Counted from the stretch's first letter, positions 1 to 64,000 are shown. The stretch is DNA of 64,000 nucleotides from Edaphobacter acidisoli (GCF_014642855.1 NZ_BMJB01000001.1:1612001-1676000); one strand, 5' to 3'. The notes: generated from the sequence alone by a model not told the origin. Numbers and translations are program-made.

Positions 1-618
1 AGAAAGAATCTCAGCGGATTCGGTTCTGGTGACGCAATGGCGCTCTACTTCGACGCAGTCAAAGATCCAGCACACATTCAAGGCGCACTCGCATACCTGT
101 CCGATCCCGCCTACTGGAAACAGATCAATATTGAAGAGGAAAGCTATGTCCCGCTCATACTCTTTCGATATGGCCGCACCGCCGCCGCATACCGTGTGCT
201 CTTCGATCTTGCTTCTCCAGATAAGCAACGCCGTGAATACCCCGAAGTTTCTTACGCCGTCATCGACGCGATCGTTAGAGGCACGATGGGCATTGAGCCA
301 TCACATGCCGGCGATGCCTATGATGTACAAACTCTCCCGCAACCACTAACCAACAATGAGACCATGAAAGTTTCCTCGCTGCGCATCCGGGGCAATTTAT
401 TGGACATTGCATCGCATGGAGCCACCACCATCGACTTCAGCAACCGCCAGGGCCTCTCCATCCGCTGGAAAGCTGCATTCAAGGGAGATGTCGCGGTGTT
501 GTATGCCAACGGTCACGCTGTGCCGGCGAAACACGGCGCTCTGCCAGGAGGAACCCGCACGAGCTGGATCACGATCACCGTATCTCCCGGCAGCTCCGCA
601 GTCGTCAGCGAAATCAAA
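1..618 (+). pseudogene. 3' part of a glycosidase-like protein, 5' end outside the window, tail lost
   Basis: The frame is open from base 1, so the gene begins before the window. About 200 residues look like the end of an (alpha/alpha)6 glycosidase (aromatic-rich helices with EESYVPLILFRYGRT) followed by a small beta-rich C-terminal domain. Protein-like sequence ends near 'SSAVVSEIKQ' (about 618); the frame then runs through low-quality sequence to a stop at 705, while a different frame takes up a TonB receptor C-terminus. The tail therefore looks deleted and replaced. The substrate family cannot be named from this fragment. It may have belonged with the sugar locus that follows, but serB lies between them. 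Confidence 0.55.
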
Positions 619-970
619 CAATATGCGCAGCACTCCTGTGTACTCCACGATCAGCGGCGCGCGCACTCGCATTATTCCCACTGGGTTCGGCAATGTTCCA
701 CGTGACTCCAACCGCGCTCCAGGCGAAGTGGACTTCGATGCCTCTATCGCGAAGGACTTCTCGTTATGGCGGGAGCTAAGCTTCCAGATCCGTTTAGACG
801 CATTCAACGTCATCAATCACACGAACTTCACTCAGCCGAATTCGTCGCTATCCGTTACCACAACATCGAACTCGGCTGCCGCAACGTTCCTCAACAGCAC
901 AAGTTTCGGCCAGATTACCGGCACGCAGCCTTCGCGAAGATTGCAACTATCGAGCCGCTTCTTCTTTTAG
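612..970 (+). pseudogene. 3' remnant of an Oar-like TonB-dependent receptor
   Basis: From about 620 to the TAG at 968-970, this frame encodes the last ~115 residues of an outer-membrane TonB-dependent receptor. It shows the usual C-terminal features: 'IPTGFGNVPRDSNRAPGEVD', 'DFDASIAKDF', 'RLDAFNVINHTNF' and a final Phe-Phe-Phe that fits the terminal beta-strand signal of outer-membrane barrels. Plug, regulatory domain and most of the barrel are missing, and there is no start codon or ribosome site. It is in a different frame from the glycosidase remnant just upstream, so it cannot be expressed as a receptor. A deletion joining two neighbouring genes is the simplest explanation. Confidence 0.6.
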
Positions 971-991
971 CCTCCAGGTGGTGAGGAGTAC

Positions 992-1039
992 AGGGCGGCC
1001 GGAACGAGTCGGTACCCGGTACTCCCACCGCCCTCTTTT
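992..1039 (+). terminator. Probable Rho-independent terminator
   Basis: AGGGCGG (992-998) pairs with CCGCCCT (1028-1034), partial internal pairing lies between them, and the run CTTTTC follows. It lies 21 bases after the receptor remnant's stop and probably ended transcription of the original receptor gene. Confidence 0.6.
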
Positions 1040-1080
1040 CCAAAGCTATTCCGCATTTGCCTTGCCTCAAATATTGCTTC

Positions 1081-1123
1081 GCAAGGAATAACGGCTCGAC
1101 TGCTCCGAGCCGTTATTCCTTGC
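1081..1123. repeat. Perfect 18-bp inverted repeat
   Basis: GCAAGGAATAACGGCTCG (1081-1098) is followed after 7 bases by its exact reverse complement (1106-1123). There is no T-run on either side. It could be a second terminator stem or a REP-like element. The rest of 1124-1321 holds nothing else recognisable. Confidence 0.8.
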
Positions 1124-1321
1124 TACGCCACATTCAAGAAGCAAAGGCCAAACGAGTATGGCCCCGGCCCGGTATCTTAGTCGCAGAATTATCTTCATGT
1201 TTAGAATTACCTTGATCGCCTCCGAGTCGGTCAGCCAGCGTCTTCCGTCAACTGTCCCCAACAGGCAGTTCGCCCAGGCATCCTGCACACGGCGAGAACT
1301 GTAACCTAAACTAGATACAGT

Positions 1322-2551
1322 ATGACGTCAGATAAGGCAGTCCTCATCCATTTTTCCGGGCACGATCATCCCGGACTCACGGCAGAACTTACCAGCTCAC
1401 TCGCCCGTCATCAGATCGTAGTACTGGATATTGGGCAGGCAGTCGTCCACGAAAGCGTCTCGCTCGGAATTCTGATCCAAATGCCTACTGCCGGCAGCTT
1501 CGCTTCCGCGAAGACTGACTTGACGGCCCGCGCGAACGAACTCAATCTCCAGGTGCGGTTCGTCTCCGTTCCCGATGACTCGCTCCATCACTGGCTGCGC
1601 GGGTTGCACAAGCAGCACTTCATCATTACCGTCCTCGGTCGCTCCATTTGCGCAAACCATCTTGCGCGCGTAACTTCCATCGTCGCGGCACATGAAATGA
1701 ACGTGGATCGCATTGACCGTCTCTCCGGCCAACTCTCGTCCGACGATCCTTCCGGAAATGCTTGCATCGAACTGGCAGTCAGCGGCGAAGGCGCGCGCGA
1801 GCCCGCCATGCGTGCCGAGTTCCTCGTCGCAGCGCAGCAACTCTCCATCGACATCGCCTTTCAACGTGAAAGCATCTTCCGCCGCAACCGACGCTTGTTC
1901 GCATTCGATATGGATTCGACGCTGATTCAGGGTGAGGTAATCGATGAACTTGCAAAACTGGCTGGCGTTGGCGATCAGGTTTCACGGATTACAGAAGAGG
2001 CGATGCGGGGTCAATTGAACTTCGACGAGAGCTTCCGCCAGCGCGTTGCACTGCTCAAAGGTCTAGAAGAACAGCACATCCACACATTGTTGCGTAAGAT
2101 TCCGCTTGCAGAAGGCGCAGAGAGACTCATCCGCACTCTTCGGCTGCTTGGGTACAAAACGGCCATCCTTTCTGGTGGCTTTACGTTCTTTGCCCATCAT
2201 CTTCAGCAAATGCTCGGTATCGACTATGTCCACGCGAATGAGCTCGAAATCATCGACGGGGTCGTAACTGGTCGCGTGATACCTCCCATCGTGAATGGCG
2301 ATCGCAAAGCCGATCTTCTAGCGGAAATTGCCCGCGACGAAGACATTTCACTGGAACAGGTAGTGGCTGTCGGAGACGGAGCGAACGACATCCCGATGCT
2401 GAGGCTCGCGGGAATGGGTATCGCCTATCGCGCCAAACCGTTGGTACGCCAAAGTGCCCCTCAGTCCATCTCGTCATTGGGCTTGGATGGATTGCTCTAT
2501 TTGATTGGCGTTCGCGATCGCGACCTTCATCCCCACGAACCGTCGGCCTGA
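1322..2551 (+). CDS. serB: Phosphoserine phosphatase with N-terminal ACT domains
   Basis: This 409-residue cytoplasmic enzyme would hydrolyse O-phosphoserine to serine, the last step of the phosphorylated serine pathway. Residues 1-180 look like two ACT-type regulatory domains (SerB2 architecture, typically amino-acid responsive). The HAD phosphatase domain follows: motif I DMDST with nucleophile Asp196 and acid/base Asp198, motif II SGGF near 284-287, a Lys near 329 (GDRKAD), and motif IV GDGAND at 351-356 for Mg2+. Length fits the ACT-containing SerB group. No convincing Shine-Dalgarno precedes the ATG, but no better in-frame start exists. It stands alone between the receptor remnant and the convergent sugar locus. 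Confidence 0.95.
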   Translation: MTSDKAVLIHFSGHDHPGLTAELTSSLARHQIVVLDIGQAVVHESVSLGILIQMPTAGSFASAKTDLTARANELNLQVRFVSVPDDSLHHWLRGLHKQHFIITVLGRSICANHLARVTSIVAAHEMNVDRIDRLSGQLSSDDPSGNACIELAVSGEGAREPAMRAEFLVAAQQLSIDIAFQRESIFRRNRRLFAFDMDSTLIQGEVIDELAKLAGVGDQVSRITEEAMRGQLNFDESFRQRVALLKGLEEQHIHTLLRKIPLAEGAERLIRTLRLLGYKTAILSGGFTFFAHHLQQMLGIDYVHANELEIIDGVVTGRVIPPIVNGDRKADLLAEIARDEDISLEQVVAVGDGANDIPMLRLAGMGIAYRAKPLVRQSAPQSISSLGLDGLLYLIGVRDRDLHPHEPSA

Positions 2552-2722
2552 AAACGATCGGCCCGCCACACTCATGACGCAATTTCATCTCAAACAAACG
2601 CCATACCTTGACACCTCAATAGCATAGGGACTCGCCTTCTTTTGCAGCAAATTTGAACGCCACTGATCTCATCATCTTTGATCTTTCCATCTACTCTTTC
2701 TAAATCCGTTGCAGACACAAGC

Positions 2723-2747
2723 GCGCGAGCCAGACTTCAGCTCGCGC
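2723..2747. terminator. Hairpin between convergent serB and GH127 gene
   Basis: GCGCGAGC (2723-2730) and GCTCGCGC (2740-2747) form a perfect 8-bp stem with a 9-base loop. The location between two convergent stops (2551 and 2858) suits a shared terminator, although there is no clean T-run. Nothing else was recognised in 2552-2857. Confidence 0.4.
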
Positions 2748-2857
2748 TAGCCTGGTTTCTACTCGGGCCATTGAGGGCATCGACATCAGAAAGCGAAGGA
2801 AGCTGATAAACGATTGCTCCATCGGATCCTTTTCCTTGAGCTGAATCGGGTCAGCGG

Positions 2858-4900
2858 CTAACTTGCGATTTCCGGAAAGATCGTCACGCGCAGATGCGTC
2901 GCCCCGTAAGGTACCAGCGTAATCTTCTCGGTTTCTGAATCTACCTGCGCAAAGGCTAGGTCCGGTAGGGGCGGAGTGAACAGCTGGTCGCTCTGATTTG
3001 TCCTATCTTGCAGCGTGTAACCTTCAACCTTACGCGCGGCTACAGAGAGGGTGACGGCTGGATGCGACCACGGATCGTCTGCAAGTTCTTCTGTGGACTG
3101 CTCTACCTTCACCTGATTTTCGAGCGCTTCAGAGCCGAGGACGAGAGCGTAGTTCCACGAACCGGCAGGGTTGGCGTTGTATCCCGGGAAGGCGGCAGTT
3201 GAATAGTCCGGTACAGTAAAGGTGGACCAATCCTCCTGAATAGGCAGAGAGAAAACCAGTGGTCCGCGCTCGAGCGCGACTCCCCCGTAGGGCCAGGACG
3301 TACGCCCCAACTCCATCGGGAGTGTAAGAGTCAGCGTGTCGCCGGGATGAAAAAGACGGTCCAGAGTAACGAAACCATTTCGCGGCGTGATGGCAACGAG
3401 TTCTCCATTCATTCTGAGCTGTGGATGACGGCACCAGGCTGGTATGCGAAGCGAGAGCGGAAACCGTGCCTCATGCTGGCCCTCAAATTTGAACGCGATA
3501 CTGTCGCGGAAGGGATAGTCTGTCGTCTGCACAATCTCGACTGGCGTGCGCTCGAAGCCTACCGTGGTGCGAACCGTTGATGGACCATAGAGCGTCGCGG
3601 CCAAACCACCATTCGCAGAGCGCATCCACATGCGGCTGACATAGTTGGGATAGAGACGATGCACATTACCGCCACAGCACGCGGTGCGACGGCCTGGATT
3701 TGGTTGGTAGGCCATCATGTAACCACCATGTTCCATCACGTTGTGGTCCGACTTTTCGGTTGCGAGGAACTGATTGGGACAGGAGAAGTATTGCAGCGCC
3801 TTCCAATCGTTACGAATAGCCCCCGGGCCCGCATTGAAACAGGCGCGTTCGATGCGGTCGCCCCATCGACCATCACCGGTGGCTTGCAGCATATAGCCCC
3901 AACCCCAGGTATGGTCTACTATGTCGCAGGTTTCGTGCGAGTCGAGGGAAGTGCGCGTGCGGAACCATTCCGATGTTGAGGGTATACCGTCGACCAGCAT
4001 GTGATGCGAGAAGATGCGTTGCTGCGCCGCCAGCGCGAAGCGCAGGTATTCCGGATTGCCGGTGTACATGTAGAGAATTGCCGGCAGCTTCGCGGTCTCG
4101 GCATACGTAACACCATGCGCGTGAATGGGGCCACCTGCAAAGACGCGCGCTTCCCCAAGGTCCCCGCTGTCGGGTTTCGCAGCTACCTGCGCCAGGTAGC
4201 GCCGCCATGAGTCTTCAGCGAGTGCAAGCAACTTCGTATTGCCGGTCTGGCCGTAGCACCACAGCATCGGTTCGAGGTTCGTGATATTGCGTTCGGGCAG
4301 CCCATAATCCGCAGGGTCGTTGAGGTAGTGTCGCTGCATAGCCTCGACGATGCCAACCGGACCCACATGGGCTTCTGCACAGGCCATCAAAGAACGGAAA
4401 AAAACTAATTGCGGCCAGCGGTGCTCATCGCCTACCGGGTTTTCAAAGAAGGCAGGGCCAAGGTAACCATTTGCCTTGGTATGCTGCAGCGTGAACAGAA
4501 TGGGTATTTGGGTCTTCTGGAGAAGCGCGGTGTCGCGCATCACGATGGCCAGCCGTGTAGCACCGTCGATCCAGTAAGCGCGCTGCTCCCATGGCCACCA
4601 ACTGGGCCCCTGTTCGAGACCGTCCCAGTAGCTCGCGCTAAAAGGCCAGGAGATATCTGGTAACTGAGAGCCAAGTTGGGCTGCCTGTCGGGAAAGATAA
4701 TTGCGCAACCAACCCTGCGGCTCAACGGCACCGGGAGCAAGCTCGACGAAGGCGCCGTGGGTAGATGTGGCCGGAGCACCTTCTGCCGCGTGCACTCCTT
4801 GCGCAAATAAAAACGCTGCGCCAGCGGCACCCAGCTGGAGGAACTGTCGGCGATCGAGTACAGAAAGGTGCGTTGAGTTTCCATCACACTCAGGGTTCAT
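2858..4900 (-). CDS. GH127-family glycoside hydrolase (beta-L-arabinofuranosidase-like, DUF1680), Tat-exported
   Basis: The 680-residue protein matches the GH127 pattern, whose characterised members remove beta-L-arabinofuranosyl residues using a zinc-bound cysteine. E323 and C325 (in SHETCDIVDH) and the pair C408-C409 (RTACCGGN) correspond to the zinc ligands and nucleophile known from HypBA1. The N-terminus has a twin-arginine signal (RRQFLQLGAAGAAF, ending near VHA at 36-38), so it is exported folded. AAGGAG stands 5 bases before the ATG. It is the last gene of the minus-strand sugar locus, with a 262-bp gap upstream that may hold its own promoter. The exact sugar is unproven; GH127/146 enzymes vary in linkage. 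Confidence 0.88.
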   Translation of the reverse strand: MNPECDGNSTHLSVLDRRQFLQLGAAGAAFLFAQGVHAAEGAPATSTHGAFVELAPGAVEPQGWLRNYLSRQAAQLGSQLPDISWPFSASYWDGLEQGPSWWPWEQRAYWIDGATRLAIVMRDTALLQKTQIPILFTLQHTKANGYLGPAFFENPVGDEHRWPQLVFFRSLMACAEAHVGPVGIVEAMQRHYLNDPADYGLPERNITNLEPMLWCYGQTGNTKLLALAEDSWRRYLAQVAAKPDSGDLGEARVFAGGPIHAHGVTYAETAKLPAILYMYTGNPEYLRFALAAQQRIFSHHMLVDGIPSTSEWFRTRTSLDSHETCDIVDHTWGWGYMLQATGDGRWGDRIERACFNAGPGAIRNDWKALQYFSCPNQFLATEKSDHNVMEHGGYMMAYQPNPGRRTACCGGNVHRLYPNYVSRMWMRSANGGLAATLYGPSTVRTTVGFERTPVEIVQTTDYPFRDSIAFKFEGQHEARFPLSLRIPAWCRHPQLRMNGELVAITPRNGFVTLDRLFHPGDTLTLTLPMELGRTSWPYGGVALERGPLVFSLPIQEDWSTFTVPDYSTAAFPGYNANPAGSWNYALVLGSEALENQVKVEQSTEELADDPWSHPAVTLSVAARKVEGYTLQDRTNQSDQLFTPPLPDLAFAQVDSETEKITLVPYGATHLRVTIFPEIAS

Positions 4901-5162
4901 CTAATCTCCTTGAGAAGCTACGCTCAATGATTATCATGAATACCCTTGTCTTGAAGAGTTCCATGCAAGAGCACGGTTCTCTGGTGAGTCGCTAACACTG
5001 TTTTGAAAGCCGCGCTGCAAAGCGAACTAAGAGGCAAGCCGATCATTGTAGCCAGGCGCTGCTAACGTTGCTTTCCGATAGGCGATTCAATTACCGTGAA
5101 TTGCGTTTGCGAGCCGTCCGAGGAAAGATACGAGGAAGCAACCAGCATCTGCATGAGTTCAA

Positions 5163-7520
5163 TTACTTCTTCTTATCCGTTGTCAGGGACACGGCAAATC
5201 CGTTTTGCACAATGCTCTTGCCAGCAATCATGTCCGACTGATTGCCATTCCAAATAATTTGATAGGTCGCAGCCTCGTTCGCTCCAGCGAAATGGATGTT
5301 TATCTTGCCGAGAGACGAAACGGCGTCGAGGTTGAAGAAGATGTGATCGCCTCTAATCCTAAGATCGCGAATAGAGCACGCGTTGAAGCACACTCCTGCG
5401 TCATTCGACAAATCGATATAAGCGTCGCCCAGCATGGGATGCATCATTTCGACCGACGTCATGCCGCTGCCCGGTCCCCAGTGAAACCCGGTAAGCGCAC
5501 CCGATTCGTCGGTGAATCCGGTATGCGCCCAGTTTTCCCACGGCGCGATAGCAAAGGTAGAACGAGCTGCCCCAACAGCACGCTCCAGATATTCCTGGTT
5601 TCCAGTTGCCTGGTAGTAATGCCACAGCAGCACGGCGGCGTAGGCTTCGCGGGCGTCGCTCCACTCAGCATCAGTGTTCTGAGTGGTAAAGCCGCCTACA
5701 AGCTTCGGCGAAAACGCGGGGTTGTTCCATACCTGCTGCGTGAGCAGCAGATAGTCCAGAACATGAGTGCCCGTGGTGAGATACTCTTGCTCCTTCGTGA
5801 TCTGGTATAGCTTCAGATAAGCCGCCGCTGCCTGAATTTGCGAGAGATTGTTTTGCGGATACTGCGCGGTCCATGGATCGTAGAAGTCAAACGGCTTGCG
5901 CGCACAGGAAAGAAACGTCTCAAAATCGAACCAGCGCTGACGCGGCAACACCTCGCGTGTGACAAAGTCCATCGTCTTCCGGGCAGCCGCGAGATAATCA
6001 TGATCTCCCGTAGCCTCGGCCAAAGAAGCAAGGAACAAGCCTGAGGCCGCAGTCTCAGCGTTGAAGTCACGGAATTCCTCACGAGGTTTAAGATCGCTGT
6101 CATACCACGCCGGGATAACTCCGCTCGCAAGTTGTTGCTTTACAAGAAAATCCCCAAAGGGGCGCAGAAACGCCACAATTTCCTGCTCGCGGTCCGGTGT
6201 CAGATCCTTGCCCCACTTCAGCATCCAATAGCCGGTCCACGACATTCCGAAGGCATGATAGTCATCGCCGTAGCCAGCCCACCCATCGGAGTGAAGCCAT
6301 TGTTTGCTGTCCACCAGATAGATCGTCGAAAAAGCTCCACCATCTCGCGGGCTACTCAATACCAGATTCAGCACAGATTCCGCTTTGTGCTGAATATCAG
6401 CATTATCCGTCCGGCGGCCATAGAGGTACCAACCATAGGCGGTGCGCAGGGTTTCAAACCAGGGGTTGAACCACGCATCCGGTCCGGTTTGCTGCTCCCA
6501 ATGCCCGCCTGGATTTCGGAAGCTCGCTAACGTACCGCACTGTTTGCTGCCGCACGGAAAACCTCGGTATACCTCATCCGCATAGCGCAGCCACGTGTCG
6601 GTTGACCAGTCCTGAAAGGTGACCAGCCATGGACGCGTCACATTCCGCTGCGCATCGTAGGAAGACAGTAACTCTTCTCGCCCCTGTTGTTGCCAAAGAA
6701 GACGTACCGCGCGCCTGTAACCAAGTTTGGAAGGCTGTTGAGACGCTACGATCGAATATCTGTATTCGATCACTCCCTCCTGACCAACAGGTGTACTCGT
6801 TTCGATGACCTTAGGCTCGCCGGTTGTCGAACGTCGAAAATAACTATGACCGTAGGGCTGAGACGGAATAGCTCCATAGGCGAGCCATGGGAGTTTTTGC
6901 GAAGTAACGTCGAGATCGAGTGCAAGCGGAACGCTCAGGCGCTCGCTCAACTTCGGCATAAGTGCCGCAAAAACCGGCCCCTGCTGAAGCATCACCACCG
7001 GAGATTTGAATGACCAGCTGGGAATGTCGTCATCCGCTTCGTTCTTGATGTTCTGGCTCCAGACGAAATCGACGGGGCCCTCAGGATCGTCTGCCGCTCG
7101 CCTTCCAGGCGCAAAGTCATACCGGTCCTCTACGGAGTTAATTCGGACACCAGACTCGGGCATAAATCTTACCGTGACGTTAAGTTCATCCGGCTCCGGC
7201 GTGAGATGGATACGCTGCTCGAATTTCCCGATGCCGCAGTCTCCACGCAAGAGGATGCCGTTAGGAATTACATCCTCAGTCTGAAGAACGCACGAGTGGG
7301 GAGTATTAGGAGTTCCCAGAGTCACCACTCGCGTCGCAGCCTGCGCAGAGAAAAGCGCGGGCACCCATTGACCATCCACTTTAATTTCGACACGTTCGAT
7401 GGGCGATGGGCCGAGCTCGACGACCATGCGCACCGAACCAGCAGATGACTCGAGCGTTGCCGCTCCCAGTGCAAGCGTGGAAGCGGCGAGTATGTAGCCT
7501 GCAGCGATGATCTTCAACAT
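5163..7520 (-). CDS. Secreted glycosidase-like protein, predicted (alpha/alpha)6 fold, family not identified
   Basis: The predicted 785-residue protein starts at the ATG at 7520, preceded by GGAGGAG and a signal peptide (MLKIIAAGYILAASTLALGA). An earlier in-frame start at 7580 would extend it into the upstream gene without a ribosome site. Residues ~25-300 are beta-rich. The remainder has repeated helix pairs with aromatic and acidic residues (DAWFNPWFETLRTAYGWYLY, GVIPAWYDSD, REAYAAVLLWHYYQATG) typical of six-hairpin glycosidases or polysaccharide lyases/epimerases. I cannot assign a CAZy family. It sits 25 bp after a GH172 gene and before GH127, so it probably cleaves the same polymer. Cysteines near the C-terminus (CFNAC) may be structural. 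Confidence 0.75.
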   Translation of the reverse strand: MLKIIAAGYILAASTLALGAATLESSAGSVRMVVELGPSPIERVEIKVDGQWVPALFSAQAATRVVTLGTPNTPHSCVLQTEDVIPNGILLRGDCGIGKFEQRIHLTPEPDELNVTVRFMPESGVRINSVEDRYDFAPGRRAADDPEGPVDFVWSQNIKNEADDDIPSWSFKSPVVMLQQGPVFAALMPKLSERLSVPLALDLDVTSQKLPWLAYGAIPSQPYGHSYFRRSTTGEPKVIETSTPVGQEGVIEYRYSIVASQQPSKLGYRRAVRLLWQQQGREELLSSYDAQRNVTRPWLVTFQDWSTDTWLRYADEVYRGFPCGSKQCGTLASFRNPGGHWEQQTGPDAWFNPWFETLRTAYGWYLYGRRTDNADIQHKAESVLNLVLSSPRDGGAFSTIYLVDSKQWLHSDGWAGYGDDYHAFGMSWTGYWMLKWGKDLTPDREQEIVAFLRPFGDFLVKQQLASGVIPAWYDSDLKPREEFRDFNAETAASGLFLASLAEATGDHDYLAAARKTMDFVTREVLPRQRWFDFETFLSCARKPFDFYDPWTAQYPQNNLSQIQAAAAYLKLYQITKEQEYLTTGTHVLDYLLLTQQVWNNPAFSPKLVGGFTTQNTDAEWSDAREAYAAVLLWHYYQATGNQEYLERAVGAARSTFAIAPWENWAHTGFTDESGALTGFHWGPGSGMTSVEMMHPMLGDAYIDLSNDAGVCFNACSIRDLRIRGDHIFFNLDAVSSLGKINIHFAGANEAATYQIIWNGNQSDMIAGKSIVQNGFAVSLTTDKKK

Positions 7521-7545
7521 GGCTCCTCCGTGAGCATGAGGAAAG

Positions 7546-8673
7546 TTAGTGCACGCCTGCGCCACTATTCCCCGGACCACCAGCTGGCTGAAGCGCAGGC
7601 AAACGCTGCTCTACAGGAGGCAATGGCGGCAGAGGTTCGTGGGGATCGGCCTGATACCAATACGCAACGGAGTAAAAGTTATCCGAACGATGGTTCGCGT
7701 TTCCGTGCTCAATCGTTGCCTTGAAAGATTTTTGAAAAGGAATAGGCTGCGCAAGATGGAACCGATACACGCTGGAGCGGCTGCCGGCAAGTTCAGCCCC
7801 GACTACCGGAGCGCCGTAGAGTTGATAAGAAAAAGGGCGCCCGCCAAAATCCCACGCACCGAGAAAATAATCTTCCGTTCCCGTGCCGATAATCTGTGGC
7901 GTCTTCGCCCCATCGATGAAGAACATGTCATCTCCTTCGCCCCACCACATGTCCTGGTTCTGGAGCACCGACATCGTCACACCAACATATTGTCCATGTC
8001 CTTTCGCCTCCATCCACACATAGTTGCCTTGGCCGTCGGAATTAGTCTTGTCATTAACCAGCGCGTCCTGGTTTGTCTTCCAGTTATTTGTCCAACCACG
8101 ATTCGGCTGCGCCTGCTGGTACTCGGCGTGAAAGTACAGCGTGTCCCGAGACAGCGGATGCGAGTAAGTTCTGTAATCAATGTTGTAGTAGAGGGCATTG
8201 ATGGGTTGGTTCCCCTCATTCGTAACAGTAATGCGCGCATGACTCGCGAATGGCATCGGGAAAAAGCAGTTGAGAGACTTGTCATTGCCAACCGAGAGCA
8301 TCTCTGATTGCCATGTGTGGTATTCGCCAAGCCCGAGGCCGAAGAAGTCACCAATCGGGGCCTCTACGCTAGGGCTGGTCTCTCCGTCCCAGTACATGCG
8401 AAGGACGATGCGTTTGAGGTTGTAAGGTTCGTTATCGGCAATGGTGAACCATATATGCGCAATCGTTCCCGGCCCATCGACATCCAGCACAGTCGCGGTC
8501 GCCCCCGGACCGACTGTACGAAAGTCTTGATTCGCCCCGGTCGGGTCCGTGCTCGACGCACGATGAGGCGTGTACGTCTGCTGCTGCGTCAGGTCGGGCC
8601 ATGAGCTCGGACTCTGGCCCCATGCTGCCACACACACTCCCAACAGGAGCGACATCGATACAAATCGTTTCAT
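7546..8673 (-). CDS. GH172-family hydrolase (DUF2961), copy 1
   Basis: This 375-residue secreted protein (signal MKRFVSMSLLLGVCVAAWGQ) belongs by sequence to DUF2961, now GH172. Characterised members act on alpha-D-arabinofuranosides or alpha-D-fructofuranosides. Diagnostic stretches include 'SSTDPTGANQDF', 'GPGTIAHIWFTI', 'PIGDFFGLGLGE' and 'GTGTEDYFLGAW'. A GTG at 8676 lies in frame, but GAGG 8 bases before the ATG at 8673 favours the ATG. It follows the MFS gene by 21 bp, in the same order as the paralogous pair at 19.7-22.1 kb, to which it is closely similar throughout. It probably trims furanosides in the periplasm before uptake. Confidence 0.88.
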   Translation of the reverse strand: MKRFVSMSLLLGVCVAAWGQSPSSWPDLTQQQTYTPHRASSTDPTGANQDFRTVGPGATATVLDVDGPGTIAHIWFTIADNEPYNLKRIVLRMYWDGETSPSVEAPIGDFFGLGLGEYHTWQSEMLSVGNDKSLNCFFPMPFASHARITVTNEGNQPINALYYNIDYRTYSHPLSRDTLYFHAEYQQAQPNRGWTNNWKTNQDALVNDKTNSDGQGNYVWMEAKGHGQYVGVTMSVLQNQDMWWGEGDDMFFIDGAKTPQIIGTGTEDYFLGAWDFGGRPFSYQLYGAPVVGAELAGSRSSVYRFHLAQPIPFQKSFKATIEHGNANHRSDNFYSVAYWYQADPHEPLPPLPPVEQRLPALQPAGGPGNSGAGVH

Positions 8674-8694
8674 CACTGCGTCCTCATTTCTTCG

Positions 8695-10023
8695 CTAGTC
8701 AATTCCAAACTCATGCTGCATCCTCTCCAGCGATATGCCGGAGGTCTCCGGATAGTAGAAGGCGATAACAAAAAGATCGAGAACCATCATCACGCCAAAA
8801 AATATAAACGGATACGCCCCCGATGAGGTGGCCATGACAGGAAATACCAGCGAGATAATCGCGTTCGTAATCCAGTGCGATGAGCTCCCCACGCTTTGCC
8901 CCTTGGACCGCACGCGGTTCGGAAAGACCTCGCTCACATAAACCCAGATGACGGCGCCCTGCGAAATTGCAAAGCACGCAATGTAGGCCATCAAAAACCA
9001 TACAAGCCAGTCCATGTGCTCGCGCGTATAGAAGATCGCCGAAACTCCCGCCAGGCACACCACCAAGCCACTTGTGCCGATGAGCAGCAGCTTCTTTCTT
9101 CCAATATGGTCAATCACGGACATTGCGGCCAGCGTAGCTACGAGGTTCATGGCGCCAACAGCTACGGCCTGCAGATTGCCCGACATCTGGCTCGCTCCAG
9201 CGAGCGCAAAGATGTCATTGAGGTAATAGAGGATTGCATTGATTCCCGACAACTGACAGAACATCCCCACCGTAATGGCCAGGAAAATAGGCTTTGCATA
9301 TTTGCGCGAGAACAGTGGCTCCTTTGAAGCCGCACGCTCAAGGTGAACCGACGCCACAATCTCATCCAGCTCCGCCTTCGCATCCGTCACACCGATCAAC
9401 CGCAGCACATCCAGCGCTTCACCGAGTCTCTTCTGCATTGCGAGCCAGCGCGGGCTTCGCGGAATCGTAAACAGCGCGAGAAGGAAGAGCAGCGCCGGAA
9501 TGCCCGAAACGCCAAGCTCCCATCGCCACTCCATCGCTCCAAAATGCATCGTCCCGATAAGGTAGTTCGACAGGTAAGCCAGAAGAATGCCCACAACGAT
9601 GTTTACCTGAAAGAAGCCTACAAGTCGCCCTCGCCAGTTCGGTGGCGCAATCTCAGCAATGTACATCGGGCCAAGTACGGACGACCCTCCAATGCCGAGA
9701 CCGCCAATAAAGCGAAATACGATCAACGACGTCCAGTTCCACGCAAAGGCGCAGCCCAGCGCGGAAACCACATAGAAGAGCGCCATCACACGCAACGAGT
9801 CGCGTCGCCCATACCGTTGCCCTGGGATCCCTGCGCCGAGTGCCGCTATCACAGTCCCAAGAAGCGCGCTGAACACCGTTACGCCCAGAAGAAAAGGCGA
9901 CAAGTGAAATACGCTGGTCAACGCCTGAGTCGTGCCGGAGATAACAGCAGTATCAAAGCCGAACAGCAATCCACCCAGAGCAGCGACTACTGTTCCCTTC
10001 ACAACATATGAGTTAATGTTCAT
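8695..10023 (-). CDS. MFS sugar:proton symporter (SP family), copy 1
   Basis: The 442-residue protein has 12 predicted membrane helices and sugar-porter signatures: GGLLFGFDTAVISG in helix 1, GQRYGRRDS in the helix 2-3 loop, PRSPRWL, the substrate-site QLSGINAILYY in helix 7, and PETSGISLE at the end. These match AraE/XylE/GalP-type porters, so it likely brings a pentose or hexose across the inner membrane. Its ATG overlaps the ribulokinase stop (ATGA, 10020-10023) and has GGAG 5 bases upstream, implying translational coupling. The neighbouring pentose kinase and isomerase point to a pentose. A closely similar copy of the same length lies at 20808-22136. Confidence 0.92.
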   Translation of the reverse strand: MNINSYVVKGTVVAALGGLLFGFDTAVISGTTQALTSVFHLSPFLLGVTVFSALLGTVIAALGAGIPGQRYGRRDSLRVMALFYVVSALGCAFAWNWTSLIVFRFIGGLGIGGSSVLGPMYIAEIAPPNWRGRLVGFFQVNIVVGILLAYLSNYLIGTMHFGAMEWRWELGVSGIPALLFLLALFTIPRSPRWLAMQKRLGEALDVLRLIGVTDAKAELDEIVASVHLERAASKEPLFSRKYAKPIFLAITVGMFCQLSGINAILYYLNDIFALAGASQMSGNLQAVAVGAMNLVATLAAMSVIDHIGRKKLLLIGTSGLVVCLAGVSAIFYTREHMDWLVWFLMAYIACFAISQGAVIWVYVSEVFPNRVRSKGQSVGSSSHWITNAIISLVFPVMATSSGAYPFIFFGVMMVLDLFVIAFYYPETSGISLERMQHEFGID

Positions 10024-11609
10024 GCACTCTCCATCGCAACAGCATTGGAAGCGATCTCTCGAAGAGATGGAAGAATCCGTCCCATCTCTGCCGGCGGAGC
10101 AGTCGGTTGTCCAAAGGCAAAGTACACGCCGCTGAACAGCGGATACAATTCGTCATACACTGCGGCCCCATATTCATCAGGCAGGTAGCTCGTGCACGGC
10201 GGACACAATGCCTCCTGCGCCTCTTGCACCGTCTCAAACTCACCACATGCCAAAAATGCGAAGATCGCAGACCCCAGACTTGTTACGTCTCCCGATGGGA
10301 CCAACACCGGCTTGTTCAGTGCATTGGCATAGATGCGGTTGAGCAGAGGGCTCTTCTGGGGAATACCGCCGCCATTGATGATGCGGTTCACCTGCGATCC
10401 GTACTCGCTCATTTGCTCCAGAATGATCCGCGTATGCAGCGCCGTTCCCTCAATAGCAGCAAACAACTCATCCTGCGCTGTGTGCGTTGGATTCCAGCCA
10501 ATAGTCATCCCGCCCAATCGCGGATTCACCAGCACGGTGCGGTCGCCGTTGTCCCACGTCATCCGTAGAAGACCTGTGCGGCCTGCGCACCACGAATCCA
10601 TCCCTTCGCTGAGAACAGCAACTGAAGAGCCCGCACGCCTCGCAATTCCATCGAAGAGATCGCCCACCGCCGAAAGCCCTGCCTCAATCCCCGTATACCC
10701 CGGCAGCACAGACCCCGGCACGACACCGCACACTCCCGGCACCAGCGACTGCGCTTCGCTCACACCGATCATGCAAGTCGAAGTGCCGATCACATTCACG
10801 ACATCGCCCAGCCGAATGTTCGCCCCCACAGCATCCCAGTGCGCATCCAGCGCAGCCGTTGGAATAGGAATGCCCTCCTCTAAGCACAGTCGCGCAGCCC
10901 ACTCCGCACACAGCGAACCTGCGATGCGGTCCGACGCAGCATAACGCCCCGCAAGCTTCTGCCGAACACCTTTTAGGAGAGGATCGACCGAGACGAGAAA
11001 ATCATCAGACGGAAGCCCGCCCCACTGTGGGTTCCACATCCACTTATGCCCCATGGCGCAAACGCTGCGCGCAACATCCTGCACAGAATGGACACCGCAC
11101 AGCGTGGCAACCACCATGTCGCAGTTTTCAAGCGCAGTGGCCAGGCGTTCGCGCTTCTCTGGATTGTGCCGCATCCAGTGCAGTAGTTTGGCGAATCCCC
11201 ATTCAGAGGAGTACATCCCTCCGCACCAGTCAATCGCCTTCAGATTTTGAGCGTGTGCTCGAGCAGTAATCTCCTCCGCTTCACGCCATGCGCGGTGATC
11301 ACACCACAAGTAGTAATCATCGAGCGGATTGAGCTCATCATCCACAGGAATCACACTCGATCCTGTCGCATCCACGGCGAGGGCCTTCACCTGGCTTCCC
11401 TTTACCCCGCTGCTTTTCAATGCGGCGCGCATTGCCTTCTCCAGCGCATCCATCTGCGCCTGATGGCTCTGCGTAGCAAAATTGGGATCACGTGCAGAGC
11501 GGCAGAGCGGATACTCCGCAACACCTGTCCCCAACCGGCCTTCCTGGCTGTCGAACAGAGAAACGCGCACGCTCAGAGTCCCAAAATCAATTCCAGCGAC
11601 GATACTCAC
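10020..11609 (-). CDS. araB: FGGY-family pentulose kinase, ribulokinase (AraB-like)
   Basis: The 529-residue cytoplasmic kinase resembles L-ribulokinase: N-terminal phosphate loop GIDFGTLSVRVSLF, 'YYLWCDHRAWREAEEI' and 'GIEAGLSAVGDLFDG'. The enzyme phosphorylates ribulose with ATP. Characterised AraB proteins accept both L- and D-ribulose, so the sequence does not fix the stereochemistry. The start is GTG at 11609 with GGGAG 5 bases upstream. It lies 12 bp after the isomerase and overlaps the transporter by 4 bp. An araD epimerase would be needed if the product is L-ribulose 5-phosphate, and none is encoded nearby; D-ribulose 5-phosphate would enter the pentose phosphate pathway directly. Confidence 0.87.
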   Translation of the reverse strand: MSIVAGIDFGTLSVRVSLFDSQEGRLGTGVAEYPLCRSARDPNFATQSHQAQMDALEKAMRAALKSSGVKGSQVKALAVDATGSSVIPVDDELNPLDDYYLWCDHRAWREAEEITARAHAQNLKAIDWCGGMYSSEWGFAKLLHWMRHNPEKRERLATALENCDMVVATLCGVHSVQDVARSVCAMGHKWMWNPQWGGLPSDDFLVSVDPLLKGVRQKLAGRYAASDRIAGSLCAEWAARLCLEEGIPIPTAALDAHWDAVGANIRLGDVVNVIGTSTCMIGVSEAQSLVPGVCGVVPGSVLPGYTGIEAGLSAVGDLFDGIARRAGSSVAVLSEGMDSWCAGRTGLLRMTWDNGDRTVLVNPRLGGMTIGWNPTHTAQDELFAAIEGTALHTRIILEQMSEYGSQVNRIINGGGIPQKSPLLNRIYANALNKPVLVPSGDVTSLGSAIFAFLACGEFETVQEAQEALCPPCTSYLPDEYGAAVYDELYPLFSGVYFAFGQPTAPPAEMGRILPSLREIASNAVAMESA

Positions 11610-11621
11610 CGCATCTCCCGC

Positions 11622-13226
11622 TTATTTGAACTCAACCGCGCCGCACAGATGTACCTGAACGCCCAACGCATGAAACATCGCCGCCTTCACTGCGAGCGCA
11701 CGCGCGGCATCCTCCGCCGTGGGAGCATAGACGATATTTACGTGATTGGCACGGTGCCGAGCCATAAACGAGTCGCGCGACACACCATCGAATACTGCGC
11801 TTACCATCGGCCACTGAGACGTCGTCTGACTCCAGCGACGCTGCGTCTCCTCGTCAGGCAGCTTCACGACAGAGCCGAGCCCCATATCGACATGCAGACC
11901 GCCGCCTTCTACAAACACACGGCTCCAGACAATCTTTCCCGGCCGGCCAATTCCCTTCAGCGTTCCACCGCCCAACGGAAAGTACATCGGCGGCTGCCGA
12001 TCGCTCGCCGCGCCGCGATATCCATCCACGAAATGACTCGCCGGAGCCGCTCCAGAGATTTGCAGCACCCAGACAAAGTCATCCACACCATCCCCGCGAT
12101 AGTGTTCGCCCCAGCGAAGATCATGCAGAGTCGTGGCCGGATCAAGCCCAAGCGCGGTCCAGCAACGGTTCGTCACCAGCGCATCCAGCCCAGCGCACTC
12201 ATCCACTTCATTGAAATGAGGCAACGCTCTTCCAGCAAACAACTCCTCTCCCGCTTCGCTATACACGGGAGGCCGATCAGTATTGTTGAGCAGCCCTTCC
12301 ACCAGATCAGACGCCGGGACCATGTCCTTCAATCCCTGCTGATACTGAATGCCAATCGCATCACAGCCGAATTCGCTGGCAATTCGAACGGCAGCAATAT
12401 ACATCTTGCACTGCTCCTGAATCTGCGCATCGGTCAGCTCTGTCTTCGCATCCTTGCCGGTATGGAAGCGCATTCCTTTCTCATCCAGCCACCGTCTTAT
12501 CGCGCTCGCGTCATCATCGCGAACGGTCCGCATCCGCGCAACCAGCGCCGACTGGCTCAGACGTTCCTTATAAACGCCAAGCGGGTTCAACAGTTCGTCG
12601 TCGATGATGGCGTTATACATCCCCATGCAGCCTTCATCGAAGACCCCCAGAATGGCTTTCTTCTTCTGCACCTCAGCTGCCAGCTTCTCTCCAATACTGC
12701 GCTCGCTCGCTGGCAGCACATCTACGTTCAAACCACGCACATGCGACAGATCATGCGTAACCTTTCCTTGCTTAATCCATTCCCGCAGGCGCGACAGGAA
12801 ATATGCGTCATCAAATCGTTCGCTCCACAAGGTGTTGAACTTCACTCCAGCCTTCACCAGCGATCCATTCAGGTTCAGCAGACCGACCAGACCAGGCCAC
12901 TGCCCCGACCAATTCGCCACCGTAAGAATCGGACCGCGATGGCTGCGCATTCCCGGCAGAACATGATGCGTGTACTGCCACGCCGCAGTGGCGAACACCA
13001 TGTTCGCCTCCGGATCGATTCCGGCAAAAACATCCATGCCCATCCGCTGGCTGGAGATGAACCCATGTCCCTTAGCGGTATCCACCGGAAAGGCACGCCG
13101 GACTGTGACGCCTTCAGCAGCAAACCGCTCCGTCAGGAGCTTCTCCAATTCCTGCTGCGCCGGCCAGCACACTTTGTTGGCGGATTCCCGCAAATCGCCG
13201 CTGGTAACAAGTACAACTTCTTTCAT
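11622..13226 (-). CDS. L-fucose/arabinose isomerase-family protein
   Basis: This 534-residue protein belongs to the fucose/arabinose isomerase superfamily, which interconverts aldoses and ketoses with a divalent metal. FucI enzymes also turn D-arabinose into D-ribulose. The family call rests on overall layout: a Rossmann-like N-terminus (MKEVVLVTSGDLRES), 'VFDEGCMGMY', 'CDAIGIQYQQGLKDM' and a C-terminal 'ARHRANHVNIVY' with His residues where the family has a metal ligand. I chose ATG 13226 (AGGGGTG 5 bases upstream); an in-frame start at 13280 would add 18 non-conserved residues. The next gene is the kinase, so it should supply the ketopentose. Whether the substrate is L- or D-arabinose or L-fucose is open. 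Confidence 0.8.
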   Translation of the reverse strand: MKEVVLVTSGDLRESANKVCWPAQQELEKLLTERFAAEGVTVRRAFPVDTAKGHGFISSQRMGMDVFAGIDPEANMVFATAAWQYTHHVLPGMRSHRGPILTVANWSGQWPGLVGLLNLNGSLVKAGVKFNTLWSERFDDAYFLSRLREWIKQGKVTHDLSHVRGLNVDVLPASERSIGEKLAAEVQKKKAILGVFDEGCMGMYNAIIDDELLNPLGVYKERLSQSALVARMRTVRDDDASAIRRWLDEKGMRFHTGKDAKTELTDAQIQEQCKMYIAAVRIASEFGCDAIGIQYQQGLKDMVPASDLVEGLLNNTDRPPVYSEAGEELFAGRALPHFNEVDECAGLDALVTNRCWTALGLDPATTLHDLRWGEHYRGDGVDDFVWVLQISGAAPASHFVDGYRGAASDRQPPMYFPLGGGTLKGIGRPGKIVWSRVFVEGGGLHVDMGLGSVVKLPDEETQRRWSQTTSQWPMVSAVFDGVSRDSFMARHRANHVNIVYAPTAEDAARALAVKAAMFHALGVQVHLCGAVEFK

Positions 13227-13449
13227 CGATTCACCCCTGTTGTATGGACGTTTACTGATTCGAGATTGATCTTGCGACAACTACAAACCTCAGCCACCAT
13301 TCTGCCTGACATGCTCAAAAACGAATTACAGAAATTCCGAATGGTGAAATGTGGAGAGATTGCACGCCGATCTAAGCTGCTTTGTGGAGAAATTCTTCCA
13401 CTTTGGCCTGCACGCATGCGCAATCCTTTGTCCATACCCCTGTCACCGC

Positions 13450-13478
13450 CCGGCCAACAGGAGATTCCCGTTGGCCGG
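13450..13478 (-). terminator. Hairpin downstream of the TonB receptor gene
   Basis: CCGGCCAAC (13450-13458) pairs perfectly with GTTGGCCGG (13470-13478), 15 bases beyond the receptor stop on the minus strand. There is no strong T-run. It could partly terminate or stabilise the 3' end, lowering expression of the isomerase-kinase genes relative to the receptor. Confidence 0.5.
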
Positions 13479-13492
13479 TATCGGGGTGTGTT

Positions 13493-16400
13493 TTAGAAGA
13501 TCAGCTTCAACGCAAATTGTAGTTCTCGCGGATTGTTGACTTGCGTTGAAATCGACCCCGTAGTGCCGTCTCCAAGATTAGTATCCGGAGGACCGAACTG
13601 CGGGTGGTTGAAGATGTTGAAGGCCTCCGCACGGAACTGAAGATTCACGTTTTCGAACAGGTGCGTATTCTTAACCCCGGAAAGATCAAGGTTCGCCACC
13701 CCAGGAGCCCGAAGCGAGCCAATCGAACGCGGGGAGTTGCCGTAGGTGAACGCAGCGGGCGCGCTGAAATCAGCTACGTTGAAGTAGGCGTTCAGGCGCT
13801 TGCTGATTGGTGTATGCAGAGACGGATTCTTTCCGTTCCAGTTAGCGCGCTGTGTCCCGCCATTGTTGAACAGCGTATTGGCAGCCATCGTAACCTGCTG
13901 CGGTGTGCCGCCCAAAACAGTGCCGATGCCATTGATCTGCCATCCGCCGATAAGATAGTCCGCAAACCTGCTGCTATGCGCCCAGGGCTTTCCCTTACCA
14001 AAAGGAAGCTCATAGATGCCATTGATGGCAAGGTAATTCGGAGTATCGAACGTTGCCAGCGACCACTCACCGCGAAGATTGTCCCAATCCTGCACTGCGC
14101 CGCCGCCAAAGTTACCTCCAGGGAAGCCCGTCGTTGTGGCCCCGACGTTGTCCATCAGCTTGGACCACGTCCACGAACCAAGCAGACTGAAGCCATTATT
14201 GAAGCGGCGTTCTACCTTCAATTGCAGCGAGTTGTAAACCGAGGCGCCGTAGGAAGACCCATTGCCCAGCGTAACTCCCGTGAACTGCGGATAAGGCAGC
14301 AGCAGCTGGCTCTTCGCGACAGTAGGACCACTGAGTCCACCCGTAGTGATCTGTCCATAGAAGGGATTCGTCACCTGCGCCTGAAGCTGCGTTCCCATAC
14401 TCAGATATTGGTCCGGAAGCTGATCGGCGTTGTAGTCGCCATACAGGTGAACGCCGTGGCTGCCGGCATAGGCGAGGTCAACCAGCACATCCTTAGGCAG
14501 AGTTCGCTGCACATCGAAATCCCATTCCTCCGAGTAGGCAGTATGGCGATTGCGGTCCATGCCAACAACAGACTGGCCAAGGTCGGTGGCGAGTCCTTGC
14601 GAACTCCCCGTGGCATAAATGAATCCCTGCGGATAAGGATTGCTGAGCAGATTGAGCGGATGGACACCATCGAGCGTTGTAACCCACGGCGTGCTGCCGA
14701 TGAAGCCCGTACTGGGAACGCCGTTATTGTTGTATCCGCTCCCTACCGTCGGCCCCATGAAGATGCCGAAGCCGCCGCGCACTGCCGTGTTGCTGCCAAT
14801 GCCGTACGAGAAGCCAAGACGCGGCTGGATGCCGGCTCGTTTATCCGGATTGAACTGATAGCGTGAGAGCCCATTCACACCCGGAAAGGAGAGACCACCA
14901 ACAAGATGCATGCCCGGCACCTGAAGCGGTGAAGCCGACGTGGGGTCCCAATCTGTGATGCGATTGTCGCGTTCACGCCATGGTGTGTTGTAGTCATAAC
15001 GAATGCCGAGATTGAGCGTAAGAGAAGGAGTAGCCTTCCAGTCATCTTGAAAGTAGCCACCGTAGTAGCGGAAACTATTGATCTCGTCAGGCCCACCCGT
15101 ATAGTTGAAGCCGAAGTCGCCTGAACCTGTGAGGAACGAGGCAAACCCTACGCCCGTACCTGCATTGAAGGGGTTCGGCCCTTGAGTCCAATCAGGCCCA
15201 AAGACATAGAACCCGGCGCCGTTGTTGAACCGCGCGGTCGTGAACATGCCGATACCGAAATCCCCGCCCATCTTGAGCGTGTGCGTCCCGGCAACGATCG
15301 TGAGATTGCCATCCTCGTGGTAGATCTGGTTCGCATCATTCAGAATGCCGATCCAGCAGAGTTGCCCAAGCAAACCGCCCCAGCCAACATTGGGGATCGA
15401 CTCACCCGTGCCCAGGCCTCCAATGATTGCCGTCGGAAAGCAAGGAGGCGTCTTCTTCGCAAGATCTGCGAAATAGGACGGGAAGCCGAGCTGTGTCGGA
15501 TCGAAGCCAAGCCCCGGAGGCGTTCGCGCCAGATGGAAGCGGACATAGCTCGAGTTAAGCTCCAGCACAACGTGCGGGCCCAGCACAGTCGTGTCGTCGA
15601 TGGTTGCCTGCATCTGGCGCAGCGTGTCTGGTCCCAGAATCGGCGAACTGACTTTGAAATTGGGAGTATTGCCGAAGATCGGCGGACGTACCTGGTGCGT
15701 GGTCGAGATGGAAAACCGGCCGAAGAGCTTGGAGTTTTGCGACAGTGCCTGGTCGATGCGGACCGAGTAGTCATCCTTGTTGATCGGTGAACTAGAGTTG
15801 GAGATGAAGTTATTCACACCCGCACCTTTGCCCGGCTGGTTGGGCAAAGGAATGTAGTTCAGCAGATTGGACGCAACCTGATCGATCTCACCCTGAGGAA
15901 TCTTGTTGCCTGGAAACTGCGTGCGAATAAACTGCCCCGGATGCGCCGGATCGGCCACAGTGGAGAAGGGATCATAGATGGGAACGACGTTGCCATTCTG
16001 ATCAAGAGGCCCCGCGGAAAAATCACCCGTGCGCTCCGCGGCAGTTGGAAGCGTGCCGGTCGTAGTCAGGGCCTGGGTCCAGCGCAGTCCTTCATAGGAA
16101 AAGAAGAAGAAGGTCTTGTTACGAAAGATGGGCCCTCCGACGCTGCCGCCAAACTGGTTGTAACGGAAGGGTGCGCGTGCAAGCCCGGCTTGATTGGCGA
16201 AGAAGTTATTCGCATTCAGGCCGGTGCTCCGATAGAACTCATACAGCGTGCCATGAAACTTGTTGCTTCCGGACTTCGTAATGACGTTGATGACGCCGCC
16301 GGAAGAGTTCGAAAACTGCGCGCTGAAGTTGTTGGTCTGCACCTTGTACTGCTGCACCATATCGATGCTGGGATAAAAACCCGGCCCGTTCAACGCAGGC

Positions 16401-17059
16401 TGAGTGTTCATACCGCCATCGAGAAGAAATACGTTCTGGTTGGGACGCGCTCCATTGATGGAGATGAACTGATCGTTGTACTCGTCAAAGGCCGTCTGGG
16501 TGAATCCGGCGGAAGGCAACACGCCAGGAACAAGCGCTGCAAAGCTGTAGCTGTTCCGGCCGTTCACAGGCAGGTCGACGATGGTCTTGTTGGAGATGAC
16601 CTGGCCAAGCGAGGAGGTCTCAGTCTGCAACTGCGAGGGCAGCTCGGTAACAGTGACCTGCTGCGCAACCTGTCCGACCTGGAGCGTGCAATTGATGGTA
16701 AGCGCGTCCTGGACGTTCAGCACGATATTGGATTGCAGATATTGGCTGAAGCCGGACGCCTGGATTGCGATCTTGTAGCTTGCCGGCGGCAGAAGCGTCA
16801 GCGAATAGTAGCCGCTGTTGTTGGTCGTCGCCGTACGAGTCTCATTCGTGGCGACGTTGGTCAGGGTGACACCGGCGCCGGCAATCACGTGCCCGGAGAC
16901 ATCTTCAACCGTCCCCGTAATGGAGCCGGTCGCCGTTTGCGCGAAGAGCGGTACCGAGCAGATACACAACGCAGCGAATATGGCCAGCCCGGCCCTCAGG
17001 GCCAGACGCAGATGGCTCAAAAAACGCGGCGAACGAATTCCTTTGGTGAAACGATTCAT
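13493..17059 (-). CDS. TonB-dependent receptor, Oar-like, with carboxypeptidase-regulatory-like domain
   Basis: The predicted protein is 1188 residues. After a signal peptide (ending near PLFAQ) comes a carboxypeptidase-regulatory-like beta-sandwich (GSITGTVEDVSGHVIAGAGV, roughly residues 40-125), then a plug domain and a ~900-residue outer-membrane barrel ending LQFALKLIF with a terminal Phe. Such receptors in Acidobacteria import or bind glycans and other large ligands at the outer membrane. ATG 17059 is preceded by GGAGG at 6 bases; the in-frame ATG at 17086 lacks one. It lies between the LacI regulator and the catabolic genes, so its ligand is probably the furanose-containing glycan. The ligand itself cannot be read from sequence. 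Confidence 0.92.
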   Translation of the reverse strand: MNRFTKGIRSPRFLSHLRLALRAGLAIFAALCICSVPLFAQTATGSITGTVEDVSGHVIAGAGVTLTNVATNETRTATTNNSGYYSLTLLPPASYKIAIQASGFSQYLQSNIVLNVQDALTINCTLQVGQVAQQVTVTELPSQLQTETSSLGQVISNKTIVDLPVNGRNSYSFAALVPGVLPSAGFTQTAFDEYNDQFISINGARPNQNVFLLDGGMNTQPALNGPGFYPSIDMVQQYKVQTNNFSAQFSNSSGGVINVITKSGSNKFHGTLYEFYRSTGLNANNFFANQAGLARAPFRYNQFGGSVGGPIFRNKTFFFFSYEGLRWTQALTTTGTLPTAAERTGDFSAGPLDQNGNVVPIYDPFSTVADPAHPGQFIRTQFPGNKIPQGEIDQVASNLLNYIPLPNQPGKGAGVNNFISNSSSPINKDDYSVRIDQALSQNSKLFGRFSISTTHQVRPPIFGNTPNFKVSSPILGPDTLRQMQATIDDTTVLGPHVVLELNSSYVRFHLARTPPGLGFDPTQLGFPSYFADLAKKTPPCFPTAIIGGLGTGESIPNVGWGGLLGQLCWIGILNDANQIYHEDGNLTIVAGTHTLKMGGDFGIGMFTTARFNNGAGFYVFGPDWTQGPNPFNAGTGVGFASFLTGSGDFGFNYTGGPDEINSFRYYGGYFQDDWKATPSLTLNLGIRYDYNTPWRERDNRITDWDPTSASPLQVPGMHLVGGLSFPGVNGLSRYQFNPDKRAGIQPRLGFSYGIGSNTAVRGGFGIFMGPTVGSGYNNNGVPSTGFIGSTPWVTTLDGVHPLNLLSNPYPQGFIYATGSSQGLATDLGQSVVGMDRNRHTAYSEEWDFDVQRTLPKDVLVDLAYAGSHGVHLYGDYNADQLPDQYLSMGTQLQAQVTNPFYGQITTGGLSGPTVAKSQLLLPYPQFTGVTLGNGSSYGASVYNSLQLKVERRFNNGFSLLGSWTWSKLMDNVGATTTGFPGGNFGGGAVQDWDNLRGEWSLATFDTPNYLAINGIYELPFGKGKPWAHSSRFADYLIGGWQINGIGTVLGGTPQQVTMAANTLFNNGGTQRANWNGKNPSLHTPISKRLNAYFNVADFSAPAAFTYGNSPRSIGSLRAPGVANLDLSGVKNTHLFENVNLQFRAEAFNIFNHPQFGPPDTNLGDGTTGSISTQVNNPRELQFALKLIF

Positions 17060-17229
17060 TTTCAGCCTCCGAACGATGCTCTTCAAGCGAGCGCAATATG
17101 GAACACTACGAGGCTCCGGGACAACGAATATACAGAAAACACAGGAAACGGAGCCGTGCTGCTGGTGCGAGGGACCCTTCGAGTCTTCGCCTCGAATAAA
17201 GTGAAACCTTTAACTCAACGACACCACGC

Positions 17230-17259
17230 ATTCAAGCACCAGGATGCATTCACTGTCAA
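17230..17259 (-). promoter_or_regulatory. Candidate sigma70-type promoter for the TonB receptor
   Basis: On the minus strand, a perfect TTGACA (17259-17254) is followed after 18 bases by TTGAAT (17235-17230). This is 170 bases upstream of the receptor start, in the lacI-receptor gap. The -10 match is weak. No clear LacI-type palindrome was found beside it. Confidence 0.35.
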
Positions 17260-17300
17260 GAAAATATTTTTGGGTGAGCCCTCAGCCCATCATGCCGCCG

Positions 17301-18308
17301 TCAGCGCCGCTGCCGGGTCGACTCCCGGACAACAAGCGTAGGCACAATCCGCACCGCCGAAGGCTCTCCCGTCCGCTTCCCTTCGATGCGGTCCATCAGA
17401 ATCGTAGCCGCACGCGCGCCCATTTCATAGCTAGGCTGCACCACCGCCGTCAGATGCGGGTGGAAGGAGCGGTCCACTGCAAGATCATCAAACGTAGCCA
17501 GGGCGATATCTTCCGGACATCGTTTCCCCGACTCTTCGAGCGCCTTCAGCAACCCTAGTGTCATGACGCCATTGCAGACAAAGACCGCAGTGGCCTTGCT
17601 TCTTCCTCGAAGCAGTTGTTTGCCAAGCCTGTAGCCGGACTCATCGCGAAAGTCGCCCTCCAGCACCAGCGCAGGATCAACCGATATGTCTGCTTCATGC
17701 AGTGCCTTCTCGTATCCTGCAAGGCGCTCGCGCGCTATCTGGGCGTCAAGCTTTCCGGTAATGATCGCAATCTTTCTGTGCCCCATCTGGATGAGGTGCC
17801 GCAAGCACTCGTGTGCGCCGCGGACATTGTCCAGAAGCACAGCATCGGTCTTGACTCCGGAAACAGGCCGGTCGATGCACACCACCGGCAATCCAGAGGC
17901 GATCGCGCTTTGAATGTGGTTGGTATCGTGACCAGGCGCTGACGCAAGCAGTATCCCATCGACACGATAGGAGCGGAGCGCGGATACGACGCGTCGCTCA
18001 CGTCCGATCTGCTCGTCCGTATTCGCGGTGACAAGAAAATAGCCGCGTTCGTACGCACTGTCCTCCGCACCTCGAATCACCTCTGGAAAAAAGGGATTCG
18101 TAATGTCGGGTACGACGATTCCCATCATCCGGGTTTGTTTCACCTTCAGGCTGCGCGCAATCTCATTGGGGTAGTAGTCCAACTCGCGAATGGCAGCCTG
18201 AACCCGTGCCAGCACCGGAGCGCTCACTCGCTTGGTGCCACGGATGACATTGGAAACCGTTGCAATCGAAACGCCGGCGCGTTGTGCCACTTCCACGATC
18301 GTTGCCAT
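17301..18308 (-). CDS. LacI-family transcriptional regulator
   Basis: This 335-residue DNA-binding regulator has the classic N-terminal helix-turn-helix and hinge (VAQRAGVSIATVSNVIRGT, then YYPNEIARSLK). A periplasmic-binding-protein-like ligand domain follows (TRMMGIVVPDITNPFFPEVI, GLPVVCIDRPV, GHRKIAIITG). LacI family members usually repress sugar genes until the sugar or a phosphorylated intermediate binds. It stands at the head of the minus-strand sugar locus, 241 bp before the receptor, and is the likely local regulator. The ATG at 18308 lacks a clear Shine-Dalgarno. The inducer is unknown; the pentose context is an inference. Confidence 0.92.
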   Translation of the reverse strand: MATIVEVAQRAGVSIATVSNVIRGTKRVSAPVLARVQAAIRELDYYPNEIARSLKVKQTRMMGIVVPDITNPFFPEVIRGAEDSAYERGYFLVTANTDEQIGRERRVVSALRSYRVDGILLASAPGHDTNHIQSAIASGLPVVCIDRPVSGVKTDAVLLDNVRGAHECLRHLIQMGHRKIAIITGKLDAQIARERLAGYEKALHEADISVDPALVLEGDFRDESGYRLGKQLLRGRSKATAVFVCNGVMTLGLLKALEESGKRCPEDIALATFDDLAVDRSFHPHLTAVVQPSYEMGARAATILMDRIEGKRTGEPSAVRIVPTLVVRESTRQRR

Positions 18309-18410
18309 TGAGTTAGGTTTCGCCCCCGCTTGCTGAGTGAATTCGCTGCCGATGGGCCTGACCGATATTTTGTATCAGGAGCCTTGTTAGTGTAGCCCAG
18401 GTGATGAAAC

Positions 18411-18468
18411 GGCCCGTTTTCTTGCTCCAGACTGCCGTTCCTGCTTGAACGAACGGGCCCTTTTTAAG
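18411..18468 (+). terminator. Terminator-like hairpin in a divergent intergenic region
   Basis: GGCCCGTT (18411-18418) pairs with AACGGGCC (18452-18459), directly followed by CTTTTTAAG. This is a terminator layout on the plus strand, yet no gene ends here: lacI starts on the minus strand at 18308 and the next plus gene starts at 18552. It may end a short RNA or act as an attenuator in the leader of the beta-propeller gene. Confidence 0.5.
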
Positions 18469-18551
18469 GCACACTTAATCTCTCGCGATTAGCCTCTTCC
18501 TATCTGGCACTCTGACAGAACAGAAGCATGAGGTCGCAAAGGAGAATTTAG

Positions 18552-19568
18552 ATGACAATGAAGCGGATTTTCATGACTCTCGCGCTATGCATCAGCGCAG
18601 GAGTCCTGTCTGCCACCGCGCAGACCAACTGGCAGGTAACAAACACCTTCCACATCGGCGGCGAAGGCGGCTGGGACTACGTCACCATCGACGCGCCGCA
18701 GCATCGGCTCTTCGTTACCCGTGCAACCCACACCCTGGCCATCGACGAAGACTCCGGCAAAGTGCTCGGCGACATACCCGGACAGGTCCGCTCCCACGGC
18801 GTGGCCTTGGTTCCGAAGCTGGGCCGCGGCTTCATCACCGACGGTGGCGGCAGCGGGGCCATCATCATCTTCGATCTCAAAACCTACGCCGTGCTCGGCC
18901 GCATCCCCACCATGCCCGACTCCGACGGCATCATCTACGACCGCAAGCTCGACAAAGTCATCGCCGTCTCCGGCGACGGCAACGCCCTCATGACCTTCAG
19001 CCCCGACATCGACCCGAAGAACGGCAAGATTGACCCGCCCATCGATCTCGGCGGCGCGCCCGAGTTCCTCGCATCCGACGGCAACGGCAAAGTCTACGTC
19101 AATCTCGAAAACAAGGACCTCGTCGCGGTCGTCGATCTGCACTCGCGCAAAGTCATCGCCCGCTGGCCCGTCGCTCCCGGAGGCCACCCCGTAGGCATGG
19201 CCATCGATCGCGCAGGACACCACCTCTTCATCGGTTGCCGCAATCCGCACGTGCTCGTCGTCATGAACACCGACAACGGCAAGGTCGAAGCATCGCTGCC
19301 GATCGGTACCGGCGTCGACGCGACGCAGTTCGCCGACGGCCACGCATTTGCCAGCTGCGGCGACGGCACGCTCATCGTAGCCTCCGAGAAGAACGGCACG
19401 TGGGAAGTCGACCAGACAGTAAAAACCGCGGCAGGCGCCCGCACCATGGGACTTGACCGGAGAACCGGCCAGATATTCCTACCCACGGCTGAGATGCAAC
19501 CAAACGGCACAGGTCGCCCCAGGCCCAAACCTGGAACCTTCATGATCGTAGAAGTCGGACGCAAGTAG
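18552..19568 (+). CDS. Secreted YncE-like beta-propeller protein
   Basis: The 338-residue protein has a signal peptide (MKRIFMTLALCISAGVLSATAQ) and repeated ~45-residue blades with YVTN/NHL-type signatures (HRLFVTRATHTLAIDEDSGK, GKVYVNLENKDLVAVVDLHS, HHLFIGCRNPHVLVVMNTDN). It should fold as a seven-bladed propeller in the periplasm or be surface-exposed. Proteins of this kind bind ligands or other proteins, and most lack a defined function. The start is fixed by AGGAG 7 bases before the ATG. It is divergent from the LacI regulator and convergent with the second GH172 gene, so a link with sugar use is only positional. Confidence 0.8.
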   Translation: MTMKRIFMTLALCISAGVLSATAQTNWQVTNTFHIGGEGGWDYVTIDAPQHRLFVTRATHTLAIDEDSGKVLGDIPGQVRSHGVALVPKLGRGFITDGGGSGAIIIFDLKTYAVLGRIPTMPDSDGIIYDRKLDKVIAVSGDGNALMTFSPDIDPKNGKIDPPIDLGGAPEFLASDGNGKVYVNLENKDLVAVVDLHSRKVIARWPVAPGGHPVGMAIDRAGHHLFIGCRNPHVLVVMNTDNGKVEASLPIGTGVDATQFADGHAFASCGDGTLIVASEKNGTWEVDQTVKTAAGARTMGLDRRTGQIFLPTAEMQPNGTGRPRPKPGTFMIVEVGRK

Positions 19569-19650
19569 CACACAGACGAGACGCACCGGAGCAGCCAGTA
19601 TCAACGCGCTCCGGTGCAACTCTCTTCAGATGCGCCAGTAGCCAGACACA

Positions 19651-20781
19651 TCATTTCGCAGGCGCACCGTTCCCCGGCCCCCCGACATCCTGCAACGCAG
19701 GCAGCCGCGCTTCCACCGGAGGCAGCGGAGGAAACGCCTCGTGCGGCTCAGCCTGATACCAGTACGCTACCGAATAGAAGTTGTCCGAGCGATGATTCGC
19801 ATTGCCATACTCAATCGTCGCCTTGAACGACTTCGTAAACGGAATCGGCGAGTCAAGATGAAAGCGATACACACTCGACCTGCTCCCCGCCACATCCCCA
19901 CCCACTACCGGAGCGCCATAAAGCTGATACGAAAATGGTCCCCCGGAAAATCCCCACGCGCCCAGAAAGTAATCCTCCGACCCCGTCCCAACAATCGACG
20001 GCGTCTTCTCGTCATCGACAAAAAACATGTCGTCGCCCTCGCCCCACCATCCATCCTGGTTCTGCAGCACCGACATGGTCACCCCCACATACTGCCCATG
20101 TCCCTTCGCCTCCATCCAGACGTAGTTGTCCTTGCCATCCAGGTTCGTCTTCCCATTCACCAGCGGATCGCCATTGCCCGTCCACTTGTTCGTCCAGCCG
20201 CGGTTCGGCTGCGCCTGCCGGTACTCCGCATGAAAGTACAGCGTATCGCGCGGCAACTCGTGCGCATACGTTCGATAGTCGATGTTGTAGTAGAAGCTGT
20301 GAACCGGCTGCTTGCCCTCATTCGTAATCGTGATGCGCGCATGATGCCGGAACGGCATCGGGAAAAACGAGTTCAGGCTCTTGTCGCTGCCCACTGAAAG
20401 CATCTCCGACTGCCAGCGATAATACTCACCCAACCCTAGTCCGAAGAAGTCGCCAATCGGCGTCTCGACACTCGGGCTCTGCTCGCCGTCCCAGTAGATG
20501 CGCAGCACAATGCGCTTCAGGTGATAGGGCTCACCGCTCGCAATCGTAAACCACAGGTGCGACACCTCACCGGGCCCATCCACATCCAACGCCGTCAGCG
20601 TCGCGCCCGGCTCAATCCGGCGAAAGTCGGCATTCGCGCCCGTCGGGTCCGTGCTCGATGCGCGATGCAGCACGTAGTTCTGCTGCTGCGTCACATCTGG
20701 CCAGTCCGTCGGACGCTGCGCCACAGCCATCGCCGCAAAACCCGCAGCAAGCAAAGCCACAACAAAAAGACGCGCCTTCAT
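19651..20781 (-). CDS. GH172-family hydrolase (DUF2961), copy 2
   Basis: This 376-residue paralogue of the protein at 7546-8673 has the same blocks (SSTDPTGANADF, PIGDFFGLGLGE, GTGSEDYFLGAW) and a signal peptide (MKARLFVVALLAAGFAAMAVAQ). An in-frame GTG at 20787 precedes the ATG, but GAGG 5 bases before the ATG at 20781 supports the latter. It lies 26 bp after its MFS partner, copying the gene order of the first locus. Its third codon positions are visibly more GC-rich than in copy 1, so the duplication is not recent or one copy was acquired. The predicted role is hydrolysis of D-arabino- or D-fructofuranosides. Confidence 0.88.
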   Translation of the reverse strand: MKARLFVVALLAAGFAAMAVAQRPTDWPDVTQQQNYVLHRASSTDPTGANADFRRIEPGATLTALDVDGPGEVSHLWFTIASGEPYHLKRIVLRIYWDGEQSPSVETPIGDFFGLGLGEYYRWQSEMLSVGSDKSLNSFFPMPFRHHARITITNEGKQPVHSFYYNIDYRTYAHELPRDTLYFHAEYRQAQPNRGWTNKWTGNGDPLVNGKTNLDGKDNYVWMEAKGHGQYVGVTMSVLQNQDGWWGEGDDMFFVDDEKTPSIVGTGSEDYFLGAWGFSGGPFSYQLYGAPVVGGDVAGSRSSVYRFHLDSPIPFTKSFKATIEYGNANHRSDNFYSVAYWYQAEPHEAFPPLPPVEARLPALQDVGGPGNGAPAK

Positions 20782-20807
20782 CTGCACCTCATCGTTTGCG
20801 AAATGCG

Positions 20808-22136
20808 CTAGTCAATGCCGAAGCTATGCTGCACCTGCTCCAGCGAAATCCCCTTTGTCTCCGGGTAGTACCGCAGAATCATGAAGAAGTCGACGACCAT
20901 CATCACCGCGAAAAACATAAACGGATACGCGCCGCTCGACCCCGCCATAATCGGAAACACCAGCGAGATAATCGCATTCGTCACCCAGTGCGACGAGCTG
21001 CCCAGCGCCTGCCCCTTCGCCCTCACGCGGTTCGGAAACACCTCGCTGATGTACACCCAGACCACCGCTCCCTGCGAGATCGCAAAGCAGGCAATGTACG
21101 CCATCAGCAGCCACACCAGCCAGTCCAGATGCTTGTGCGCCTCAAAGATATACGACACGCCCGCCAGACACACCACCAGCCCTGCCGTACCCACCAGCAG
21201 CAGCTTCTTGCGCCCAAACTTATCAATCACCGACATCGCCACCAGCGTCGCCACCAGGTTCATCGCGCCCACGGCCACAGCCTGCAGCGCGCCCGAAACC
21301 TTGCTCGCACCTGCAAACGCAAAGATGTCGTTCAGGTAGTAAAGAATCGCATTGATGCCCGACAACTGGCAGAACATCCCCACCGTAATCGCCAGAAACA
21401 CCGGAAACCGATACTGCTTCGAGAACAGCGGATCGCTCGAACCGCTCCGCTCCAGGTGGACCGAAGCCACAATCTCATCCAGCTCTTCCTTCGCCTTCGT
21501 CACGCCCGTCAGGTGCAGCACCTCCAGCGCTTCATCCAGCCGCGCCTTCATCACCAGCCAGCGCGGGCTGCGCGGAATCCCAAACAGCGCAATCAAAAAC
21601 AGCACCGCAGGCACCGCCGAGATGCCAAGCTGCCATCGCCACTCCATCGCACCCAGGCGCATCGTGTCGATGATCGCGTTCGACATATACGCCAGCAGAA
21701 TGCCGACCACGATGTTCACCTGAAAGAACCCCACCAGCCGTCCACGCCACTCCGGCGGCGAGATCTCAGCGATATACATCGGCCCCAGCACCGAAGATCC
21801 GCCAATCCCCAGCCCGCCGATAAACCGAAAGAAGATCAGCGCCGGCCAGTTCCACGCCAGCGCGCAACCCAGCGCCGAGACAACATAAAAAAACGCCATC
21901 ACCCGCAGGCTGTCGCGCCGCCCATACTTCTGCCCTGGAATACCCGCGGACATCGCGCCAATCACCGTGCCCACCAGCGCGCTCGAAACCGTTACGCCCA
22001 GCAGCGTAGGAGAAAGATGATAGGTCTGAGTCAGCGCATTCGTCGTGCCTGAGATCACCGCCGTGTCGAAGCCGAACAGTAGACCGCCCAGCGCGCCCAC
22101 CACGGTGCTTTTAATCACATAAGAATTGATCGCCAT
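20808..22136 (-). CDS. MFS sugar:proton symporter (SP family), copy 2
   Basis: The 442-residue, 12-helix transporter matches copy 1 along its length (GGLLFGFDTAVISGTTNALT, QLSGINAILYYLNDIF, PETKGISLEQ) and is the same size. I place the start at ATG 22136, with AGGA 6 bases upstream. An open frame continues to 22229, but those 31 extra residues are arginine-rich and unlike copy 1. It precedes and is probably cotranscribed with the GH172 gene. The pair has no kinase or isomerase of its own and could depend on those of the main locus, so it may widen the range of oligosaccharides or respond to another signal. Confidence 0.92.
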   Translation of the reverse strand: MAINSYVIKSTVVGALGGLLFGFDTAVISGTTNALTQTYHLSPTLLGVTVSSALVGTVIGAMSAGIPGQKYGRRDSLRVMAFFYVVSALGCALAWNWPALIFFRFIGGLGIGGSSVLGPMYIAEISPPEWRGRLVGFFQVNIVVGILLAYMSNAIIDTMRLGAMEWRWQLGISAVPAVLFLIALFGIPRSPRWLVMKARLDEALEVLHLTGVTKAKEELDEIVASVHLERSGSSDPLFSKQYRFPVFLAITVGMFCQLSGINAILYYLNDIFAFAGASKVSGALQAVAVGAMNLVATLVAMSVIDKFGRKKLLLVGTAGLVVCLAGVSYIFEAHKHLDWLVWLLMAYIACFAISQGAVVWVYISEVFPNRVRAKGQALGSSSHWVTNAIISLVFPIMAGSSGAYPFMFFAVMMVVDFFMILRYYPETKGISLEQVQHSFGID

Positions 22137-22357
22137 CTGCCATCCTGAATCTGCGTCCCGCCCGCTGTCTCGCAAGCCGGGTAGTATGCGCCCACACCTC
22201 CACCGAGCGTCCTTTTTCAGACGCAACAATCGGCAGCTCGCGCGAGCCCATACAGTCTGTCACAGACTGCCTATGATTGCTTATCAGATTTCAGGCAAAC
22301 CGTCTCACCCTATACAACGGGGACCTGGGCCAGCTTGCTGGCGCCCAGCCAGCTGGC

Positions 22358-24544
22358 TTACATCTGCCGCGCCAACACCAGCGTAATATCGTCCGGCTGC
22401 TCCGCCGCGCCAATCCACGCGTCCAGCGCATGCATCACCTGCGTCGAAATCACATGCAGAGGCTGGTCCCTATAGCGCCGAATAACTTCAATCATCCGCT
22501 CTTCGCCAAACTCGCCGAAGTCATTCTCCGGCTCCGTCACCCCATCCGAATACGCAACCATAATGTCGCCCGGCTGCATCTGCACACGGCCTTCTTCATA
22601 CCGCATCCCGTCCATCAGCCCTACCACCGTCCCACCCTGGTCGAGCCTGCGCACAGCGCCGTCGCGTCCCAGCACCAGCGGCGGCAACTGTCCCGCATTC
22701 GAGTACGTCATCAACGACGACTCCACATCATAGTGCGCTAAAAACAGCGTCGCGTACTTCTCCGGCTGCGTGCTCCGGTAAAGATGCCTGTTCAGCAACG
22801 ACAGAATCCGCCCCGGCGAATGAAACAGCTCATCGCAATCACCCCCACGCCCATCGCGGCTGGACATCAGCCCATCCACTACCGACTCGCTGTACACCAG
22901 CTCCTCGCTCGCAAACCTGTACGCCCGCACCGCCGAGTGCAGCGTCGCCATCAGCAGTGCAGCCGAAATTCCCTTCCCGCTGATATCGCCAATTGCAATC
23001 CCCACACCCGTCTCGCGCCGCGCATGCCCATTGTGCGCCTCCTCGTGAAACACCAGGAAGTCGTAGTAGTCTCCGCTCACCGACCGCGCCGGCCTGCAAA
23101 CCCCATGCAGCTCCAGCGTCTTCAAATTCGAGATGTGGTGCGGAAACAGGTTCGCCTGCACCTCCTGCGCAATCGAGATCTCGTTCTGCAACCGCTCCTT
23201 TTCCTTCTGCTCTTCGATCAGCCGTTCCAGCGACTCAGCCATCTTGTTGAACGACCGGCTCAGCTCCGCAAGCTGGTCCGTACGCTCGACACCAATCCTG
23301 TGGCTCAGAGATCCTTTATCAATCTGCTGCGTCGCCTGATAAAGATCCGACACCGAAGCCGTAATCGTCTTGCTCAACCGAATCGCCATCCACAGCGCCA
23401 GCAGCTCAATCAGCGCAAACACCACGCACAGCACAATCAGGAACAACCGGATCACGCTGGTCACAATCCCGCCCAGCGATCCGCCAAACAACTGCCGGTA
23501 CAACAGCGACGGCCGCGAATCCACCTCAATCGCCACCCCATACGGCGCGCCCGTGTCCCACTCCGTCATCGCCACCGTCGAAAGAAAACGCACGCGAATG
23601 TCCGCCAGGTTCACCCCTCGGACCTCGCCGCCTCCCTCAATCGGTCCTCCCGCGCCGTGGCCCTCTTCTGCCTTCTCCAGCGTCCTCGCCCGCGACTCCC
23701 GCTTGAACCCGCCGCTCTGCGTCGTCTCGTCCGAGTTCTCAATTCTTAGCGGAAACAGCACCGCCCTGCCCAGCCCCGCGGCGACCATGTCCATCAGCGT
23801 CGAATTCACCGACATGCTGTCCACGACCGTAAACATCCTCTTGTCGTGCAGCCTTTGCTGGTTCAACGCCACCAGGTACAGCTTGCCGCCATCGATCACC
23901 ATCCCATGAAACTCGCCGCCATGCAGGTTCGCCGCCCATAGCGGCAACCCAAACGGAGTATTGCTGTCCCCATTCGTTCCCGTCGCCACGCGCGCGCCAT
24001 CCACATACGTCGTCGTCGTCGAGTGCAGCTTGAACCGCTCACCATCCGTGCCCCGCACACTCTCACTTGTCGTCGACGGCCCCGCAGCCGGCCCGGGCAA
24101 ATTCCCATTCATCACCAGTGCCAGAAAGTCCGCGCGGTGCCCATTCTCCGCGCTCATCTGTTCCACTTCGCTCTGCAACCGCGAGTCCGCCAGGTGAATC
24201 GCAAACTGTCCTGCCGCGATGTAAGCCGAGATCAACACCAGCGTCGCAAACAGCACCACCGGCGCCACGCCAATCAGCAGATACGTCACTACCAGCTTGT
24301 TCCGCAGACTCCACAGCATGTGCTTACGCACCAACTGCACCGCCAGCGCCACACCAACCACCACCAGCGCCACACCAACAAAAAACTCCACCACGCCAAA
24401 GAACTTCCCGAACTCACCCGGCAACCGGCTCAATCCCACCAGCACACAGAATTGCAACGCGAGCCAGAACGCCGCCCCCGCCAGCCCCGAAGGAATGTGC
24501 GTCCTCACCCAGTCCGCAACGCGCGCTCCTGTTCCGCCCTGCAT
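22358..24544 (-). CDS. Membrane-bound SpoIIE/PP2C-type serine phosphatase with HAMP domain
   Basis: The 728-residue signalling protein has three N-terminal membrane helices (~15-110), a large extracytoplasmic region (~110-355), another helix (~360-385), a HAMP domain (~390-440), a short coiled coil (EEQKEKERLQNEISIAQEVQ) and a C-terminal PP2C/SpoIIE phosphatase domain. The phosphatase shows metal-binding motifs GDYYDF, GDISGKG and AYSDGVTE. RsbU-like proteins of this class dephosphorylate anti-anti-sigma factors in partner-switching pathways. No partner kinase or STAS protein is encoded nearby, so its target is unknown. It starts 7 bases after the YihY gene on the same strand, suggesting cotranscription. 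Confidence 0.92.
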   Translation of the reverse strand: MQGGTGARVADWVRTHIPSGLAGAAFWLALQFCVLVGLSRLPGEFGKFFGVVEFFVGVALVVVGVALAVQLVRKHMLWSLRNKLVVTYLLIGVAPVVLFATLVLISAYIAAGQFAIHLADSRLQSEVEQMSAENGHRADFLALVMNGNLPGPAAGPSTTSESVRGTDGERFKLHSTTTTYVDGARVATGTNGDSNTPFGLPLWAANLHGGEFHGMVIDGGKLYLVALNQQRLHDKRMFTVVDSMSVNSTLMDMVAAGLGRAVLFPLRIENSDETTQSGGFKRESRARTLEKAEEGHGAGGPIEGGGEVRGVNLADIRVRFLSTVAMTEWDTGAPYGVAIEVDSRPSLLYRQLFGGSLGGIVTSVIRLFLIVLCVVFALIELLALWMAIRLSKTITASVSDLYQATQQIDKGSLSHRIGVERTDQLAELSRSFNKMAESLERLIEEQKEKERLQNEISIAQEVQANLFPHHISNLKTLELHGVCRPARSVSGDYYDFLVFHEEAHNGHARRETGVGIAIGDISGKGISAALLMATLHSAVRAYRFASEELVYSESVVDGLMSSRDGRGGDCDELFHSPGRILSLLNRHLYRSTQPEKYATLFLAHYDVESSLMTYSNAGQLPPLVLGRDGAVRRLDQGGTVVGLMDGMRYEEGRVQMQPGDIMVAYSDGVTEPENDFGEFGEERMIEVIRRYRDQPLHVISTQVMHALDAWIGAAEQPDDITLVLARQM

Positions 24545-24551
24545 CTGCCTC

Positions 24552-25487
24552 TTACTCCTCCGCCTTTGCCTGCCGCGCCAGGCGCAGCGTATACCGCGTA
24601 GCCGAAAAATGCGCTCCCGCCAACAATAGCAGCCCCGACAGAAACGCCCACATCATCAGCCCAACAGAAATATAGAACGGTCCATAAATCGACTGGAAGT
24701 CAATCCACGGCAGCGCCCATATATAGATGTGCCGCGCCAGCGCCCACAGCAGTCCCACCACAATCGCCGTCGGCAGCACCGCCCGCGCTGGCACCTTCCT
24801 GTAGGGCAAAATCCAATAAATCAAGAAGAACAGCAGGATACTCGCAAACCCTGCCGAAAATCTCAAAAACCAGAACGACATAAACCGGTAAACCAGATTC
24901 TGCGTGTGTCCAAAGAACACCCAGGACAGAATCGCCTGCTGCCCTGCCGTCGAAGCCACCGAGCCCAGCGCCAGCAAACCCACCGCAAATGCGAGTCCTA
25001 GCGAAATCCCTTGATTATGCAGATAGCTGCGGTTTTTCTTCACGCCCCAGACGTTGTTCAGCGCCACCTCCAGCGGCAAAAACACGCCCGTTGAAGTAAT
25101 CAGCAGCATCACCAGCGAAAAGACTTCAGTCCCTTTATGCGGATGCGTCAACAGTTGCATATTCCGCATCACAAAATCCTGCCCCACCGGCAGAAACGTC
25201 TTCATCATGTCGCTGACAACGATCTCCATCGTCCGCGAATGAAACACATTACGCGTAATCGAAAGCAGCAGCACAATAAACGGAAACAGCGAGAGGATCG
25301 CATTCGCCGCGACGCTGAACGCATAGGTATGCACCTCGGTCCGCATCATGTAGCGAGCCAGCGCCGCAAGCCGCGCGCCAAGCCCATCCGACGGGACAAC
25401 GGGCCGAACCTGTTCGATAGGTTTCGCCTGCGGCTCCGCGCTCTTTTGCGCAGAAGCAGCGCTCTTGTCCGAAAGATTCGACGACAT
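24552..25487 (-). CDS. YihY/BrkB-family inner-membrane protein
   Basis: The 311-residue polytopic protein has about six hydrophobic helices and YihY/BrkB family features (TYAFSVAANAILSLFPFIVL, LEVALNNVWGVKKNRSY, GLMMWAFLSGLLLLAGAHFS). The family was once misnamed RNase BN; its function remains poorly defined. The N-terminal ~40 residues are polar and cytoplasmic. It is the first gene of a two-gene unit with the SpoIIE phosphatase. The ATG has no Shine-Dalgarno, so it may be translated from a leaderless or weak start. Confidence 0.88.
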   Translation of the reverse strand: MSSNLSDKSAASAQKSAEPQAKPIEQVRPVVPSDGLGARLAALARYMMRTEVHTYAFSVAANAILSLFPFIVLLLSITRNVFHSRTMEIVVSDMMKTFLPVGQDFVMRNMQLLTHPHKGTEVFSLVMLLITSTGVFLPLEVALNNVWGVKKNRSYLHNQGISLGLAFAVGLLALGSVASTAGQQAILSWVFFGHTQNLVYRFMSFWFLRFSAGFASILLFFLIYWILPYRKVPARAVLPTAIVVGLLWALARHIYIWALPWIDFQSIYGPFYISVGLMMWAFLSGLLLLAGAHFSATRYTLRLARQAKAEE

Positions 25488-25596
25488 AATTAAAAATTGG
25501 ACGCGAGAAAACCCACATCGCTATGCCGATGCTAGCAGAGCCCCCACGCCACTCGCACTCTCCACTTGATAAACTCAATCCCAAAGAAGACCACAC

Positions 25597-26916
25597 ATGA
25601 ACCACTACATCGAACGCGTCGTCGACCTCATCGAGCCCGAGTACAACAACCTCTACAACCTCACCCTCGACGAGGCCCGCGCCCTGCTCTTCAGCCAGCC
25701 CGCCGAAGCCATCCGCACCATCCACGGCTCCTTCGCCCTCCTCGCCAAATCCGGCAAGAACGTCCGCATGGTCCGCTCGCTCGACCGCCCCATGCGCTAC
25801 TTCCTCGCCAAGCGCGCAGAAGGCCCCGCACTCATCGTCGCCTCGCGCATCGACACCATCTACAACTGGCTCCGCGCCGAAGGCCTCGACTCCCAATTCC
25901 ACCCCAGCTACACCCGCATGGTGCCCGCGCACCACATCGTCGACATCCAGCTCATCGGCTGCCCCGACCCCGACCCCGTCTACACCCGCTTCTTCACACC
26001 CGTCTCCGCCGCGCTGCCCGCCGACCTCGACCACATCGGCCACGCCTACATCTCCGCCGTCGCCGAAGAGATCGCGCAGTGGCTCCAGCGCATCCCCGCC
26101 GCCGAACCCATCGGCGTCGCGTTCTCCGGAGGCATCGACAGCGGCAGCGTCTTCCTCACCACCTACCACGTCATGCGCAAGCTCGGCATGAACCCTTCAC
26201 GCCTCAAAGCCTTCACGCTCGACCTCGGCAACGGTCCCGACGTCGAGCAAGCCCGCTCCTTCCTCCAAGCCGTCGACCTCGAACTCTTCCTCGAACCCAT
26301 CGAAGCCGATGCCGCCACACTCAACGCCGCCGAGACCATCCGCATCACCGAAGACTACAAGCCCCTCGACATCGAATCCGCCACCATGGCTCTCGCTCTA
26401 TGCCGAGGCATCCGCGCCCGCTACCCCGACTGGCTGCACCTCATCGACGGCGACGGCGGCGACGAAAACCTCAAAGACTATCCCATCGAAGAAAACCCCG
26501 AGCTCACCATCACCAGCGTCATTAACAACCGAATGCTCTACCAGGAAGGCTGGGGCGTCGGCAAAATCAAACACTCGCTCACCTACTCCGGCGGACTCAG
26601 CCGCTCCTACACCCGCACCTACGCGCCCGCGCACCACTTCGGCTTCCAGGGCTTCAGTCCCTTCACGCGCTCCGAAGTCATCGCCGTAGCCGAAGCCATC
26701 CCCTTCATCGACATCACCCAATACAACGTCCCGCGCCTCTACGAACTCAAAGGCGAGATCGTCTCCCGCGGCATCGCCTCCGTCACCGGCATGAAGATGC
26801 CCGTCTTCCCCAAACGCCGCTTCCAGCACGGCGCACTCCCGGAAGACTCGATGCGTCGACGCCTCCCCTATCGCGAAGCCGAGTACCGCAAACAATTCCT
26901 CTCGCTCTACCAATGA
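25597..26916 (+). CDS. Asparagine-synthetase-like PP-loop ATPase lacking the catalytic N-terminal Cys
   Basis: The 439-residue protein has an AsnB-type synthetase domain: ATP pyrophosphatase loop SGGIDSG at 177-183 and GDGGDE at 285-290, the place of the AsnB GEGSDE motif. It should adenylate a carboxylate and pass it to a nitrogen donor. The N-terminal ~130 residues keep parts of the class II glutamine amidotransferase fold (HGSFALLAKSGKNV, ALIVASRIDTI), but residue 2 is Asn, not the essential Cys, so it cannot use glutamine in the usual way. Relatives in biosynthetic clusters make beta-lactams or amides with other amines. It starts a three-gene unit, overlapping the next gene by 4 bp. The substrate is unknown. 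Confidence 0.82.
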   Translation: MNHYIERVVDLIEPEYNNLYNLTLDEARALLFSQPAEAIRTIHGSFALLAKSGKNVRMVRSLDRPMRYFLAKRAEGPALIVASRIDTIYNWLRAEGLDSQFHPSYTRMVPAHHIVDIQLIGCPDPDPVYTRFFTPVSAALPADLDHIGHAYISAVAEEIAQWLQRIPAAEPIGVAFSGGIDSGSVFLTTYHVMRKLGMNPSRLKAFTLDLGNGPDVEQARSFLQAVDLELFLEPIEADAATLNAAETIRITEDYKPLDIESATMALALCRGIRARYPDWLHLIDGDGGDENLKDYPIEENPELTITSVINNRMLYQEGWGVGKIKHSLTYSGGLSRSYTRTYAPAHHFGFQGFSPFTRSEVIAVAEAIPFIDITQYNVPRLYELKGEIVSRGIASVTGMKMPVFPKRRFQHGALPEDSMRRRLPYREAEYRKQFLSLYQ

Positions 26917-27866
26917 GCACCTACCCCGCATCGACTGCCGCACGCGATCAATGGATCATCGCCCAACGCCCCGATCGCAACCATCTCGACCCACTACGCC
27001 CCTATGCCTTCCTCGTCGAAGACGAACGCTCCGCCGAAAACGAAATCGTCCCCGTAGCCACCATCTTCCTCACCAACCGCGAGTGCCCATTCCGCTGCGT
27101 GATGTGCGACCTCTGGAAGAACACACTCACCACAACCGTCCCTACCGGAGCCATCCCCGCACAAATCCAATACGCACTCTCGCAGCTCCCACCATCCCGC
27201 CAAATCAAGCTCTACAACGCCGGCAGCTTCTTCGACCCGCAAGCCATCCCACCCGAAGACTACGCCGCCATCGCCACGCAAACAGTCCACTTCGAGCGAG
27301 TTATCGTCGAGTGCCACCCATCGCTCGCAAATCAAAGATGCTTGCAATTCAAAAGTAACCTCACCGGCAAGCTCGAAGTAGCCATGGGCCTCGAAACCGC
27401 CCACCCCGAAGTCCTCACCCAGCTCAACAAGCGCATGACGCTCGACCAGTTCAAGCGCGCCGCAGACTTCCTCCAGCAAAACGAAATCGCCCTCCGCGTC
27501 TTCATCCTCGTCCAGCCACCATTCATGCGCGAAGAAGAATCGCTCGAATGGGCTGCCCGCTCACTCGACTTCGCCTTCAACTCCGGAGCCACCGCCGCCA
27601 CCCTCATCCCCACCCGCGCAGGCAACGGCGCAATGGAACACCTCCAAATCATCGGCCAATTTTCCCCACCAAAACTCAGCACTCTCGAAGCCGCAGCAAA
27701 CTACGGCCTCACCCTCAACCGTGGCCGAGTCTTCACCGACCTCTGGGACGCAAAGCCCACCTGCCCACACTGCGGCCCGCAACGCATCGAGCGCCTCCAC
27801 CAGATGAACCTGCACCAGACCATCCTCGCGCCGATCGAATGCTCCACGTGCGAGGGCCGCACGTGA
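26913..27866 (+). CDS. Radical SAM enzyme with C-terminal Cys pairs
   Basis: This 317-residue protein has a radical SAM cluster motif CX3CX2C (CPFRCVMC, C58, C62, C65) after a ~55-residue N-terminal extension, and a partial TIM-barrel (IKLYNAGSFFDP, LEVAMGLETAHPEVL). The end holds two Cys pairs (CPHC and CSTC) that could bind zinc or another cluster. The layout recalls the Elp3/MiaB-like group that includes archaeal RaSEA proteins, but I cannot assign a reaction. It overlaps the upstream gene by ATGA and the downstream one by GTGA, so all three are translationally coupled and probably act on one product. It would need an anaerobic or reduced cytoplasmic environment. Confidence 0.8.
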   Translation: MSTYPASTAARDQWIIAQRPDRNHLDPLRPYAFLVEDERSAENEIVPVATIFLTNRECPFRCVMCDLWKNTLTTTVPTGAIPAQIQYALSQLPPSRQIKLYNAGSFFDPQAIPPEDYAAIATQTVHFERVIVECHPSLANQRCLQFKSNLTGKLEVAMGLETAHPEVLTQLNKRMTLDQFKRAADFLQQNEIALRVFILVQPPFMREEESLEWAARSLDFAFNSGATAATLIPTRAGNGAMEHLQIIGQFSPPKLSTLEAAANYGLTLNRGRVFTDLWDAKPTCPHCGPQRIERLHQMNLHQTILAPIECSTCEGRT

Positions 27867-29413
27867 CCCGCCACTACGACATCGCCATCGCAGGCTCAGG
27901 CTTCGGAGGCTCACTCCTCAGCATGATCGCCCACCGCCTCGGCCACTCCGTCGTCCTCATCGAACGAGGCACGCACCCCCGCACAGTCATCGGCGAATCC
28001 TCCACCCCACTCACCAACCTGCTGCTCGAAGAGCTCACCACCCGCTACGATCTCCCCACCATCCGCCCGCTCAGCAAGTGGGGCACATGGCAACAAGCAC
28101 ACCCACAAATAGCCTGCGGTCTCAAGCGCGGCTTCACCTTCTACCATCACGATCTCGAAGACCCACAACCCTTCCCACCCGACCGCAGCCACCAACTCCT
28201 CGTCGCCGCCAGCCCGCACGACCGCATCGCCGACACCCACTGGTACCGCGCCGACTTCGATCACCTCCTCGTCCGCGAAGCCCAGTCCCTCGGCGTCGAC
28301 TACCTCGACGAAACCACCCTCACCAAAATCACCGAGCACGATTCAGCAATCCAATTCGAAGCCACACGCCACAACAACCCCATCACCATCTCCGCAAAGC
28401 TCCTCATCGACGCCACCGGCCCGCGCGGCCTGCTCCACCACGCGCTCAATCTGGGTGAAAAGCCGCTCCCCAACCTCCCCCACACCCAAGCCCTCTACAC
28501 CCACTTCACCGGCGCAGGCAAAATCGAACCCTCACACCAAGCCCCGCCCTATCCCGTAGACGCCGCCGCAGTCCATCACATCTTCGATGGAGGCTGGATC
28601 TGGGTCCTCCAATTCAACAACGGCATCACCAGCGCAGGCATCGCCGCCACAGACGCGCTCGCCACAAAACTCAACCTCAGCGAAGGCGCACCCGCCTGGC
28701 AACGCATCCTCACCCACATCCCCGCGCTCCAGCATCAATTCTCCGATGCAAAACCCACCCAACCCTTCCGCCACATCCCACACCTCTCCTTCCAAAGCGC
28801 AGCCATCACCGGCAAACGCTGGGCGCTTCTCCCCTCCGCCGCAGGCTTCGTCGACCCACTCCTCTCCACCGGCTTCCCACTCACCCTGACAGGCATCGAC
28901 CGCCTCGCCCGCATCCTAAATCAATCGACCGACGCTCAATCATTCGACTCACCCAGCCTCGCGCACGAACTCCAAACCTACGCCGCCGAAACCGAAGCCG
29001 ACCAACTCGCCGCCACCCGCCTCATCGCCGCGCTCTACGCCAACATGCACGACTTCCCCACCTTCAGCGCGCTCTCGCTGCTCTACTTCGCCGCCGTCAG
29101 CTACGCCGAAACCGCCCACCGTCTCAACAAGCCAGAACTCGCCCCATCCTTCCTCCTCCACACCCACCCGACCTTCGGTCCGGCGAGCAAAAGCCTCTGC
29201 GAACGCGCCCTCCACATCGCAACTCCCGCACAAGCCGCCGAGCTCCGCGAAGACATCCTCGGCGCCATCGACCCCATCAATGTAGCCAGCCTCGGCAACG
29301 CAACCCGCCGCAACTGGTATCCTGTCGATGCCAACGACCTCATCCAGGCCGCCCCCAAACTCAACGCCAGCCCGGAAGACATCGACCAACTCCTCCAACG
29401 CTGCGGCTTCTAA
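27863..29413 (+). CDS. FAD-dependent oxidoreductase of the flavin-halogenase-like family
   Basis: The predicted 516-residue protein starts at GTG 27863, overlapping the radical SAM stop; the frame is open further upstream but without protein-like sequence. Residues 5-36 form the FAD-binding fold (GSGFGG at 11-16, acidic E34). 'GESSTPLTNLLLEEL', 'ADFDHLLVREA', 'LIDATGP' and 'GFVDPLLSTGFPL' match the tryptophan-halogenase/geranylgeranyl-reductase branch. The halogenase WxWxIP motif is changed to WIWVLQ, so chlorination is uncertain; a Lys in CGLKRGFTFY could be the halogenase lysine. It may oxidise, reduce or halogenate a product of the upstream enzymes. The last ~150 residues are an unassigned helical domain. 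Confidence 0.8.
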   Translation: MTRHYDIAIAGSGFGGSLLSMIAHRLGHSVVLIERGTHPRTVIGESSTPLTNLLLEELTTRYDLPTIRPLSKWGTWQQAHPQIACGLKRGFTFYHHDLEDPQPFPPDRSHQLLVAASPHDRIADTHWYRADFDHLLVREAQSLGVDYLDETTLTKITEHDSAIQFEATRHNNPITISAKLLIDATGPRGLLHHALNLGEKPLPNLPHTQALYTHFTGAGKIEPSHQAPPYPVDAAAVHHIFDGGWIWVLQFNNGITSAGIAATDALATKLNLSEGAPAWQRILTHIPALQHQFSDAKPTQPFRHIPHLSFQSAAITGKRWALLPSAAGFVDPLLSTGFPLTLTGIDRLARILNQSTDAQSFDSPSLAHELQTYAAETEADQLAATRLIAALYANMHDFPTFSALSLLYFAAVSYAETAHRLNKPELAPSFLLHTHPTFGPASKSLCERALHIATPAQAAELREDILGAIDPINVASLGNATRRNWYPVDANDLIQAAPKLNASPEDIDQLLQRCGF

Positions 29414-29424
29414 TCCAACACAAA

Positions 29425-29478
29425 CGCACGTCATCTCGACCGGAGCGGAGCGAAGTGGAGAGACCCCTGTATTTCTTC
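29425..29478. repeat. Dispersed intergenic repeat element (GTCATCTCGACCGGAG type)
   Basis: The stretch GTCATCTCGACCGGAGCGGA followed by GCGAAGTGGAGAGACCCCTG lies between the flavoprotein gene and the convergent SGNH gene. It resembles the 'GTCAT(T/C)(C)TGAGCG...' elements near 47303 and 58556 in this window. Such short elements recur in intergenic DNA of related genomes. No coding content. Confidence 0.5.
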
Positions 29479-29529
29479 CGCGAGCCTCGCCACCTGCTCG
29501 ATAGCAGTCCGTATGCCCATATGCACCAC

Positions 29530-30225
29530 CTACCGCCCCGGCAACAACCCCTCAATCACCTTCACCGCCTGCTCCGCCTGCACCTCATACCCCGCTGGGG
29601 TATAGTGAACATTCCCGTTATGCAAATCATCATGCCCAAGCATCAACCCATGCTGATCATCCACCTGCACACGAAACCGCTTCATCACCGCCAGCGCATC
29701 CGCATTCCGCACATCGATCCGAGCATTCGTAGCCCCACCGGCATCGCTCGCATGCACCGGAGTCGTCGTCGCCCACACCAGCTTCGCGCCACGCCCATTC
29801 GTCCGCAGCGTCTCCACCAGCCCCGGCAACCCCTCCGCATACTCCGCCTCGGTGTACTTCCACCCATGCATCCCGTTGTTGAAGTGAATCACGGCAAAGT
29901 GCAGCGGCATCATCCGAAAATAATCCCTCACCTGAGCATCCAGCCGCGGATCACCCGAAGCCGCCGACGTCGCAAACAAATAACAGTTCGCCCGCCCCGC
30001 CAGCAGCTTCGCCACCTCCGGATAGTACCCACGCGTAATCGAATCCCCCACCAGCAACACATTCGGCAACGCGGCATCCACCGCATCCGGCTGCGCCGCC
30101 CACGTCCACTCAATCTTCTCCAGAATGCTCTTGCCCCCAGCCGCATGCCGCGCCTGAGCCACACCCGCCGAGACCGCAAACCCAACGCAAACCACCCACA
30201 CCGCACACCGCAAAGCAATCCGCAT
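29530..30225 (-). CDS. Secreted SGNH/GDSL-family hydrolase
   Basis: This 231-residue hydrolase has the SGNH catalytic blocks: GDSIT (serine nucleophile), FNNGMHGW (Asn block) and a C-terminal D-L-H-N-G-N-V-H stretch carrying the Asp/His pair. Family members are esterases or lipases, often deacetylating polysaccharides. A signal peptide (MRIALRCAVWVVCVGFAVSA) directs it to the periplasm. Of three close in-frame ATGs I chose 30225, since GAGGGGG lies 6 bases upstream; at 30231 the same sequence touches the start codon. It is convergent with the three-gene flavoprotein operon and divergent from moeB, so probably monocistronic. Confidence 0.85.
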   Translation of the reverse strand: MRIALRCAVWVVCVGFAVSAGVAQARHAAGGKSILEKIEWTWAAQPDAVDAALPNVLLVGDSITRGYYPEVAKLLAGRANCYLFATSAASGDPRLDAQVRDYFRMMPLHFAVIHFNNGMHGWKYTEAEYAEGLPGLVETLRTNGRGAKLVWATTTPVHASDAGGATNARIDVRNADALAVMKRFRVQVDDQHGLMLGHDDLHNGNVHYTPAGYEVQAEQAVKVIEGLLPGR

Positions 30226-30411
30226 CCACATCCCCCTCAAAAACAATTTTTCAACCATAAAAATCTACACGCCCTCACGAGCCCAGAACAAGCAGCACCT
30301 AAAATCAACAACTTGCAAGCCGCGCCACCCACAGCAGCCGGTCTGAGCCTTTCTGCTCCCAAAAGCATCTAGAATTAAGCAAACGCCACGAAGCATTGAG
30401 GAAGATCCCGA

Positions 30412-31647
<1,236 letters not shown>

Positions 31648-31675
31648 ACCAAAACCACTTCGCAGAAAAAACAAC

Positions 31676-31708
31676 GGCGCATCCCACCTCGGATGCGCCC
31701 TTCTTTTT
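31676..31708 (+). terminator. Rho-independent terminator of moeB
   Basis: GGCGCATCC (31676-31684) pairs perfectly with GGATGCGCC (31691-31699) and is followed by CTTCTTTTT. It begins 28 bases after the moeB stop. The following 31709-31903 has no recognisable feature. Confidence 0.88.
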
Positions 31709-31903
31709 CGCGCCTCTTTGCATTCCCATTCCCTAGCGCAGCGGAGGAATCTGCGTTTTCGACTTTCAAACCTAGTATGGCGAAGTCACATCTTCCCTAA
31801 GAAGACCCAAATTCTGTCCAAACAAACGCAGTTCTTTGCCGGTATAGCGGGATTGGCTTGGGAAATTAAGCTCGGAGCATCGAAGACCATTGTCACGCTA
31901 ACG

Positions 31904-32338
31904 TTAATCTTTCAGACCATAGCGGTTCGCGTACTCTCTACGCAAGGTTTGGCTATACCATGCGCTAACACTCTCGAACTGCAATTTGTTTTCCATCTCA
32001 TCTTCTTTAAAAGAGACGAAATGGGGGGCGCTATCCCTTATCGCAGATATCCAGGTCCCGCAATGAAAAACCAGGAGGGTTTTGTCGACACCAGATGTCC
32101 AATAGAATTCATTTCTAGCATTAATGTCATACTCAGGATTAACTGCAAACGGACTTAGGAGAGTTTCACTTTCAAACATCTCTCCGCCTCCTGTCGCAAT
32201 CCACAATTTTCTTAAATCAAGAGGAACTTGGACACCATTGGGTGGTATCCATTTATTGATTTTTGTTTCATCCGGAGTGCCGCACCATAAAAAGATATGG
32301 GGGTGTTCGATAGCATCTTTTAAGATTTGATCGATCAT
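31904..32338 (-). CDS. SMI1/KNR4 (SUKH)-like small protein, orphan
   Basis: The 144-residue protein resembles the SUKH superfamily, whose bacterial members are often immunity proteins against polymorphic toxins: 'PLDLRKLWIATGGGEMF' is the typical helix-turn with Gly-Gly, followed by a beta-rich half (LLVFHCGTWISAI). The region is clearly more AT-rich than its neighbours (codons such as AAA, TTT, GAT), which suggests acquisition. No toxin gene is adjacent; the 117 bp upstream up to hom carry only a short disrupted frame. The assignment rests on pattern, not on a search, and the protein could be an unrelated small beta protein. Confidence 0.55.
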   Translation of the reverse strand: MIDQILKDAIEHPHIFLWCGTPDETKINKWIPPNGVQVPLDLRKLWIATGGGEMFESETLLSPFAVNPEYDINARNEFYWTSGVDKTLLVFHCGTWISAIRDSAPHFVSFKEDEMENKLQFESVSAWYSQTLRREYANRYGLKD

Positions 32339-32455
32339 CGACTTCTAAGCATCCCTTCAATAAGTCCCATAAATTTGCGGGTTTCTGCCTTGAATCGAAC
32401 ACCTTGCCGGACGCTCCATCCATTCCGCCGTTGTATTGCGGGCGAGGCACGAACC

Positions 32456-33757
32456 CTACTCCGCCTTATCCTCCGGCACCAGAATCTGCAGACAAAGCGG
32501 CTTCTCCAACATGCAGTCCATCTTGCCAATCGACACCATCGCCTTCTCGATCGTCGAAGTCAGGCTCGGCTCCGTCGTAATCACAAACGGCAGCTTATGC
32601 TTCGGATAGCCGCGCCGTTGCAGCAGCGAATCAATATTCGCCCCCACCTTCGCCAGCGCGCCCGAGATCGCCGAAACAATCCCCGGCTTATCATCCACCA
32701 CAAACCGCAAATAGTGCGGAGCCATAAAGTCGCTCGTCACCGCGCGCTTCCTCACCGGCAGCTCGACCGACCTGCAACCCTGCGCCACAGCCAGCAAATC
32801 CGAGACGACAGCAACAGCCGTAGGCTCGCCGCCCGCACCGTGGCCCGAGAAAACCACATCCCCGCCGAACTCCCCACTCGTCACCACCATATTCTGCGTC
32901 CCATGCGACCACGCCAGCGGCGACGCCAACGGCACCAGCATCGGCGCCACCCTCGCATGAACCACCGCCCCATCCAACTGCGCCCGCGATATCTGCCGAA
33001 TCGTGCAGTTCAGCTCTTTTGCATAAGCGAAATCTACGGCTTCGACCGTAGCAATCGTCTGCGTCGGCACCGCATCCGGATCCAGCTCCGCCCGCATCGC
33101 AATCCGCGACAGGATGCACAACTTCGCCCGCGCATCGTACCCATCCACATCCGCCGAAGGATCAGCCTCGGCATACCCAAGCTGCTGCGCATCGGCCAAC
33201 ACCGTCGCGTAGTCCGCGCCCGACTCCATCCTGCTCAGAATGTAGTTGCACGTCCCATTCAAAATCCCGCTCAGCCGCGTCACCCTGTCGCCGCCCAGCC
33301 CCTGCAGCATCCCCGGAATCACCGGCACACCGCCCGCAACCGCCGCGCCATGCACCAGGTACACGCCATGCTGCGCAGCCAGCCGCGCCAGTCCAGTCCC
33401 GCGATAAGCAATCAACTGCTTATTCGCCGTCACCACACTCTTGCCTGAACTCAACGCCTTACGAATCCAGCTCTCCGTCGGGGTCAGCCCACCCGTCAGC
33501 TCGACCACAACATCCACATCCGACCGCAGAATCTCATCCACATTCTCGGTCCACTTCACCGAACCAGACACAGCCTTCGCCGCATCCGAAGCGCGCTTCC
33601 GCCCCACATTCCGGTTGAAGATATGCGTCAGCTCAATGCCCGCAAACTTCTGCGCCGCGAGCACCCGCGCCACCGAACTGCCCACGGTCCCAAACCCCAG
33701 CAGCGCCACCTTCACCGCCGCATCCGCCTTCTTCGCCTGCTTCTTCTTCGTAGCCAT
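32456..33757 (-). CDS. hom: Homoserine dehydrogenase with C-terminal ACT domain
   Basis: The 433-residue enzyme reduces aspartate semialdehyde to homoserine with NAD(P)H in the threonine/methionine branch. It starts with a lysine-rich tail and a Rossmann motif (VALLGFGTVGSSVARVLA). The catalytic region has 'GTCNYILSRM', 'GYAEADPSADVDGYDARAKL' with the acid/base Lys, and an ACT domain near 350-425 (YLRFVVDDKPGIVSAISGAL) for feedback control by threonine. Length fits the ACT-bearing group. It begins 2 bp after the guanine deaminase stop, so the two are cotranscribed although their pathways are unrelated. Confidence 0.95.
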   Translation of the reverse strand: MATKKKQAKKADAAVKVALLGFGTVGSSVARVLAAQKFAGIELTHIFNRNVGRKRASDAAKAVSGSVKWTENVDEILRSDVDVVVELTGGLTPTESWIRKALSSGKSVVTANKQLIAYRGTGLARLAAQHGVYLVHGAAVAGGVPVIPGMLQGLGGDRVTRLSGILNGTCNYILSRMESGADYATVLADAQQLGYAEADPSADVDGYDARAKLCILSRIAMRAELDPDAVPTQTIATVEAVDFAYAKELNCTIRQISRAQLDGAVVHARVAPMLVPLASPLAWSHGTQNMVVTSGEFGGDVVFSGHGAGGEPTAVAVVSDLLAVAQGCRSVELPVRKRAVTSDFMAPHYLRFVVDDKPGIVSAISGALAKVGANIDSLLQRRGYPKHKLPFVITTEPSLTSTIEKAMVSIGKMDCMLEKPLCLQILVPEDKAE

Positions 33758-33759
33758 TC

Positions 33760-34233
33760 TCAGTAATCCACTCTCTCCGCCTGCTTCTTCCAGGCGTCAA
33801 AACTCTCCGTTGCCTTCTCCGCCAGCATCCTCGCCGCCGGAATCCCCCGCGCCGCAACCGGCCGCTTGATCTCGTCATACAAAAACGCATCATCAAAACC
33901 CGCGGCCGCAGCATCGGCAGACGTGCCGCTATAAAAGATCGCCTCACACCGAGCCCAATAAATCGCCGCCAGGCACATCGGACAAGGCTCACAGCTCGTA
34001 TAAACCTGGCACCCACGCAGTTCAAAGGCTCCCAGCGCCGCGCACGCATTCCGAATCGCCATCACCTCGGCATGGGCCGTGGCGTCCTTCAGCGCCGTCA
34101 CCTGGTTCACCCCGGTCGCCACCACCGCACCGTCGCGCACAATCACCGCGCCAAACGGCCCGCCGCGCCCCGAAGTCACATTCTCCGTCGCCAGCGCGAT
34201 CGCCTTTTCCATAAAGATTGGATTGCCTTGCAT
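33760..34233 (-). CDS. guaD: Guanine deaminase-type nucleobase deaminase
   Basis: This 157-residue member of the cytidine/deoxycytidylate deaminase family would convert guanine to xanthine. The zinc site is complete: H54 and E56 in HAEV, C84 and C87 in PCPMC. The C-terminal 'AAGFDDAFLYDEIKRP' closely recalls Bacillus subtilis GuaD, which is of equal size, and separates it from TadA. An in-frame GTG at 34272 has no ribosome site; ATG 34233 (AAGGA 10 bases upstream) gives the family length. It is divergent from an allantoate amidohydrolase gene, consistent with purine breakdown. Confidence 0.85.
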   Translation of the reverse strand: MQGNPIFMEKAIALATENVTSGRGGPFGAVIVRDGAVVATGVNQVTALKDATAHAEVMAIRNACAALGAFELRGCQVYTSCEPCPMCLAAIYWARCEAIFYSGTSADAAAAGFDDAFLYDEIKRPVAARGIPAARMLAEKATESFDAWKKQAERVDY

Positions 34234-34354
34234 CGGCCCTATATCCTTATCTGCATTGATGGAGCGGGACACTCAAATTATGTCACATGCACTCACCTCC
34301 AACCGCCCCACAGACCTCTCGGCCGCTAACCTTCCAGCAAAACAATAAGCAACC

Positions 34355-35623
34355 ATGACAGTTACAATTCCAACCCGCAGCCAACGCCCCGCAGCCGACC
34401 GCATCCTCTCCCGCTGCCGCGAGATCGCCGCCTGCACCGAGGTCCCCGGCCAGATCACCCGCACCTTCCTCTCACCCGCCATGCGCCGCGTCCACACCCT
34501 TCTCCGCGATTGGATGGACGCCGCCGGCATGACCGTCCGCATCGACGCCGCAGGCAATCTGCGCGGCGTCCTCCCCGGCCCCACGCCACAAGCCCCGCGC
34601 CTCATCATCGGCTCGCACCTCGACACCATACCCAACGCCGGCCCCTACGACGGCGCCCTCGGCGTCGTCCTCGGCCTCGCCGTCGCCGAAGAGCTCCGCG
34701 GCCAGAACCTTCCCTTCAGCATCGAAGTCATCGGCTTCTCCGCAGAAGAAGGCGTGCGCTTCAGCAAACCCTTCCTCGGCAGCCTCGCGCTCATCGGTGA
34801 GCTCGACGCCGAAACCCTCGCCCTCCCCGACCGCAACGGCGTCACCGTCGCCGAAGCCATCCGCATCTTCGGCCTCAACCTCGCCGAGCTGCCCAACGCC
34901 GAGCTCGCCACCGGCAGCTTCGCCTATCTCGAAGTCCACATCGAACAAGGCCCCGTGCTCGAAAGCGAATCCCTCCCCCTCGGCATCGTCGAAGCCATCG
35001 CCGGACAGACCCGCACCGCCTTCATCTTCGAGGGCCAAGCCAACCACGCCGGCGCCACCCCCATGCACCTCCGCCACGACGCCCTCAGCGCCGCCGCCGA
35101 ATGGATCGCCGAAGTCGAAGCCTACGCCGCCTCCCGTGAAGGCCTCCTCGCCACCGTCGACACCATCGAAGCCCATCCCGGAGCGACCAACATCATCCCC
35201 GCCCGCGTCACCGCCACACTCGACCTCCGCCACGCCAACGACGACACCCGCGCCACCGCCATCAACAACCTCACCACCACCGCAAAACTCAGCGCCGCAA
35301 AACGCGGAGTCAAGCTCACCACCCAAACCCAGCTCGACCAACCCGCCGTCCCCATGGACCGCCATCTCACCAGACTGCTCGAGTCCGCCGCCACCACCGC
35401 AAAAGCCCCGCACAAAAAAATGACCAGCGGCGCCGGTCACGACGCCATGATCGTCGCCCGCCGCCTGCCCGCTGCGATGCTCTTCCTCCGCAGCCCCGAA
35501 GGCATCAGCCACCACCCCAACGAGCGCGTCCACCCACCCGACATCGAAGCCGCCCTCACCACCACCCTCGAATTCCTCAAGCTCCTCAGCAACGACGAAG
35601 CCATCCCAAAACCAACCGCCTGA
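34355..35623 (+). CDS. Allantoate amidohydrolase / N-carbamoyl-amino-acid hydrolase (M20 family)
   Basis: The 422-residue zinc hydrolase of the M20/AllC-HyuC group removes ammonia and CO2 from allantoate or hydrolyses N-carbamoyl amino acids. Metal ligands are visible: H88 and D90 in GSHLDT, D99 in YDG, and E131-E132 in SAEEGVRF. The dimerisation lid domain lies around 215-330 (GQTRTAFIFEGQANHAGATP). Allantoate is favoured because the divergent neighbour is a guanine deaminase, but the family cannot be split by motif alone. Spacing to the deaminase start (34233) is 121 bp, enough for a shared control region, where no clear operator was recognised. Confidence 0.82.
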   Translation: MTVTIPTRSQRPAADRILSRCREIAACTEVPGQITRTFLSPAMRRVHTLLRDWMDAAGMTVRIDAAGNLRGVLPGPTPQAPRLIIGSHLDTIPNAGPYDGALGVVLGLAVAEELRGQNLPFSIEVIGFSAEEGVRFSKPFLGSLALIGELDAETLALPDRNGVTVAEAIRIFGLNLAELPNAELATGSFAYLEVHIEQGPVLESESLPLGIVEAIAGQTRTAFIFEGQANHAGATPMHLRHDALSAAAEWIAEVEAYAASREGLLATVDTIEAHPGATNIIPARVTATLDLRHANDDTRATAINNLTTTAKLSAAKRGVKLTTQTQLDQPAVPMDRHLTRLLESAATTAKAPHKKMTSGAGHDAMIVARRLPAAMLFLRSPEGISHHPNERVHPPDIEAALTTTLEFLKLLSNDEAIPKPTA

Positions 35624-35726
35624 AATGCCGGGATGGTCATCCATCCGCCGCAAACGCAAGGGCCCGCTTTTCTCCCCGCCCAGCACCAATTTTGCTCTAG
35701 CATCGGAGTAGCAGAGCCACACACAC

Positions 35727-37121
35727 ATGCCCATCGCAACCATCAACCCCGCCAACAACCGCCTCATCCGCGTCTTCGACCCACTCACCGAAGAGGCCAC
35801 GCGCCAGAAAATCTCTCTCGCCGACGAGACCTTCCGCGCCAACGCGCACATCTCCATCGACCACCGCGCCCTCTGGATGCGCAAGCTCGCCGCCATCCTC
35901 GACGACGAAGCCGACGAGCTCGCCGCCACCATCACCCTCGAGATGGGCAAGCCCATCCACGCCGCCCGCCTCGAAGTCCAGAAGTGCGCCCTCACCTGCC
36001 GCTACTACGCCGACAACGCCGCCCGCATCCTCGCCCCCGAACACATCCCCACCAGCGAGGCGCACACCAGCTACGTCCGCTACGAACCCCTCGGCATCAT
36101 CCTCGCCATCATGCCGTGGAACTTCCCCTTCTGGCAGGTCTTCCGCTTCCTCGCGCCCGCGCTCATGGCCGGCAACGTTGGCCTGCTCAAGCACGCATCC
36201 AACGTCCCCGAGTGCGCCCTCACCATCGAATCCCTCGTCCGCCGCGCCGGCTTCCCTCGCGGCACCTTCCAAACCCTCCTCCTCGGAGCGCGCCACGTCG
36301 AACACGTCCTCGCCGACCCGCGCGTCGGCGCCGTCACACTCACCGGCTCCGAGCCCGCAGGCCGCGCCGTCGCCGCACAAGCCGGCTGGCTCATCAAAAA
36401 ATCCGTCCTCGAGCTCGGCGGCTCCGACCCCTTCATCGTCCTTCCCTCCGCCGATCTCGACCACGCCGTCCAGACCGCCGTCCGCGCCCGCTGCGTCAAC
36501 ACCGGCCAGTCCTGCATCGCCGCCAAACGCTTCCTCATCCACGACAGCATCTACGACGCCTTCACCACCCGCTTCGTCGAGCTCATGAACCAGCTCCGCG
36601 TCGGCGACCCCATGCGCGAAGACACCGATCTAGGCCCGCTTGCCACGCTACAAATTCTTGAGGAATTAGAAGCCCAAATCGAAGCCGCCACCCAATCCGG
36701 CGCGCGCATCCTCACCGGAGGCCAGCGCATGGCCGGCGCGGGCAACTACTTCGAACCCACCGTCATCACCAGTGTCCCGCGCACCTCGCCCGTCTACCGC
36801 GAAGAGATCTTCGGCCCCGTAGCCATGCTCTTCCGCGTCCGCGACCTCGACGAAGCCATCGCCATCGCCAACGACACCCCCTTCGGCCTCGCCGCCAGCG
36901 CCTGGACCAGCGACCCCACCGAGCAGCAGCGCCTCATCGCCGAAATCCAGGCCGGAGCAGTCTTCATCAACGAGATGGTAGCCAGCGACCCACGCCTACC
37001 CTTCGGAGGCATCAAACACTCCGGCTACGGCCGCGAACTAGCCGCCGCCGGCATGCGCGAATTCCTCAACGCCAAAACCATAGTCATCGCCTCGGCTCAC
37101 TCGTCCGTAGTTTCGGGCTGA
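35727..37121 (+). CDS. Aldehyde dehydrogenase, succinate-semialdehyde dehydrogenase-like
   Basis: The 464-residue NAD(P)-dependent aldehyde dehydrogenase has all core motifs: ILAIMPWNFPFWQVFR (cofactor site), TGSEPAGRAV, general base Glu in LELGGSDPF, and nucleophile Cys in NTGQSCIAAKRF. The short form (~460 residues) beginning 'MPIATINPANNRLI' resembles the GabD2/Sad group that oxidises succinate semialdehyde, but related aldehydes are possible. It follows the allantoate hydrolase gene by 103 bp. Its last 25 bp overlap the convergent gene at 37097-37636. Confidence 0.9.
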   Translation: MPIATINPANNRLIRVFDPLTEEATRQKISLADETFRANAHISIDHRALWMRKLAAILDDEADELAATITLEMGKPIHAARLEVQKCALTCRYYADNAARILAPEHIPTSEAHTSYVRYEPLGIILAIMPWNFPFWQVFRFLAPALMAGNVGLLKHASNVPECALTIESLVRRAGFPRGTFQTLLLGARHVEHVLADPRVGAVTLTGSEPAGRAVAAQAGWLIKKSVLELGGSDPFIVLPSADLDHAVQTAVRARCVNTGQSCIAAKRFLIHDSIYDAFTTRFVELMNQLRVGDPMREDTDLGPLATLQILEELEAQIEAATQSGARILTGGQRMAGAGNYFEPTVITSVPRTSPVYREEIFGPVAMLFRVRDLDEAIAIANDTPFGLAASAWTSDPTEQQRLIAEIQAGAVFINEMVASDPRLPFGGIKHSGYGRELAAAGMREFLNAKTIVIASAHSSVVSG

Positions 37122-37636
37122 ACGAAGTTATCGCGCGGATTGCCGGGCCACAGCTTGAGATCGTTGAGCAGGTGATACGAAAACGTCGTGAACTCACTCC
37201 ACGCCACTTCGATTTCATCTGCAAGTTTGTTCACATCTTCGGTTGACATCTCTGTACCATCAGATTTCAGTGTCCGCCTAACAGCTGTTTGCCACTTGGT
37301 TGTCGTGCCAGGATCGAACGTCCAGACGTCATGAACTACACGATTTCGCCTTTCGGCCAGCCCAAGAATCTTGTCCAAGCGCTTCTTGAACCCCTTGTCT
37401 GAGGCCATCCCTGGAGAACGAAGCTCACATAGCGACGAAAGGGCATCCAGCATTCGTGCAGTGTTTGCAATCTGTGCGGTCAGGCATGACCCCACCTTCC
37501 AATCGAGCCCGGCAAGCATACGAACGGTGGCCGCTATTTCGCTTTCGACCCGCGTCCACAAGACTGCTACGCGGCCAATGGCACTATAGTGCCTATCTCG
37601 TTCGGCATCCATGAACTTGAAATCTGATTGCGGCAT
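37097..37636 (-). CDS. Hypothetical helical protein with HEPN-like RN-x3-H motif
   Basis: The 179-residue, mostly alpha-helical protein has no family I can name. 'ERRNRVVHDVW' near the middle matches the R-X4-H pattern of HEPN-fold proteins, which include RNases and toxin or sensor domains, and the helix before it (AALWTR-like start RVAVLWTRVESEIA) fits a four-helix bundle. Its codons are less C-rich than those of the aldehyde dehydrogenase, with which it overlaps by 25 bp tail to tail. No partner nucleotidyltransferase (MNT) is adjacent. Start: the ATG at 37636 is the first in frame, without a clear Shine-Dalgarno; the ATG at 37612 is an alternative. Confidence 0.6.
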   Translation of the reverse strand: MPQSDFKFMDAERDRHYSAIGRVAVLWTRVESEIAATVRMLAGLDWKVGSCLTAQIANTARMLDALSSLCELRSPGMASDKGFKKRLDKILGLAERRNRVVHDVWTFDPGTTTKWQTAVRRTLKSDGTEMSTEDVNKLADEIEVAWSEFTTFSYHLLNDLKLWPGNPRDNFVQPETTDE

Positions 37637-37669
37637 GCAGCGAGTTTACCCGAGCCGGGTGCCGGGAGC

Positions 37670-37695
37670 CCCAGGTCTCGCTTTTGAGACCTGGG
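37670..37695. repeat. Palindromic repeat CCCAGGTCTC-N6-GAGACCTGGG, copy A
   Basis: There is a perfect 10-bp stem with a 6-base loop (GCTTTT), followed by TTCATTCGCGC. Identical stems occur at 39958-39983 and 47187-47212, with a decayed one at 46563-46584. Confidence 0.9.
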
Positions 37696-37720
37696 TTCAT
37701 TCGCGCAACCTCCAAGGGCT

Positions 37721-37807
37721 GCCCAATTTTAGTTTTCGGTGGAAGGGCACGGCTTCAGCCGTGCCAAAAAGCAAGCCGCGCGAAGCGCCTTCCACTCTGC
37801 CGAAGGC
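37721..37807. repeat. Direct repeat with GGCACGGCT hairpin, copy 1
   Basis: This ~87-bp element contains the perfect hairpin GGCACGGCT-TC-AGCCGTGCC (37746-37765) followed by CAAGCCGCGCGAAGC. A second, nearly identical copy lies at 38537-38620 in the same orientation. The toxin-antitoxin pair sits between the two copies. Confidence 0.85.
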
Positions 37808-37846
37808 CGGAGTGAAGCCCGAAGGGCGCAACGACCAGAATCCTCC
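37808..37846. repeat. Dispersed repeat CGGAGTGAAGCCCG, copy 1
   Basis: CGGAGTGAAGCCCGAAGGGC then GCAACGACCA is nearly the same as sequence at 47799-47832 (CGGAGTGAAGCCCGCAGGGC then GAAACGACCA). It is non-coding, and part of the mosaic of short intergenic elements in this genome. Confidence 0.7.
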
Positions 37847-37864
37847 GACCAACCCGCCACAAAA

Positions 37865-38155
37865 TTACGCCACCAGCGTAGCCGACAACCTCACCCCAAG
37901 CGCATGAGCAACCTTCAGCACCGTCCCTAACTCTGGATTCCCCGCGTCGCTCAACGCCCGATACAGCGCCTCACGCGCAATCCCCGTATCGCGCGCAAGC
38001 TGAGCAATCCCACCCTTCGCCCGCGCCACCGCACCCAGCGCCTTCGCAATGTACCGCGGATCATCACTCTCCAGCGCTTCCGTCAAATACGCCGAGATAG
38101 TCTCATCGTCGGTCAGAAACTCCGCCGCATCATACTTCTTCGTCCGCACTTTCAT
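37865..38155 (-). CDS. HigA-type antitoxin with XRE helix-turn-helix
   Basis: This 96-residue protein fits the addiction-module antidote group related to HigA: a short N-terminal toxin-binding part (YDAAEFLTDDETISAYLTEA) and an XRE-like HTH (GGIAQLARDTGIAREALYRA). It should neutralise the toxin encoded just upstream and repress the operon. An open frame extends to 38251 but would run deep into the toxin gene; ATG 38155 gives the family length and a 26-bp overlap with the toxin's end. The pair lies between two direct repeats, with further palindromic elements on both sides. Confidence 0.88.
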   Translation of the reverse strand: MKVRTKKYDAAEFLTDDETISAYLTEALESDDPRYIAKALGAVARAKGGIAQLARDTGIAREALYRALSDAGNPELGTVLKVAHALGVRLSATLVA

Positions 38156-38462
38156 CGAGCCACCCTTCCTCTTCAATCCGCTTCGCAAGCTCTTTCGCCC
38201 GCCTGATGTCTTTCGCCTGTGTGCTCTTATCGCCGCCACAGAGCAACACAATCACAATCTCGCCGACCTTCATGTAGTACACGCGGTATCCCGGCCCAAA
38301 ATCGATCTTCAACTCAAAGACACCACCGCCCAGCGCGCGATACCTGCCCGGATTCCCATCTTCAAGCCGGTCGATCCGCGTCAAAATCCGCGCCCGTCCC
38401 TGCCGGTCTCGCAACTCCATCAACCACTCAGCAAATTCCTGGGTCCTCCGAATCTCTGCCAA
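38130..38462 (-). CDS. RelE/HigB-superfamily toxin
   Basis: The 110-residue small basic protein of the RelE/ParE fold (phage-derived Gp49-like group) carries the core pattern 'RILTRIDRLEDGNPGRYRAL...GPGYRVYYMKVGEIVIVLLCGG'. Related toxins are ribosome-dependent mRNA endonucleases. The order toxin-first, antitoxin-second is that of higBA. The apparent start is TTG at 38462, supported by GAGG 6 bases upstream; no in-frame ATG/GTG exists nearby. The weak start and overlapping stop/start would keep toxin low relative to antitoxin. The last ~20 residues are acidic and poorly conserved-looking. Confidence 0.87.
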   Translation of the reverse strand: MAEIRRTQEFAEWLMELRDRQGRARILTRIDRLEDGNPGRYRALGGGVFELKIDFGPGYRVYYMKVGEIVIVLLCGGDKSTQAKDIRRAKELAKRIEEEGWLDESADEEV

Positions 38463-38536
38463 CCCCCACCTCAGTCAAATTCAAATGTAACCCATAAGTT
38501 ACACAATGGCAAGCCACAAACAGCCTGGTGCGGGGT

Positions 38537-38620
38537 GCCCAATTTCAATTTTGGTGGAAGGGCACGGCTTCAGCCGTGCCAAAAGCAAGCCGCGCGAAGC
38601 CCCATCAATTCGCCGAAGGC
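38537..38620. repeat. Direct repeat with GGCACGGCT hairpin, copy 2
   Basis: The hairpin GGCACGGCT-TC-AGCCGTGCC lies at 38561-38580. Flanks match copy 1 (37721-37807) from GCCCAATTT to GCCGAAGGC. The copy overlaps the last codons of the TIGR03435-type gene, which ends at 38605. Confidence 0.85.
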
Positions 38621-39882
38621 TTCTCCACGCTATCGAACACGAACACCGGCACCTGCGTCTTGCCCGACTCCAGCTTCAACCCAAGCTGTTCCTCCAGCGC
38701 CGTGAACAACGGCGGCGGCGCATCGGCGGAGTCCTCCGCGACCGGCTGAGGTCCGCTCATCATGCCCGTCTGCGTCTCGTCCGGCGTCCACTTCAGATTC
38801 AAATCCCACAGACCCGACAGGCCAGTCTGATCGACCACCGGGCGGTCGAATATCCTGCGCAGCGTATGAACAAAGTCAGCCATGGACATACCCTGCGCAT
38901 TCAGCCTGCCCGGCCTCATCATGGCTCCTTCCGGCCCTCCGCGCCCACCCAGCTTCTGAACATCGCTCCTCGTCATCTTCGGGCCGCCCTTGGCCACCGT
39001 CAGAATGTACGCCGACAGCACTTTCTGCTCCGTGTGAAACTTCAGTTGAAACCGCTCGGCGAGCAGCTTCCGCAAAATGCCATTCCACTGCTCCTTGCTC
39101 GGCGAGCCCGGCTGATCGGGCTGAATCTCAATGTCGTACCTGTCCGAGCCGGACCACGAAGGCGCGTTCACCATCTGCTTAGGCTCCAGATCGTAGGCAA
39201 ACATCACCAAATCCTGAAGCGACATACTCGATATGAGGAGCCGATCGCCGGAGATCTGAAACATCATATGTCCGGCCGCCTTGCTCGGCTTGATCGTCGC
39301 CACCTCGATACCCGGATTCGCGTCCGCCGCCATCGGCTTCATGCGCGGAGCCTGCGGAATGGTCCACGCCGTATCCGGAGTAGCGCGCTCCAGCACCAGC
39401 CGTTCTGTTCCCTGTTGTCCAGTCCAGGAGCCGCTGATCGAATCATGCTGGCTGTTCATCTTCCCGTCGTAGCTCGAGTTCCCGAACACCAGCGAAAACT
39501 TCAGCTCATCGCCGACAAAGCTCACATCCGAAGCCGCAAATCGCGGCACGCCCATCGGGCCATTCATATCCAGCCGAAACACGATCACACGCAACGCGCC
39601 CGCGTCATTCCTGCCGATCTGCACCACGATGCGCCGGCCGCCGTTCGGTCCCTCCAGCGTGCCTTGCCACGAACCCTCAATCCCGTTACCCCGCGCGACC
39701 ATCATCTGGTCCTGCGCAGCATGGGCCAACCCCACCCCCACAGGCAACATCACCACGAACACCGCAGCCGCACACAGCAGCAGCTTGCGCCAGACATCCA
39801 GCTTGAACCGCACCTGCTCCGCCACAATCCGGACGATGCGCTTCTTCAGATTCGATCCCGTCACTCCGGAGACGCAGCTCAT
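38605..39882 (-). CDS. TIGR03435-type protein with truncated BlaR1/M56 tail
   Basis: The 425-residue protein belongs to the soil-bacterial TIGR03435 group (function unknown, expanded in Acidobacteria): 'FEVATIKPSKA'-like stretch (IEVATIKPSKAAGHMMFQIS), 'RYDIEIQPDQPG', 'RFQLKFHTEQKVLSAYILTV', 'VVDQTGLSGLWDLNLKW'. The first ~45 residues (CVSGVTGSNLKKRIVRIV then KLLLCAAAVFVVMLPV) look like the end of an M56/BlaR1 metallopeptidase, to which this domain is often fused, but the zinc protease part is missing. It is therefore probably a shortened derivative anchored by one helix. AGGAG 7 bases before ATG 39882 favours that start over ATG 39888, so it may still be expressed. Confidence 0.8.
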   Translation of the reverse strand: MSCVSGVTGSNLKKRIVRIVAEQVRFKLDVWRKLLLCAAAVFVVMLPVGVGLAHAAQDQMMVARGNGIEGSWQGTLEGPNGGRRIVVQIGRNDAGALRVIVFRLDMNGPMGVPRFAASDVSFVGDELKFSLVFGNSSYDGKMNSQHDSISGSWTGQQGTERLVLERATPDTAWTIPQAPRMKPMAADANPGIEVATIKPSKAAGHMMFQISGDRLLISSMSLQDLVMFAYDLEPKQMVNAPSWSGSDRYDIEIQPDQPGSPSKEQWNGILRKLLAERFQLKFHTEQKVLSAYILTVAKGGPKMTRSDVQKLGGRGGPEGAMMRPGRLNAQGMSMADFVHTLRRIFDRPVVDQTGLSGLWDLNLKWTPDETQTGMMSGPQPVAEDSADAPPPLFTALEEQLGLKLESGKTQVPVFVFDSVEKPSAN

Positions 39883-39892
39883 CGGCATACTC

Positions 39893-39920
39893 CTACAGTT
39901 GTCATAATATCTACTACATT
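39893..39920 (-). promoter_or_regulatory. Possible BlaI/MecI-type operator
   Basis: On the minus strand ATGTAGTAGATATTATGAC then AACTGTA lies just upstream of the TIGR03435-type gene. The half-site TGTAGTA and a degenerate opposing half (TACAGTTG on plus) resemble BlaI operators, which commonly control M56 genes. No blaI gene is present in the window. Confidence 0.35.
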
Positions 39921-39957
39921 AGTTTGTTGATGGCAAACCCAAAATGCGTGCGGGCGC

Positions 39958-39983
39958 CCCAGGTCTCGTTTCTGAGACCTGGG
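39958..39983. repeat. Palindromic repeat CCCAGGTCTC-N6-GAGACCTGGG, copy B
   Basis: This has the same 10-bp perfect stem as 37670-37695, with loop GTTTCT, followed by TAACTCACATTCGCGC. Confidence 0.9.
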
Positions 39984-40042
39984 TAACTCACATTCGCGCG
40001 AACCGCTTTGCCAATCCTCCACTCGGCAACTCCAGCGACGGG

Positions 40043-40726
40043 TCAATATCCCGGTTCCCCCGCGAGTGCCGCACGCCTGTCCTCACTCAACGGCACAGCA
40101 GCCGGCAATTTGAGCGCGAAGCCAACCATCCACACAATACTCAGAAACCGCGCCACAGGAATGAAATAGCCCGCAGTGAAATTCATCAGTGTCAGCGCAG
40201 AGAGCACACCCGCGGCCGCAACCACAATACCCAGCCCCATCAGCCATCGCGGCAACAGCTTGCCCGCCGCCACCGATACTCCGGCGACAAACAACCCAAG
40301 AAACACCGCGAAGCCGGGACCTCCCCCATCGAACCCCAGCGACTGCAGCGCTACAACGGCGCCCGTTGCCGCAGCCACACCCGGCCTGGTCAGCGACCAC
40401 GTCGCCAAAGCGGAGCCAACCAGCATCATCGGAGCAGCGATCCCGCCCAGGGCCGCAATCTGTTCGCCACCCGAACGCGCACCTGAAGATCGCAAAAGCC
40501 CGACGCTAAGGGCCATGAAGATACCCAACGGAATCGCAGACACGAATTCGCAAAACGATCCCCACCGGATCGCCCAGCTGTGCTGTGCCACAAAAGCAAC
40601 CGCGACCGCTCCATCATGTGGCACGTGGAAAGCGACGCTTACATTCGACCCCCCGGCTTTCAGCAGAACGACATACATCACCGTAAGCGTGAGAAGAACG
40701 GCCTTGGCATGGCGTTGAAGATACAT
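40043..40726 (-). CDS. Polytopic membrane protein, DUF4386-like
   Basis: The 227-residue protein has about six or seven hydrophobic helices (LLTLTVMYVVLLKAG, FCEFVSAIPLGIFMALSVGL, IAALGGIAAPMMLVGSALAT, VFLGLFVAGVSVAAG, MGLGIVVAAAGVLSAL). Helix pattern and length recall DUF4386, a family without known function; this match is tentative. GGGAGG stands 7 bases before the ATG. It lies 21 bp after the Spy/CpxP-like gene and is probably the last gene of the operon divergent from cpxR, so an envelope-stress role is inferred. Confidence 0.65.
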   Translation of the reverse strand: MYLQRHAKAVLLTLTVMYVVLLKAGGSNVSVAFHVPHDGAVAVAFVAQHSWAIRWGSFCEFVSAIPLGIFMALSVGLLRSSGARSGGEQIAALGGIAAPMMLVGSALATWSLTRPGVAAATGAVVALQSLGFDGGGPGFAVFLGLFVAGVSVAAGKLLPRWLMGLGIVVAAAGVLSALTLMNFTAGYFIPVARFLSIVWMVGFALKLPAAVPLSEDRRAALAGEPGY

Positions 40727-40747
40727 CGTATTTCCTCCCGAACGTCT

Positions 40748-41230
40748 TCACTTGGGTTGTGTTGCAAGGTGGTTGGCGACGCGGTCCAGCCGGGACTCCC
40801 ATCTCTTCTCAAGCTCATCAGCCTTCACGCGCTGATCAGGATTCAGGACCGTGCCGTATATCTTCGATTGCATCTTCTCTTTCTCCATCAGCAGCGCCGC
40901 AATCGTGCTGGCCTGACGATTCGCAACCGCTTCGACTTTGCTCTGGTCCGGATTTTCCTCGGCAGCCAGCGCGTTCATCTCCTTGTTTTCCGCAAGGAGT
41001 TCCTGAACCCGCGCCGATACGGTCGGCCGCTCTGCCTGCCAGATTGTTTTGATCTGCGTCCTCTGCGCATCACTCAGATTCAATGCGTGAGCCACATAGT
41101 TCCCGGGTCCCGGGCGATGCCATCCGTGCCCGCACCAGCCACTCCGCCCTCGCGCGTCCGCACGCACAATGACGAACGCCATCAGCCCAACCACCACCGC
41201 CACGGTGGCCCATAGTGTGAATCGCTTCAT
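40748..41230 (-). CDS. Spy/CpxP-family periplasmic protein
   Basis: The 160-residue exported protein (signal MKRFTLWATVAVVVGLMAFV) has the helical, LTxxQ-type architecture of CpxP/Spy: 'LNLSDAQRTQIKTIW' and a later 'LNPDQRVKADELEKRW'. In enterobacteria these proteins act as ATP-independent chaperones and, for CpxP, dampen CpxA. The His/Gly-rich stretch after the signal (CGHGWHRPGPG) could bind metal, as in CnrX/ZraP relatives. The start is set by AGAGG 7 bases before ATG 41230; the frame is open to 41305 without support. The divergent neighbours are CpxR- and CpxA-like proteins, which strengthens the assignment. Confidence 0.82.
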   Translation of the reverse strand: MKRFTLWATVAVVVGLMAFVIVRADARGRSGWCGHGWHRPGPGNYVAHALNLSDAQRTQIKTIWQAERPTVSARVQELLAENKEMNALAAEENPDQSKVEAVANRQASTIAALLMEKEKMQSKIYGTVLNPDQRVKADELEKRWESRLDRVANHLATQPK

Positions 41231-41332
41231 ACAAATACCTCTCACCCTGCAATTGGAACGAGCGTTAAAGATGGAAGTCAGGGGCTCACTCCAGGAAAGA
41301 ACCATGCGAGCCCCAACCCGTCGACAGATCGC

Positions 41333-41764
41333 TCAGCGTTGCGCCACCGACACCGAATCGCTCGGCAACGATCGCTTCGCCATGACCCTTCGAGCACCGT
41401 GCGGCTGGACCACCTCGATGAACATGTCGGTCCCCGAAAAATGAACCTCGTTCAGAACGCGATCGTCTTCCCGCTTCTCAAAAACAAGATGCCCGAGCGG
41501 CCTGAGTGTTCGCTCCTGCTCAGGAAGCACCGCAAACAACTCCGCATGCCCATTCTTTGTATTGATTATGGAGAGCTCGAATGAGTCCGGCTCCAGATTG
41601 AACCGGTAAGTTCCCGGTGCAATGCTCCGCGTACCGACAGTGAATTGGAACGGAATGCTGACCGTCATCGCATGCGCGCTCTGCGCCTGCACACTCGTTG
41701 CGAAAGCTCCGCCGATCAAAATCACGAGCAGCGGTTTGATCATCACAGACATAATTCGCTTCAT
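41333..41764 (-). CDS. Small secreted beta-rich protein
   Basis: This 143-residue protein has a signal peptide (MSVMIKPLLVILIGGAFATS) and a compact beta-rich domain: 'SIPFQFTVGTRSIAPGTYRF' followed by 'HGARRVMAKRS'. Secreted proteins with an 'IPF-F-VG---PAG-Y' opening are common in Acidobacteria and have no assigned role. GGAGGAG lies 4 bases before the ATG. It is the first gene downstream of the CpxR box on the minus strand and may be cotranscribed with the Spy-like gene 102 bp further on, so it is a candidate envelope-stress effector. Confidence 0.75.
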   Translation of the reverse strand: MKRIMSVMIKPLLVILIGGAFATSVQAQSAHAMTVSIPFQFTVGTRSIAPGTYRFNLEPDSFELSIINTKNGHAELFAVLPEQERTLRPLGHLVFEKREDDRVLNEVHFSGTDMFIEVVQPHGARRVMAKRSLPSDSVSVAQR

Positions 41765-41889
41765 ACTTCTCCTCCTTCGAGCGAGCGCCTGTGTCTTTCA
41801 TCGAAGCCCCGCTCATGATGAACTCATTCATCACAATTTCGATTTCAGCAGCACCAGCAGCACCGTGCGGTATGGCTTGGTTAAGCAAA

Positions 41890-41904
41890 GTAAAGTTGTG
41901 TAAA
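41890..41904. promoter_or_regulatory. CpxR-type binding box GTAAA-N5-GTAAA
   Basis: A perfect direct repeat GTAAA (41890-41894), five bases, GTAAA (41900-41904) matches the enterobacterial CpxR consensus. It lies in the 202-bp divergent region, 62 bp before the cpxR-like start. A -10-like TACTAT (41933-41938) follows without a good -35, as in activator-dependent promoters. It probably controls both directions. Confidence 0.7.
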
Positions 41905-41966
41905 GACCGATCGCACCCGGTAGCGAATCGTCTACTATCGAATCGGCAGGCGGGTGGCGGAAAACT

Positions 41967-42683
41967 ATGGACCGGGTTCTCCTCGTCGACGATGACGTTC
42001 AACTCTGCAACCTTCTGGCCGAACGTCTGGCCACCGAAGGCTTCGCCATCGAGACGGTGCACGACGGTGCACGCGGCCTGGAGCGCGCCCTCGCGACGGA
42101 ATATGCCCTCGTCGTGCTCGATCTCATGTTGCCGGGCATGGGCGGCCTCGACGTGCTGCGCCGCCTGCGCAAAGTCTCGCCTGCTCCAGTGCTCATCCTC
42201 ACCGCGCGCGGCGAAGACTCCGACCGCATTCTCGGCCTCGAGATGGGGGCCGACGACTATGTCCCCAAACCCTTTAACCCCCGCGAACTCATCGCCCGCA
42301 TCCGTGCCATCCTGAGGCGAACCAGCCGCACCGAAGCCTCCGCCGGCCCCTTCGCCGTAGGTGATATCCGCATCGATCCAGCCATCCGCGAAGCCTGGTT
42401 AGAAAACGCGCCACTCCATCTGACCAGCGTCGAATTCGCCTTGCTTGAAGCATTCATGCGCGACCCCGGCCGCATCCTCTCCCGCGAGCAGCTCACCCAG
42501 GCGGTCCTCGGCAGAAAGCTCGGGCCTTTCGATCGAGTCATCGACGTTCACGTCAGCAATCTGCGCAAGAAGCTTGCCGCAGTGCAGGACAGCCAGCGGA
42601 TCAAAGCCGTCCGAGGCAGCGGTTATCTCTTCGTTTCGCGACCCAACACAAAGGACGCCGATGATGCGCAACCTCTTCCTTAA
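41967..42683 (+). CDS. OmpR-family response regulator, CpxR-like
   Basis: The 238-residue two-domain regulator has a receiver with acidic pocket VDDD (D8-D10), phospho-acceptor D52 in LDLMLPG and a conserved Lys in DYVPKPF; then a winged-helix DNA-binding domain (LTSVEFALLEAFMRDPGRIL, VDVHVSNLRKKL-like DVHVSNLRKKLA). Sequence and the adjacent kinase resemble CpxR. The perfect GTAAA-N5-GTAAA box upstream suggests it recognises the same DNA as enterobacterial CpxR and regulates itself. The kinase gene begins inside its last 23 bp, so the two are translationally coupled. Confidence 0.92.
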   Translation: MDRVLLVDDDVQLCNLLAERLATEGFAIETVHDGARGLERALATEYALVVLDLMLPGMGGLDVLRRLRKVSPAPVLILTARGEDSDRILGLEMGADDYVPKPFNPRELIARIRAILRRTSRTEASAGPFAVGDIRIDPAIREAWLENAPLHLTSVEFALLEAFMRDPGRILSREQLTQAVLGRKLGPFDRVIDVHVSNLRKKLAAVQDSQRIKAVRGSGYLFVSRPNTKDADDAQPLP

Positions 42684-44043
42684 AATCTTCGCCTGGTTTT
42701 GGGCAACCGTCATCGCCACCGGCGTTGCGCTCATCCTCACCTTCATCGTCGAGCCTCGCAGTGTGCCTTCACGATGGCACGCATCACTCATCGACACCGC
42801 CAGCTACTCCGGCGCCATCGCAGTGGAAACAGCCGAGCGCGACGGCCCCGCCGCTGCATCCGTGTACCTCACTCAAATCGACCACGCGACGCACATGACG
42901 GCCTGTCTCTTCGACGCCGCGGGAAACGTCATTGCCGGAAGCAGCTGCCGCTCTTTCCAAGGTATGGCGACGCATGTGCAGGTCTCCAGCAAGTCGGACT
43001 TCAACATGAAGTACGGCATTGCGCGGGTCGCAATAAGGCTCAGCGGCCCCAGCGGACGCGATTACATCTTCGCAACCGAACTTCCCGCAGGCCCTCGCGC
43101 AGCCCTTGGCATCAACCGCGACGCGGTCGTTCTGCAGTGGGGCATCGCTCTTCTCGTCTCCGGACTCATCTGCTCACTCCTCACGCGCTATCTCACCTCG
43201 CCGATTCTGCGCCTCCGCGAAATGTCGCAGATGCTGGCTGCCGGTGATCTCAGCGCCCGCGCCGGCCCGGACCTCGCGCGACGCCAGGACGAAATCGGCG
43301 ACCTCGTCCGCGATTTCAATGCAATGGCGTCCAGAATTGAAGAGCTCGTCTCGCGGCAACGTCAACTCATCTCCGATGTCTCTCACGAGCTCCGATCTCC
43401 GCTGGCGCGACTCAACGTCGCACTCGACCTGGGCCTCCAAAGGAAAGGCAACGATCCCGCCTTCGAGCACATGCAGGAAGACCTCAAGCTTCTCGACGAA
43501 ATGATCGGACGATTGCTGACCATCGCGAAGCTCGATGTCTCTGCTCCGCAGGTCCCCATGGCCGATGTCGATCTCGCAGACCTTCTCTCACAGATCACCC
43601 GCAACGCCGAATTCGAGTCGCAGGAGCAGAACGCCAGCATCACTCTCACCTCGGCCATGCCCTGCATCGTGCACGGCAGCGCGGAGCTCCTGCACAGCGC
43701 CATCGAAAACGTCGTGCGCAATGCGATGCGTTACACGGACAACGGAACCTCCGTCGAAGTAAGCCTGACCCGCGAAACCTTACCCGCCGGAGCCAGTGTC
43801 CGCCTCGCCGTCCGCGACCACGGCCCAGGCGTACCCGACTCCGAACTGCAAAACATCTTCCGGCCGTTCTATCGCGTCACCGGCGCCCGCGACCGACAGT
43901 CAGGCGGCACCGGCCTCGGCCTGGCAATCGCCGACCGCGTCGTCCGTCTCCACGGAGGAACGATCCGCGCCGAAAACGCCGCACCTCACGGGCTAAAGAT
44001 CGAAATCGTTCTTCCTCAGCCGTCCATCCGCTCGACCCATTGA
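42661..44043 (+). CDS. Sensor histidine kinase, CpxA-like
   Basis: The 460-residue inner-membrane kinase has helix 1 (LFLKIFAWFWATVIATGVAL), a ~120-residue periplasmic sensor region, helix 2 near 155-180 (LQWGIALLVSGLICSLLTRY), HAMP, and dimerisation domain with phospho-acceptor His in SDVSHELRSPLARLN. The HATPase domain has N-box ENVVRNAMRYT, G1 DHGPGVPD and G2 GGTGLGLAIA. 'FLKIFAWFW' is typical of CpxA N-termini. AAGGA 5 bases before ATG 42661 sets the start inside the regulator gene. It should phosphorylate the upstream regulator in response to envelope damage, perhaps modulated by the Spy-like protein. The 3' end overlaps the convergent SnoaL gene by 28 bp. Confidence 0.92.
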   Translation: MMRNLFLKIFAWFWATVIATGVALILTFIVEPRSVPSRWHASLIDTASYSGAIAVETAERDGPAAASVYLTQIDHATHMTACLFDAAGNVIAGSSCRSFQGMATHVQVSSKSDFNMKYGIARVAIRLSGPSGRDYIFATELPAGPRAALGINRDAVVLQWGIALLVSGLICSLLTRYLTSPILRLREMSQMLAAGDLSARAGPDLARRQDEIGDLVRDFNAMASRIEELVSRQRQLISDVSHELRSPLARLNVALDLGLQRKGNDPAFEHMQEDLKLLDEMIGRLLTIAKLDVSAPQVPMADVDLADLLSQITRNAEFESQEQNASITLTSAMPCIVHGSAELLHSAIENVVRNAMRYTDNGTSVEVSLTRETLPAGASVRLAVRDHGPGVPDSELQNIFRPFYRVTGARDRQSGGTGLGLAIADRVVRLHGGTIRAENAAPHGLKIEIVLPQPSIRSTH

Positions 44044-44435
44044 GCGCGGAATGCAGGGGCCACAAATGGGTCCGCAAAGTACTGCGTCTCCCGCGCAACC
44101 TTATCGCCCTTGAACTCCATAATGCTCACCGTGTACGACGGCTTGCCGTCATAGGTCAGCACAAATTCGGTGACCCAAAGATCACCGCTTCCAACGATGC
44201 GCCGGATAGAAAACCGCTTCTTGCTCGGCTGACTGGCCCGCTGACTCTGTATGTTGGATCGACCGCGCGTTCGCTCGCCCGATTGCGGATATTCAAGCAC
44301 CGCATCTTCGAGATAGATGAGATGCTCCGTTTCAAAATCATTAGCATCCGACGCCGCCCAGTGCCGATCCAACGCCACACGGATTGCATGGTCCCGCACT
44401 TCCGACTCGCAGTCCTTCTTTTGTCGCTCGTCCAT
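44016..44435 (-). CDS. SnoaL/NTF2-like protein
   Basis: The 139-residue protein has the SnoaL-like cone fold pattern: N-terminal helices 'RVALDRHWAASDANDFETEH', 'EDAVLEYPQSGERTRGRSNI' and beta strands ending 'FADPFVAPAFRAQWVERM'. Family members are polyketide cyclases, isomerases or binding proteins; no catalytic residue can be assigned. It begins 2 bp after the carboxylesterase stop, so the two genes are cotranscribed. Its end overlaps the CpxA-like gene by 28 bp. Confidence 0.8.
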   Translation of the reverse strand: MDERQKKDCESEVRDHAIRVALDRHWAASDANDFETEHLIYLEDAVLEYPQSGERTRGRSNIQSQRASQPSKKRFSIRRIVGSGDLWVTEFVLTYDGKPSYTVSIMEFKGDKVARETQYFADPFVAPAFRAQWVERMDG

Positions 44436-44437
44436 CG

Positions 44438-45994
44438 CTAGCGTCTCAGCGGCGGCTCATTCGCCATAAATTCAAACTCGGCACGAGTCGTGTCCAGTGT
44501 GACCGTAATCGGATCATCGAGATGAATCACCATCTTCTCCTTGTCATAACGCGGCCACTGCGGCAAACCACCACCGTTGGGATCGCCCGTCCGCGCGAAG
44601 TTAGTCCAATAGGTGATGACCTCATCGCTTAGCTTGCGGTCAGCCGGTTGCCATGTAGCTCCATGACGAACATCGAGTGTCCCAAACACATACTCCAACT
44701 CAGTCGAGTGAAACGCATACTTGCCCGTGGGGTGAAGCGGCTCTGCCGGCGCGGGACGATCGAACCGATAACGATAGACCGGAGCCTGCCCCGTCTTGCT
44801 CTGGCCCTCCACCCACCTCCACGCACCCATCGCAATGAAGCCGTTAGTCGTGAAGTCATCCGCAGAGCGCACAGCCTGCTCATCGATATTCCCCGGAAAA
44901 GCTGCAAGGAACTCGTCAGCCTTATCGCCATAGTGCTCTTTGGCGAAGGCCTTCCATTTTTCAGCGGTCATTCCCTTCGAAAGCACACCAGCGCGCTCAT
45001 CGCGGTTCCAGCCGATGATGGACGGCACATGCGCTTCGCGACCGGCAGCATAAGCATCCGGCAGAGACTCCGGCAGAAACGACCCATCGACTACAGCCGA
45101 GAATCCAATCCCTCGCTGCTTCTTCGCAGCGTCGAGAATTTTATCGGCCGGCATCGCGCGCAACTCTTCCAGGCTGGTAGCGCCCAGCGAAGTCACAAAC
45201 GCCTGATCCCGCTTCGCGCGTTCACTGGCCGAGGTCATCGGAATGACGCTGCCGAAAAAAGCCCCGCTTTCTCCAATCTCCTTCTGAAACAGCCCACGCG
45301 CCGAGGGCGCAACACTCAGCGCGCTCACAGCAAACGAGCCCGCGCTTTCTCCAAAGATGGTGACATTATTCGCATCACCTCCAAAGGCCCCAATGTTGGC
45401 CTTCACCCACCGCAGCGCGGCAACAATATCCATCAAGCCATAGTTGCCCGCATGCCCGCCTTGTTCTTTGGCCAGGTCTTCACTGGCGAGAAAGCCAAAG
45501 ACATTCAAGCGATAATTCAGCGTCACAACGATCACGCCTTTCGCCACCAGCGCGGGATTGGTATAGCGCGGCTCCGAACCAGCCCCCGCAAGAAAACCGC
45601 CGCCATGAATCCAAACCATCACCGGAAGTTTGCCACCCCGCTTTGCCGCAGCAGGTTCGTAGACATTCAGGTACAGACAGTCCTCCGAAGGCCCCGCGTC
45701 CGTAAAGATATAGTCATCCCATACATGCCATTGCTCGCACCGATTGCCAAACTTCGTAGCGTCGCGAACACCACTCCACTTCGCCGGCGGCTCAGGAGCC
45801 TTCCACCGCAGATCGCCCGTAGGCGGCGCAGCATAAGGCAAGCCAAAGAAAGCCTTCTCTTTTCCATCATGAATCCACTTCCCCGCAGCTTCTCCCTGCG
45901 TAGTCTTCACTTTGGGCGCAGCCGCTTGTGCATACGCAAACTGGGCAAAGAAGCAAACGAGAAGCAGGCAAATAGGCGAGCTTTTACGGATCAT
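44438..45994 (-). CDS. Secreted carboxylesterase, type B
   Basis: The 518-residue alpha/beta hydrolase of the carboxylesterase/cholinesterase family has a signal peptide (MIRKSSPICLLLVCFFAQFA), oxyanion hole WIHGGGFLAG, nucleophile elbow GESAGS and the early Cys pattern 'EDCLYLNVYEP'. A C-terminal 'GKYAFHSTELEYVFG' carries the catalytic His. It hydrolyses carboxylic esters; the natural substrate is unknown. Two ATGs (45997, 45994) are possible; GAGG is 5 bases from the second. The open frame continues upstream to 46498 but that part is a shadow of the VOC gene on the other strand. Confidence 0.9.
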   Translation of the reverse strand: MIRKSSPICLLLVCFFAQFAYAQAAAPKVKTTQGEAAGKWIHDGKEKAFFGLPYAAPPTGDLRWKAPEPPAKWSGVRDATKFGNRCEQWHVWDDYIFTDAGPSEDCLYLNVYEPAAAKRGGKLPVMVWIHGGGFLAGAGSEPRYTNPALVAKGVIVVTLNYRLNVFGFLASEDLAKEQGGHAGNYGLMDIVAALRWVKANIGAFGGDANNVTIFGESAGSFAVSALSVAPSARGLFQKEIGESGAFFGSVIPMTSASERAKRDQAFVTSLGATSLEELRAMPADKILDAAKKQRGIGFSAVVDGSFLPESLPDAYAAGREAHVPSIIGWNRDERAGVLSKGMTAEKWKAFAKEHYGDKADEFLAAFPGNIDEQAVRSADDFTTNGFIAMGAWRWVEGQSKTGQAPVYRYRFDRPAPAEPLHPTGKYAFHSTELEYVFGTLDVRHGATWQPADRKLSDEVITYWTNFARTGDPNGGGLPQWPRYDKEKMVIHLDDPITVTLDTTRAEFEFMANEPPLRR

Positions 45995-46111
45995 CATGTC
46001 CTCTTGGGTCGCGATCACAATAATGCTCCACTCCATCGGAGTCAAGAACGATCGACGTCGCGCGCACAACCTCAAGCCACAATTCGCGCATAATGGCTGA
46101 AGCGGAGACCC

Positions 46112-46534
46112 ATGCTCAACAACAAGTCCATCCAACGCGCCACCGTCATACCCGTCCTCGCCTACTCCAACGTCCACCAGGCAGCCGCATGGCTCTCTGC
46201 CGCCTTCGGATTCACCGTGCGTCTCCGCATCGGCGATCACCGCGTGCAACTCAACGTCGGCGACGGTGCCCTCACCGTGCGCGAGCTCCGCGCCAACGAG
46301 TTCAATGCCCCACTCGGCGTCGGCTGCTCCATCACCATCCGCGTCGACGACGCCGACGCCCACTGCGCCCACGCCCGCGCCCACGGAGCGCAAATCACAC
46401 AGGAACCCACCACCCACCCTTACGGCGAGCGCCAATACAACGCAACCGACTTCGCCGGATACGCCTGGACCTTCTCCCAATCCGTAGCCGACGTCCATCC
46501 CCAGGACTGGGGCGGCACCGCAGAAAATCTATAG
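46112..46534 (+). CDS. VOC-family (glyoxalase/PhnB-like) protein
   Basis: The 140-residue protein has the paired beta-alpha-beta-beta-beta modules of the vicinal oxygen chelate superfamily, in the PhnB/bleomycin-resistance subgroup: 'VIPVLAYSNVHQAAAWLSAAFGF' (shown here in parts VIPVLAYSNV and AAAWLSAAFGF), 'SITIRVDDADAHCAHARAHG', 'PYGERQYNATDFAGYAW'. PhnB-like members often lack a full metal site, so catalysis is not assured. GCGGAG stands 4 bases before the ATG. It is divergent from the esterase gene. Confidence 0.82.
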   Translation: MLNNKSIQRATVIPVLAYSNVHQAAAWLSAAFGFTVRLRIGDHRVQLNVGDGALTVRELRANEFNAPLGVGCSITIRVDDADAHCAHARAHGAQITQEPTTHPYGERQYNATDFAGYAWTFSQSVADVHPQDWGGTAENL

Positions 46535-46562
46535 CATCTCGACCCACCACGCCTGGTTTCCC

Positions 46563-46584
46563 CATGTCTCGCTTCTTAGACATG
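46563..46584. repeat. Degenerate copy of the palindromic repeat, copy D
   Basis: CATGTCT (46563-46569) and AGACATG (46578-46584) flank the sequence CGCTTCTT, followed by AAAAATTCGCGC. The loop and tail match copies A-C although the stem has changed. Confidence 0.6.
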
Positions 46585-46596
46585 AAAAATTCGCGC

Positions 46597-47112
46597 TCAG
46601 TGCAGACAGGCCCGCACAAACTTCGCCGCCGGTAATCCCAGCCACTGCGTCAGCGTCATCACACGCGGAAACCCAATCAGCGGCCCGCCGGCAAGATTCG
46701 TCAACATCGTCGCCGTAAATCCCGGCAGCTCCTCGGCCACCTGCCTCCACGTCATCGCGCGTTCTCTGCGCCGTCGATCGAGCGCCGCATGCAACGCCCC
46801 CGTATCGAACCGCAGAATCTCCCTCGGACCCGCCTCCGGAAGCCGCTCACCCTCCATCGGCTCTCGATCTGCGCCATCAAGAAAATCCTCCGGAGCAGCC
46901 TCCATCCAGCGCAAAACCTGCAACACCACAGCGCTCGTCACCGACCGCTTCTTCGGCATATCGCGTATTGTCGCCGCATGGATCGGAATTGAAGTATTGC
47001 CCTCAAAAGGCCGATTTACCTCAGCCGCCAGCTCGACCCAATTCAACCCGCGCCTCTGCCGATGCTCATCCACAGCCCGATAAAAAGCGCCCATATCGAA
47101 TCGAAGCATCAT
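46597..47112 (-). CDS. Protein with two tandem HTH-like repeats
   Basis: The ~171-residue protein is built from two related halves: 'LRFDMGAFYRAVDEHRQRRG-LNW' and 'LRFDTGALHAALDRRRRERA-MTW', each followed by helices ending in a leucine/tryptophan-rich segment (VVLQVLRWM and VMTLTQWLGLP). The pattern suits an XRE-like helix-turn-helix unit, so it probably binds DNA as an internal dimer. It has no obvious partner. Candidate starts: ATG 47112 or 47109, just after GGGAAGGG; an upstream in-frame TTG at 47124 is less likely. The family is not recognised. Confidence 0.6.
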   Translation of the reverse strand: MMLRFDMGAFYRAVDEHRQRRGLNWVELAAEVNRPFEGNTSIPIHAATIRDMPKKRSVTSAVVLQVLRWMEAAPEDFLDGADREPMEGERLPEAGPREILRFDTGALHAALDRRRRERAMTWRQVAEELPGFTATMLTNLAGGPLIGFPRVMTLTQWLGLPAAKFVRACLH

Positions 47113-47186
47113 CCCTTCCCGCAACCCACCCTAGCTTAAAAATATGAACCAACGATAATCCCCAAACCATGCCAGGAGCCGGATGT

Positions 47187-47212
47187 CCCAGGTCTCGCTT
47201 CTGAGACCTGGG
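47187..47212. repeat. Palindromic repeat CCCAGGTCTC-N6-GAGACCTGGG, copy C
   Basis: This has a perfect 10-bp stem with loop GCTTCT, identical to copies A and B in the arms, followed by TAATTCGCGCAAAGCGCG. Confidence 0.9.
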
Positions 47213-47516
47213 TAATTCGCGCAAAGCGCGAATCCGCTTTCCCCACACCCACCTCATGCACGTCAGAGAGGCCCCCTGAATTTCTCCTTCGTTTTTCCCG
47301 CTGTCATTCTGAGCGCAGCGAAGAACCCCCGCATTTCGCTCACCCCGCCACGACCCAGCAAGGAAGCAACACACTGAAGCACCGCCACCAAACCAAGGGC
47401 CAAAGGCCCGCCTCATACCAGCCTGGGGCGTAGCCCCAGGTAAAGAGTAGGTAGAAATCAAAGGGCTGAAAGCCCGCCTCATAAATTTCGAAGAAAGTTC
47501 AAAATACCCTCATCGC

Positions 47517-47620
47517 TCGGATTGTCGTTGCTGTTGCTGTTGTCGTTGCTGTTGTTGTTATCGTTGCTGTTGTTGTTATCGTTGCTGTTGTCGTTGCTGT
47601 TGCCCTTGTCGTTGCTCCTG
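47517..47620. repeat. GTTGCT/GTTGTT minisatellite
   Basis: About 100 bp are built from 6- and 12-base variants of TCGTTGCTGTTGT, with occasional TTATCG units. It lies in the repeat-dense gap and has no spacer structure. Such tracts are prone to slippage. Confidence 0.85.
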
Positions 47621-47983
47621 AGATAGGCCCGGACTTCAGTCCGGGCAACACCAGCCACAAAAAAAAGGGGGGCTTCAGCCCCTGGGATATGCCTTCTTCT
47701 CGGCTGCCCTACCGCCCTCATCCCACCACAAAAAACTCGGGTGCCCCATCCTTCGCCAAGTCGCAGGCGTCACCGCTCTGCCTGAGCAAAGCCGAAGGGA
47801 ACGGAGTGAAGCCCGCAGGGCGAAACGACCACAAATTCCTGTCAAGCCCTCAAACCCCACACCAACCAAGCGAAAAACCCACCAACCCAAACCAATCAAA
47901 CCACTTCCACCACAAAAATTTTCCTCGCCAACTTGGCGGTTTAGTTTTGCTCCATCCCATAAACTTAAATACAGAGATCAAAA

Positions 47984-48004
47984 AGCCCGGCTCCCAGCCG
48001 GGCT
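47984..48004 (+). terminator. Terminator-like hairpin in the leader of the frataxin-fusion gene
   Basis: AGCCCGGCT (47984-47992) pairs perfectly with AGCCGGGCT (47996-48004), loop CCC, followed by TCCGCATTT and then AAGGAG of the next gene's ribosome site. It could terminate upstream transcription or act as an attenuator. Confidence 0.5.
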
Positions 48005-48024
48005 TCCGCATTTAAGGAGCAGCC

Positions 48025-49008
48025 ATGCACGAAGAGACCACCGAATCCCGCCGCGAAGTCCCCGAACACTTCCGCTGCCACCACATCTTCATCGACGGAC
48101 ACCGCTGCGGCAGCCCCGCCCTGCGCAACCAGCAGCACTGCTACTATCACCACGAGTCCCGCAAGCCCGCTCCCAACCCCCAGGCCCGCTACGCTCGCCG
48201 CCACGGCCTCTCCATCCCCGAGCCGCGCACCCGCGCCGACATCCAGAACGCCCTCGGCAAAGTCCTCACCTCCGTCGCCTTCAACGACATCGACCCGCGC
48301 CGCGCCGGACTCATCCTCTTCGGCCTCCAGATCGCCTCCGTCAACATCACCCGCAGCCGCCGCCCACAACCACAGATCGAACCCGCACCCGAGCCGGCAA
48401 AAATAGAACCTCCAACCGAAGCAGAAGAAACCGCATCCACCGACGAAGCCTTCCCACCCCAACTCCACCCCATCACCCGCACCACCGCCGCAGGACTCAT
48501 CGAATCCCTCGCCAAACACCTCAACGTCGAACCCGACACACACGAAGTCATCCCAGCCATCCATGCAACCGAGTCCAGACTTAACCACCATCACCCGAAG
48601 ACTTTGCACACTTCCACCCGGGTAGGCCCCCACACACCGCAAAACGACGCCTCCGGCTACACTAGACCCATGATCGATGAAGCAACCTTCCGCCGCGTCT
48701 CCGACCAGGCTCTCGAGTCCCTCAAGCAATCCATCATCGCCGCCGAAGACGACGACCCCGGCTTCGAGTTCGAAGACAACAACGGCGTCATGAACATCGT
48801 CTTCGAGAACGGCTCCAGCAAGTTCGTCATCACCCCCAACACCCCTATCCGCCAGATCTGGATCTCCGCTCAGGCCACCAGCTTCAAGCTCGAGTGGAAC
48901 GAGTCCGCCAACGCCTTCACCCTCCCCAGGACCGGCGAAGCCCTCAAGCCGCTCACCCAACGCCTGCTCCGCGAACATCTCGGCGACGACGCCATCACCC
49001 TGCCCTGA
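48025..49008 (+). CDS. Zinc-finger-like domain in frame with a frataxin (CyaY) domain
   Basis: The 327-residue open frame joins two unrelated parts. Residues 1-80 hold C18, C28, C39 and H43 in a CX9CX10CX3H pattern (HRCGSPALRNQQHCYYHH), a probable zinc knuckle. Residues 216-327 match frataxin/CyaY, which binds iron and tunes iron-sulfur cluster assembly: acidic first helix (SLKQSIIAAEDDDPGFEFED), 'GVMNIVFENGSSKFVI', 'PIRQIWISAQ', 'RTGEALKPL'. The linker (~90-215) is Pro/His-rich. AAGGAG is 5 bases before ATG 48025. An ATG at 48670 would give a normal 112-residue CyaY but lacks a ribosome site. Either a true fusion or two genes joined by loss of a stop. Confidence 0.75.
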   Translation: MHEETTESRREVPEHFRCHHIFIDGHRCGSPALRNQQHCYYHHESRKPAPNPQARYARRHGLSIPEPRTRADIQNALGKVLTSVAFNDIDPRRAGLILFGLQIASVNITRSRRPQPQIEPAPEPAKIEPPTEAEETASTDEAFPPQLHPITRTTAAGLIESLAKHLNVEPDTHEVIPAIHATESRLNHHHPKTLHTSTRVGPHTPQNDASGYTRPMIDEATFRRVSDQALESLKQSIIAAEDDDPGFEFEDNNGVMNIVFENGSSKFVITPNTPIRQIWISAQATSFKLEWNESANAFTLPRTGEALKPLTQRLLREHLGDDAITLP

Positions 49009-49110
49009 ACCCCGCCACAAAATCATTCAACCGAATCACAGAAAACCGGATATCTGCTGCTAAACTTTCCCTGAACTGACTCAGACCCAGGGCCGAGGTA
49101 GTCGACGTTC

Positions 49111-49899
49111 ATGCCAGTCACGCTCTCCGTAGCCATCATCACGCTCAACGAAGAGGCCAACCTCGCCCGAACACTTTCGAGCGTCGCCTTCGCCGATGAG
49201 GTCATCATCGTCGACTCTGGTTCCTCCGACCGCACACTCGAGATCGCGCACTCCTTCCCCCACGTCAAGGTCTTCTCCGAATCCTGGAAGGGCTTCGCCG
49301 CACAGAAAAACTCCGCCATCGAAAAGTGCACCGGTACCTGGGTACTCTCGCTCGACGCCGACGAAGAACTCACGCCCGAGCTCCAAAACGAGATCCGCCT
49401 GCTCCTACCCGGCAATCCCTCCGCCGACGCCTACATGCTCCGCCGACGCAACCTCTTCCTTGGCCGCTGGATCAAGCGTGGCGGCTACTACCCCGACCCC
49501 AAGCTGCGCCTCTTCCGCAACCACTCCGCCAACTTCGCCCCCGCCACCCGCTTCACCGACCGCCCCGTCCACGAGACCATCGCCTTCGACGGCCGCCTCG
49601 AAACCCTGAACCACGACCTCATCCACCATGCCTATCCCACCATCGAAGGCTACATCGAGCACATGGACCGCTACAGCACACTGGGCGCAGAAATCCTGGT
49701 CGCCAAAGGCACGACCAGCCGCTCCTGGCCCGCATTCTTCTTCAACATGCGCGTCGTCCCGCAGCTTACCTTCATCTGGAATTTCTTCTTCCGCCTCGGC
49801 TTCCTCGACGGCCGCGAGGGCCTACTGCTGCACGCCTACCACTCCACCTACACAAGCTGGAAATACGCCAAGGCCTGGAACGCCGCGCGCAAGCGCTAG
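49111..49899 (+). CDS. Family 2 glycosyltransferase, WaaE/KdtX-like
   Basis: The 262-residue GT-A enzyme has the nucleotide-sugar fold ([32 protein letters not shown]) and the metal site in [10 protein letters not shown]. The C-terminal '[20 protein letters not shown]' and '[20 protein letters not shown]' resemble the lipopolysaccharide-core beta-1,4-glucosyltransferase WaaE group. It likely adds a sugar to an envelope glycolipid at the inner membrane face. The next gene, a B12-binding protein, starts 20 bp downstream; the pairing is not obviously functional. Confidence 0.87.
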
Positions 49900-49918
49900 T
49901 GCCGCGTATACTTGCCGC

Positions 49919-50335
49919 GTGCCAACCACCGCTCCCATCCGCGTCCTCGTCGCCAAGCCCGGCCTCGACGGTCACGACCGCGGCGCGAAAGTCATCGCCC
50001 GCGCACTGCGCGACGCCGGGATGGAGGTCATCTACACCGGTCTCCGCCAGACACCCGAGATGATCGTCTCCGCAGCCATTCAGGAAGACGTAGACTGCAT
50101 CGGCCTGTCAATCCTGTCCGGCGCGCACAACGTCATCGTGCCTCGCATTCTCGATCTACTCAAAGCCCAACACGCCGACGACATCCTCGTCATCCTCGGC
50201 GGTACCATCCCTGAAGAAGACATCCCCGCACTCAAGCAAAGCGGCGTCCGAGCCATCTTCGGTCCAGGAACGCCGCTTGAAACCACCATCCACTTCATCC
50301 GCGAAAATATAAAGCCCCGCAAGCTCGCGCTGTAA
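49919..50335 (+). CDS. Free-standing cobalamin-binding domain, methylmalonyl-CoA mutase C-terminal type
   Basis: The 138-residue protein consists only of the B12-binding Rossmann domain of acyl-CoA mutases. The lower-ligand motif DxHxxG is present in '[16 protein letters not shown]', with '[10 protein letters not shown]' and '[15 protein letters not shown]' completing the base-off binding site. In some bacteria this domain is a separate small subunit that pairs with a catalytic mutase chain; none is encoded here, so the partner must be elsewhere. The start is GTG 49919, first codon after the glycosyltransferase gene that gives the domain's usual length; no strong ribosome site. Confidence 0.88.
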
Positions 50336-50392
50336 GCAATCGACACAACACCGATCTTCTCAAATAGCGCCGATCAAACCATCCCAATACCC

Positions 50393-50413
50393 AATACGAC
50401 GCGCGGTCGTATT
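50393..50413. terminator. Hairpin between convergent genes
   Basis: AATACGAC (50393-50400) and GTCGTATT (50406-50413) form a perfect stem with loop GCGCG, between the B12-domain stop (50335) and the SDR stop (50455). It may serve both strands. Confidence 0.5.
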
Positions 50414-50447
50414 CATATCGGTGTTATCGGTGCAAATCGGTGTTAAG
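50413..50447. repeat. ATCGGTGTT tandem repeat
   Basis: Three near-copies of ATCGGTG(TT/CAA) lie in tandem. Related words occur at 56429-56450 and, as ATCCGTG, at 51684-51770. These are non-coding intergenic elements. Confidence 0.7.
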
Positions 50448-50454
50448 CCTCCCT

Positions 50455-51192
50455 TTACCAAGGCAAGGATTTTCCCATGTGGAAGTACCCGCCCGTCGGC
50501 CCATCCTCCGGCAGCGTAGCCAGCTCCACGCTGGTCTTCACCCCATCGACGATCTCCATCTGCGCGCCCTCACCGCCCATGTCTGTCTTCACCCAGCCCG
50601 GATGCGCCGAGTTCACCTTGATCTTCGTCCCTGCCAACTCATGCGCCAGATGAATCGTGAACGAATTCAGCGCGGCCTTCGATGCGTTATACGCAAACGT
50701 CTTCGCATCGTAGACATACGATCCCTTCGTCGCATGAAGCGTAAGCGAACCCAGAATGCTAGACAGGTTCACAATCCGCCCCGCCGCGCTCTTCTTCACG
50801 AGCGGCAGCAGCGCCTGCGTCAGCGCCACCACGTCAAAGAAATTCGTATCGAACGTCTTGTGCAGAATCTCCTGCGAAGTCTTGCTCGTCTCGTTCGGAC
50901 CGCGCGAGTCCAGAAAGATTCCCGCGTTATTCACCAGAATGTCGAGCCGGCCAAACTCCTTCTCAATCTGCGCAGCCACAGCCGCGTAATCAGCAGCATT
51001 ACCCACATCCAGCTTCACCGCACGCGCGTCGATACCTTCCTTTTTCAACGCAGCCGCAGCAGTCTCACTTTTGGCCAAATCACGCGCACCCAGCAGCACA
51101 GTGATGCCCTGCTTGCCCAGCTGCCGCGCCGTCTCCAGTCCAAGCCCTCTGTTCGCGCCCGTAATCAGCGCAACCTTCTTCACAGCACTCAT
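50455..51192 (-). CDS. Short-chain dehydrogenase/reductase, carbonyl-reductase-like
   Basis: The 245-residue classical SDR has cofactor motif TGANRGLGLET, NNAG in 'DILVNNAGIF', catalytic Ser in 'VNLSSILGSL' and YxxxK in 'FAYNASKAALNSF'. Layout and 'NSAHPGWVKTDMGG' resemble carbonyl reductase/CBR1-like enzymes that use NADPH on small carbonyls or quinones. It ends the minus-strand cluster of acyl-CoA genes but is separated from the thioesterase by 39 bp, so cotranscription is plausible. The substrate is unknown. Confidence 0.88.
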   Translation of the reverse strand: MSAVKKVALITGANRGLGLETARQLGKQGITVLLGARDLAKSETAAAALKKEGIDARAVKLDVGNAADYAAVAAQIEKEFGRLDILVNNAGIFLDSRGPNETSKTSQEILHKTFDTNFFDVVALTQALLPLVKKSAAGRIVNLSSILGSLTLHATKGSYVYDAKTFAYNASKAALNSFTIHLAHELAGTKIKVNSAHPGWVKTDMGGEGAQMEIVDGVKTSVELATLPEDGPTGGYFHMGKSLPW

Positions 51193-51231
51193 CGCATTTC
51201 ACCTCGTAGTCTGTGCAAACCGCACGAATGT

Positions 51232-51654
51232 TTAGATGAGACACTCAGCAAAACGTTCCGCATACCGCTGAGGAAGTTTTGCCCGCTTCATGTCCTTGCC
51301 CACAACCACATGGCCCGACTCACCCTCGCAAAGCAGCGCGCCATCCTTCGCGCGCAGAATCCGATAGCCAAACCGCACCACCGGCCCGCGCGCAGCCACA
51401 AGCCGCGTCTCAATCACCAGCTCATCGTCATACCGGGCAGGCGCACGATACCGCGCCTCCACCTGCACCACGGCGATGCCGCAGCCGTCATCCTGCTCCA
51501 TCGACTTGTAATCCAGCCCCAGTTGCCGGATAAACTCCACCCGGCCTACCTCAAACCACACCAGATAGTTCGCGTGATACACGACGCCCATCTGGTCCGT
51601 CTCCGCATAGCGCACACGCACCCGCGTCTCGCAAACATGCTTCTTATGGCTCAT
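51232..51654 (-). CDS. Acyl-CoA thioesterase, YbgC/FadM-like hotdog fold
   Basis: The 140-residue hotdog-fold enzyme has the 4-hydroxybenzoyl-CoA thioesterase signature: 'VRYAETDQMGVVYHANYLVW' with the catalytic Asp (ETDQMG) and 'FEVGRVEFIRQLG'. It hydrolyses acyl-CoA to acid and CoA, releasing CoA or preventing build-up. ATG 51654 is chosen; a GTG at 51660 is also in frame, and neither has a good ribosome site. It lies with genes for branched-chain acyl-CoA breakdown, 113 bp after the enoyl-CoA hydratase, the gap holding an inverted repeat. Confidence 0.88.
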   Translation of the reverse strand: MSHKKHVCETRVRVRYAETDQMGVVYHANYLVWFEVGRVEFIRQLGLDYKSMEQDDGCGIAVVQVEARYRAPARYDDELVIETRLVAARGPVVRFGYRILRAKDGALLCEGESGHVVVGKDMKRAKLPQRYAERFAECLI

Positions 51655-51683
51655 CCACACAGTCTATCGAAGACCCCAAAAAG

Positions 51684-51769
51684 CGACCGCGGATCGACGC
51701 GGATTTGCACGGATGAGAGACGGAAACGACGACGATCTAAATCCGTGCTGATCCGTGCAATCCGTGGTC
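51684..51769. repeat. Imperfect inverted repeat of ATCCGTG words
   Basis: GACCGCGGATCGACGCGGAT then TTGCACGGAT (51684-51713) is largely complementary to ATCCGTGCTGATCCGTGCAA then TCCGTGGTC (51741-51769), forming a ~30-bp imperfect stem with a 27-base loop in the thioesterase-hydratase gap. Confidence 0.65.
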
Positions 51770-52559
51770 AGCCTTTCCACACCGGCTTGCGCTTCTCCAG
51801 AAACGCCGCCACACCCTCGCGAAAATCCGCCGTCCCACGCGAATCCGCATTCGCCGCCATCGCCAGCTCAATCGCCCGGTCGAGCCAGGCCTTGTTCTGC
51901 GCTGCCAACAACCGCTTCGTCGCTGCCATCGAAGCCGGACTGTTTAGCTTCAGCGCGTCAGCCAGTTCCACCACACGCGCCCGCAGATTCTCCGGCTGCA
52001 CGACCTCATTCACCAACCCCACACGATGCGCCTCTTCAGCAGAAAACAACCTCCCCGTCAGCAGCAGGTCCCGCGCACGCTTCTCTCCAACCTGCAGCGT
52101 CAGGAATGCCGACACCAGCGCCGGCACAAATCCGATCCTCACCTCGGTATATCCAAACTTCGCCCCAGGCACAGCCAGCGTGAAGTCGCAGATCGTCGCC
52201 AGCCCCGTTCCTCCGGCAACCGCTGCACCATGCACCATCGCAATCGTTGGCTTCGGCAACTCATACAGCGAGCGAAACAGCCGCGCCACCCGCTCCGCAT
52301 CAGCGCTATGTTCCGCGTCCGACCTATCATTCATCGCCTGCAATGCACTCAGATCAAGCCCCGAACAAAAAGCCTCGCCCGCGCCGGCAAACACAACCAC
52401 GCGACAATCACTCACCGCCGCCTCATCCATCGCAGCAAGCAGCTCATCCTGCATCGCAGGCGTCATCGCATTGCGCCGCTCCGGACGATTCAGCGTAATC
52501 GTCCGAACCCCATCCTCTTCCGCAACCAGAATCGTCGAGTAATCCAAACGAACCCCCAA
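51768..52559 (-). CDS. Enoyl-CoA hydratase/isomerase, methylglutaconyl-CoA hydratase-like
   Basis: The 263-residue crotonase-fold enzyme has 'VRTITLNRPERRNAMTPAMQ', oxyanion segment 'GAGEAFCSGLDLSAL' and 'VHGAAVAGGTGLATICDFTL'. 'FGYTEVRIGFVPALVSAFL' has the Glu expected for hydratases. Between methylcrotonyl-CoA carboxylase and HMG-CoA lyase-type genes it would hydrate 3-methylglutaconyl-CoA (LiuC role) in leucine breakdown. The start is uncertain: TTG 52559 or TTG 52547 (GGGGG 4 bases upstream); no ATG fits. It begins 11 bp after the lyase stop. Confidence 0.85.
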   Translation of the reverse strand: MGVRLDYSTILVAEEDGVRTITLNRPERRNAMTPAMQDELLAAMDEAAVSDCRVVVFAGAGEAFCSGLDLSALQAMNDRSDAEHSADAERVARLFRSLYELPKPTIAMVHGAAVAGGTGLATICDFTLAVPGAKFGYTEVRIGFVPALVSAFLTLQVGEKRARDLLLTGRLFSAEEAHRVGLVNEVVQPENLRARVVELADALKLNSPASMAATKRLLAAQNKAWLDRAIELAMAANADSRGTADFREGVAAFLEKRKPVWKG

Positions 52560-52570
52560 CCAGCAACTAT

Positions 52571-53434
52571 CTATTGCACCCGCTCCCCATACTTCCGCGC
52601 AATCTCCTCGCTCGCCGCAATCAAACCATCCAGCGGTCTCAACGGCTCCAGCTCGGCGCCCAGCGCCTTCAGCTCAGCAATTAACAACTCCGTCGGCACA
52701 TTCCCCACCAGCGCATCCTGCGCAAACGGACACCCGCCCAGCCCGCCAATCGCCGCATCGAACCGTCTGCACCCGGCGCCATACGCCGACGCGATCAAAG
52801 CGGCCGCACCATCCGGCCGCGCATGAAGATGCACACCAACCTCCAGCTCATCGTGCACAGCCATCACATCGGCCACCAAATCAGCTACCTGCTTCGGAGT
52901 AGCCAGCCCCACGGTGTCGGCCAGCGAAATCTGCTTCACGCCATTGTCGGCCAGCAGGTCACATGCCGAGACCACCTCATCAATGTCCCACGCCTCGCCA
53001 TACGGGTTGCCGAATGCCATCGAGATATACGCCACCACATCCAACCCAGCCTTATACGCCATCGTGCCAATCTTCTCCAGCTCATCCAGCGACTCCTCAG
53101 GCGTCTGGTTCTGATTGCGCTTTAAAAACTCCGCCGACACCGAATAAGGAAACCCCAGCGTCTGCACGCTGCCGGTCTTCACCGCCCGCTCAGCGCCCTT
53201 CTCATTCACCACAATGCCGATGATCTCGACATCATCGGGAGGATCGAGATACTCAAGCACCAGCTCCGAGTCCGCCATCTGCGGCACCGCCGTCCGCGAA
53301 ACAAAGCTCACCGCATCAATATGCTTGAACCCCGCCGCAATCAACACCCGCAGATAGTCCGCCTTGATCTCGGCAGGCATATTCTTAGGCAGCCCCTGCC
53401 ACGCATCCCGCGGGCATTCGATGATCTTGACCAC
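52571..53434 (-). CDS. Hydroxymethylglutaryl-CoA lyase-family enzyme
   Basis: The 287-residue TIM-barrel enzyme of the HMGL/DRE group would split HMG-CoA into acetyl-CoA and acetoacetate. The C-terminal signature with the catalytic Cys is intact (FDAAIGGLGGCPFAQ) as are metal-site residues in 'GVHLHARPDGA'. The N-terminal motif is unusual: 'ECPRDAWQGL' where typical lyases have VGPRDGLQNE; Arg and Asp are kept. The start is GTG 53434 with AAGGAG 5 bases upstream. With the hydratase and carboxylase genes it suggests leucine/isovalerate catabolism (LiuE role), though the variant motif allows a different acyl-CoA. Confidence 0.85.
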   Translation of the reverse strand: MVKIIECPRDAWQGLPKNMPAEIKADYLRVLIAAGFKHIDAVSFVSRTAVPQMADSELVLEYLDPPDDVEIIGIVVNEKGAERAVKTGSVQTLGFPYSVSAEFLKRNQNQTPEESLDELEKIGTMAYKAGLDVVAYISMAFGNPYGEAWDIDEVVSACDLLADNGVKQISLADTVGLATPKQVADLVADVMAVHDELEVGVHLHARPDGAAALIASAYGAGCRRFDAAIGGLGGCPFAQDALVGNVPTELLIAELKALGAELEPLRPLDGLIAASEEIARKYGERVQ

Positions 53435-53461
53435 TCCTTCTCCTTCCCAACAAAAACAACT

Positions 53462-54595
53462 TCAGTATCGCTCTTTGAAGGTAAATCCCTCGCCACCATA
53501 CCCGCCACGCTCGCCGCAACTCATCATCTTGCAACCGCCAGTCTTGTCCTTCAGCTTCACCCCATTCTTCTCCGGAACAATCTCAAACACACACTCCGGT
53601 TCCTGCGCGTCATCCGACTTCTGCAGATAAACAAACGACCCCGCGCGCGCATACGTTGCCTTGCCCTTAAGACTGCACTCGTGTCCGTTGTAAAACTCCA
53701 GGTGCAGATCGAAATCAACCGCGTTCGCAAGTGCCGTAATCGTCATCTTGTCGATTGAAGTAAAGTGGTCTCCCGTCACATCGCCATTCGCAAATCGCCT
53801 GCGATAGCGCCCTGCAATCTCCTTCGCCTTCACCGCAGCCACCACCGGATCGCCCGGCTCCGTCACCGTATCATGCCAGGCCTGCATCCGTGCCTCAAGC
53901 TCTCGCTGCGATTTCGAGAACGCATCGCGCAAACAGCCATCCACCACCGCTGCATGTTCACACCCAGCAAATAACGCAGCCTCCGCCACGCCCTCGCGGT
54001 TCAACTCCTCTGCCGCAGACACATCACTCAACTCCTGCACCTGCAGGTACTGAATCATCCACTGGGTCTTTTGCTTGCTAAGCTGCTCATTCCGGCACAG
54101 AGCCAGCTTCACCTTAGAAGCCGCAGCAAAGCACGACGCAATCTCATCGTCCACATAATGGACGCGGCTGTGCAGCGGAAACTTCCCTTCAAACTTCACA
54201 CCTGGCGTCTGATAGTAGCTGCAATCACCGCCGCCCGGCCGCACCTCGATCTCAGGCGCAGCAGCACTCAGTGCTAACTGAAGCGTGCAATGCTCCTCAC
54301 CAAACGACACCAGGTGCGCAACCGCCATCGTCGGCGACTGCAAGGCGAGAAATCCCTTCGCCCCTCCATTTCCGCCGTCACTCTTCATCACCTGAATCGC
54401 AAACTCGCACCGCCCTGCCGCACAATTTGAAATCGACAACCCCGCACCGCTATATCGCGTGCCATTCATTGAAGCCGCCTGAAACGCACCCCACTCCCCA
54501 ACCCACGCAGACGCCGCATCCTGCGCGCATGAAATCCCAGCCGCGCAAAACAAGACGGCGGCCCATAACGCCAAAGCTTTCACACTTCCACCCAT
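53462..54595 (-). CDS. Secreted Cys-rich protein of unknown function
   Basis: The 377-residue protein has a signal peptide (MGGSVKALALWAAVLFCAAG, cleavage near CAQ). The mature part has a beta-rich N-terminal region (WVGEWGAFQAASMNGTRYSG), a central helical segment with paired cysteines (ASCFAAASKVKLALCRNEQL), reminiscent of DUF1311/LprI-type inhibitors, and a beta-rich C-terminal domain with four or more cysteines. Disulfide bonding in the periplasm is likely. AAGGAG lies 5 bases before the ATG. It interrupts the acyl-CoA cluster between carboxylase and lyase without an evident metabolic link. Function unknown. Confidence 0.7.
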   Translation of the reverse strand: MGGSVKALALWAAVLFCAAGISCAQDAASAWVGEWGAFQAASMNGTRYSGAGLSISNCAAGRCEFAIQVMKSDGGNGGAKGFLALQSPTMAVAHLVSFGEEHCTLQLALSAAAPEIEVRPGGGDCSYYQTPGVKFEGKFPLHSRVHYVDDEIASCFAAASKVKLALCRNEQLSKQKTQWMIQYLQVQELSDVSAAEELNREGVAEAALFAGCEHAAVVDGCLRDAFSKSQRELEARMQAWHDTVTEPGDPVVAAVKAKEIAGRYRRRFANGDVTGDHFTSIDKMTITALANAVDFDLHLEFYNGHECSLKGKATYARAGSFVYLQKSDDAQEPECVFEIVPEKNGVKLKDKTGGCKMMSCGERGGYGGEGFTFKERY

Positions 54596-54633
54596 CGACG
54601 CTCCTTCAATAACTTCCGCAGAACGACAAAGAC

Positions 54634-56391
54634 CTACGTCTGCAAGACCCCCGGATTAAACTTCGGCACCTCAGTATTCAGCGCACAAGCCTCCAGCGCA
54701 GTCATCAACACCTCGCGCGTCTTCGCCGGATCAATAATCGCATCCACCCACAACCTCGCCGCGCCGTACCGAGGATCGGCCTGCGCATCATACGTCGCCT
54801 TGATCTCATCGAAGATAGCCTTCTTCTCCGCGTCGTCGAGCTTCTTACCCGAGCGCTCTAACTGCTTCACCCGCACCTCAACCAGCGTCGTCGCCGCCGA
54901 AGCCCCGCTCATCACCGCATACCGCGCCGTCGGCCACGCAAACACAAACCGCGGATCATACGCCTTGCCGCACATCGCATAGTGCCCCGCGCCAAAGCTG
55001 CCGCCGACGATCACCGTAATCTTCGGCACCACGCTGGTCGAGACAGCCGACACCATCTTCGCTCCCGCGCGAATAATCCCACTCCACTCCGCGTCCTTGC
55101 CCACCATGAACCCATTCACGTCATGCAGAAACACCAGCGGCACCAGCGCCTGGTTGCAATCCATAATGAACCGCGCCGCCTTCTGTGCCGACTCCGTATA
55201 GATGACCCCGCCGACCTCCATCCGCTTCGTGCCATCAAGCGCCGTCTGCTGCTGATGCACCTTCTGGTTGGCCACAATCCCCACAGCACGCCCGCCAATC
55301 CGCGCATAGCCGCACAGCACCGTCCGGCCAAACTCCGCCTTGTACTCATCAAACTCCGAGCAGTCCACAATCCGCGCAATCACCTCGCGCATGTCATACG
55401 TATTCGTCGCCGCCCGCGCCGGATCAGGATCAATCAACCCATACAAATCCTCCGCCGCAAACTTCGGCGCATCCTTGGCCGCATCAAACGGAACCCTCGA
55501 AAACACCTCACCCGATACCTGAGACCTGACACCTGAGACCTGAGACCCAACTCCCGAAATCCGCTCCCCAATCTTCCCCACCAGCGACCGCAGCCGCACA
55601 ATGCAAGCCTCATCATTCGGCTCCTTAAAATCCACCGTCCCCGAAATCTCCGCGTGCATCGAAGCCCCACCTAACTCCTCCGCGCCCGTCTTCTGCCCAA
55701 TCGCAGCCTGCACCAGCGAAGGCCCCGCCAGAAACAATCCCGAACCCTCCGTCATCAGCACCGTATCGGTCATCACCGGCAGATACGCGCCGCCGGCCAC
55801 GCACATCCCCATAATCGCTGTCATCTGCGGCACGCCCAGCGAGCTCATCACGGCGTTGTTGCGAAACACGCGCCCAAAGTCATCCTGGTCAGGAAACACA
55901 TCCTCCTGCAGCGGCAGAAACACCCCCGCCGAGTCGACCAGATACAGCGTAGGAATCCGGTTCTCCAGCGCAATCGTCTGCGCGCGAATCACCTTCTTCG
56001 CCGTCATCGGAAAAAACGCGCCCGCCTTCACCGTCGCGTCGTTGGCAATAATCATGCACAGCCGCCCGAACACGCGCCCCAGCCCCGTCACCACTCCCGC
56101 CGCCGGAGCGCCACCATACTCCTCATACATCCCATGCGCCGCCCAAAGCCCCAGCTCCATCAGCTCCAAGCCGTCATCAAGCAGCAGCTTCAGCCGCTCC
56201 CGCACGGTCAACCGTCCCTTGGCCCGCTGAGCCTCCGCAGCCTTCGCCCCACCACCCAGCCGAATCTCACTCTCCTGTTTCGCAAGCGCCGCCATCAAAA
56301 CCGCGAGCGCGTCACGATTCGCCCCAAACCGCGCCGCCTTCACATCCACCTTCGACGCCAACCCATTCTCCAACTTCACGCCATCCGCCAT
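54634..56391 (-). CDS. Acyl-CoA carboxylase carboxyltransferase (beta) subunit, methylcrotonyl-CoA type
   Basis: The ~585-residue biotin-dependent carboxyltransferase subunit transfers CO2 from biotin to an acyl-CoA. 'GGGAKAAEAQRAKGRLTVRE' near the start and 'DSAGVFLPLQEDVFPDQDDF' are typical of methylcrotonyl-CoA carboxylase beta (LiuB); 'FLHDVNGFMVG' and 'GGSFGAGHYAMCGKAYDPRF' hold the oxyanion residues. The biotin-carrying alpha chain is not in the window. The start is ATG 56391. Residues ~281-293 read as a tandem-repeat insertion (GSQVSGVRSQVSG) encoded by 55514-55548, in frame and in a linker, so the enzyme may still fold. Confidence 0.9.
   Translation of the reverse strand: MADGVKLENGLASKVDVKAARFGANRDALAVLMAALAKQESEIRLGGGAKAAEAQRAKGRLTVRERLKLLLDDGLELMELGLWAAHGMYEEYGGAPAAGVVTGLGRVFGRLCMIIANDATVKAGAFFPMTAKKVIRAQTIALENRIPTLYLVDSAGVFLPLQEDVFPDQDDFGRVFRNNAVMSSLGVPQMTAIMGMCVAGGAYLPVMTDTVLMTEGSGLFLAGPSLVQAAIGQKTGAEELGGASMHAEISGTVDFKEPNDEACIVRLRSLVGKIGERISGVGSQVSGVRSQVSGEVFSRVPFDAAKDAPKFAAEDLYGLIDPDPARAATNTYDMREVIARIVDCSEFDEYKAEFGRTVLCGYARIGGRAVGIVANQKVHQQQTALDGTKRMEVGGVIYTESAQKAARFIMDCNQALVPLVFLHDVNGFMVGKDAEWSGIIRAGAKMVSAVSTSVVPKITVIVGGSFGAGHYAMCGKAYDPRFVFAWPTARYAVMSGASAATTLVEVRVKQLERSGKKLDDAEKKAIFDEIKATYDAQADPRYGAARLWVDAIIDPAKTREVLMTALEACALNTEVPKFNPGVLQT
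55514..55548. repeat. Short tandem repeat (ACCTGAGACCTGA) inserted in frame in a coding sequence
   Basis: The plus strand shows ATACCTGAGACCTGACACCT followed by GAGACCTGAGACCC: three to four 7-10 base units based on ACCTGAGA. This sequence class is normally intergenic, but here it adds about 12 codons to the carboxylase gene. Confidence 0.75.
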
Positions 56392-56527
56392 AACACCCCG
56401 CAAAACGTGTCAGCATAGCATCTCTGCAATATCGGTGCATATCAATGCTAAGTCGACATAGCCGACCCGCTTACAAAAGCTGCCGGAAGATCGAGATCGC
56501 ACGCTATGATCATTTCGCGAGGAAAAC

Positions 56528-56884
56528 ATGTATCTCAACTTGTTCTTATTTTCTTTGGCTGTGGTGTCTTATCTTGCTCTTGGCGCAAGTTTGGTATTTA
56601 AGTATCTCCGGACTCGTGATTGGGGTTTTATCTGGCTAGGTCTCGCAGTCATCATCTGGCCAATTGTGACGGGTCAGCTCGATCACATCCTGATACGGAA
56701 AATGGTGCGCAGTCCGTCTCTAAAAATTCACACATTTTTCGGAGAACCGCTCACAAATGGTGATCTTCTCACCTCGCTTTATTCGATAGAGGGTTTGATT
56801 CGGACGGGCCTTCTCCTAATCGCTATCTTTTATCTCTGCAAAACCAATTCCAGCGCCAAGCAAAGGATCTCGTCACCATCTTGA
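56528..56884 (+). CDS. Small membrane protein of unknown function
   Basis: The 118-residue protein has three hydrophobic segments (NLFLFSLAVVSYLALGASLV, IWLGLAVIIWPIVTG, TGLLLIAIFYLC). GAGGA stands 4 bases before the ATG, so it is likely real. Its codons are clearly less GC-rich than those around it, suggesting acquisition or relaxed bias. It is 22 bp before the nicotinamidase gene. No family was recognised. Confidence 0.65.
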   Translation: MYLNLFLFSLAVVSYLALGASLVFKYLRTRDWGFIWLGLAVIIWPIVTGQLDHILIRKMVRSPSLKIHTFFGEPLTNGDLLTSLYSIEGLIRTGLLLIAIFYLCKTNSSAKQRISSPS

Positions 56885-56906
56885 GCGAACGCCTGAAAGC
56901 ATCCAA

Positions 56907-57551
56907 ATGACCCTCCAACCCACCGACGCGCTCCTCGTCATCGACGTCCAGAACGACTTCTGCCCTGCCGCGAACGGCATCGGAGACGCGCTCGCAGTCA
57001 AAGACGGCGACCAGGTCGTCCCCATCATCAACGCCCTCGCGCAAAAATTCGACCACGTCATCCTCACGCAGGACTGGCACCCGGCGGGCCACATCTCCTT
57101 CGCCACAACCCAGGGCAAGCAGCCCTACGAAGTCATCGAAGTCCCCTACGGCCCCCAAACGCTGTGGCCCGAACACTGCCTCCAGCACTCCGAAGGCGCG
57201 GCCCTGCACCCGGCGCTCGAAACCCCCCACGCCGAACTGATCCTCCGCAAAGGCTTCCGCCGACACATCGACAGCTACTCAGCCTTCCTCGAAAACGACC
57301 ACACCACCCCGACGGGCCTCGCTGGATACCTCCACGAACGCGGTCTCAAACGCCTCTTCCTCACCGGCTTGGCCTACGACTTCTGCGTCCGCTACTCCGC
57401 CATCGACGGCCACGCCCTCGGCTTCGAGACCATCGTCATCGAAGACGCCACCCGCCCCGTCAACCTCCCCGGCAGCGTGGCCGAAACCAACGCCGCCCTC
57501 GCCGCAAGCAATATCCAGCGCATTCCATCTTCCGAGATTCTCACCCAATGA
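56907..57551 (+). CDS. pncA: Nicotinamidase
   Basis: The 214-residue isochorismatase-fold enzyme deamidates nicotinamide to nicotinate for NAD salvage. The catalytic triad is visible: D13 in VIDVQNDF, K115 in RKGF and C160 in GLAYDFCV. Metal ligands D56, H58 and H62 are in QDWHPAGH. Length is that of PncA. The following DUF3592-like gene begins 13 bp downstream, so they share a transcript. Confidence 0.95.
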   Translation: MTLQPTDALLVIDVQNDFCPAANGIGDALAVKDGDQVVPIINALAQKFDHVILTQDWHPAGHISFATTQGKQPYEVIEVPYGPQTLWPEHCLQHSEGAALHPALETPHAELILRKGFRRHIDSYSAFLENDHTTPTGLAGYLHERGLKRLFLTGLAYDFCVRYSAIDGHALGFETIVIEDATRPVNLPGSVAETNAALAASNIQRIPSSEILTQ

Positions 57552-57564
57552 GGCCCCTCGCCCG

Positions 57565-57912
57565 ATGAAGCCGCCAAAGATCCCCTGGCTCGAAACCCAA
57601 GCCAAAGTCACCGCCTGCAAGTATGAGTTCGGAGCGGGACAAGCCCTTGCCTTCGGCATCCCCCGCAGCAAACACTTCCGCATCGCCTTCAGCTACCGCG
57701 CCCACGGCCAGACCTACACCGGCGAATTCACATCCCCCACCTATATTGAGCAAGGCGCAACCTTCCCCATCGCCTATAACCCGCTCGCCCCGCAAGAAAA
57801 CAGCAAAACCGCCGCTACTCCCGTCACGAAGACATCACTGTTCGCCATCGGCGTCATCGGCTCCATCGTCCTCTCGCTTCTCTGGCTCGCCCTTCTGCGC
57901 GGATGCAGCTAA
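57565..57912 (+). CDS. DUF3592-like membrane protein
   Basis: This 115-residue protein has an N-terminal beta-sandwich-like soluble part with the DUF3592 pattern 'WLETQAKVTACKYEFGAG', 'FRIAFSYRAHGQTYTGEF', 'FPIAYNPLAPQEN', then one membrane helix (LFAIGVIGSIVLSLLWLALL). The role of this family is not known. Its stop overlaps the convergent HD-domain gene by 4 bp. Confidence 0.75.
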   Translation: MKPPKIPWLETQAKVTACKYEFGAGQALAFGIPRSKHFRIAFSYRAHGQTYTGEFTSPTYIEQGATFPIAYNPLAPQENSKTAATPVTKTSLFAIGVIGSIVLSLLWLALLRGCS

Positions 57913-58532
57913 CCGTCGATTGCAGCGGCACTCCCAGCCAGCCCCAGCCACACCGCCCGCTCCTGCATCGCCCGCAGACAATTCCCCACATGCTCGTCCA
58001 CGCTCACCCCAAGCAGCGCGGCCCCATCCGTAATATCCTCCCGCTTCACCGCCCTCGCGAACGCCTTGTCCTTCATCTTCTTCTTCACGCCCGCAACCTC
58101 AACATCCTTAATAGACCGCGAAGGCTTCACCAGCGCACAAGCCGTCAGGAATCCGGCCAGTTCATCGCAAGCAAACAGCGCCTTGTCCAGATGCGACTCC
58201 CGCGCCACGCCTGAATAATCCGCATGAGCCAGCACAGCATGGATCACAGCCTCCGGCCACCCAAGCTCCCGCAGCCGAGCCACACCAACAAACGGATGCT
58301 CCTCCACCGTCGGGTGCTTCTCATAGTCCATGTCATGAACCAACCCCGCACAGGCGTACATCTCCGCAAACCTCGCCGCATCGTCGCCGCTCAGACCAAG
58401 CCGCTCAGCCTCGCGCAAGCCATACGCCTCCACGCAAACCGACACCGCCATGCCATGCTTGCGCAGCGACTCCCCTTCAGTCCACTCCCGCAGCAAAGCC
58501 AGCGCCCTATCCCGCGAAAATCCATCAGCCAT
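57909..58532 (-). CDS. HD-domain (HDIG-type) phosphohydrolase
   Basis: The 207-residue HD-superfamily protein has first His H26 ('SLRKHGMAVSV'), the HD pair H66-D67 in 'GLVHDMDYEKHP', and later His/Asp in 'HAVLAHADYSG'. Related small proteins (HDIG group) hydrolyse phosphate esters of nucleotides. ATG 58532 with GAGGA 5 bases upstream is the start; the frame is open to 58649, but that segment is an intergenic repeat. It is convergent with the DUF3592-like gene. Substrate unknown. Confidence 0.85.
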   Translation of the reverse strand: MADGFSRDRALALLREWTEGESLRKHGMAVSVCVEAYGLREAERLGLSGDDAARFAEMYACAGLVHDMDYEKHPTVEEHPFVGVARLRELGWPEAVIHAVLAHADYSGVARESHLDKALFACDELAGFLTACALVKPSRSIKDVEVAGVKKKMKDKAFARAVKREDITDGAALLGVSVDEHVGNCLRAMQERAVWLGLAGSAAAIDG

Positions 58533-58554
58533 CTTTTTCCTCGCACAAAACAGC

Positions 58555-58618
58555 GTGTCATCCTGAGCGGAATTTGGCGCGCTTTTGCGCCAAATAAAGT
58601 CGAAGGGATCTGCGGTTT
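58555..58618. repeat. Intergenic repeat GTCATCCTGAGCGG...GTCGAAGG
   Basis: The element GTGTCATCCTGAGCGGAA contains an inner palindrome TTTGGCGCGCTTTTGCGCCAAA and ends AAGTCGAAGGGATCTGCGG. Its opening matches the element near 47303. Non-coding. Confidence 0.7.
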
Positions 58619-58841
58619 GATTGTCCGCAAGATTGCTCAAGTTCAGCAAGCAACCCTACTCCGCCCCTCAAAACAAGTTACTACCTTGGTTCCTCTCCGG
58701 TTTTTTCAGGCATTCTACCCTTAATTAACGGCTTTCCTCTTGACTCCAAAGGAACCCGGTGTCACTCTAGGCACATCACTGCTCCGTTATCGGACATGTG
58801 CTGCGGTCCTTGCTCTGGGTCCGCCCGCAACAAGACAACTT

Positions 58842-59375
58842 ATGGCAACCATGATGGCACCCGTCGAGCAGCGCGAGGTACTGCGTTGCGACCATTGCAG
58901 CCTGGTGCAGTTCCGAACGTCGAACGCACTTTGCCGCCGCTGCCACCAATCGCTCGAGGTCGAAGTCCCCGAGCCCGCACCGGCCCCACTGGCCGTCGTT
59001 CCCCAATCGTCCACGTCCACTGACGGCCTCCAGGTCGCCACCGCTGTGCGTGATCTGCGTCACGTTCGCAATCTCTCGCAGCGCCAGCTCGCCGCGCGCA
59101 TGAACGTCCCGCGCACCTACATCTCGAAGATCGAGAACGGCAAAGCCATGCCGACGCTCTCCTCGCTCGACCGTCTGGCCAAAGCGCTCCAGGTGGACAT
59201 CTCCACCCTGCTCCGCGACTCCAAGACGCGCCGTCAGGACGAGACCGCTGTGCTCATGGCCGACCCCTTCCTCGCCGAGATCGCGATGTACACATCGCAG
59301 CTCGACGAGCTCCAGCGGTCAATCTTCCTGAACCACGTCCGCGAGCTAGCCGCCGGTCGCCGCCGTTCAGCATAA
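58842..59375 (+). CDS. XRE-family regulator with N-terminal zinc ribbon
   Basis: The ~177-residue protein joins a Cys4 zinc ribbon (C16, C19, C31, C34; RCDHCSLVQ and LCRRCHQ) to an XRE helix-turn-helix (LRHVRNLSQRQLAARMNVPR then TYISKIENGKAMPTLSSLDR). The last ~45 residues form a helical tail (AEIAMYTSQLDELQRSIFLN). It should bind DNA; target unknown. The frame is open back to a TTG at 58740; ATG 58842 is the first plausible start, without a clear ribosome site, with ATG 58851 and 58854 also possible. A hairpin follows before uppS. Confidence 0.82.
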   Translation: MATMMAPVEQREVLRCDHCSLVQFRTSNALCRRCHQSLEVEVPEPAPAPLAVVPQSSTSTDGLQVATAVRDLRHVRNLSQRQLAARMNVPRTYISKIENGKAMPTLSSLDRLAKALQVDISTLLRDSKTRRQDETAVLMADPFLAEIAMYTSQLDELQRSIFLNHVRELAAGRRRSA

Positions 59376-59407
59376 AGCATAGCCGTAACCGAACCGAAGA
59401 CCTCCAG

Positions 59408-59438
59408 GGAGAGCGCCTCCACAGTGCATGCGCTCTCC
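59408..59438 (+). terminator. Hairpin between the XRE gene and uppS
   Basis: GGAGAGCGC (59408-59416) and GCGCTCTCC (59430-59438) form a perfect 9-bp stem with a 13-base loop, 33 bases after the XRE stop. It is followed by TCTCCGCTCC, not a T-run. Confidence 0.5.
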
Positions 59439-59544
59439 TCTCCGCTCCACACGCATGCTTTCAGCGCACGCTAACCCCTCCATCTCCAGGCTTTCATTGC
59501 ACACGCTATCTCAGTGTGCTAGCGTCAAAGATTGCGAGGTTGCT

Positions 59545-60492
59545 TTGGCGTCATCTCCCCCACAGTTCCCAAGCCGCATCCACGAGCTCTCCCCTGAGGA
59601 GCAGTCCGTCTATCGCCAGCTCGACCCCGCGCGCCTTCCCAAACACATCGCCATCATCATGGACGGCAACGGCCGCTGGGCCGGCAAGCGCGCTCTCAAG
59701 CGCTTCCTCGGCCACCAGAAGGGCGCCGAATCCGTCCAGTACGTCGTCGAAACCGCCTCGCGCATCAACCTTCCCTGGCTCACCCTCTACGCCTTCTCAC
59801 TTGAAAACAATCTGCGCCGCCCCAAGTCCGAAGTCAGCTTCCTGATGAAGCTGCTCAAGAGCTACCTCATCGGCAACGTCAAGCGGATGAACGACAACAA
59901 CGTCCGCATGGCCTACATCGGCCGCACCCACGACCTCCCGCAGGAAGTCCAGGACACCATGCAGTGGGCGATGGAGTCCACCGCCAAAAACACCGGCACC
60001 ACCCTCACGCTCGCGCTCAACTATGGCGCACGCACCGAGATCGTCGACGCCGTCCGCTCCATCCTGACCAACCTCGCCACCGACGCCCACACCCGCGGCT
60101 GCTCAATCGACGACCTGCTCGGCGCCGGCGCACTCGAAGCGCTCGACGAGTCCACCATCGCCCGCGCGCTCTACACGCGCGACATGCCCGACCCCGACCT
60201 CGTCATCCGCACCTCGGGCGAGCAGCGCATCTCCAACTTCCTCCTCTGGCAGATCGCCTACTCCGAGATCTTCATCACCGACCGCCTCTGGCCCGACTTC
60301 CGCGGCCTCCATCTGCTCGAAGCCATCAACGCCTACCAACATCGTGAGCGCCGTTTCGGCGGTCTCAGCGAGACCTTCACCGACGAGAACCTCAACACCC
60401 TCGAGCCCGCCGAGGAAGTCGCCGAAGAGATCAAAGACCACCTCACACCGCAGTCCGAATCCAAACCCGACCACGCACTCTCCCGCCGCTAG
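59545..60492 (+). CDS. uppS: Isoprenyl transferase, undecaprenyl diphosphate synthase
   Basis: This cis-prenyltransferase makes undecaprenyl diphosphate, the lipid carrier for peptidoglycan and other envelope glycans. 'IAIIMDGNGRWAGKRAL' holds the catalytic Asp of motif I, followed by 'LYAFSLENNLRRP', and the C-terminal 'PDLVIRTSGEQRISNFLLWQ' and 'FITDRLWPDF' complete the diphosphate site. The start is uncertain: TTG 59545 has GAGG 5 bases upstream (315 residues), while ATG 59455 lies further up without a ribosome site. About 40 extra acidic residues extend the C-terminus beyond the usual ~250-residue enzyme. Confidence 0.93.
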   Translation: MASSPPQFPSRIHELSPEEQSVYRQLDPARLPKHIAIIMDGNGRWAGKRALKRFLGHQKGAESVQYVVETASRINLPWLTLYAFSLENNLRRPKSEVSFLMKLLKSYLIGNVKRMNDNNVRMAYIGRTHDLPQEVQDTMQWAMESTAKNTGTTLTLALNYGARTEIVDAVRSILTNLATDAHTRGCSIDDLLGAGALEALDESTIARALYTRDMPDPDLVIRTSGEQRISNFLLWQIAYSEIFITDRLWPDFRGLHLLEAINAYQHRERRFGGLSETFTDENLNTLEPAEEVAEEIKDHLTPQSESKPDHALSRR

Positions 60493-60585
60493 TCATCTTT
60501 GCAAACCAATCATGGTTATCATCCTTTTGCTAAGGGGGAGGAATTTGCTTTTCGATGCGGCCGACGCCCTTACGTTACCGTAAAC

Positions 60586-60628
60586 GTTGTCATTCAAGGA
60601 CTTTTTCCGGTTAAGAATGACAACTTTT
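60586..60628 (+). terminator. Terminator-like inverted repeat after uppS
   Basis: GTTGTCATTC (60586-60595) and GAATGACAAC (60615-60624) form a perfect 10-bp stem followed by TTTT. It lies 93 bases after the uppS stop, ahead of the next gene's ribosome site. Confidence 0.6.
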
Positions 60629-60671
60629 CCGCCCTCTCTTTCGTCCTTGCGAACCAGAAGGAGAGTGCATC

Positions 60672-61382
60672 ATGCACGCTACTATCCGTAAGCTATTCTG
60701 CTACTCCCTTGCCCTGGTCTTTCTGAACACCACCACGCTCCTCAAGGCACAGAGTACCGCTTCCACGGCTTCCTCACTCACACCTCCGCAAATCACCTCT
60801 GCCCATACCATCTTTCTCTCCAACGCTGGTGGCAGCACCTACTTCAACGCCTTCACCGGCGGACCCGACCGCGCCTACACCCAGCTTCTCGGCGCGCTCG
60901 AAAATTGGAACCGCTACCAGATCGTCCAATCCCCATCACAAGCAGACCTCATCTTCGAAATTCAAGGCATCGCTCCGGCCACGGCGTCGCCCGGCAACGA
61001 CATCCCTGGAGGATGCAGTCCGCAACTTATCCTCCGTATCCGCGATCCGCAATCGAATGCCATTCTTTGGACCACCTCCGCGAACGTCCGAGCCAGCGGC
61101 TTGCAAAAATCGCGTGACAAAGGCTTCGACCAATCCATCGCTGTGCTCGTCGATCACGTCCGCCAGCTCACCGGCGAGCAGCTCAGTCCCACCGAGCAAG
61201 CTGCCGTCCGTTCCAACGCCAGCACATACTCAAAAGCAATGATCGGCCTGCTCGTAGCGGGGGCTGTGGGAGCCGTCATCATGGCTGTTGTCGGCATCCA
61301 CCTCGTACACGAGCACCAGAACCAGACACTCACATCACCCACCCTGCCCACTTGCCCCACCGCACCCGCATGCCCCATCTAG
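60672..61382 (+). CDS. Secreted protein with C-terminal membrane helix, unknown function
   Basis: The 236-residue protein has a signal peptide (LFCYSLALVFLNTTTLLKAQ), a ~140-residue domain with alternating strands ('ADLIFEIQGIAP', 'PQLILRIRDPQSNAILWTTS', 'VLVDHVRQLTG') and a hydrophobic helix near the end (MIGLLVAGAVGAVIMAVVGI). The domain pattern resembles periplasmic DUF4136/LptE-like lipoprotein folds, but no lipobox is present. AAGGAG lies 9 bases before the ATG. A strong hairpin follows. No family was recognised. Confidence 0.7.
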   Translation: MHATIRKLFCYSLALVFLNTTTLLKAQSTASTASSLTPPQITSAHTIFLSNAGGSTYFNAFTGGPDRAYTQLLGALENWNRYQIVQSPSQADLIFEIQGIAPATASPGNDIPGGCSPQLILRIRDPQSNAILWTTSANVRASGLQKSRDKGFDQSIAVLVDHVRQLTGEQLSPTEQAAVRSNASTYSKAMIGLLVAGAVGAVIMAVVGIHLVHEHQNQTLTSPTLPTCPTAPACPI

Positions 61383-61389
61383 CAACACC

Positions 61390-61430
61390 GCGGAAGCATC
61401 CAGACTCGGTACACAATTGGATGCTTCCGC
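61390..61430 (+). terminator. 13-bp perfect hairpin after the secreted protein gene
   Basis: GCGGAAGCATCCA (61390-61402) and TGGATGCTTCCGC (61418-61430) flank a 15-base loop, 7 bases after the stop. No T-run follows. The remaining 61431-61616 shows no clear feature. Confidence 0.65.
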
Positions 61431-61616
61431 GCAGGATTGATTTCCCGGTGTGGCGTCTTCTAAGCGCAGGTCTGTTTTAGAATGCCACTATGGCGTGTTG
61501 CGCCACGCTACAAATAGAGATTTAGCCACGCAACTACAGATCACTCTTATCCGCAGTCGAAGGCAATATGCTCCGAGGATAGGGGAGCATTCACCTGATG
61601 TTTGGCTACAACTTCG

Positions 61617-62753
61617 ATGCCCCATCCGCTCAAGCCCACGGAGAAGTTCGTGAATCAGGAAGCAACCCGGTCCCCAAGATTTCACGAGCTTGACTCGATG
61701 CGCGGAATCGCAGCCATCATTGTTGTCTTTCATCACTATTGCCAAATGTTCTACCCGCAGATCATCAACGGAAATGGCCTCGCTGCGATCCTGCTCCATC
61801 CACTTGTGTCTGGCCGCGAATCCGTCATGCTGTTCTTCGTCCTGAGCGGATTTGTGCTCAGCCTGCCCTTTCTGCGGGGTGTCAACCAACCCTACCCACT
61901 GTTTTTGTCCCGCCGGGTCCTGCGGATCTACGGCCCCTACCTGGGAGCGCTCGCGCTTTCACTCGCCGGATGCGCAGTCTGGCACAACCAGTTCGGGACC
62001 ACAGGCTGGGCCTCAGGCACCTGGTACCAGCAGGTCGATCTCCGCTCCGTCGTGCAGCACGTTCTGTTCATCGGCAGATACAACGACCAACAGTACAACA
62101 CCGCCTTCTGGTCGCTGGTGCACGAAATGCGCATCTCGATCATCTTCCCCTTGCTCTTCTTGCTGGTAAACCGGACAAGGCGGTCCCTTGTCTTCCTGGT
62201 CATTATCCTCTGCGAGCTTGCCGGGAATATTCACCACTACCAGCAGGGCATGTACACCATCCAGTACGCGGGCATCTTCATGCTTGGTATCCTGCTCGCC
62301 AAACACCTCGACTCGATTCACCAATGGTTTTGCGCACGCAGCTTCATGCAGCGTGCTCTCTTCGCTCTCTTTGTGCTCGCCTTGTATCTGGGCGGAAGCC
62401 ACGCAAGCGCCAACATGGGCAGTATCGTGATCTCCCTTGGCGCCGCGGGGCTAATGATCTTTGCACTGAATTCCACGGTGGTCCGCAATGCACTGCTGCA
62501 CAGGACCCCGTCCTTTCTAGGTAAGATTTCCTACAGCCTCTACCTGGTACACGGAACTGTTCTGTTTGCCATGACAGCTATGCTGAAGAACAGGATCAGT
62601 CATCTGTCCTTCTTTCTCATCTACGTTCCTCTATCTATCCTGCTCTCCTGGATATTCTTCAAGTTGGTCGAAGCGCCGTTCACAACGATGAGCCGCAACG
62701 TTGGCAAAAAGCGTGTGACCCTGATCCCGGTGGCCACCGCATCCACAGACTGA
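61617..62753 (+). CDS. Acyltransferase family 3 (OafA/YrhL-like) membrane protein
   Basis: The ~378-residue polytopic protein has about ten helices and the acyltransferase-3 opening 'HELDSMRGIAAIIVVFHHY' with the catalytic His, 'RESVMLFFVLSGFVLSLPF', 'SRRVLRIYGPYLGALALSL' and 'FWSLVHEMRISIIFPLLFL'. Such enzymes O-acetylate surface sugars or lipids. ATG 61617 lacks a ribosome site; TTG 61602 is an alternative. Codon use is less C-rich than in uppS and cdsA on either side, so the gene may have been inserted between them. Confidence 0.88.
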   Translation: MPHPLKPTEKFVNQEATRSPRFHELDSMRGIAAIIVVFHHYCQMFYPQIINGNGLAAILLHPLVSGRESVMLFFVLSGFVLSLPFLRGVNQPYPLFLSRRVLRIYGPYLGALALSLAGCAVWHNQFGTTGWASGTWYQQVDLRSVVQHVLFIGRYNDQQYNTAFWSLVHEMRISIIFPLLFLLVNRTRRSLVFLVIILCELAGNIHHYQQGMYTIQYAGIFMLGILLAKHLDSIHQWFCARSFMQRALFALFVLALYLGGSHASANMGSIVISLGAAGLMIFALNSTVVRNALLHRTPSFLGKISYSLYLVHGTVLFAMTAMLKNRISHLSFFLIYVPLSILLSWIFFKLVEAPFTTMSRNVGKKRVTLIPVATASTD

Positions 62754-62854
62754 TTACCTCTCTCAACTGAAGTAGCGGCGCAGCACATTCGGTCAACCGC
62801 ACCCACCTACTCTGGCACCTCATCTGCGTCCCAACCTGTATCCTGCTCAAGGCC

Positions 62855-63718
62855 ATGAAACGAGTCATCACCGCAGTCATCCTCATCACCGCAGTCCTTG
62901 CCCTCATCTTCTTCGGCAAGCTCTGGATGCTCACCCTCTTCGCCGCCATCATCGCCGAGCTGGCCGCCTACGAATACCTCCAGCTCGCAGCCATCGGCGC
63001 TGAGACCAACGGCGCCAAGCTCCGCATCCCGTTTTGGTGGATGGCCATCGCCACCGCGCTCGCCTTCATCGTCACGCTGCCCAACTTCCCCGTCGAAGAT
63101 CAGCTCCCCGTCCTCAGCGCGCTCACACTCGTTCTCTTCCTGTGGAATGGCTTCCGCGCTCCACTCAATCAGGTCCTGCCCGACACCGCACAAGGACTCT
63201 TCGGCCTCATCTACATCGCCTATCCACTCACGCTCATCCCGCTGCTCTGGAGCAAGGAGAACGGTCCCACACTCGTCCTCTTCCTCATGCTCTGCGTCTG
63301 GGTCGGCGACACCGCCGCACTCTACGTTGGCCGCGCCTTCGGCAAGCGCAAACTCGCCCCGCGCCTTAGCCCCGGCAAAACCTGGGCCGGCTCCCTCGCT
63401 TCCATCGCCGGCAGCGTCCTCATCGCCTTCGCACTCGCCGAAGCCGCCAGCGCACTCAACGCCCACGGCAGCGTCGTACTGCACATCTCCGAGCCACTCT
63501 GGCAGACACTCGTTCTCGCCGCCATCCTCAATATCGCCGCCCAACTCGGCGACCTGCTCGAATCAGCCATCAAGCGCGGAGCAGGCGTCAAAGACTCCGG
63601 CACCATGCTTCCCGGCCACGGAGGCATCCTCGACCGCATCGACGCCCTCCTCGTCGCCGCCCCAGTCCTCTGGTTCGCCCTGCTTCTCAAGGACTACTTC
63701 GGCCTCGGCCGCTTCTAA
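62855..63718 (+). CDS. cdsA: Phosphatidate cytidylyltransferase
   Basis: The 287-residue integral membrane enzyme makes CDP-diacylglycerol from phosphatidate and CTP, the branch point of phospholipid synthesis. It has several helices and the family signature at the end: 'SAIKRGAGVKDSGTMLPGHG' followed by 'GILDRIDALLVAAP'. The catalytic Asp pair and the KD of this signature are present. In many bacteria cdsA directly follows uppS; here two unrelated genes lie between. The start ATG has only a weak AAGG 2 bases upstream. Confidence 0.93.
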   Translation: MKRVITAVILITAVLALIFFGKLWMLTLFAAIIAELAAYEYLQLAAIGAETNGAKLRIPFWWMAIATALAFIVTLPNFPVEDQLPVLSALTLVLFLWNGFRAPLNQVLPDTAQGLFGLIYIAYPLTLIPLLWSKENGPTLVLFLMLCVWVGDTAALYVGRAFGKRKLAPRLSPGKTWAGSLASIAGSVLIAFALAEAASALNAHGSVVLHISEPLWQTLVLAAILNIAAQLGDLLESAIKRGAGVKDSGTMLPGHGGILDRIDALLVAAPVLWFALLLKDYFGLGRF

Positions 63719-63797
63719 TTCCGCAGTTTAAGTTTCTGTCGCCATTCAAAGAGTGCGAATCCGAAACCCGCTCTATCCGGAACGCGTCCAACCCAGC

Positions 63798-64000
63798 ATG
63801 AGCGCCCAAACCCGCCGCGCCTTCCTCAGCTCCGCCATCGCCACCGCAGCAGCCATCGCGCTCAAGCCCACCCTCAACGCCAGCCCTCAGCGCGACGAGT
63901 TCCACGGCCCACCCTGGCGCCAGCCGGTCGCGTCGTCGAAAACCATCACCGTCGCCAACGCGACCATCCACATCGACCTCGCCCCCGGGACGTTCAACCT
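63798..64000 (+). CDS. N-terminus of a Tat-exported protein, cut by the window end
   Basis: The first 67 residues of a longer protein are visible. 'TRRAFLSSAIATAAAIAL' is a twin-arginine signal (RRAFLSS), so the product is exported folded, usually as a cofactor-bearing or metal enzyme. The mature start (DEFHGPPWRQPVASSKTITV, then 'ATIHIDLAPGTF') is not enough to name a family. It begins 79 bp after cdsA. Confidence 0.65.
   Translation, partial: MSAQTRRAFLSSAIATAAAIALKPTLNASPQRDEFHGPPWRQPVASSKTITVANATIHIDLAPGTFN

Follow-up and report, generated by a model that had tools for sequence, protein, structure and literature searches.

Three overlapping genes in a 64,000-nucleotide stretch of the Edaphobacter acidisoli genome (the window), here referred to as P1, P2, and P3 (Table 1), make up a conserved functional unit, supported by evidence beyond gene order, that almost certainly makes or finishes one small molecule. 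We are highly confident that P1, a predicted amide ligase, and P2, a radical SAM protein, form an obligate pair within one pathway, with P3, a halogenase-like flavoprotein, as the usual third member. While the kinds of enzyme involved are known, the pathway and the combination appear to be undescribed; in agreement with the initial annotation of this locus, which recognized no such pathway, we found no description of the three-enzyme combination, or of the three subfamilies together, in the open-access literature.

Table 1. Positions in the window of the three genes and of the sequence motifs discussed in the text
Feature	Position	Strand	Description
P1	25597-26916	+	ATG start, 439 aa; predicted ATP-dependent amide ligase of the AsnB/beta-lactam-synthetase fold
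P2	26913-27866	+	ATG start, 317 aa; RaSEA-related radical SAM protein
P3	27863-29413	+	GTG start, 516 aa; FAD-dependent halogenase-like protein, PltM/CtcP type
P1 SGGIDS ATP/PPi loop (aa 177-182)	26125-26142	+	S177, G178, G179, D181, and S182 invariant (n=69 sequences)
P1 DGDGGDE (aa 284-290)	26446-26466	+	Aligned with AsnB GEGSDE; nearly invariant (n=69)
P1 KRRFQHG (aa 406-412)	26812-26832	+	K406 to H411 invariant, G412 nearly so (n=69)
P2 CX3CX2C [4Fe-4S]/SAM motif (C58, C62, C65)	27084-27107	+	Invariant (n=46 sequences)
P2 C-terminal CxxC...CxxC (C284, C287, C310, C313)	27762-27851	+	Invariant or at least 90% conserved (n=46)
P3 Lys88	28124-28126	+	Aligned with catalytic Lys87 of PltM
P3 W245-I-W247	28595-28603	+	WxW kept, IP of WxWxIP absent

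The three open reading frames, with their stop/start overlaps (ATGA at 26913-26916 between P1 and P2 and GTGA at 27863-27866 between P2 and P3), are as first annotated. These overlaps had been taken as a sign of translational coupling. Across 59 linked loci, the median gap is -4 for P2-P3 and +11 for P1-P2, making a 4-bp overlap typical for the former pair and atypical for the latter.

Distribution and coinheritance of the three genes

Relatives of P1 were detected in 23 of the 200 genomes of the family and in 30 of the 297 genomes of the phylum Acidobacteriota, with identities of 71 to 79% within the same family and 44 to 67% elsewhere in the phylum, and a wide gap separates them from ordinary AsnB (E value of about 1e-4). 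When 84,980 species genomes were scanned, at least 546 relatives were obtained, of which the best 80 all belong to Acidobacteriota and Verrucomicrobiota. Of the two groups in which the initial annotation had suggested looking for the gene order, Acidobacteria and Planctomycetes, the first was found, as was Verrucomicrobiota; no Planctomycetes were present among the best 80 genome loci of the at least 546. Almost every Acidobacterial locus preserves the order P1-P2-P3, which was found in 58 nonidentical linked loci from the two phyla. Cultured soil Acidobacteria with the trio include Silvibacterium bohemicum, Acidipila rosea, and Granulicella sp. L46.

Across genomes, the genes co-occur strictly, being hardly ever separated in the scattered bacteria of soil and fresh water that carry them. 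P1 and P2 occupy exactly the same 30 of 297 Acidobacteriota genomes (P2 being scored by strong matches to profile A2), and P3 (profile A3) occurs in 28 of these 30, being missing from two, and in none of the 267 others; in Verrucomicrobiota, the identical 3 of 241 genomes hold both P1 and P2, while P3 was found in 26 of 35 P1-bearing genomes and is missing from the other 9. This correspondence does not depend on linkage: P1 has no trio partner at its own locus in 26 genomes, yet P2 is encoded at another site in 23 of them, and P3 is present in most, typically on a third contig. Acidobacterial genomes, too, offer examples of trio members on separate contigs (G426 and G270). The initial annotation had counted scattered, unlinked homologues against a common function. 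In many Verrucomicrobiota, the loci are indeed scattered, yet the genes remain in the same genomes, and this co-occurrence without linkage strengthens the functional link rather than weakening it. Since the order recurs in 58 loci and the genes co-occur even when unlinked, a chance origin of the arrangement can be excluded. An unlinked P2 adjoins a ribosomal-protein operon in several Verrucomicrobiota, the only conserved neighborhood seen for unlinked P2 or P3 in that phylum.

Additionally, the trees of the linked trio members are congruent, with mirror-tree correlations (r) of 0.90, 0.84, and 0.76 that were reached by none of 2,000 permutations. Plain vertical inheritance alone could also produce congruent trees, and the identical sets of genomes, sporadic as they are (about a tenth of genomes have the trio), are the stronger argument. 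Together with the conserved order, these observations uphold the earlier proposal that the three genes act together. At least three changes of phylum are needed to explain the P1 tree, suggesting that transfer has occurred between Acidobacteriota and Verrucomicrobiota. Strict co-occurrence in two phyla, even of unlinked genes, is the mark of an unrecognized pathway, and the chemistry of both phyla has been little explored.

An UnbV/RnfD operon in Acidobacteriota

At many loci in Acidobacteriota, the trio is convergent with a second operon for membrane and secreted proteins, which the initial annotation had not connected with it and which, judging from the Pfam domains of the copy in this genome, encodes an RnfD-like membrane protein (NQR2/RnfD-type domain) and three UnbV_ASPIC/FG-GAP proteins. 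Here, this operon is located about 345 kb from the trio (contig G000:C1, about 1982839-1990874). The RnfD-like protein is present in 22 of 23 trio-positive family members, compared to 7 of 177 trio-negative ones (n=200; Fisher P=3e-22, uncorrected for phylogeny), and the single trio-positive genome without it is only 73% complete. Linkage of the operon to the trio extends to other families (G403, G212, and G313). In the P1-bearing Verrucomicrobiota tested, by contrast, the operon was not found, with distant matches in two genomes only, and it is therefore not part of the core; UnbV-type genes did occur near P1 in 10 of 52 Verrucomicrobiota loci, compared to none of the 38 loci that surround a P2 or P3 gene without linkage to P1. 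In Acidobacteriota, the operon probably serves the product of the trio, perhaps in export or redox finishing, which places UnbV/RnfD-type proteins in a new context. Enediyne clusters carry UnbV/UnbU proteins and appear to share UnbV_ASPIC and NQR2/RnfD-type domains with the partner operon; they differ in having one UnbV-type protein rather than three and in their other neighbors, and no enediyne synthase was seen in the flanks. On UnbV/RnfD cassettes, as on bacterial relatives of RaSEA, the open-access literature offered nothing useful.

Predicted activities of the three proteins

The original family assignments hold for all three proteins: P1 matches Asn_synthase (PF00733) at residues 165 to 301 with 45.5 bits (cutoff, 21), P2 has the cysteines of the CX3CX2C motif, and P3 matches Trp_halogenase (PF04820) with 53.1 bits (cutoff, 21). 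Structure prediction, which had been proposed as a check, points the same way for P1, which was modeled with the asparagine/beta-lactam synthetase fold, and for P2, which was modeled with the radical SAM fold.

The AlphaFold model of P1 (pLDDT, 85; pTM, 0.89) matches human asparagine synthetase (Z, 24.7; rmsd, 3.9; 382 residues aligned), beta-lactam synthetase (Z, 24.6; rmsd, 3.9; 373 residues aligned), and carbapenam synthetase (Z, 21.5), while AsnB was the only solved homologue identified by sequence. The synthetase half and the ATP site are intact, and P1 combines the SGGxDS loop, the GxGxDE motif, and the synthetase fold expected of an AsnB-fold amide ligase. From the KxxFxxG pattern, rather than from a reliable alignment, K406 is the probable counterpart of the C-terminal catalytic lysine of AsnB. 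P1 is not, however, a glutamine-hydrolyzing AsnB, for which an N-terminal cysteine and a complete glutaminase domain are required, and it scores only 43.3 bits against the AsnB model TIGR01536 (curated cutoff, 267.1). The structural match runs from P1 residue 2 or 3 onward, corresponding to chain residues 37 to 40 of asparagine and beta-lactam synthetases, and the profile alignment with genuine Acidobacterial AsnB starts near AsnB residue 66, placing the start of P1 at about AsnB residue 36 to 66, with no cysteine at position 2. The nucleophilic cysteine and the first glutaminase strands are thus absent, and they cannot be accommodated farther upstream, where the open frame, 447 codons long for a 439-residue protein, extends by no more than about 8 codons. 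Without a working glutaminase, P1 should not use glutamine. The earlier designation of P1 as "Cys-less" is thus right with respect to the N-terminal nucleophile but not for the protein as a whole, as C122 is present and invariant in the P1 family. Beta-lactam and carbapenam synthetases likewise have an AsnB-derived fold without a working glutaminase, and by analogy P1 may share their ATP-dependent amide formation; P1 differs in also missing the first ~35 to 65 residues of the N-terminal domain, in its low identity (11 to 19%), and in that no lactam pathway lies nearby. With beta-lactam synthetase, which cyclizes an amino acid substrate to a lactam, P1 has just the fold in common.

P2 scores 22.4 against the Pfam radical SAM model, under the cutoff of 29.5, and belongs to the superfamily by virtue of its CX3CX2C motif and the barrel fold of its AlphaFold model (pLDDT, 95.9). 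Its sole strong NCBIfam match is RaSEA (TIGR01210; E value, 1.8e-25); this match covers part of the model and, at 89.8 bits, falls far below the curated cutoff of 212.15, so that, by profile comparison, P2 would be classed as a relative of RaSEA and not as a member. No convincing solved homologue was identified by sequence, and no SPASM-type match was found. The C-terminal CxxC...CxxC is a possible site for zinc or an auxiliary cluster. In the structural comparison, the first matches were tied (queuine lyase at 17.0 and HydE and biotin synthase at 16.6), and they include tRNA-modifying enzymes among the others.

The closest solved proteins to P3 are PltM and the tetracycline 7-halogenase (CtcP), to which it is similar over the first ~410 profile positions. 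P3 has the GxGxxG motif (G11 and G13 are at least 90% conserved) and the catalytic lysine sought in flavin-dependent halogenases: its invariant K88 (CGLKRGF) aligns with K87 of PltM (CGIKLGF), which is essential, as the K87A variant is inactive (PMC6424973). P3 departs from these phenolic and tetracycline halogenases in its C-terminal ~100 residues, which are unmatched, and in its partners, a predicted amide ligase and a radical SAM protein. Flavin-dependent halogenases are further defined by a WxWxIP motif, which is incomplete in P3 (WIWVLQF, with WxW kept and IP absent), and one lineage (L065, L067, and L077) has lost WxW as well. This suggests that oxygenation without halogenation is possible. 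P3 might then be a flavin monooxygenase or dehydrogenase, and the product an oxidized, nonhalogenated metabolite or a redox cofactor made together with the RnfD-like/UnbV proteins, a scenario also favored by a match to QhpG, a flavin monooxygenase that takes part in the maturation of a quinone cofactor (E value, 7.6e-20), and by the association with an NQR2/RnfD-type membrane protein. We consider this possible but not probable, given that the halogenase lysine is invariant even in the divergent lineage and that genuine halogenases are the closest relatives of known structure. P3 is, in our assessment of its sequence, a credible candidate halogenase.

A possible pathway and its alternatives

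On this basis, we propose that the three enzymes make or tailor one small molecule by amide ligation, a radical step, and halogenation, a proposal to which we give an even chance of being correct. The individual reactions, the sequence in which they occur, the substrate, and the contribution of the UnbV operon are inferred as follows. With ATP, P1 would convert a carboxylate to an acyl-adenylate and then join it to an amine of nonglutamine origin. P2 would act on this conjugate through a 5'-deoxyadenosyl radical, C-N cleavage being the leading candidate reaction by analogy with RaSEA, and P3, using reduced FAD, oxygen, and halide, would halogenate an aromatic moiety of the substrate, probably a phenolic one, through Lys88; the UnbV/RnfD operon would probably contribute as suggested above.

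A precedent in which lysine transfer precedes a radical step exists in Euryarchaea, where ArcS attaches lysine to preQ0 in tRNA and RaSEA, which forms a complex with ArcS, turns the resulting preQ0-Lys into archaeosine; in Thermococcus kodakarensis, ammonium, asparagine, and glutamine are not the donors (PMC11298593). In both systems, a radical SAM protein co-occurs with an enzyme that transfers, or is predicted to transfer, nitrogen, and among named families P2 is most like RaSEA. On the other hand, P1 has an AsnB-type fold unrelated to ArcS, P2 scores under the RaSEA cutoff, and the trio is bacterial and includes a halogenase-like third member. We speculate that P1 and P2 might be a bacterial counterpart of ArcS-RaSEA with a different ligase, in which P1 would put an amino acid or another sacrificial amine on a carboxylate and P2 would cut the C-N bond to leave a primary amide, thereby supplying nitrogen without glutamine or ammonia, after which P3 would halogenate the product. 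Such a scheme would explain the association between a glutaminase-less AsnB-like enzyme and a radical SAM protein. It is suggested by the RaSEA analogy, and we regard it as unlikely in this specific form; still, a glutamine-independent amide ligase combined with a RaSEA-related radical enzyme, a pairing for which we found no description, provides a testable model of nitrogen transfer by a sacrificial amine.

Amide-forming cyclases, radical SAM enzymes, and halogenases all occur in RiPP pathways, and P1 weakly matches the albusnodin/ikarugamycin macrolactam cyclase model (E value, 0.008). The trio might accordingly mature a ribosomal precursor, with P1 closing a macrolactam or isopeptide bond (as do lasso cyclases, which belong to its superfamily), P2 modifying the peptide by radical SAM chemistry, and P3 halogenating it. 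However, no conserved sense-strand small open reading frame was found within 1.5 kb of the 59 trios, a result that leaves room for a remote precursor; the recurring small frames proved to be antisense to an adjacent UnbV gene. As the initial annotation had noted, the neighbors of the trio in the window include neither a conserved precursor peptide nor a carrier protein nor an exporter, nor was a protease or peptide exporter recognized. Considering also that P2 has no SPASM-type match and that the trio members are unlinked in many genomes, we deem RiPP maturation improbable.

Equally improbable is nucleic acid base modification, in which P2 would act on a tRNA or DNA nucleoside conjugated by P1: its nearest named family, the structural matches to tRNA-modifying enzymes and queuine lyase (which tie with others), and the ribosomal operon beside P2 in several Verrucomicrobiota speak for it, but a halogenase-like P3 has no obvious place there, the trio is sporadic, no ArcS or TGT gene was recognized beside it, and the RaSEA cutoff is not reached.

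Genomic surroundings

P2 is present in a single copy in its own genome, and no match to P1 was found in 72,556 plasmids. A search of relatives for a clean insertion site did not yield an empty one, since in those examined the right flank does not adjoin the left. The left flank, consisting of a phosphatase-like gene (22358-24544) and a YihY-like gene (24552-25487), is conserved in the genus.

The UnbV/RnfD operon, a probable partner of the trio

The source genome carries, outside the window that holds the trio, a four-gene UnbV/RnfD operon (see the table). In many relatives, this operon lies directly beside the trio, and the two co-occur. Since an RnfD-like protein was also found in seven trio-less members of the host's family (G009, G028, G041, G084, G092, G100, and G155), together with UnbV genes in all six of the loci fetched from these genomes (L264 to L269), the operon may have a role wider than that of the trio. 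Within the window, a gene encoding a ThiF/MoeB-like protein adjoins the trio and is absent from its recurring neighbors.

Features located in this part of the analysis
Feature	Position	Strand	Remarks
Four-gene UnbV/RnfD operon	L263:8840-16875 = G000:C1 about 1982839-1990874	-	Same genome as trio, outside window; TPR-UnbV (1180 aa), UnbV/FG-GAP (597 aa), RnfD-like (289 aa), UnbV/FG-GAP (629 aa)
ThiF/MoeB-like adenylyltransferase	window 30412-31647	+	Rhodanese-like domain at C terminus; read by eye
P2 relative (L051)	G066:C4:190787-191890		Apparent in-frame insertion (~130 bases) inside radical SAM domain

Variants and settings of the trio proteins

In Acidobacteriota family f47, the halogenase-like flavoprotein P3 shows just 32 to 34% identity (L063, L064, L065, L067, L068, and L077); the three sequences aligned (L065, L067, and L077) have lost the WxW motif and kept GLKRGF, the stretch around the putative catalytic Lys88. 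This lineage may act on a different substrate or catalyze a different reaction.

In several Verrucomicrobiota, a ribosomal operon adjoins the gene for P2, the radical SAM protein; the order read in L219 is rpsL, rpsG, fusA, rpsJ, rplC, rplD, rplW, and then P2, and the neighbor clusters of this locus are common to the other eight (L216, L222, L225 to L227, and L230 to L232). P1, the predicted amide ligase, is carried by metagenome-assembled genomes titled Akkermansia muciniphila (L105, L131, L135, L136, L153, L156, and L157), a label that may be wrong, given that their isolate codes look environmental.
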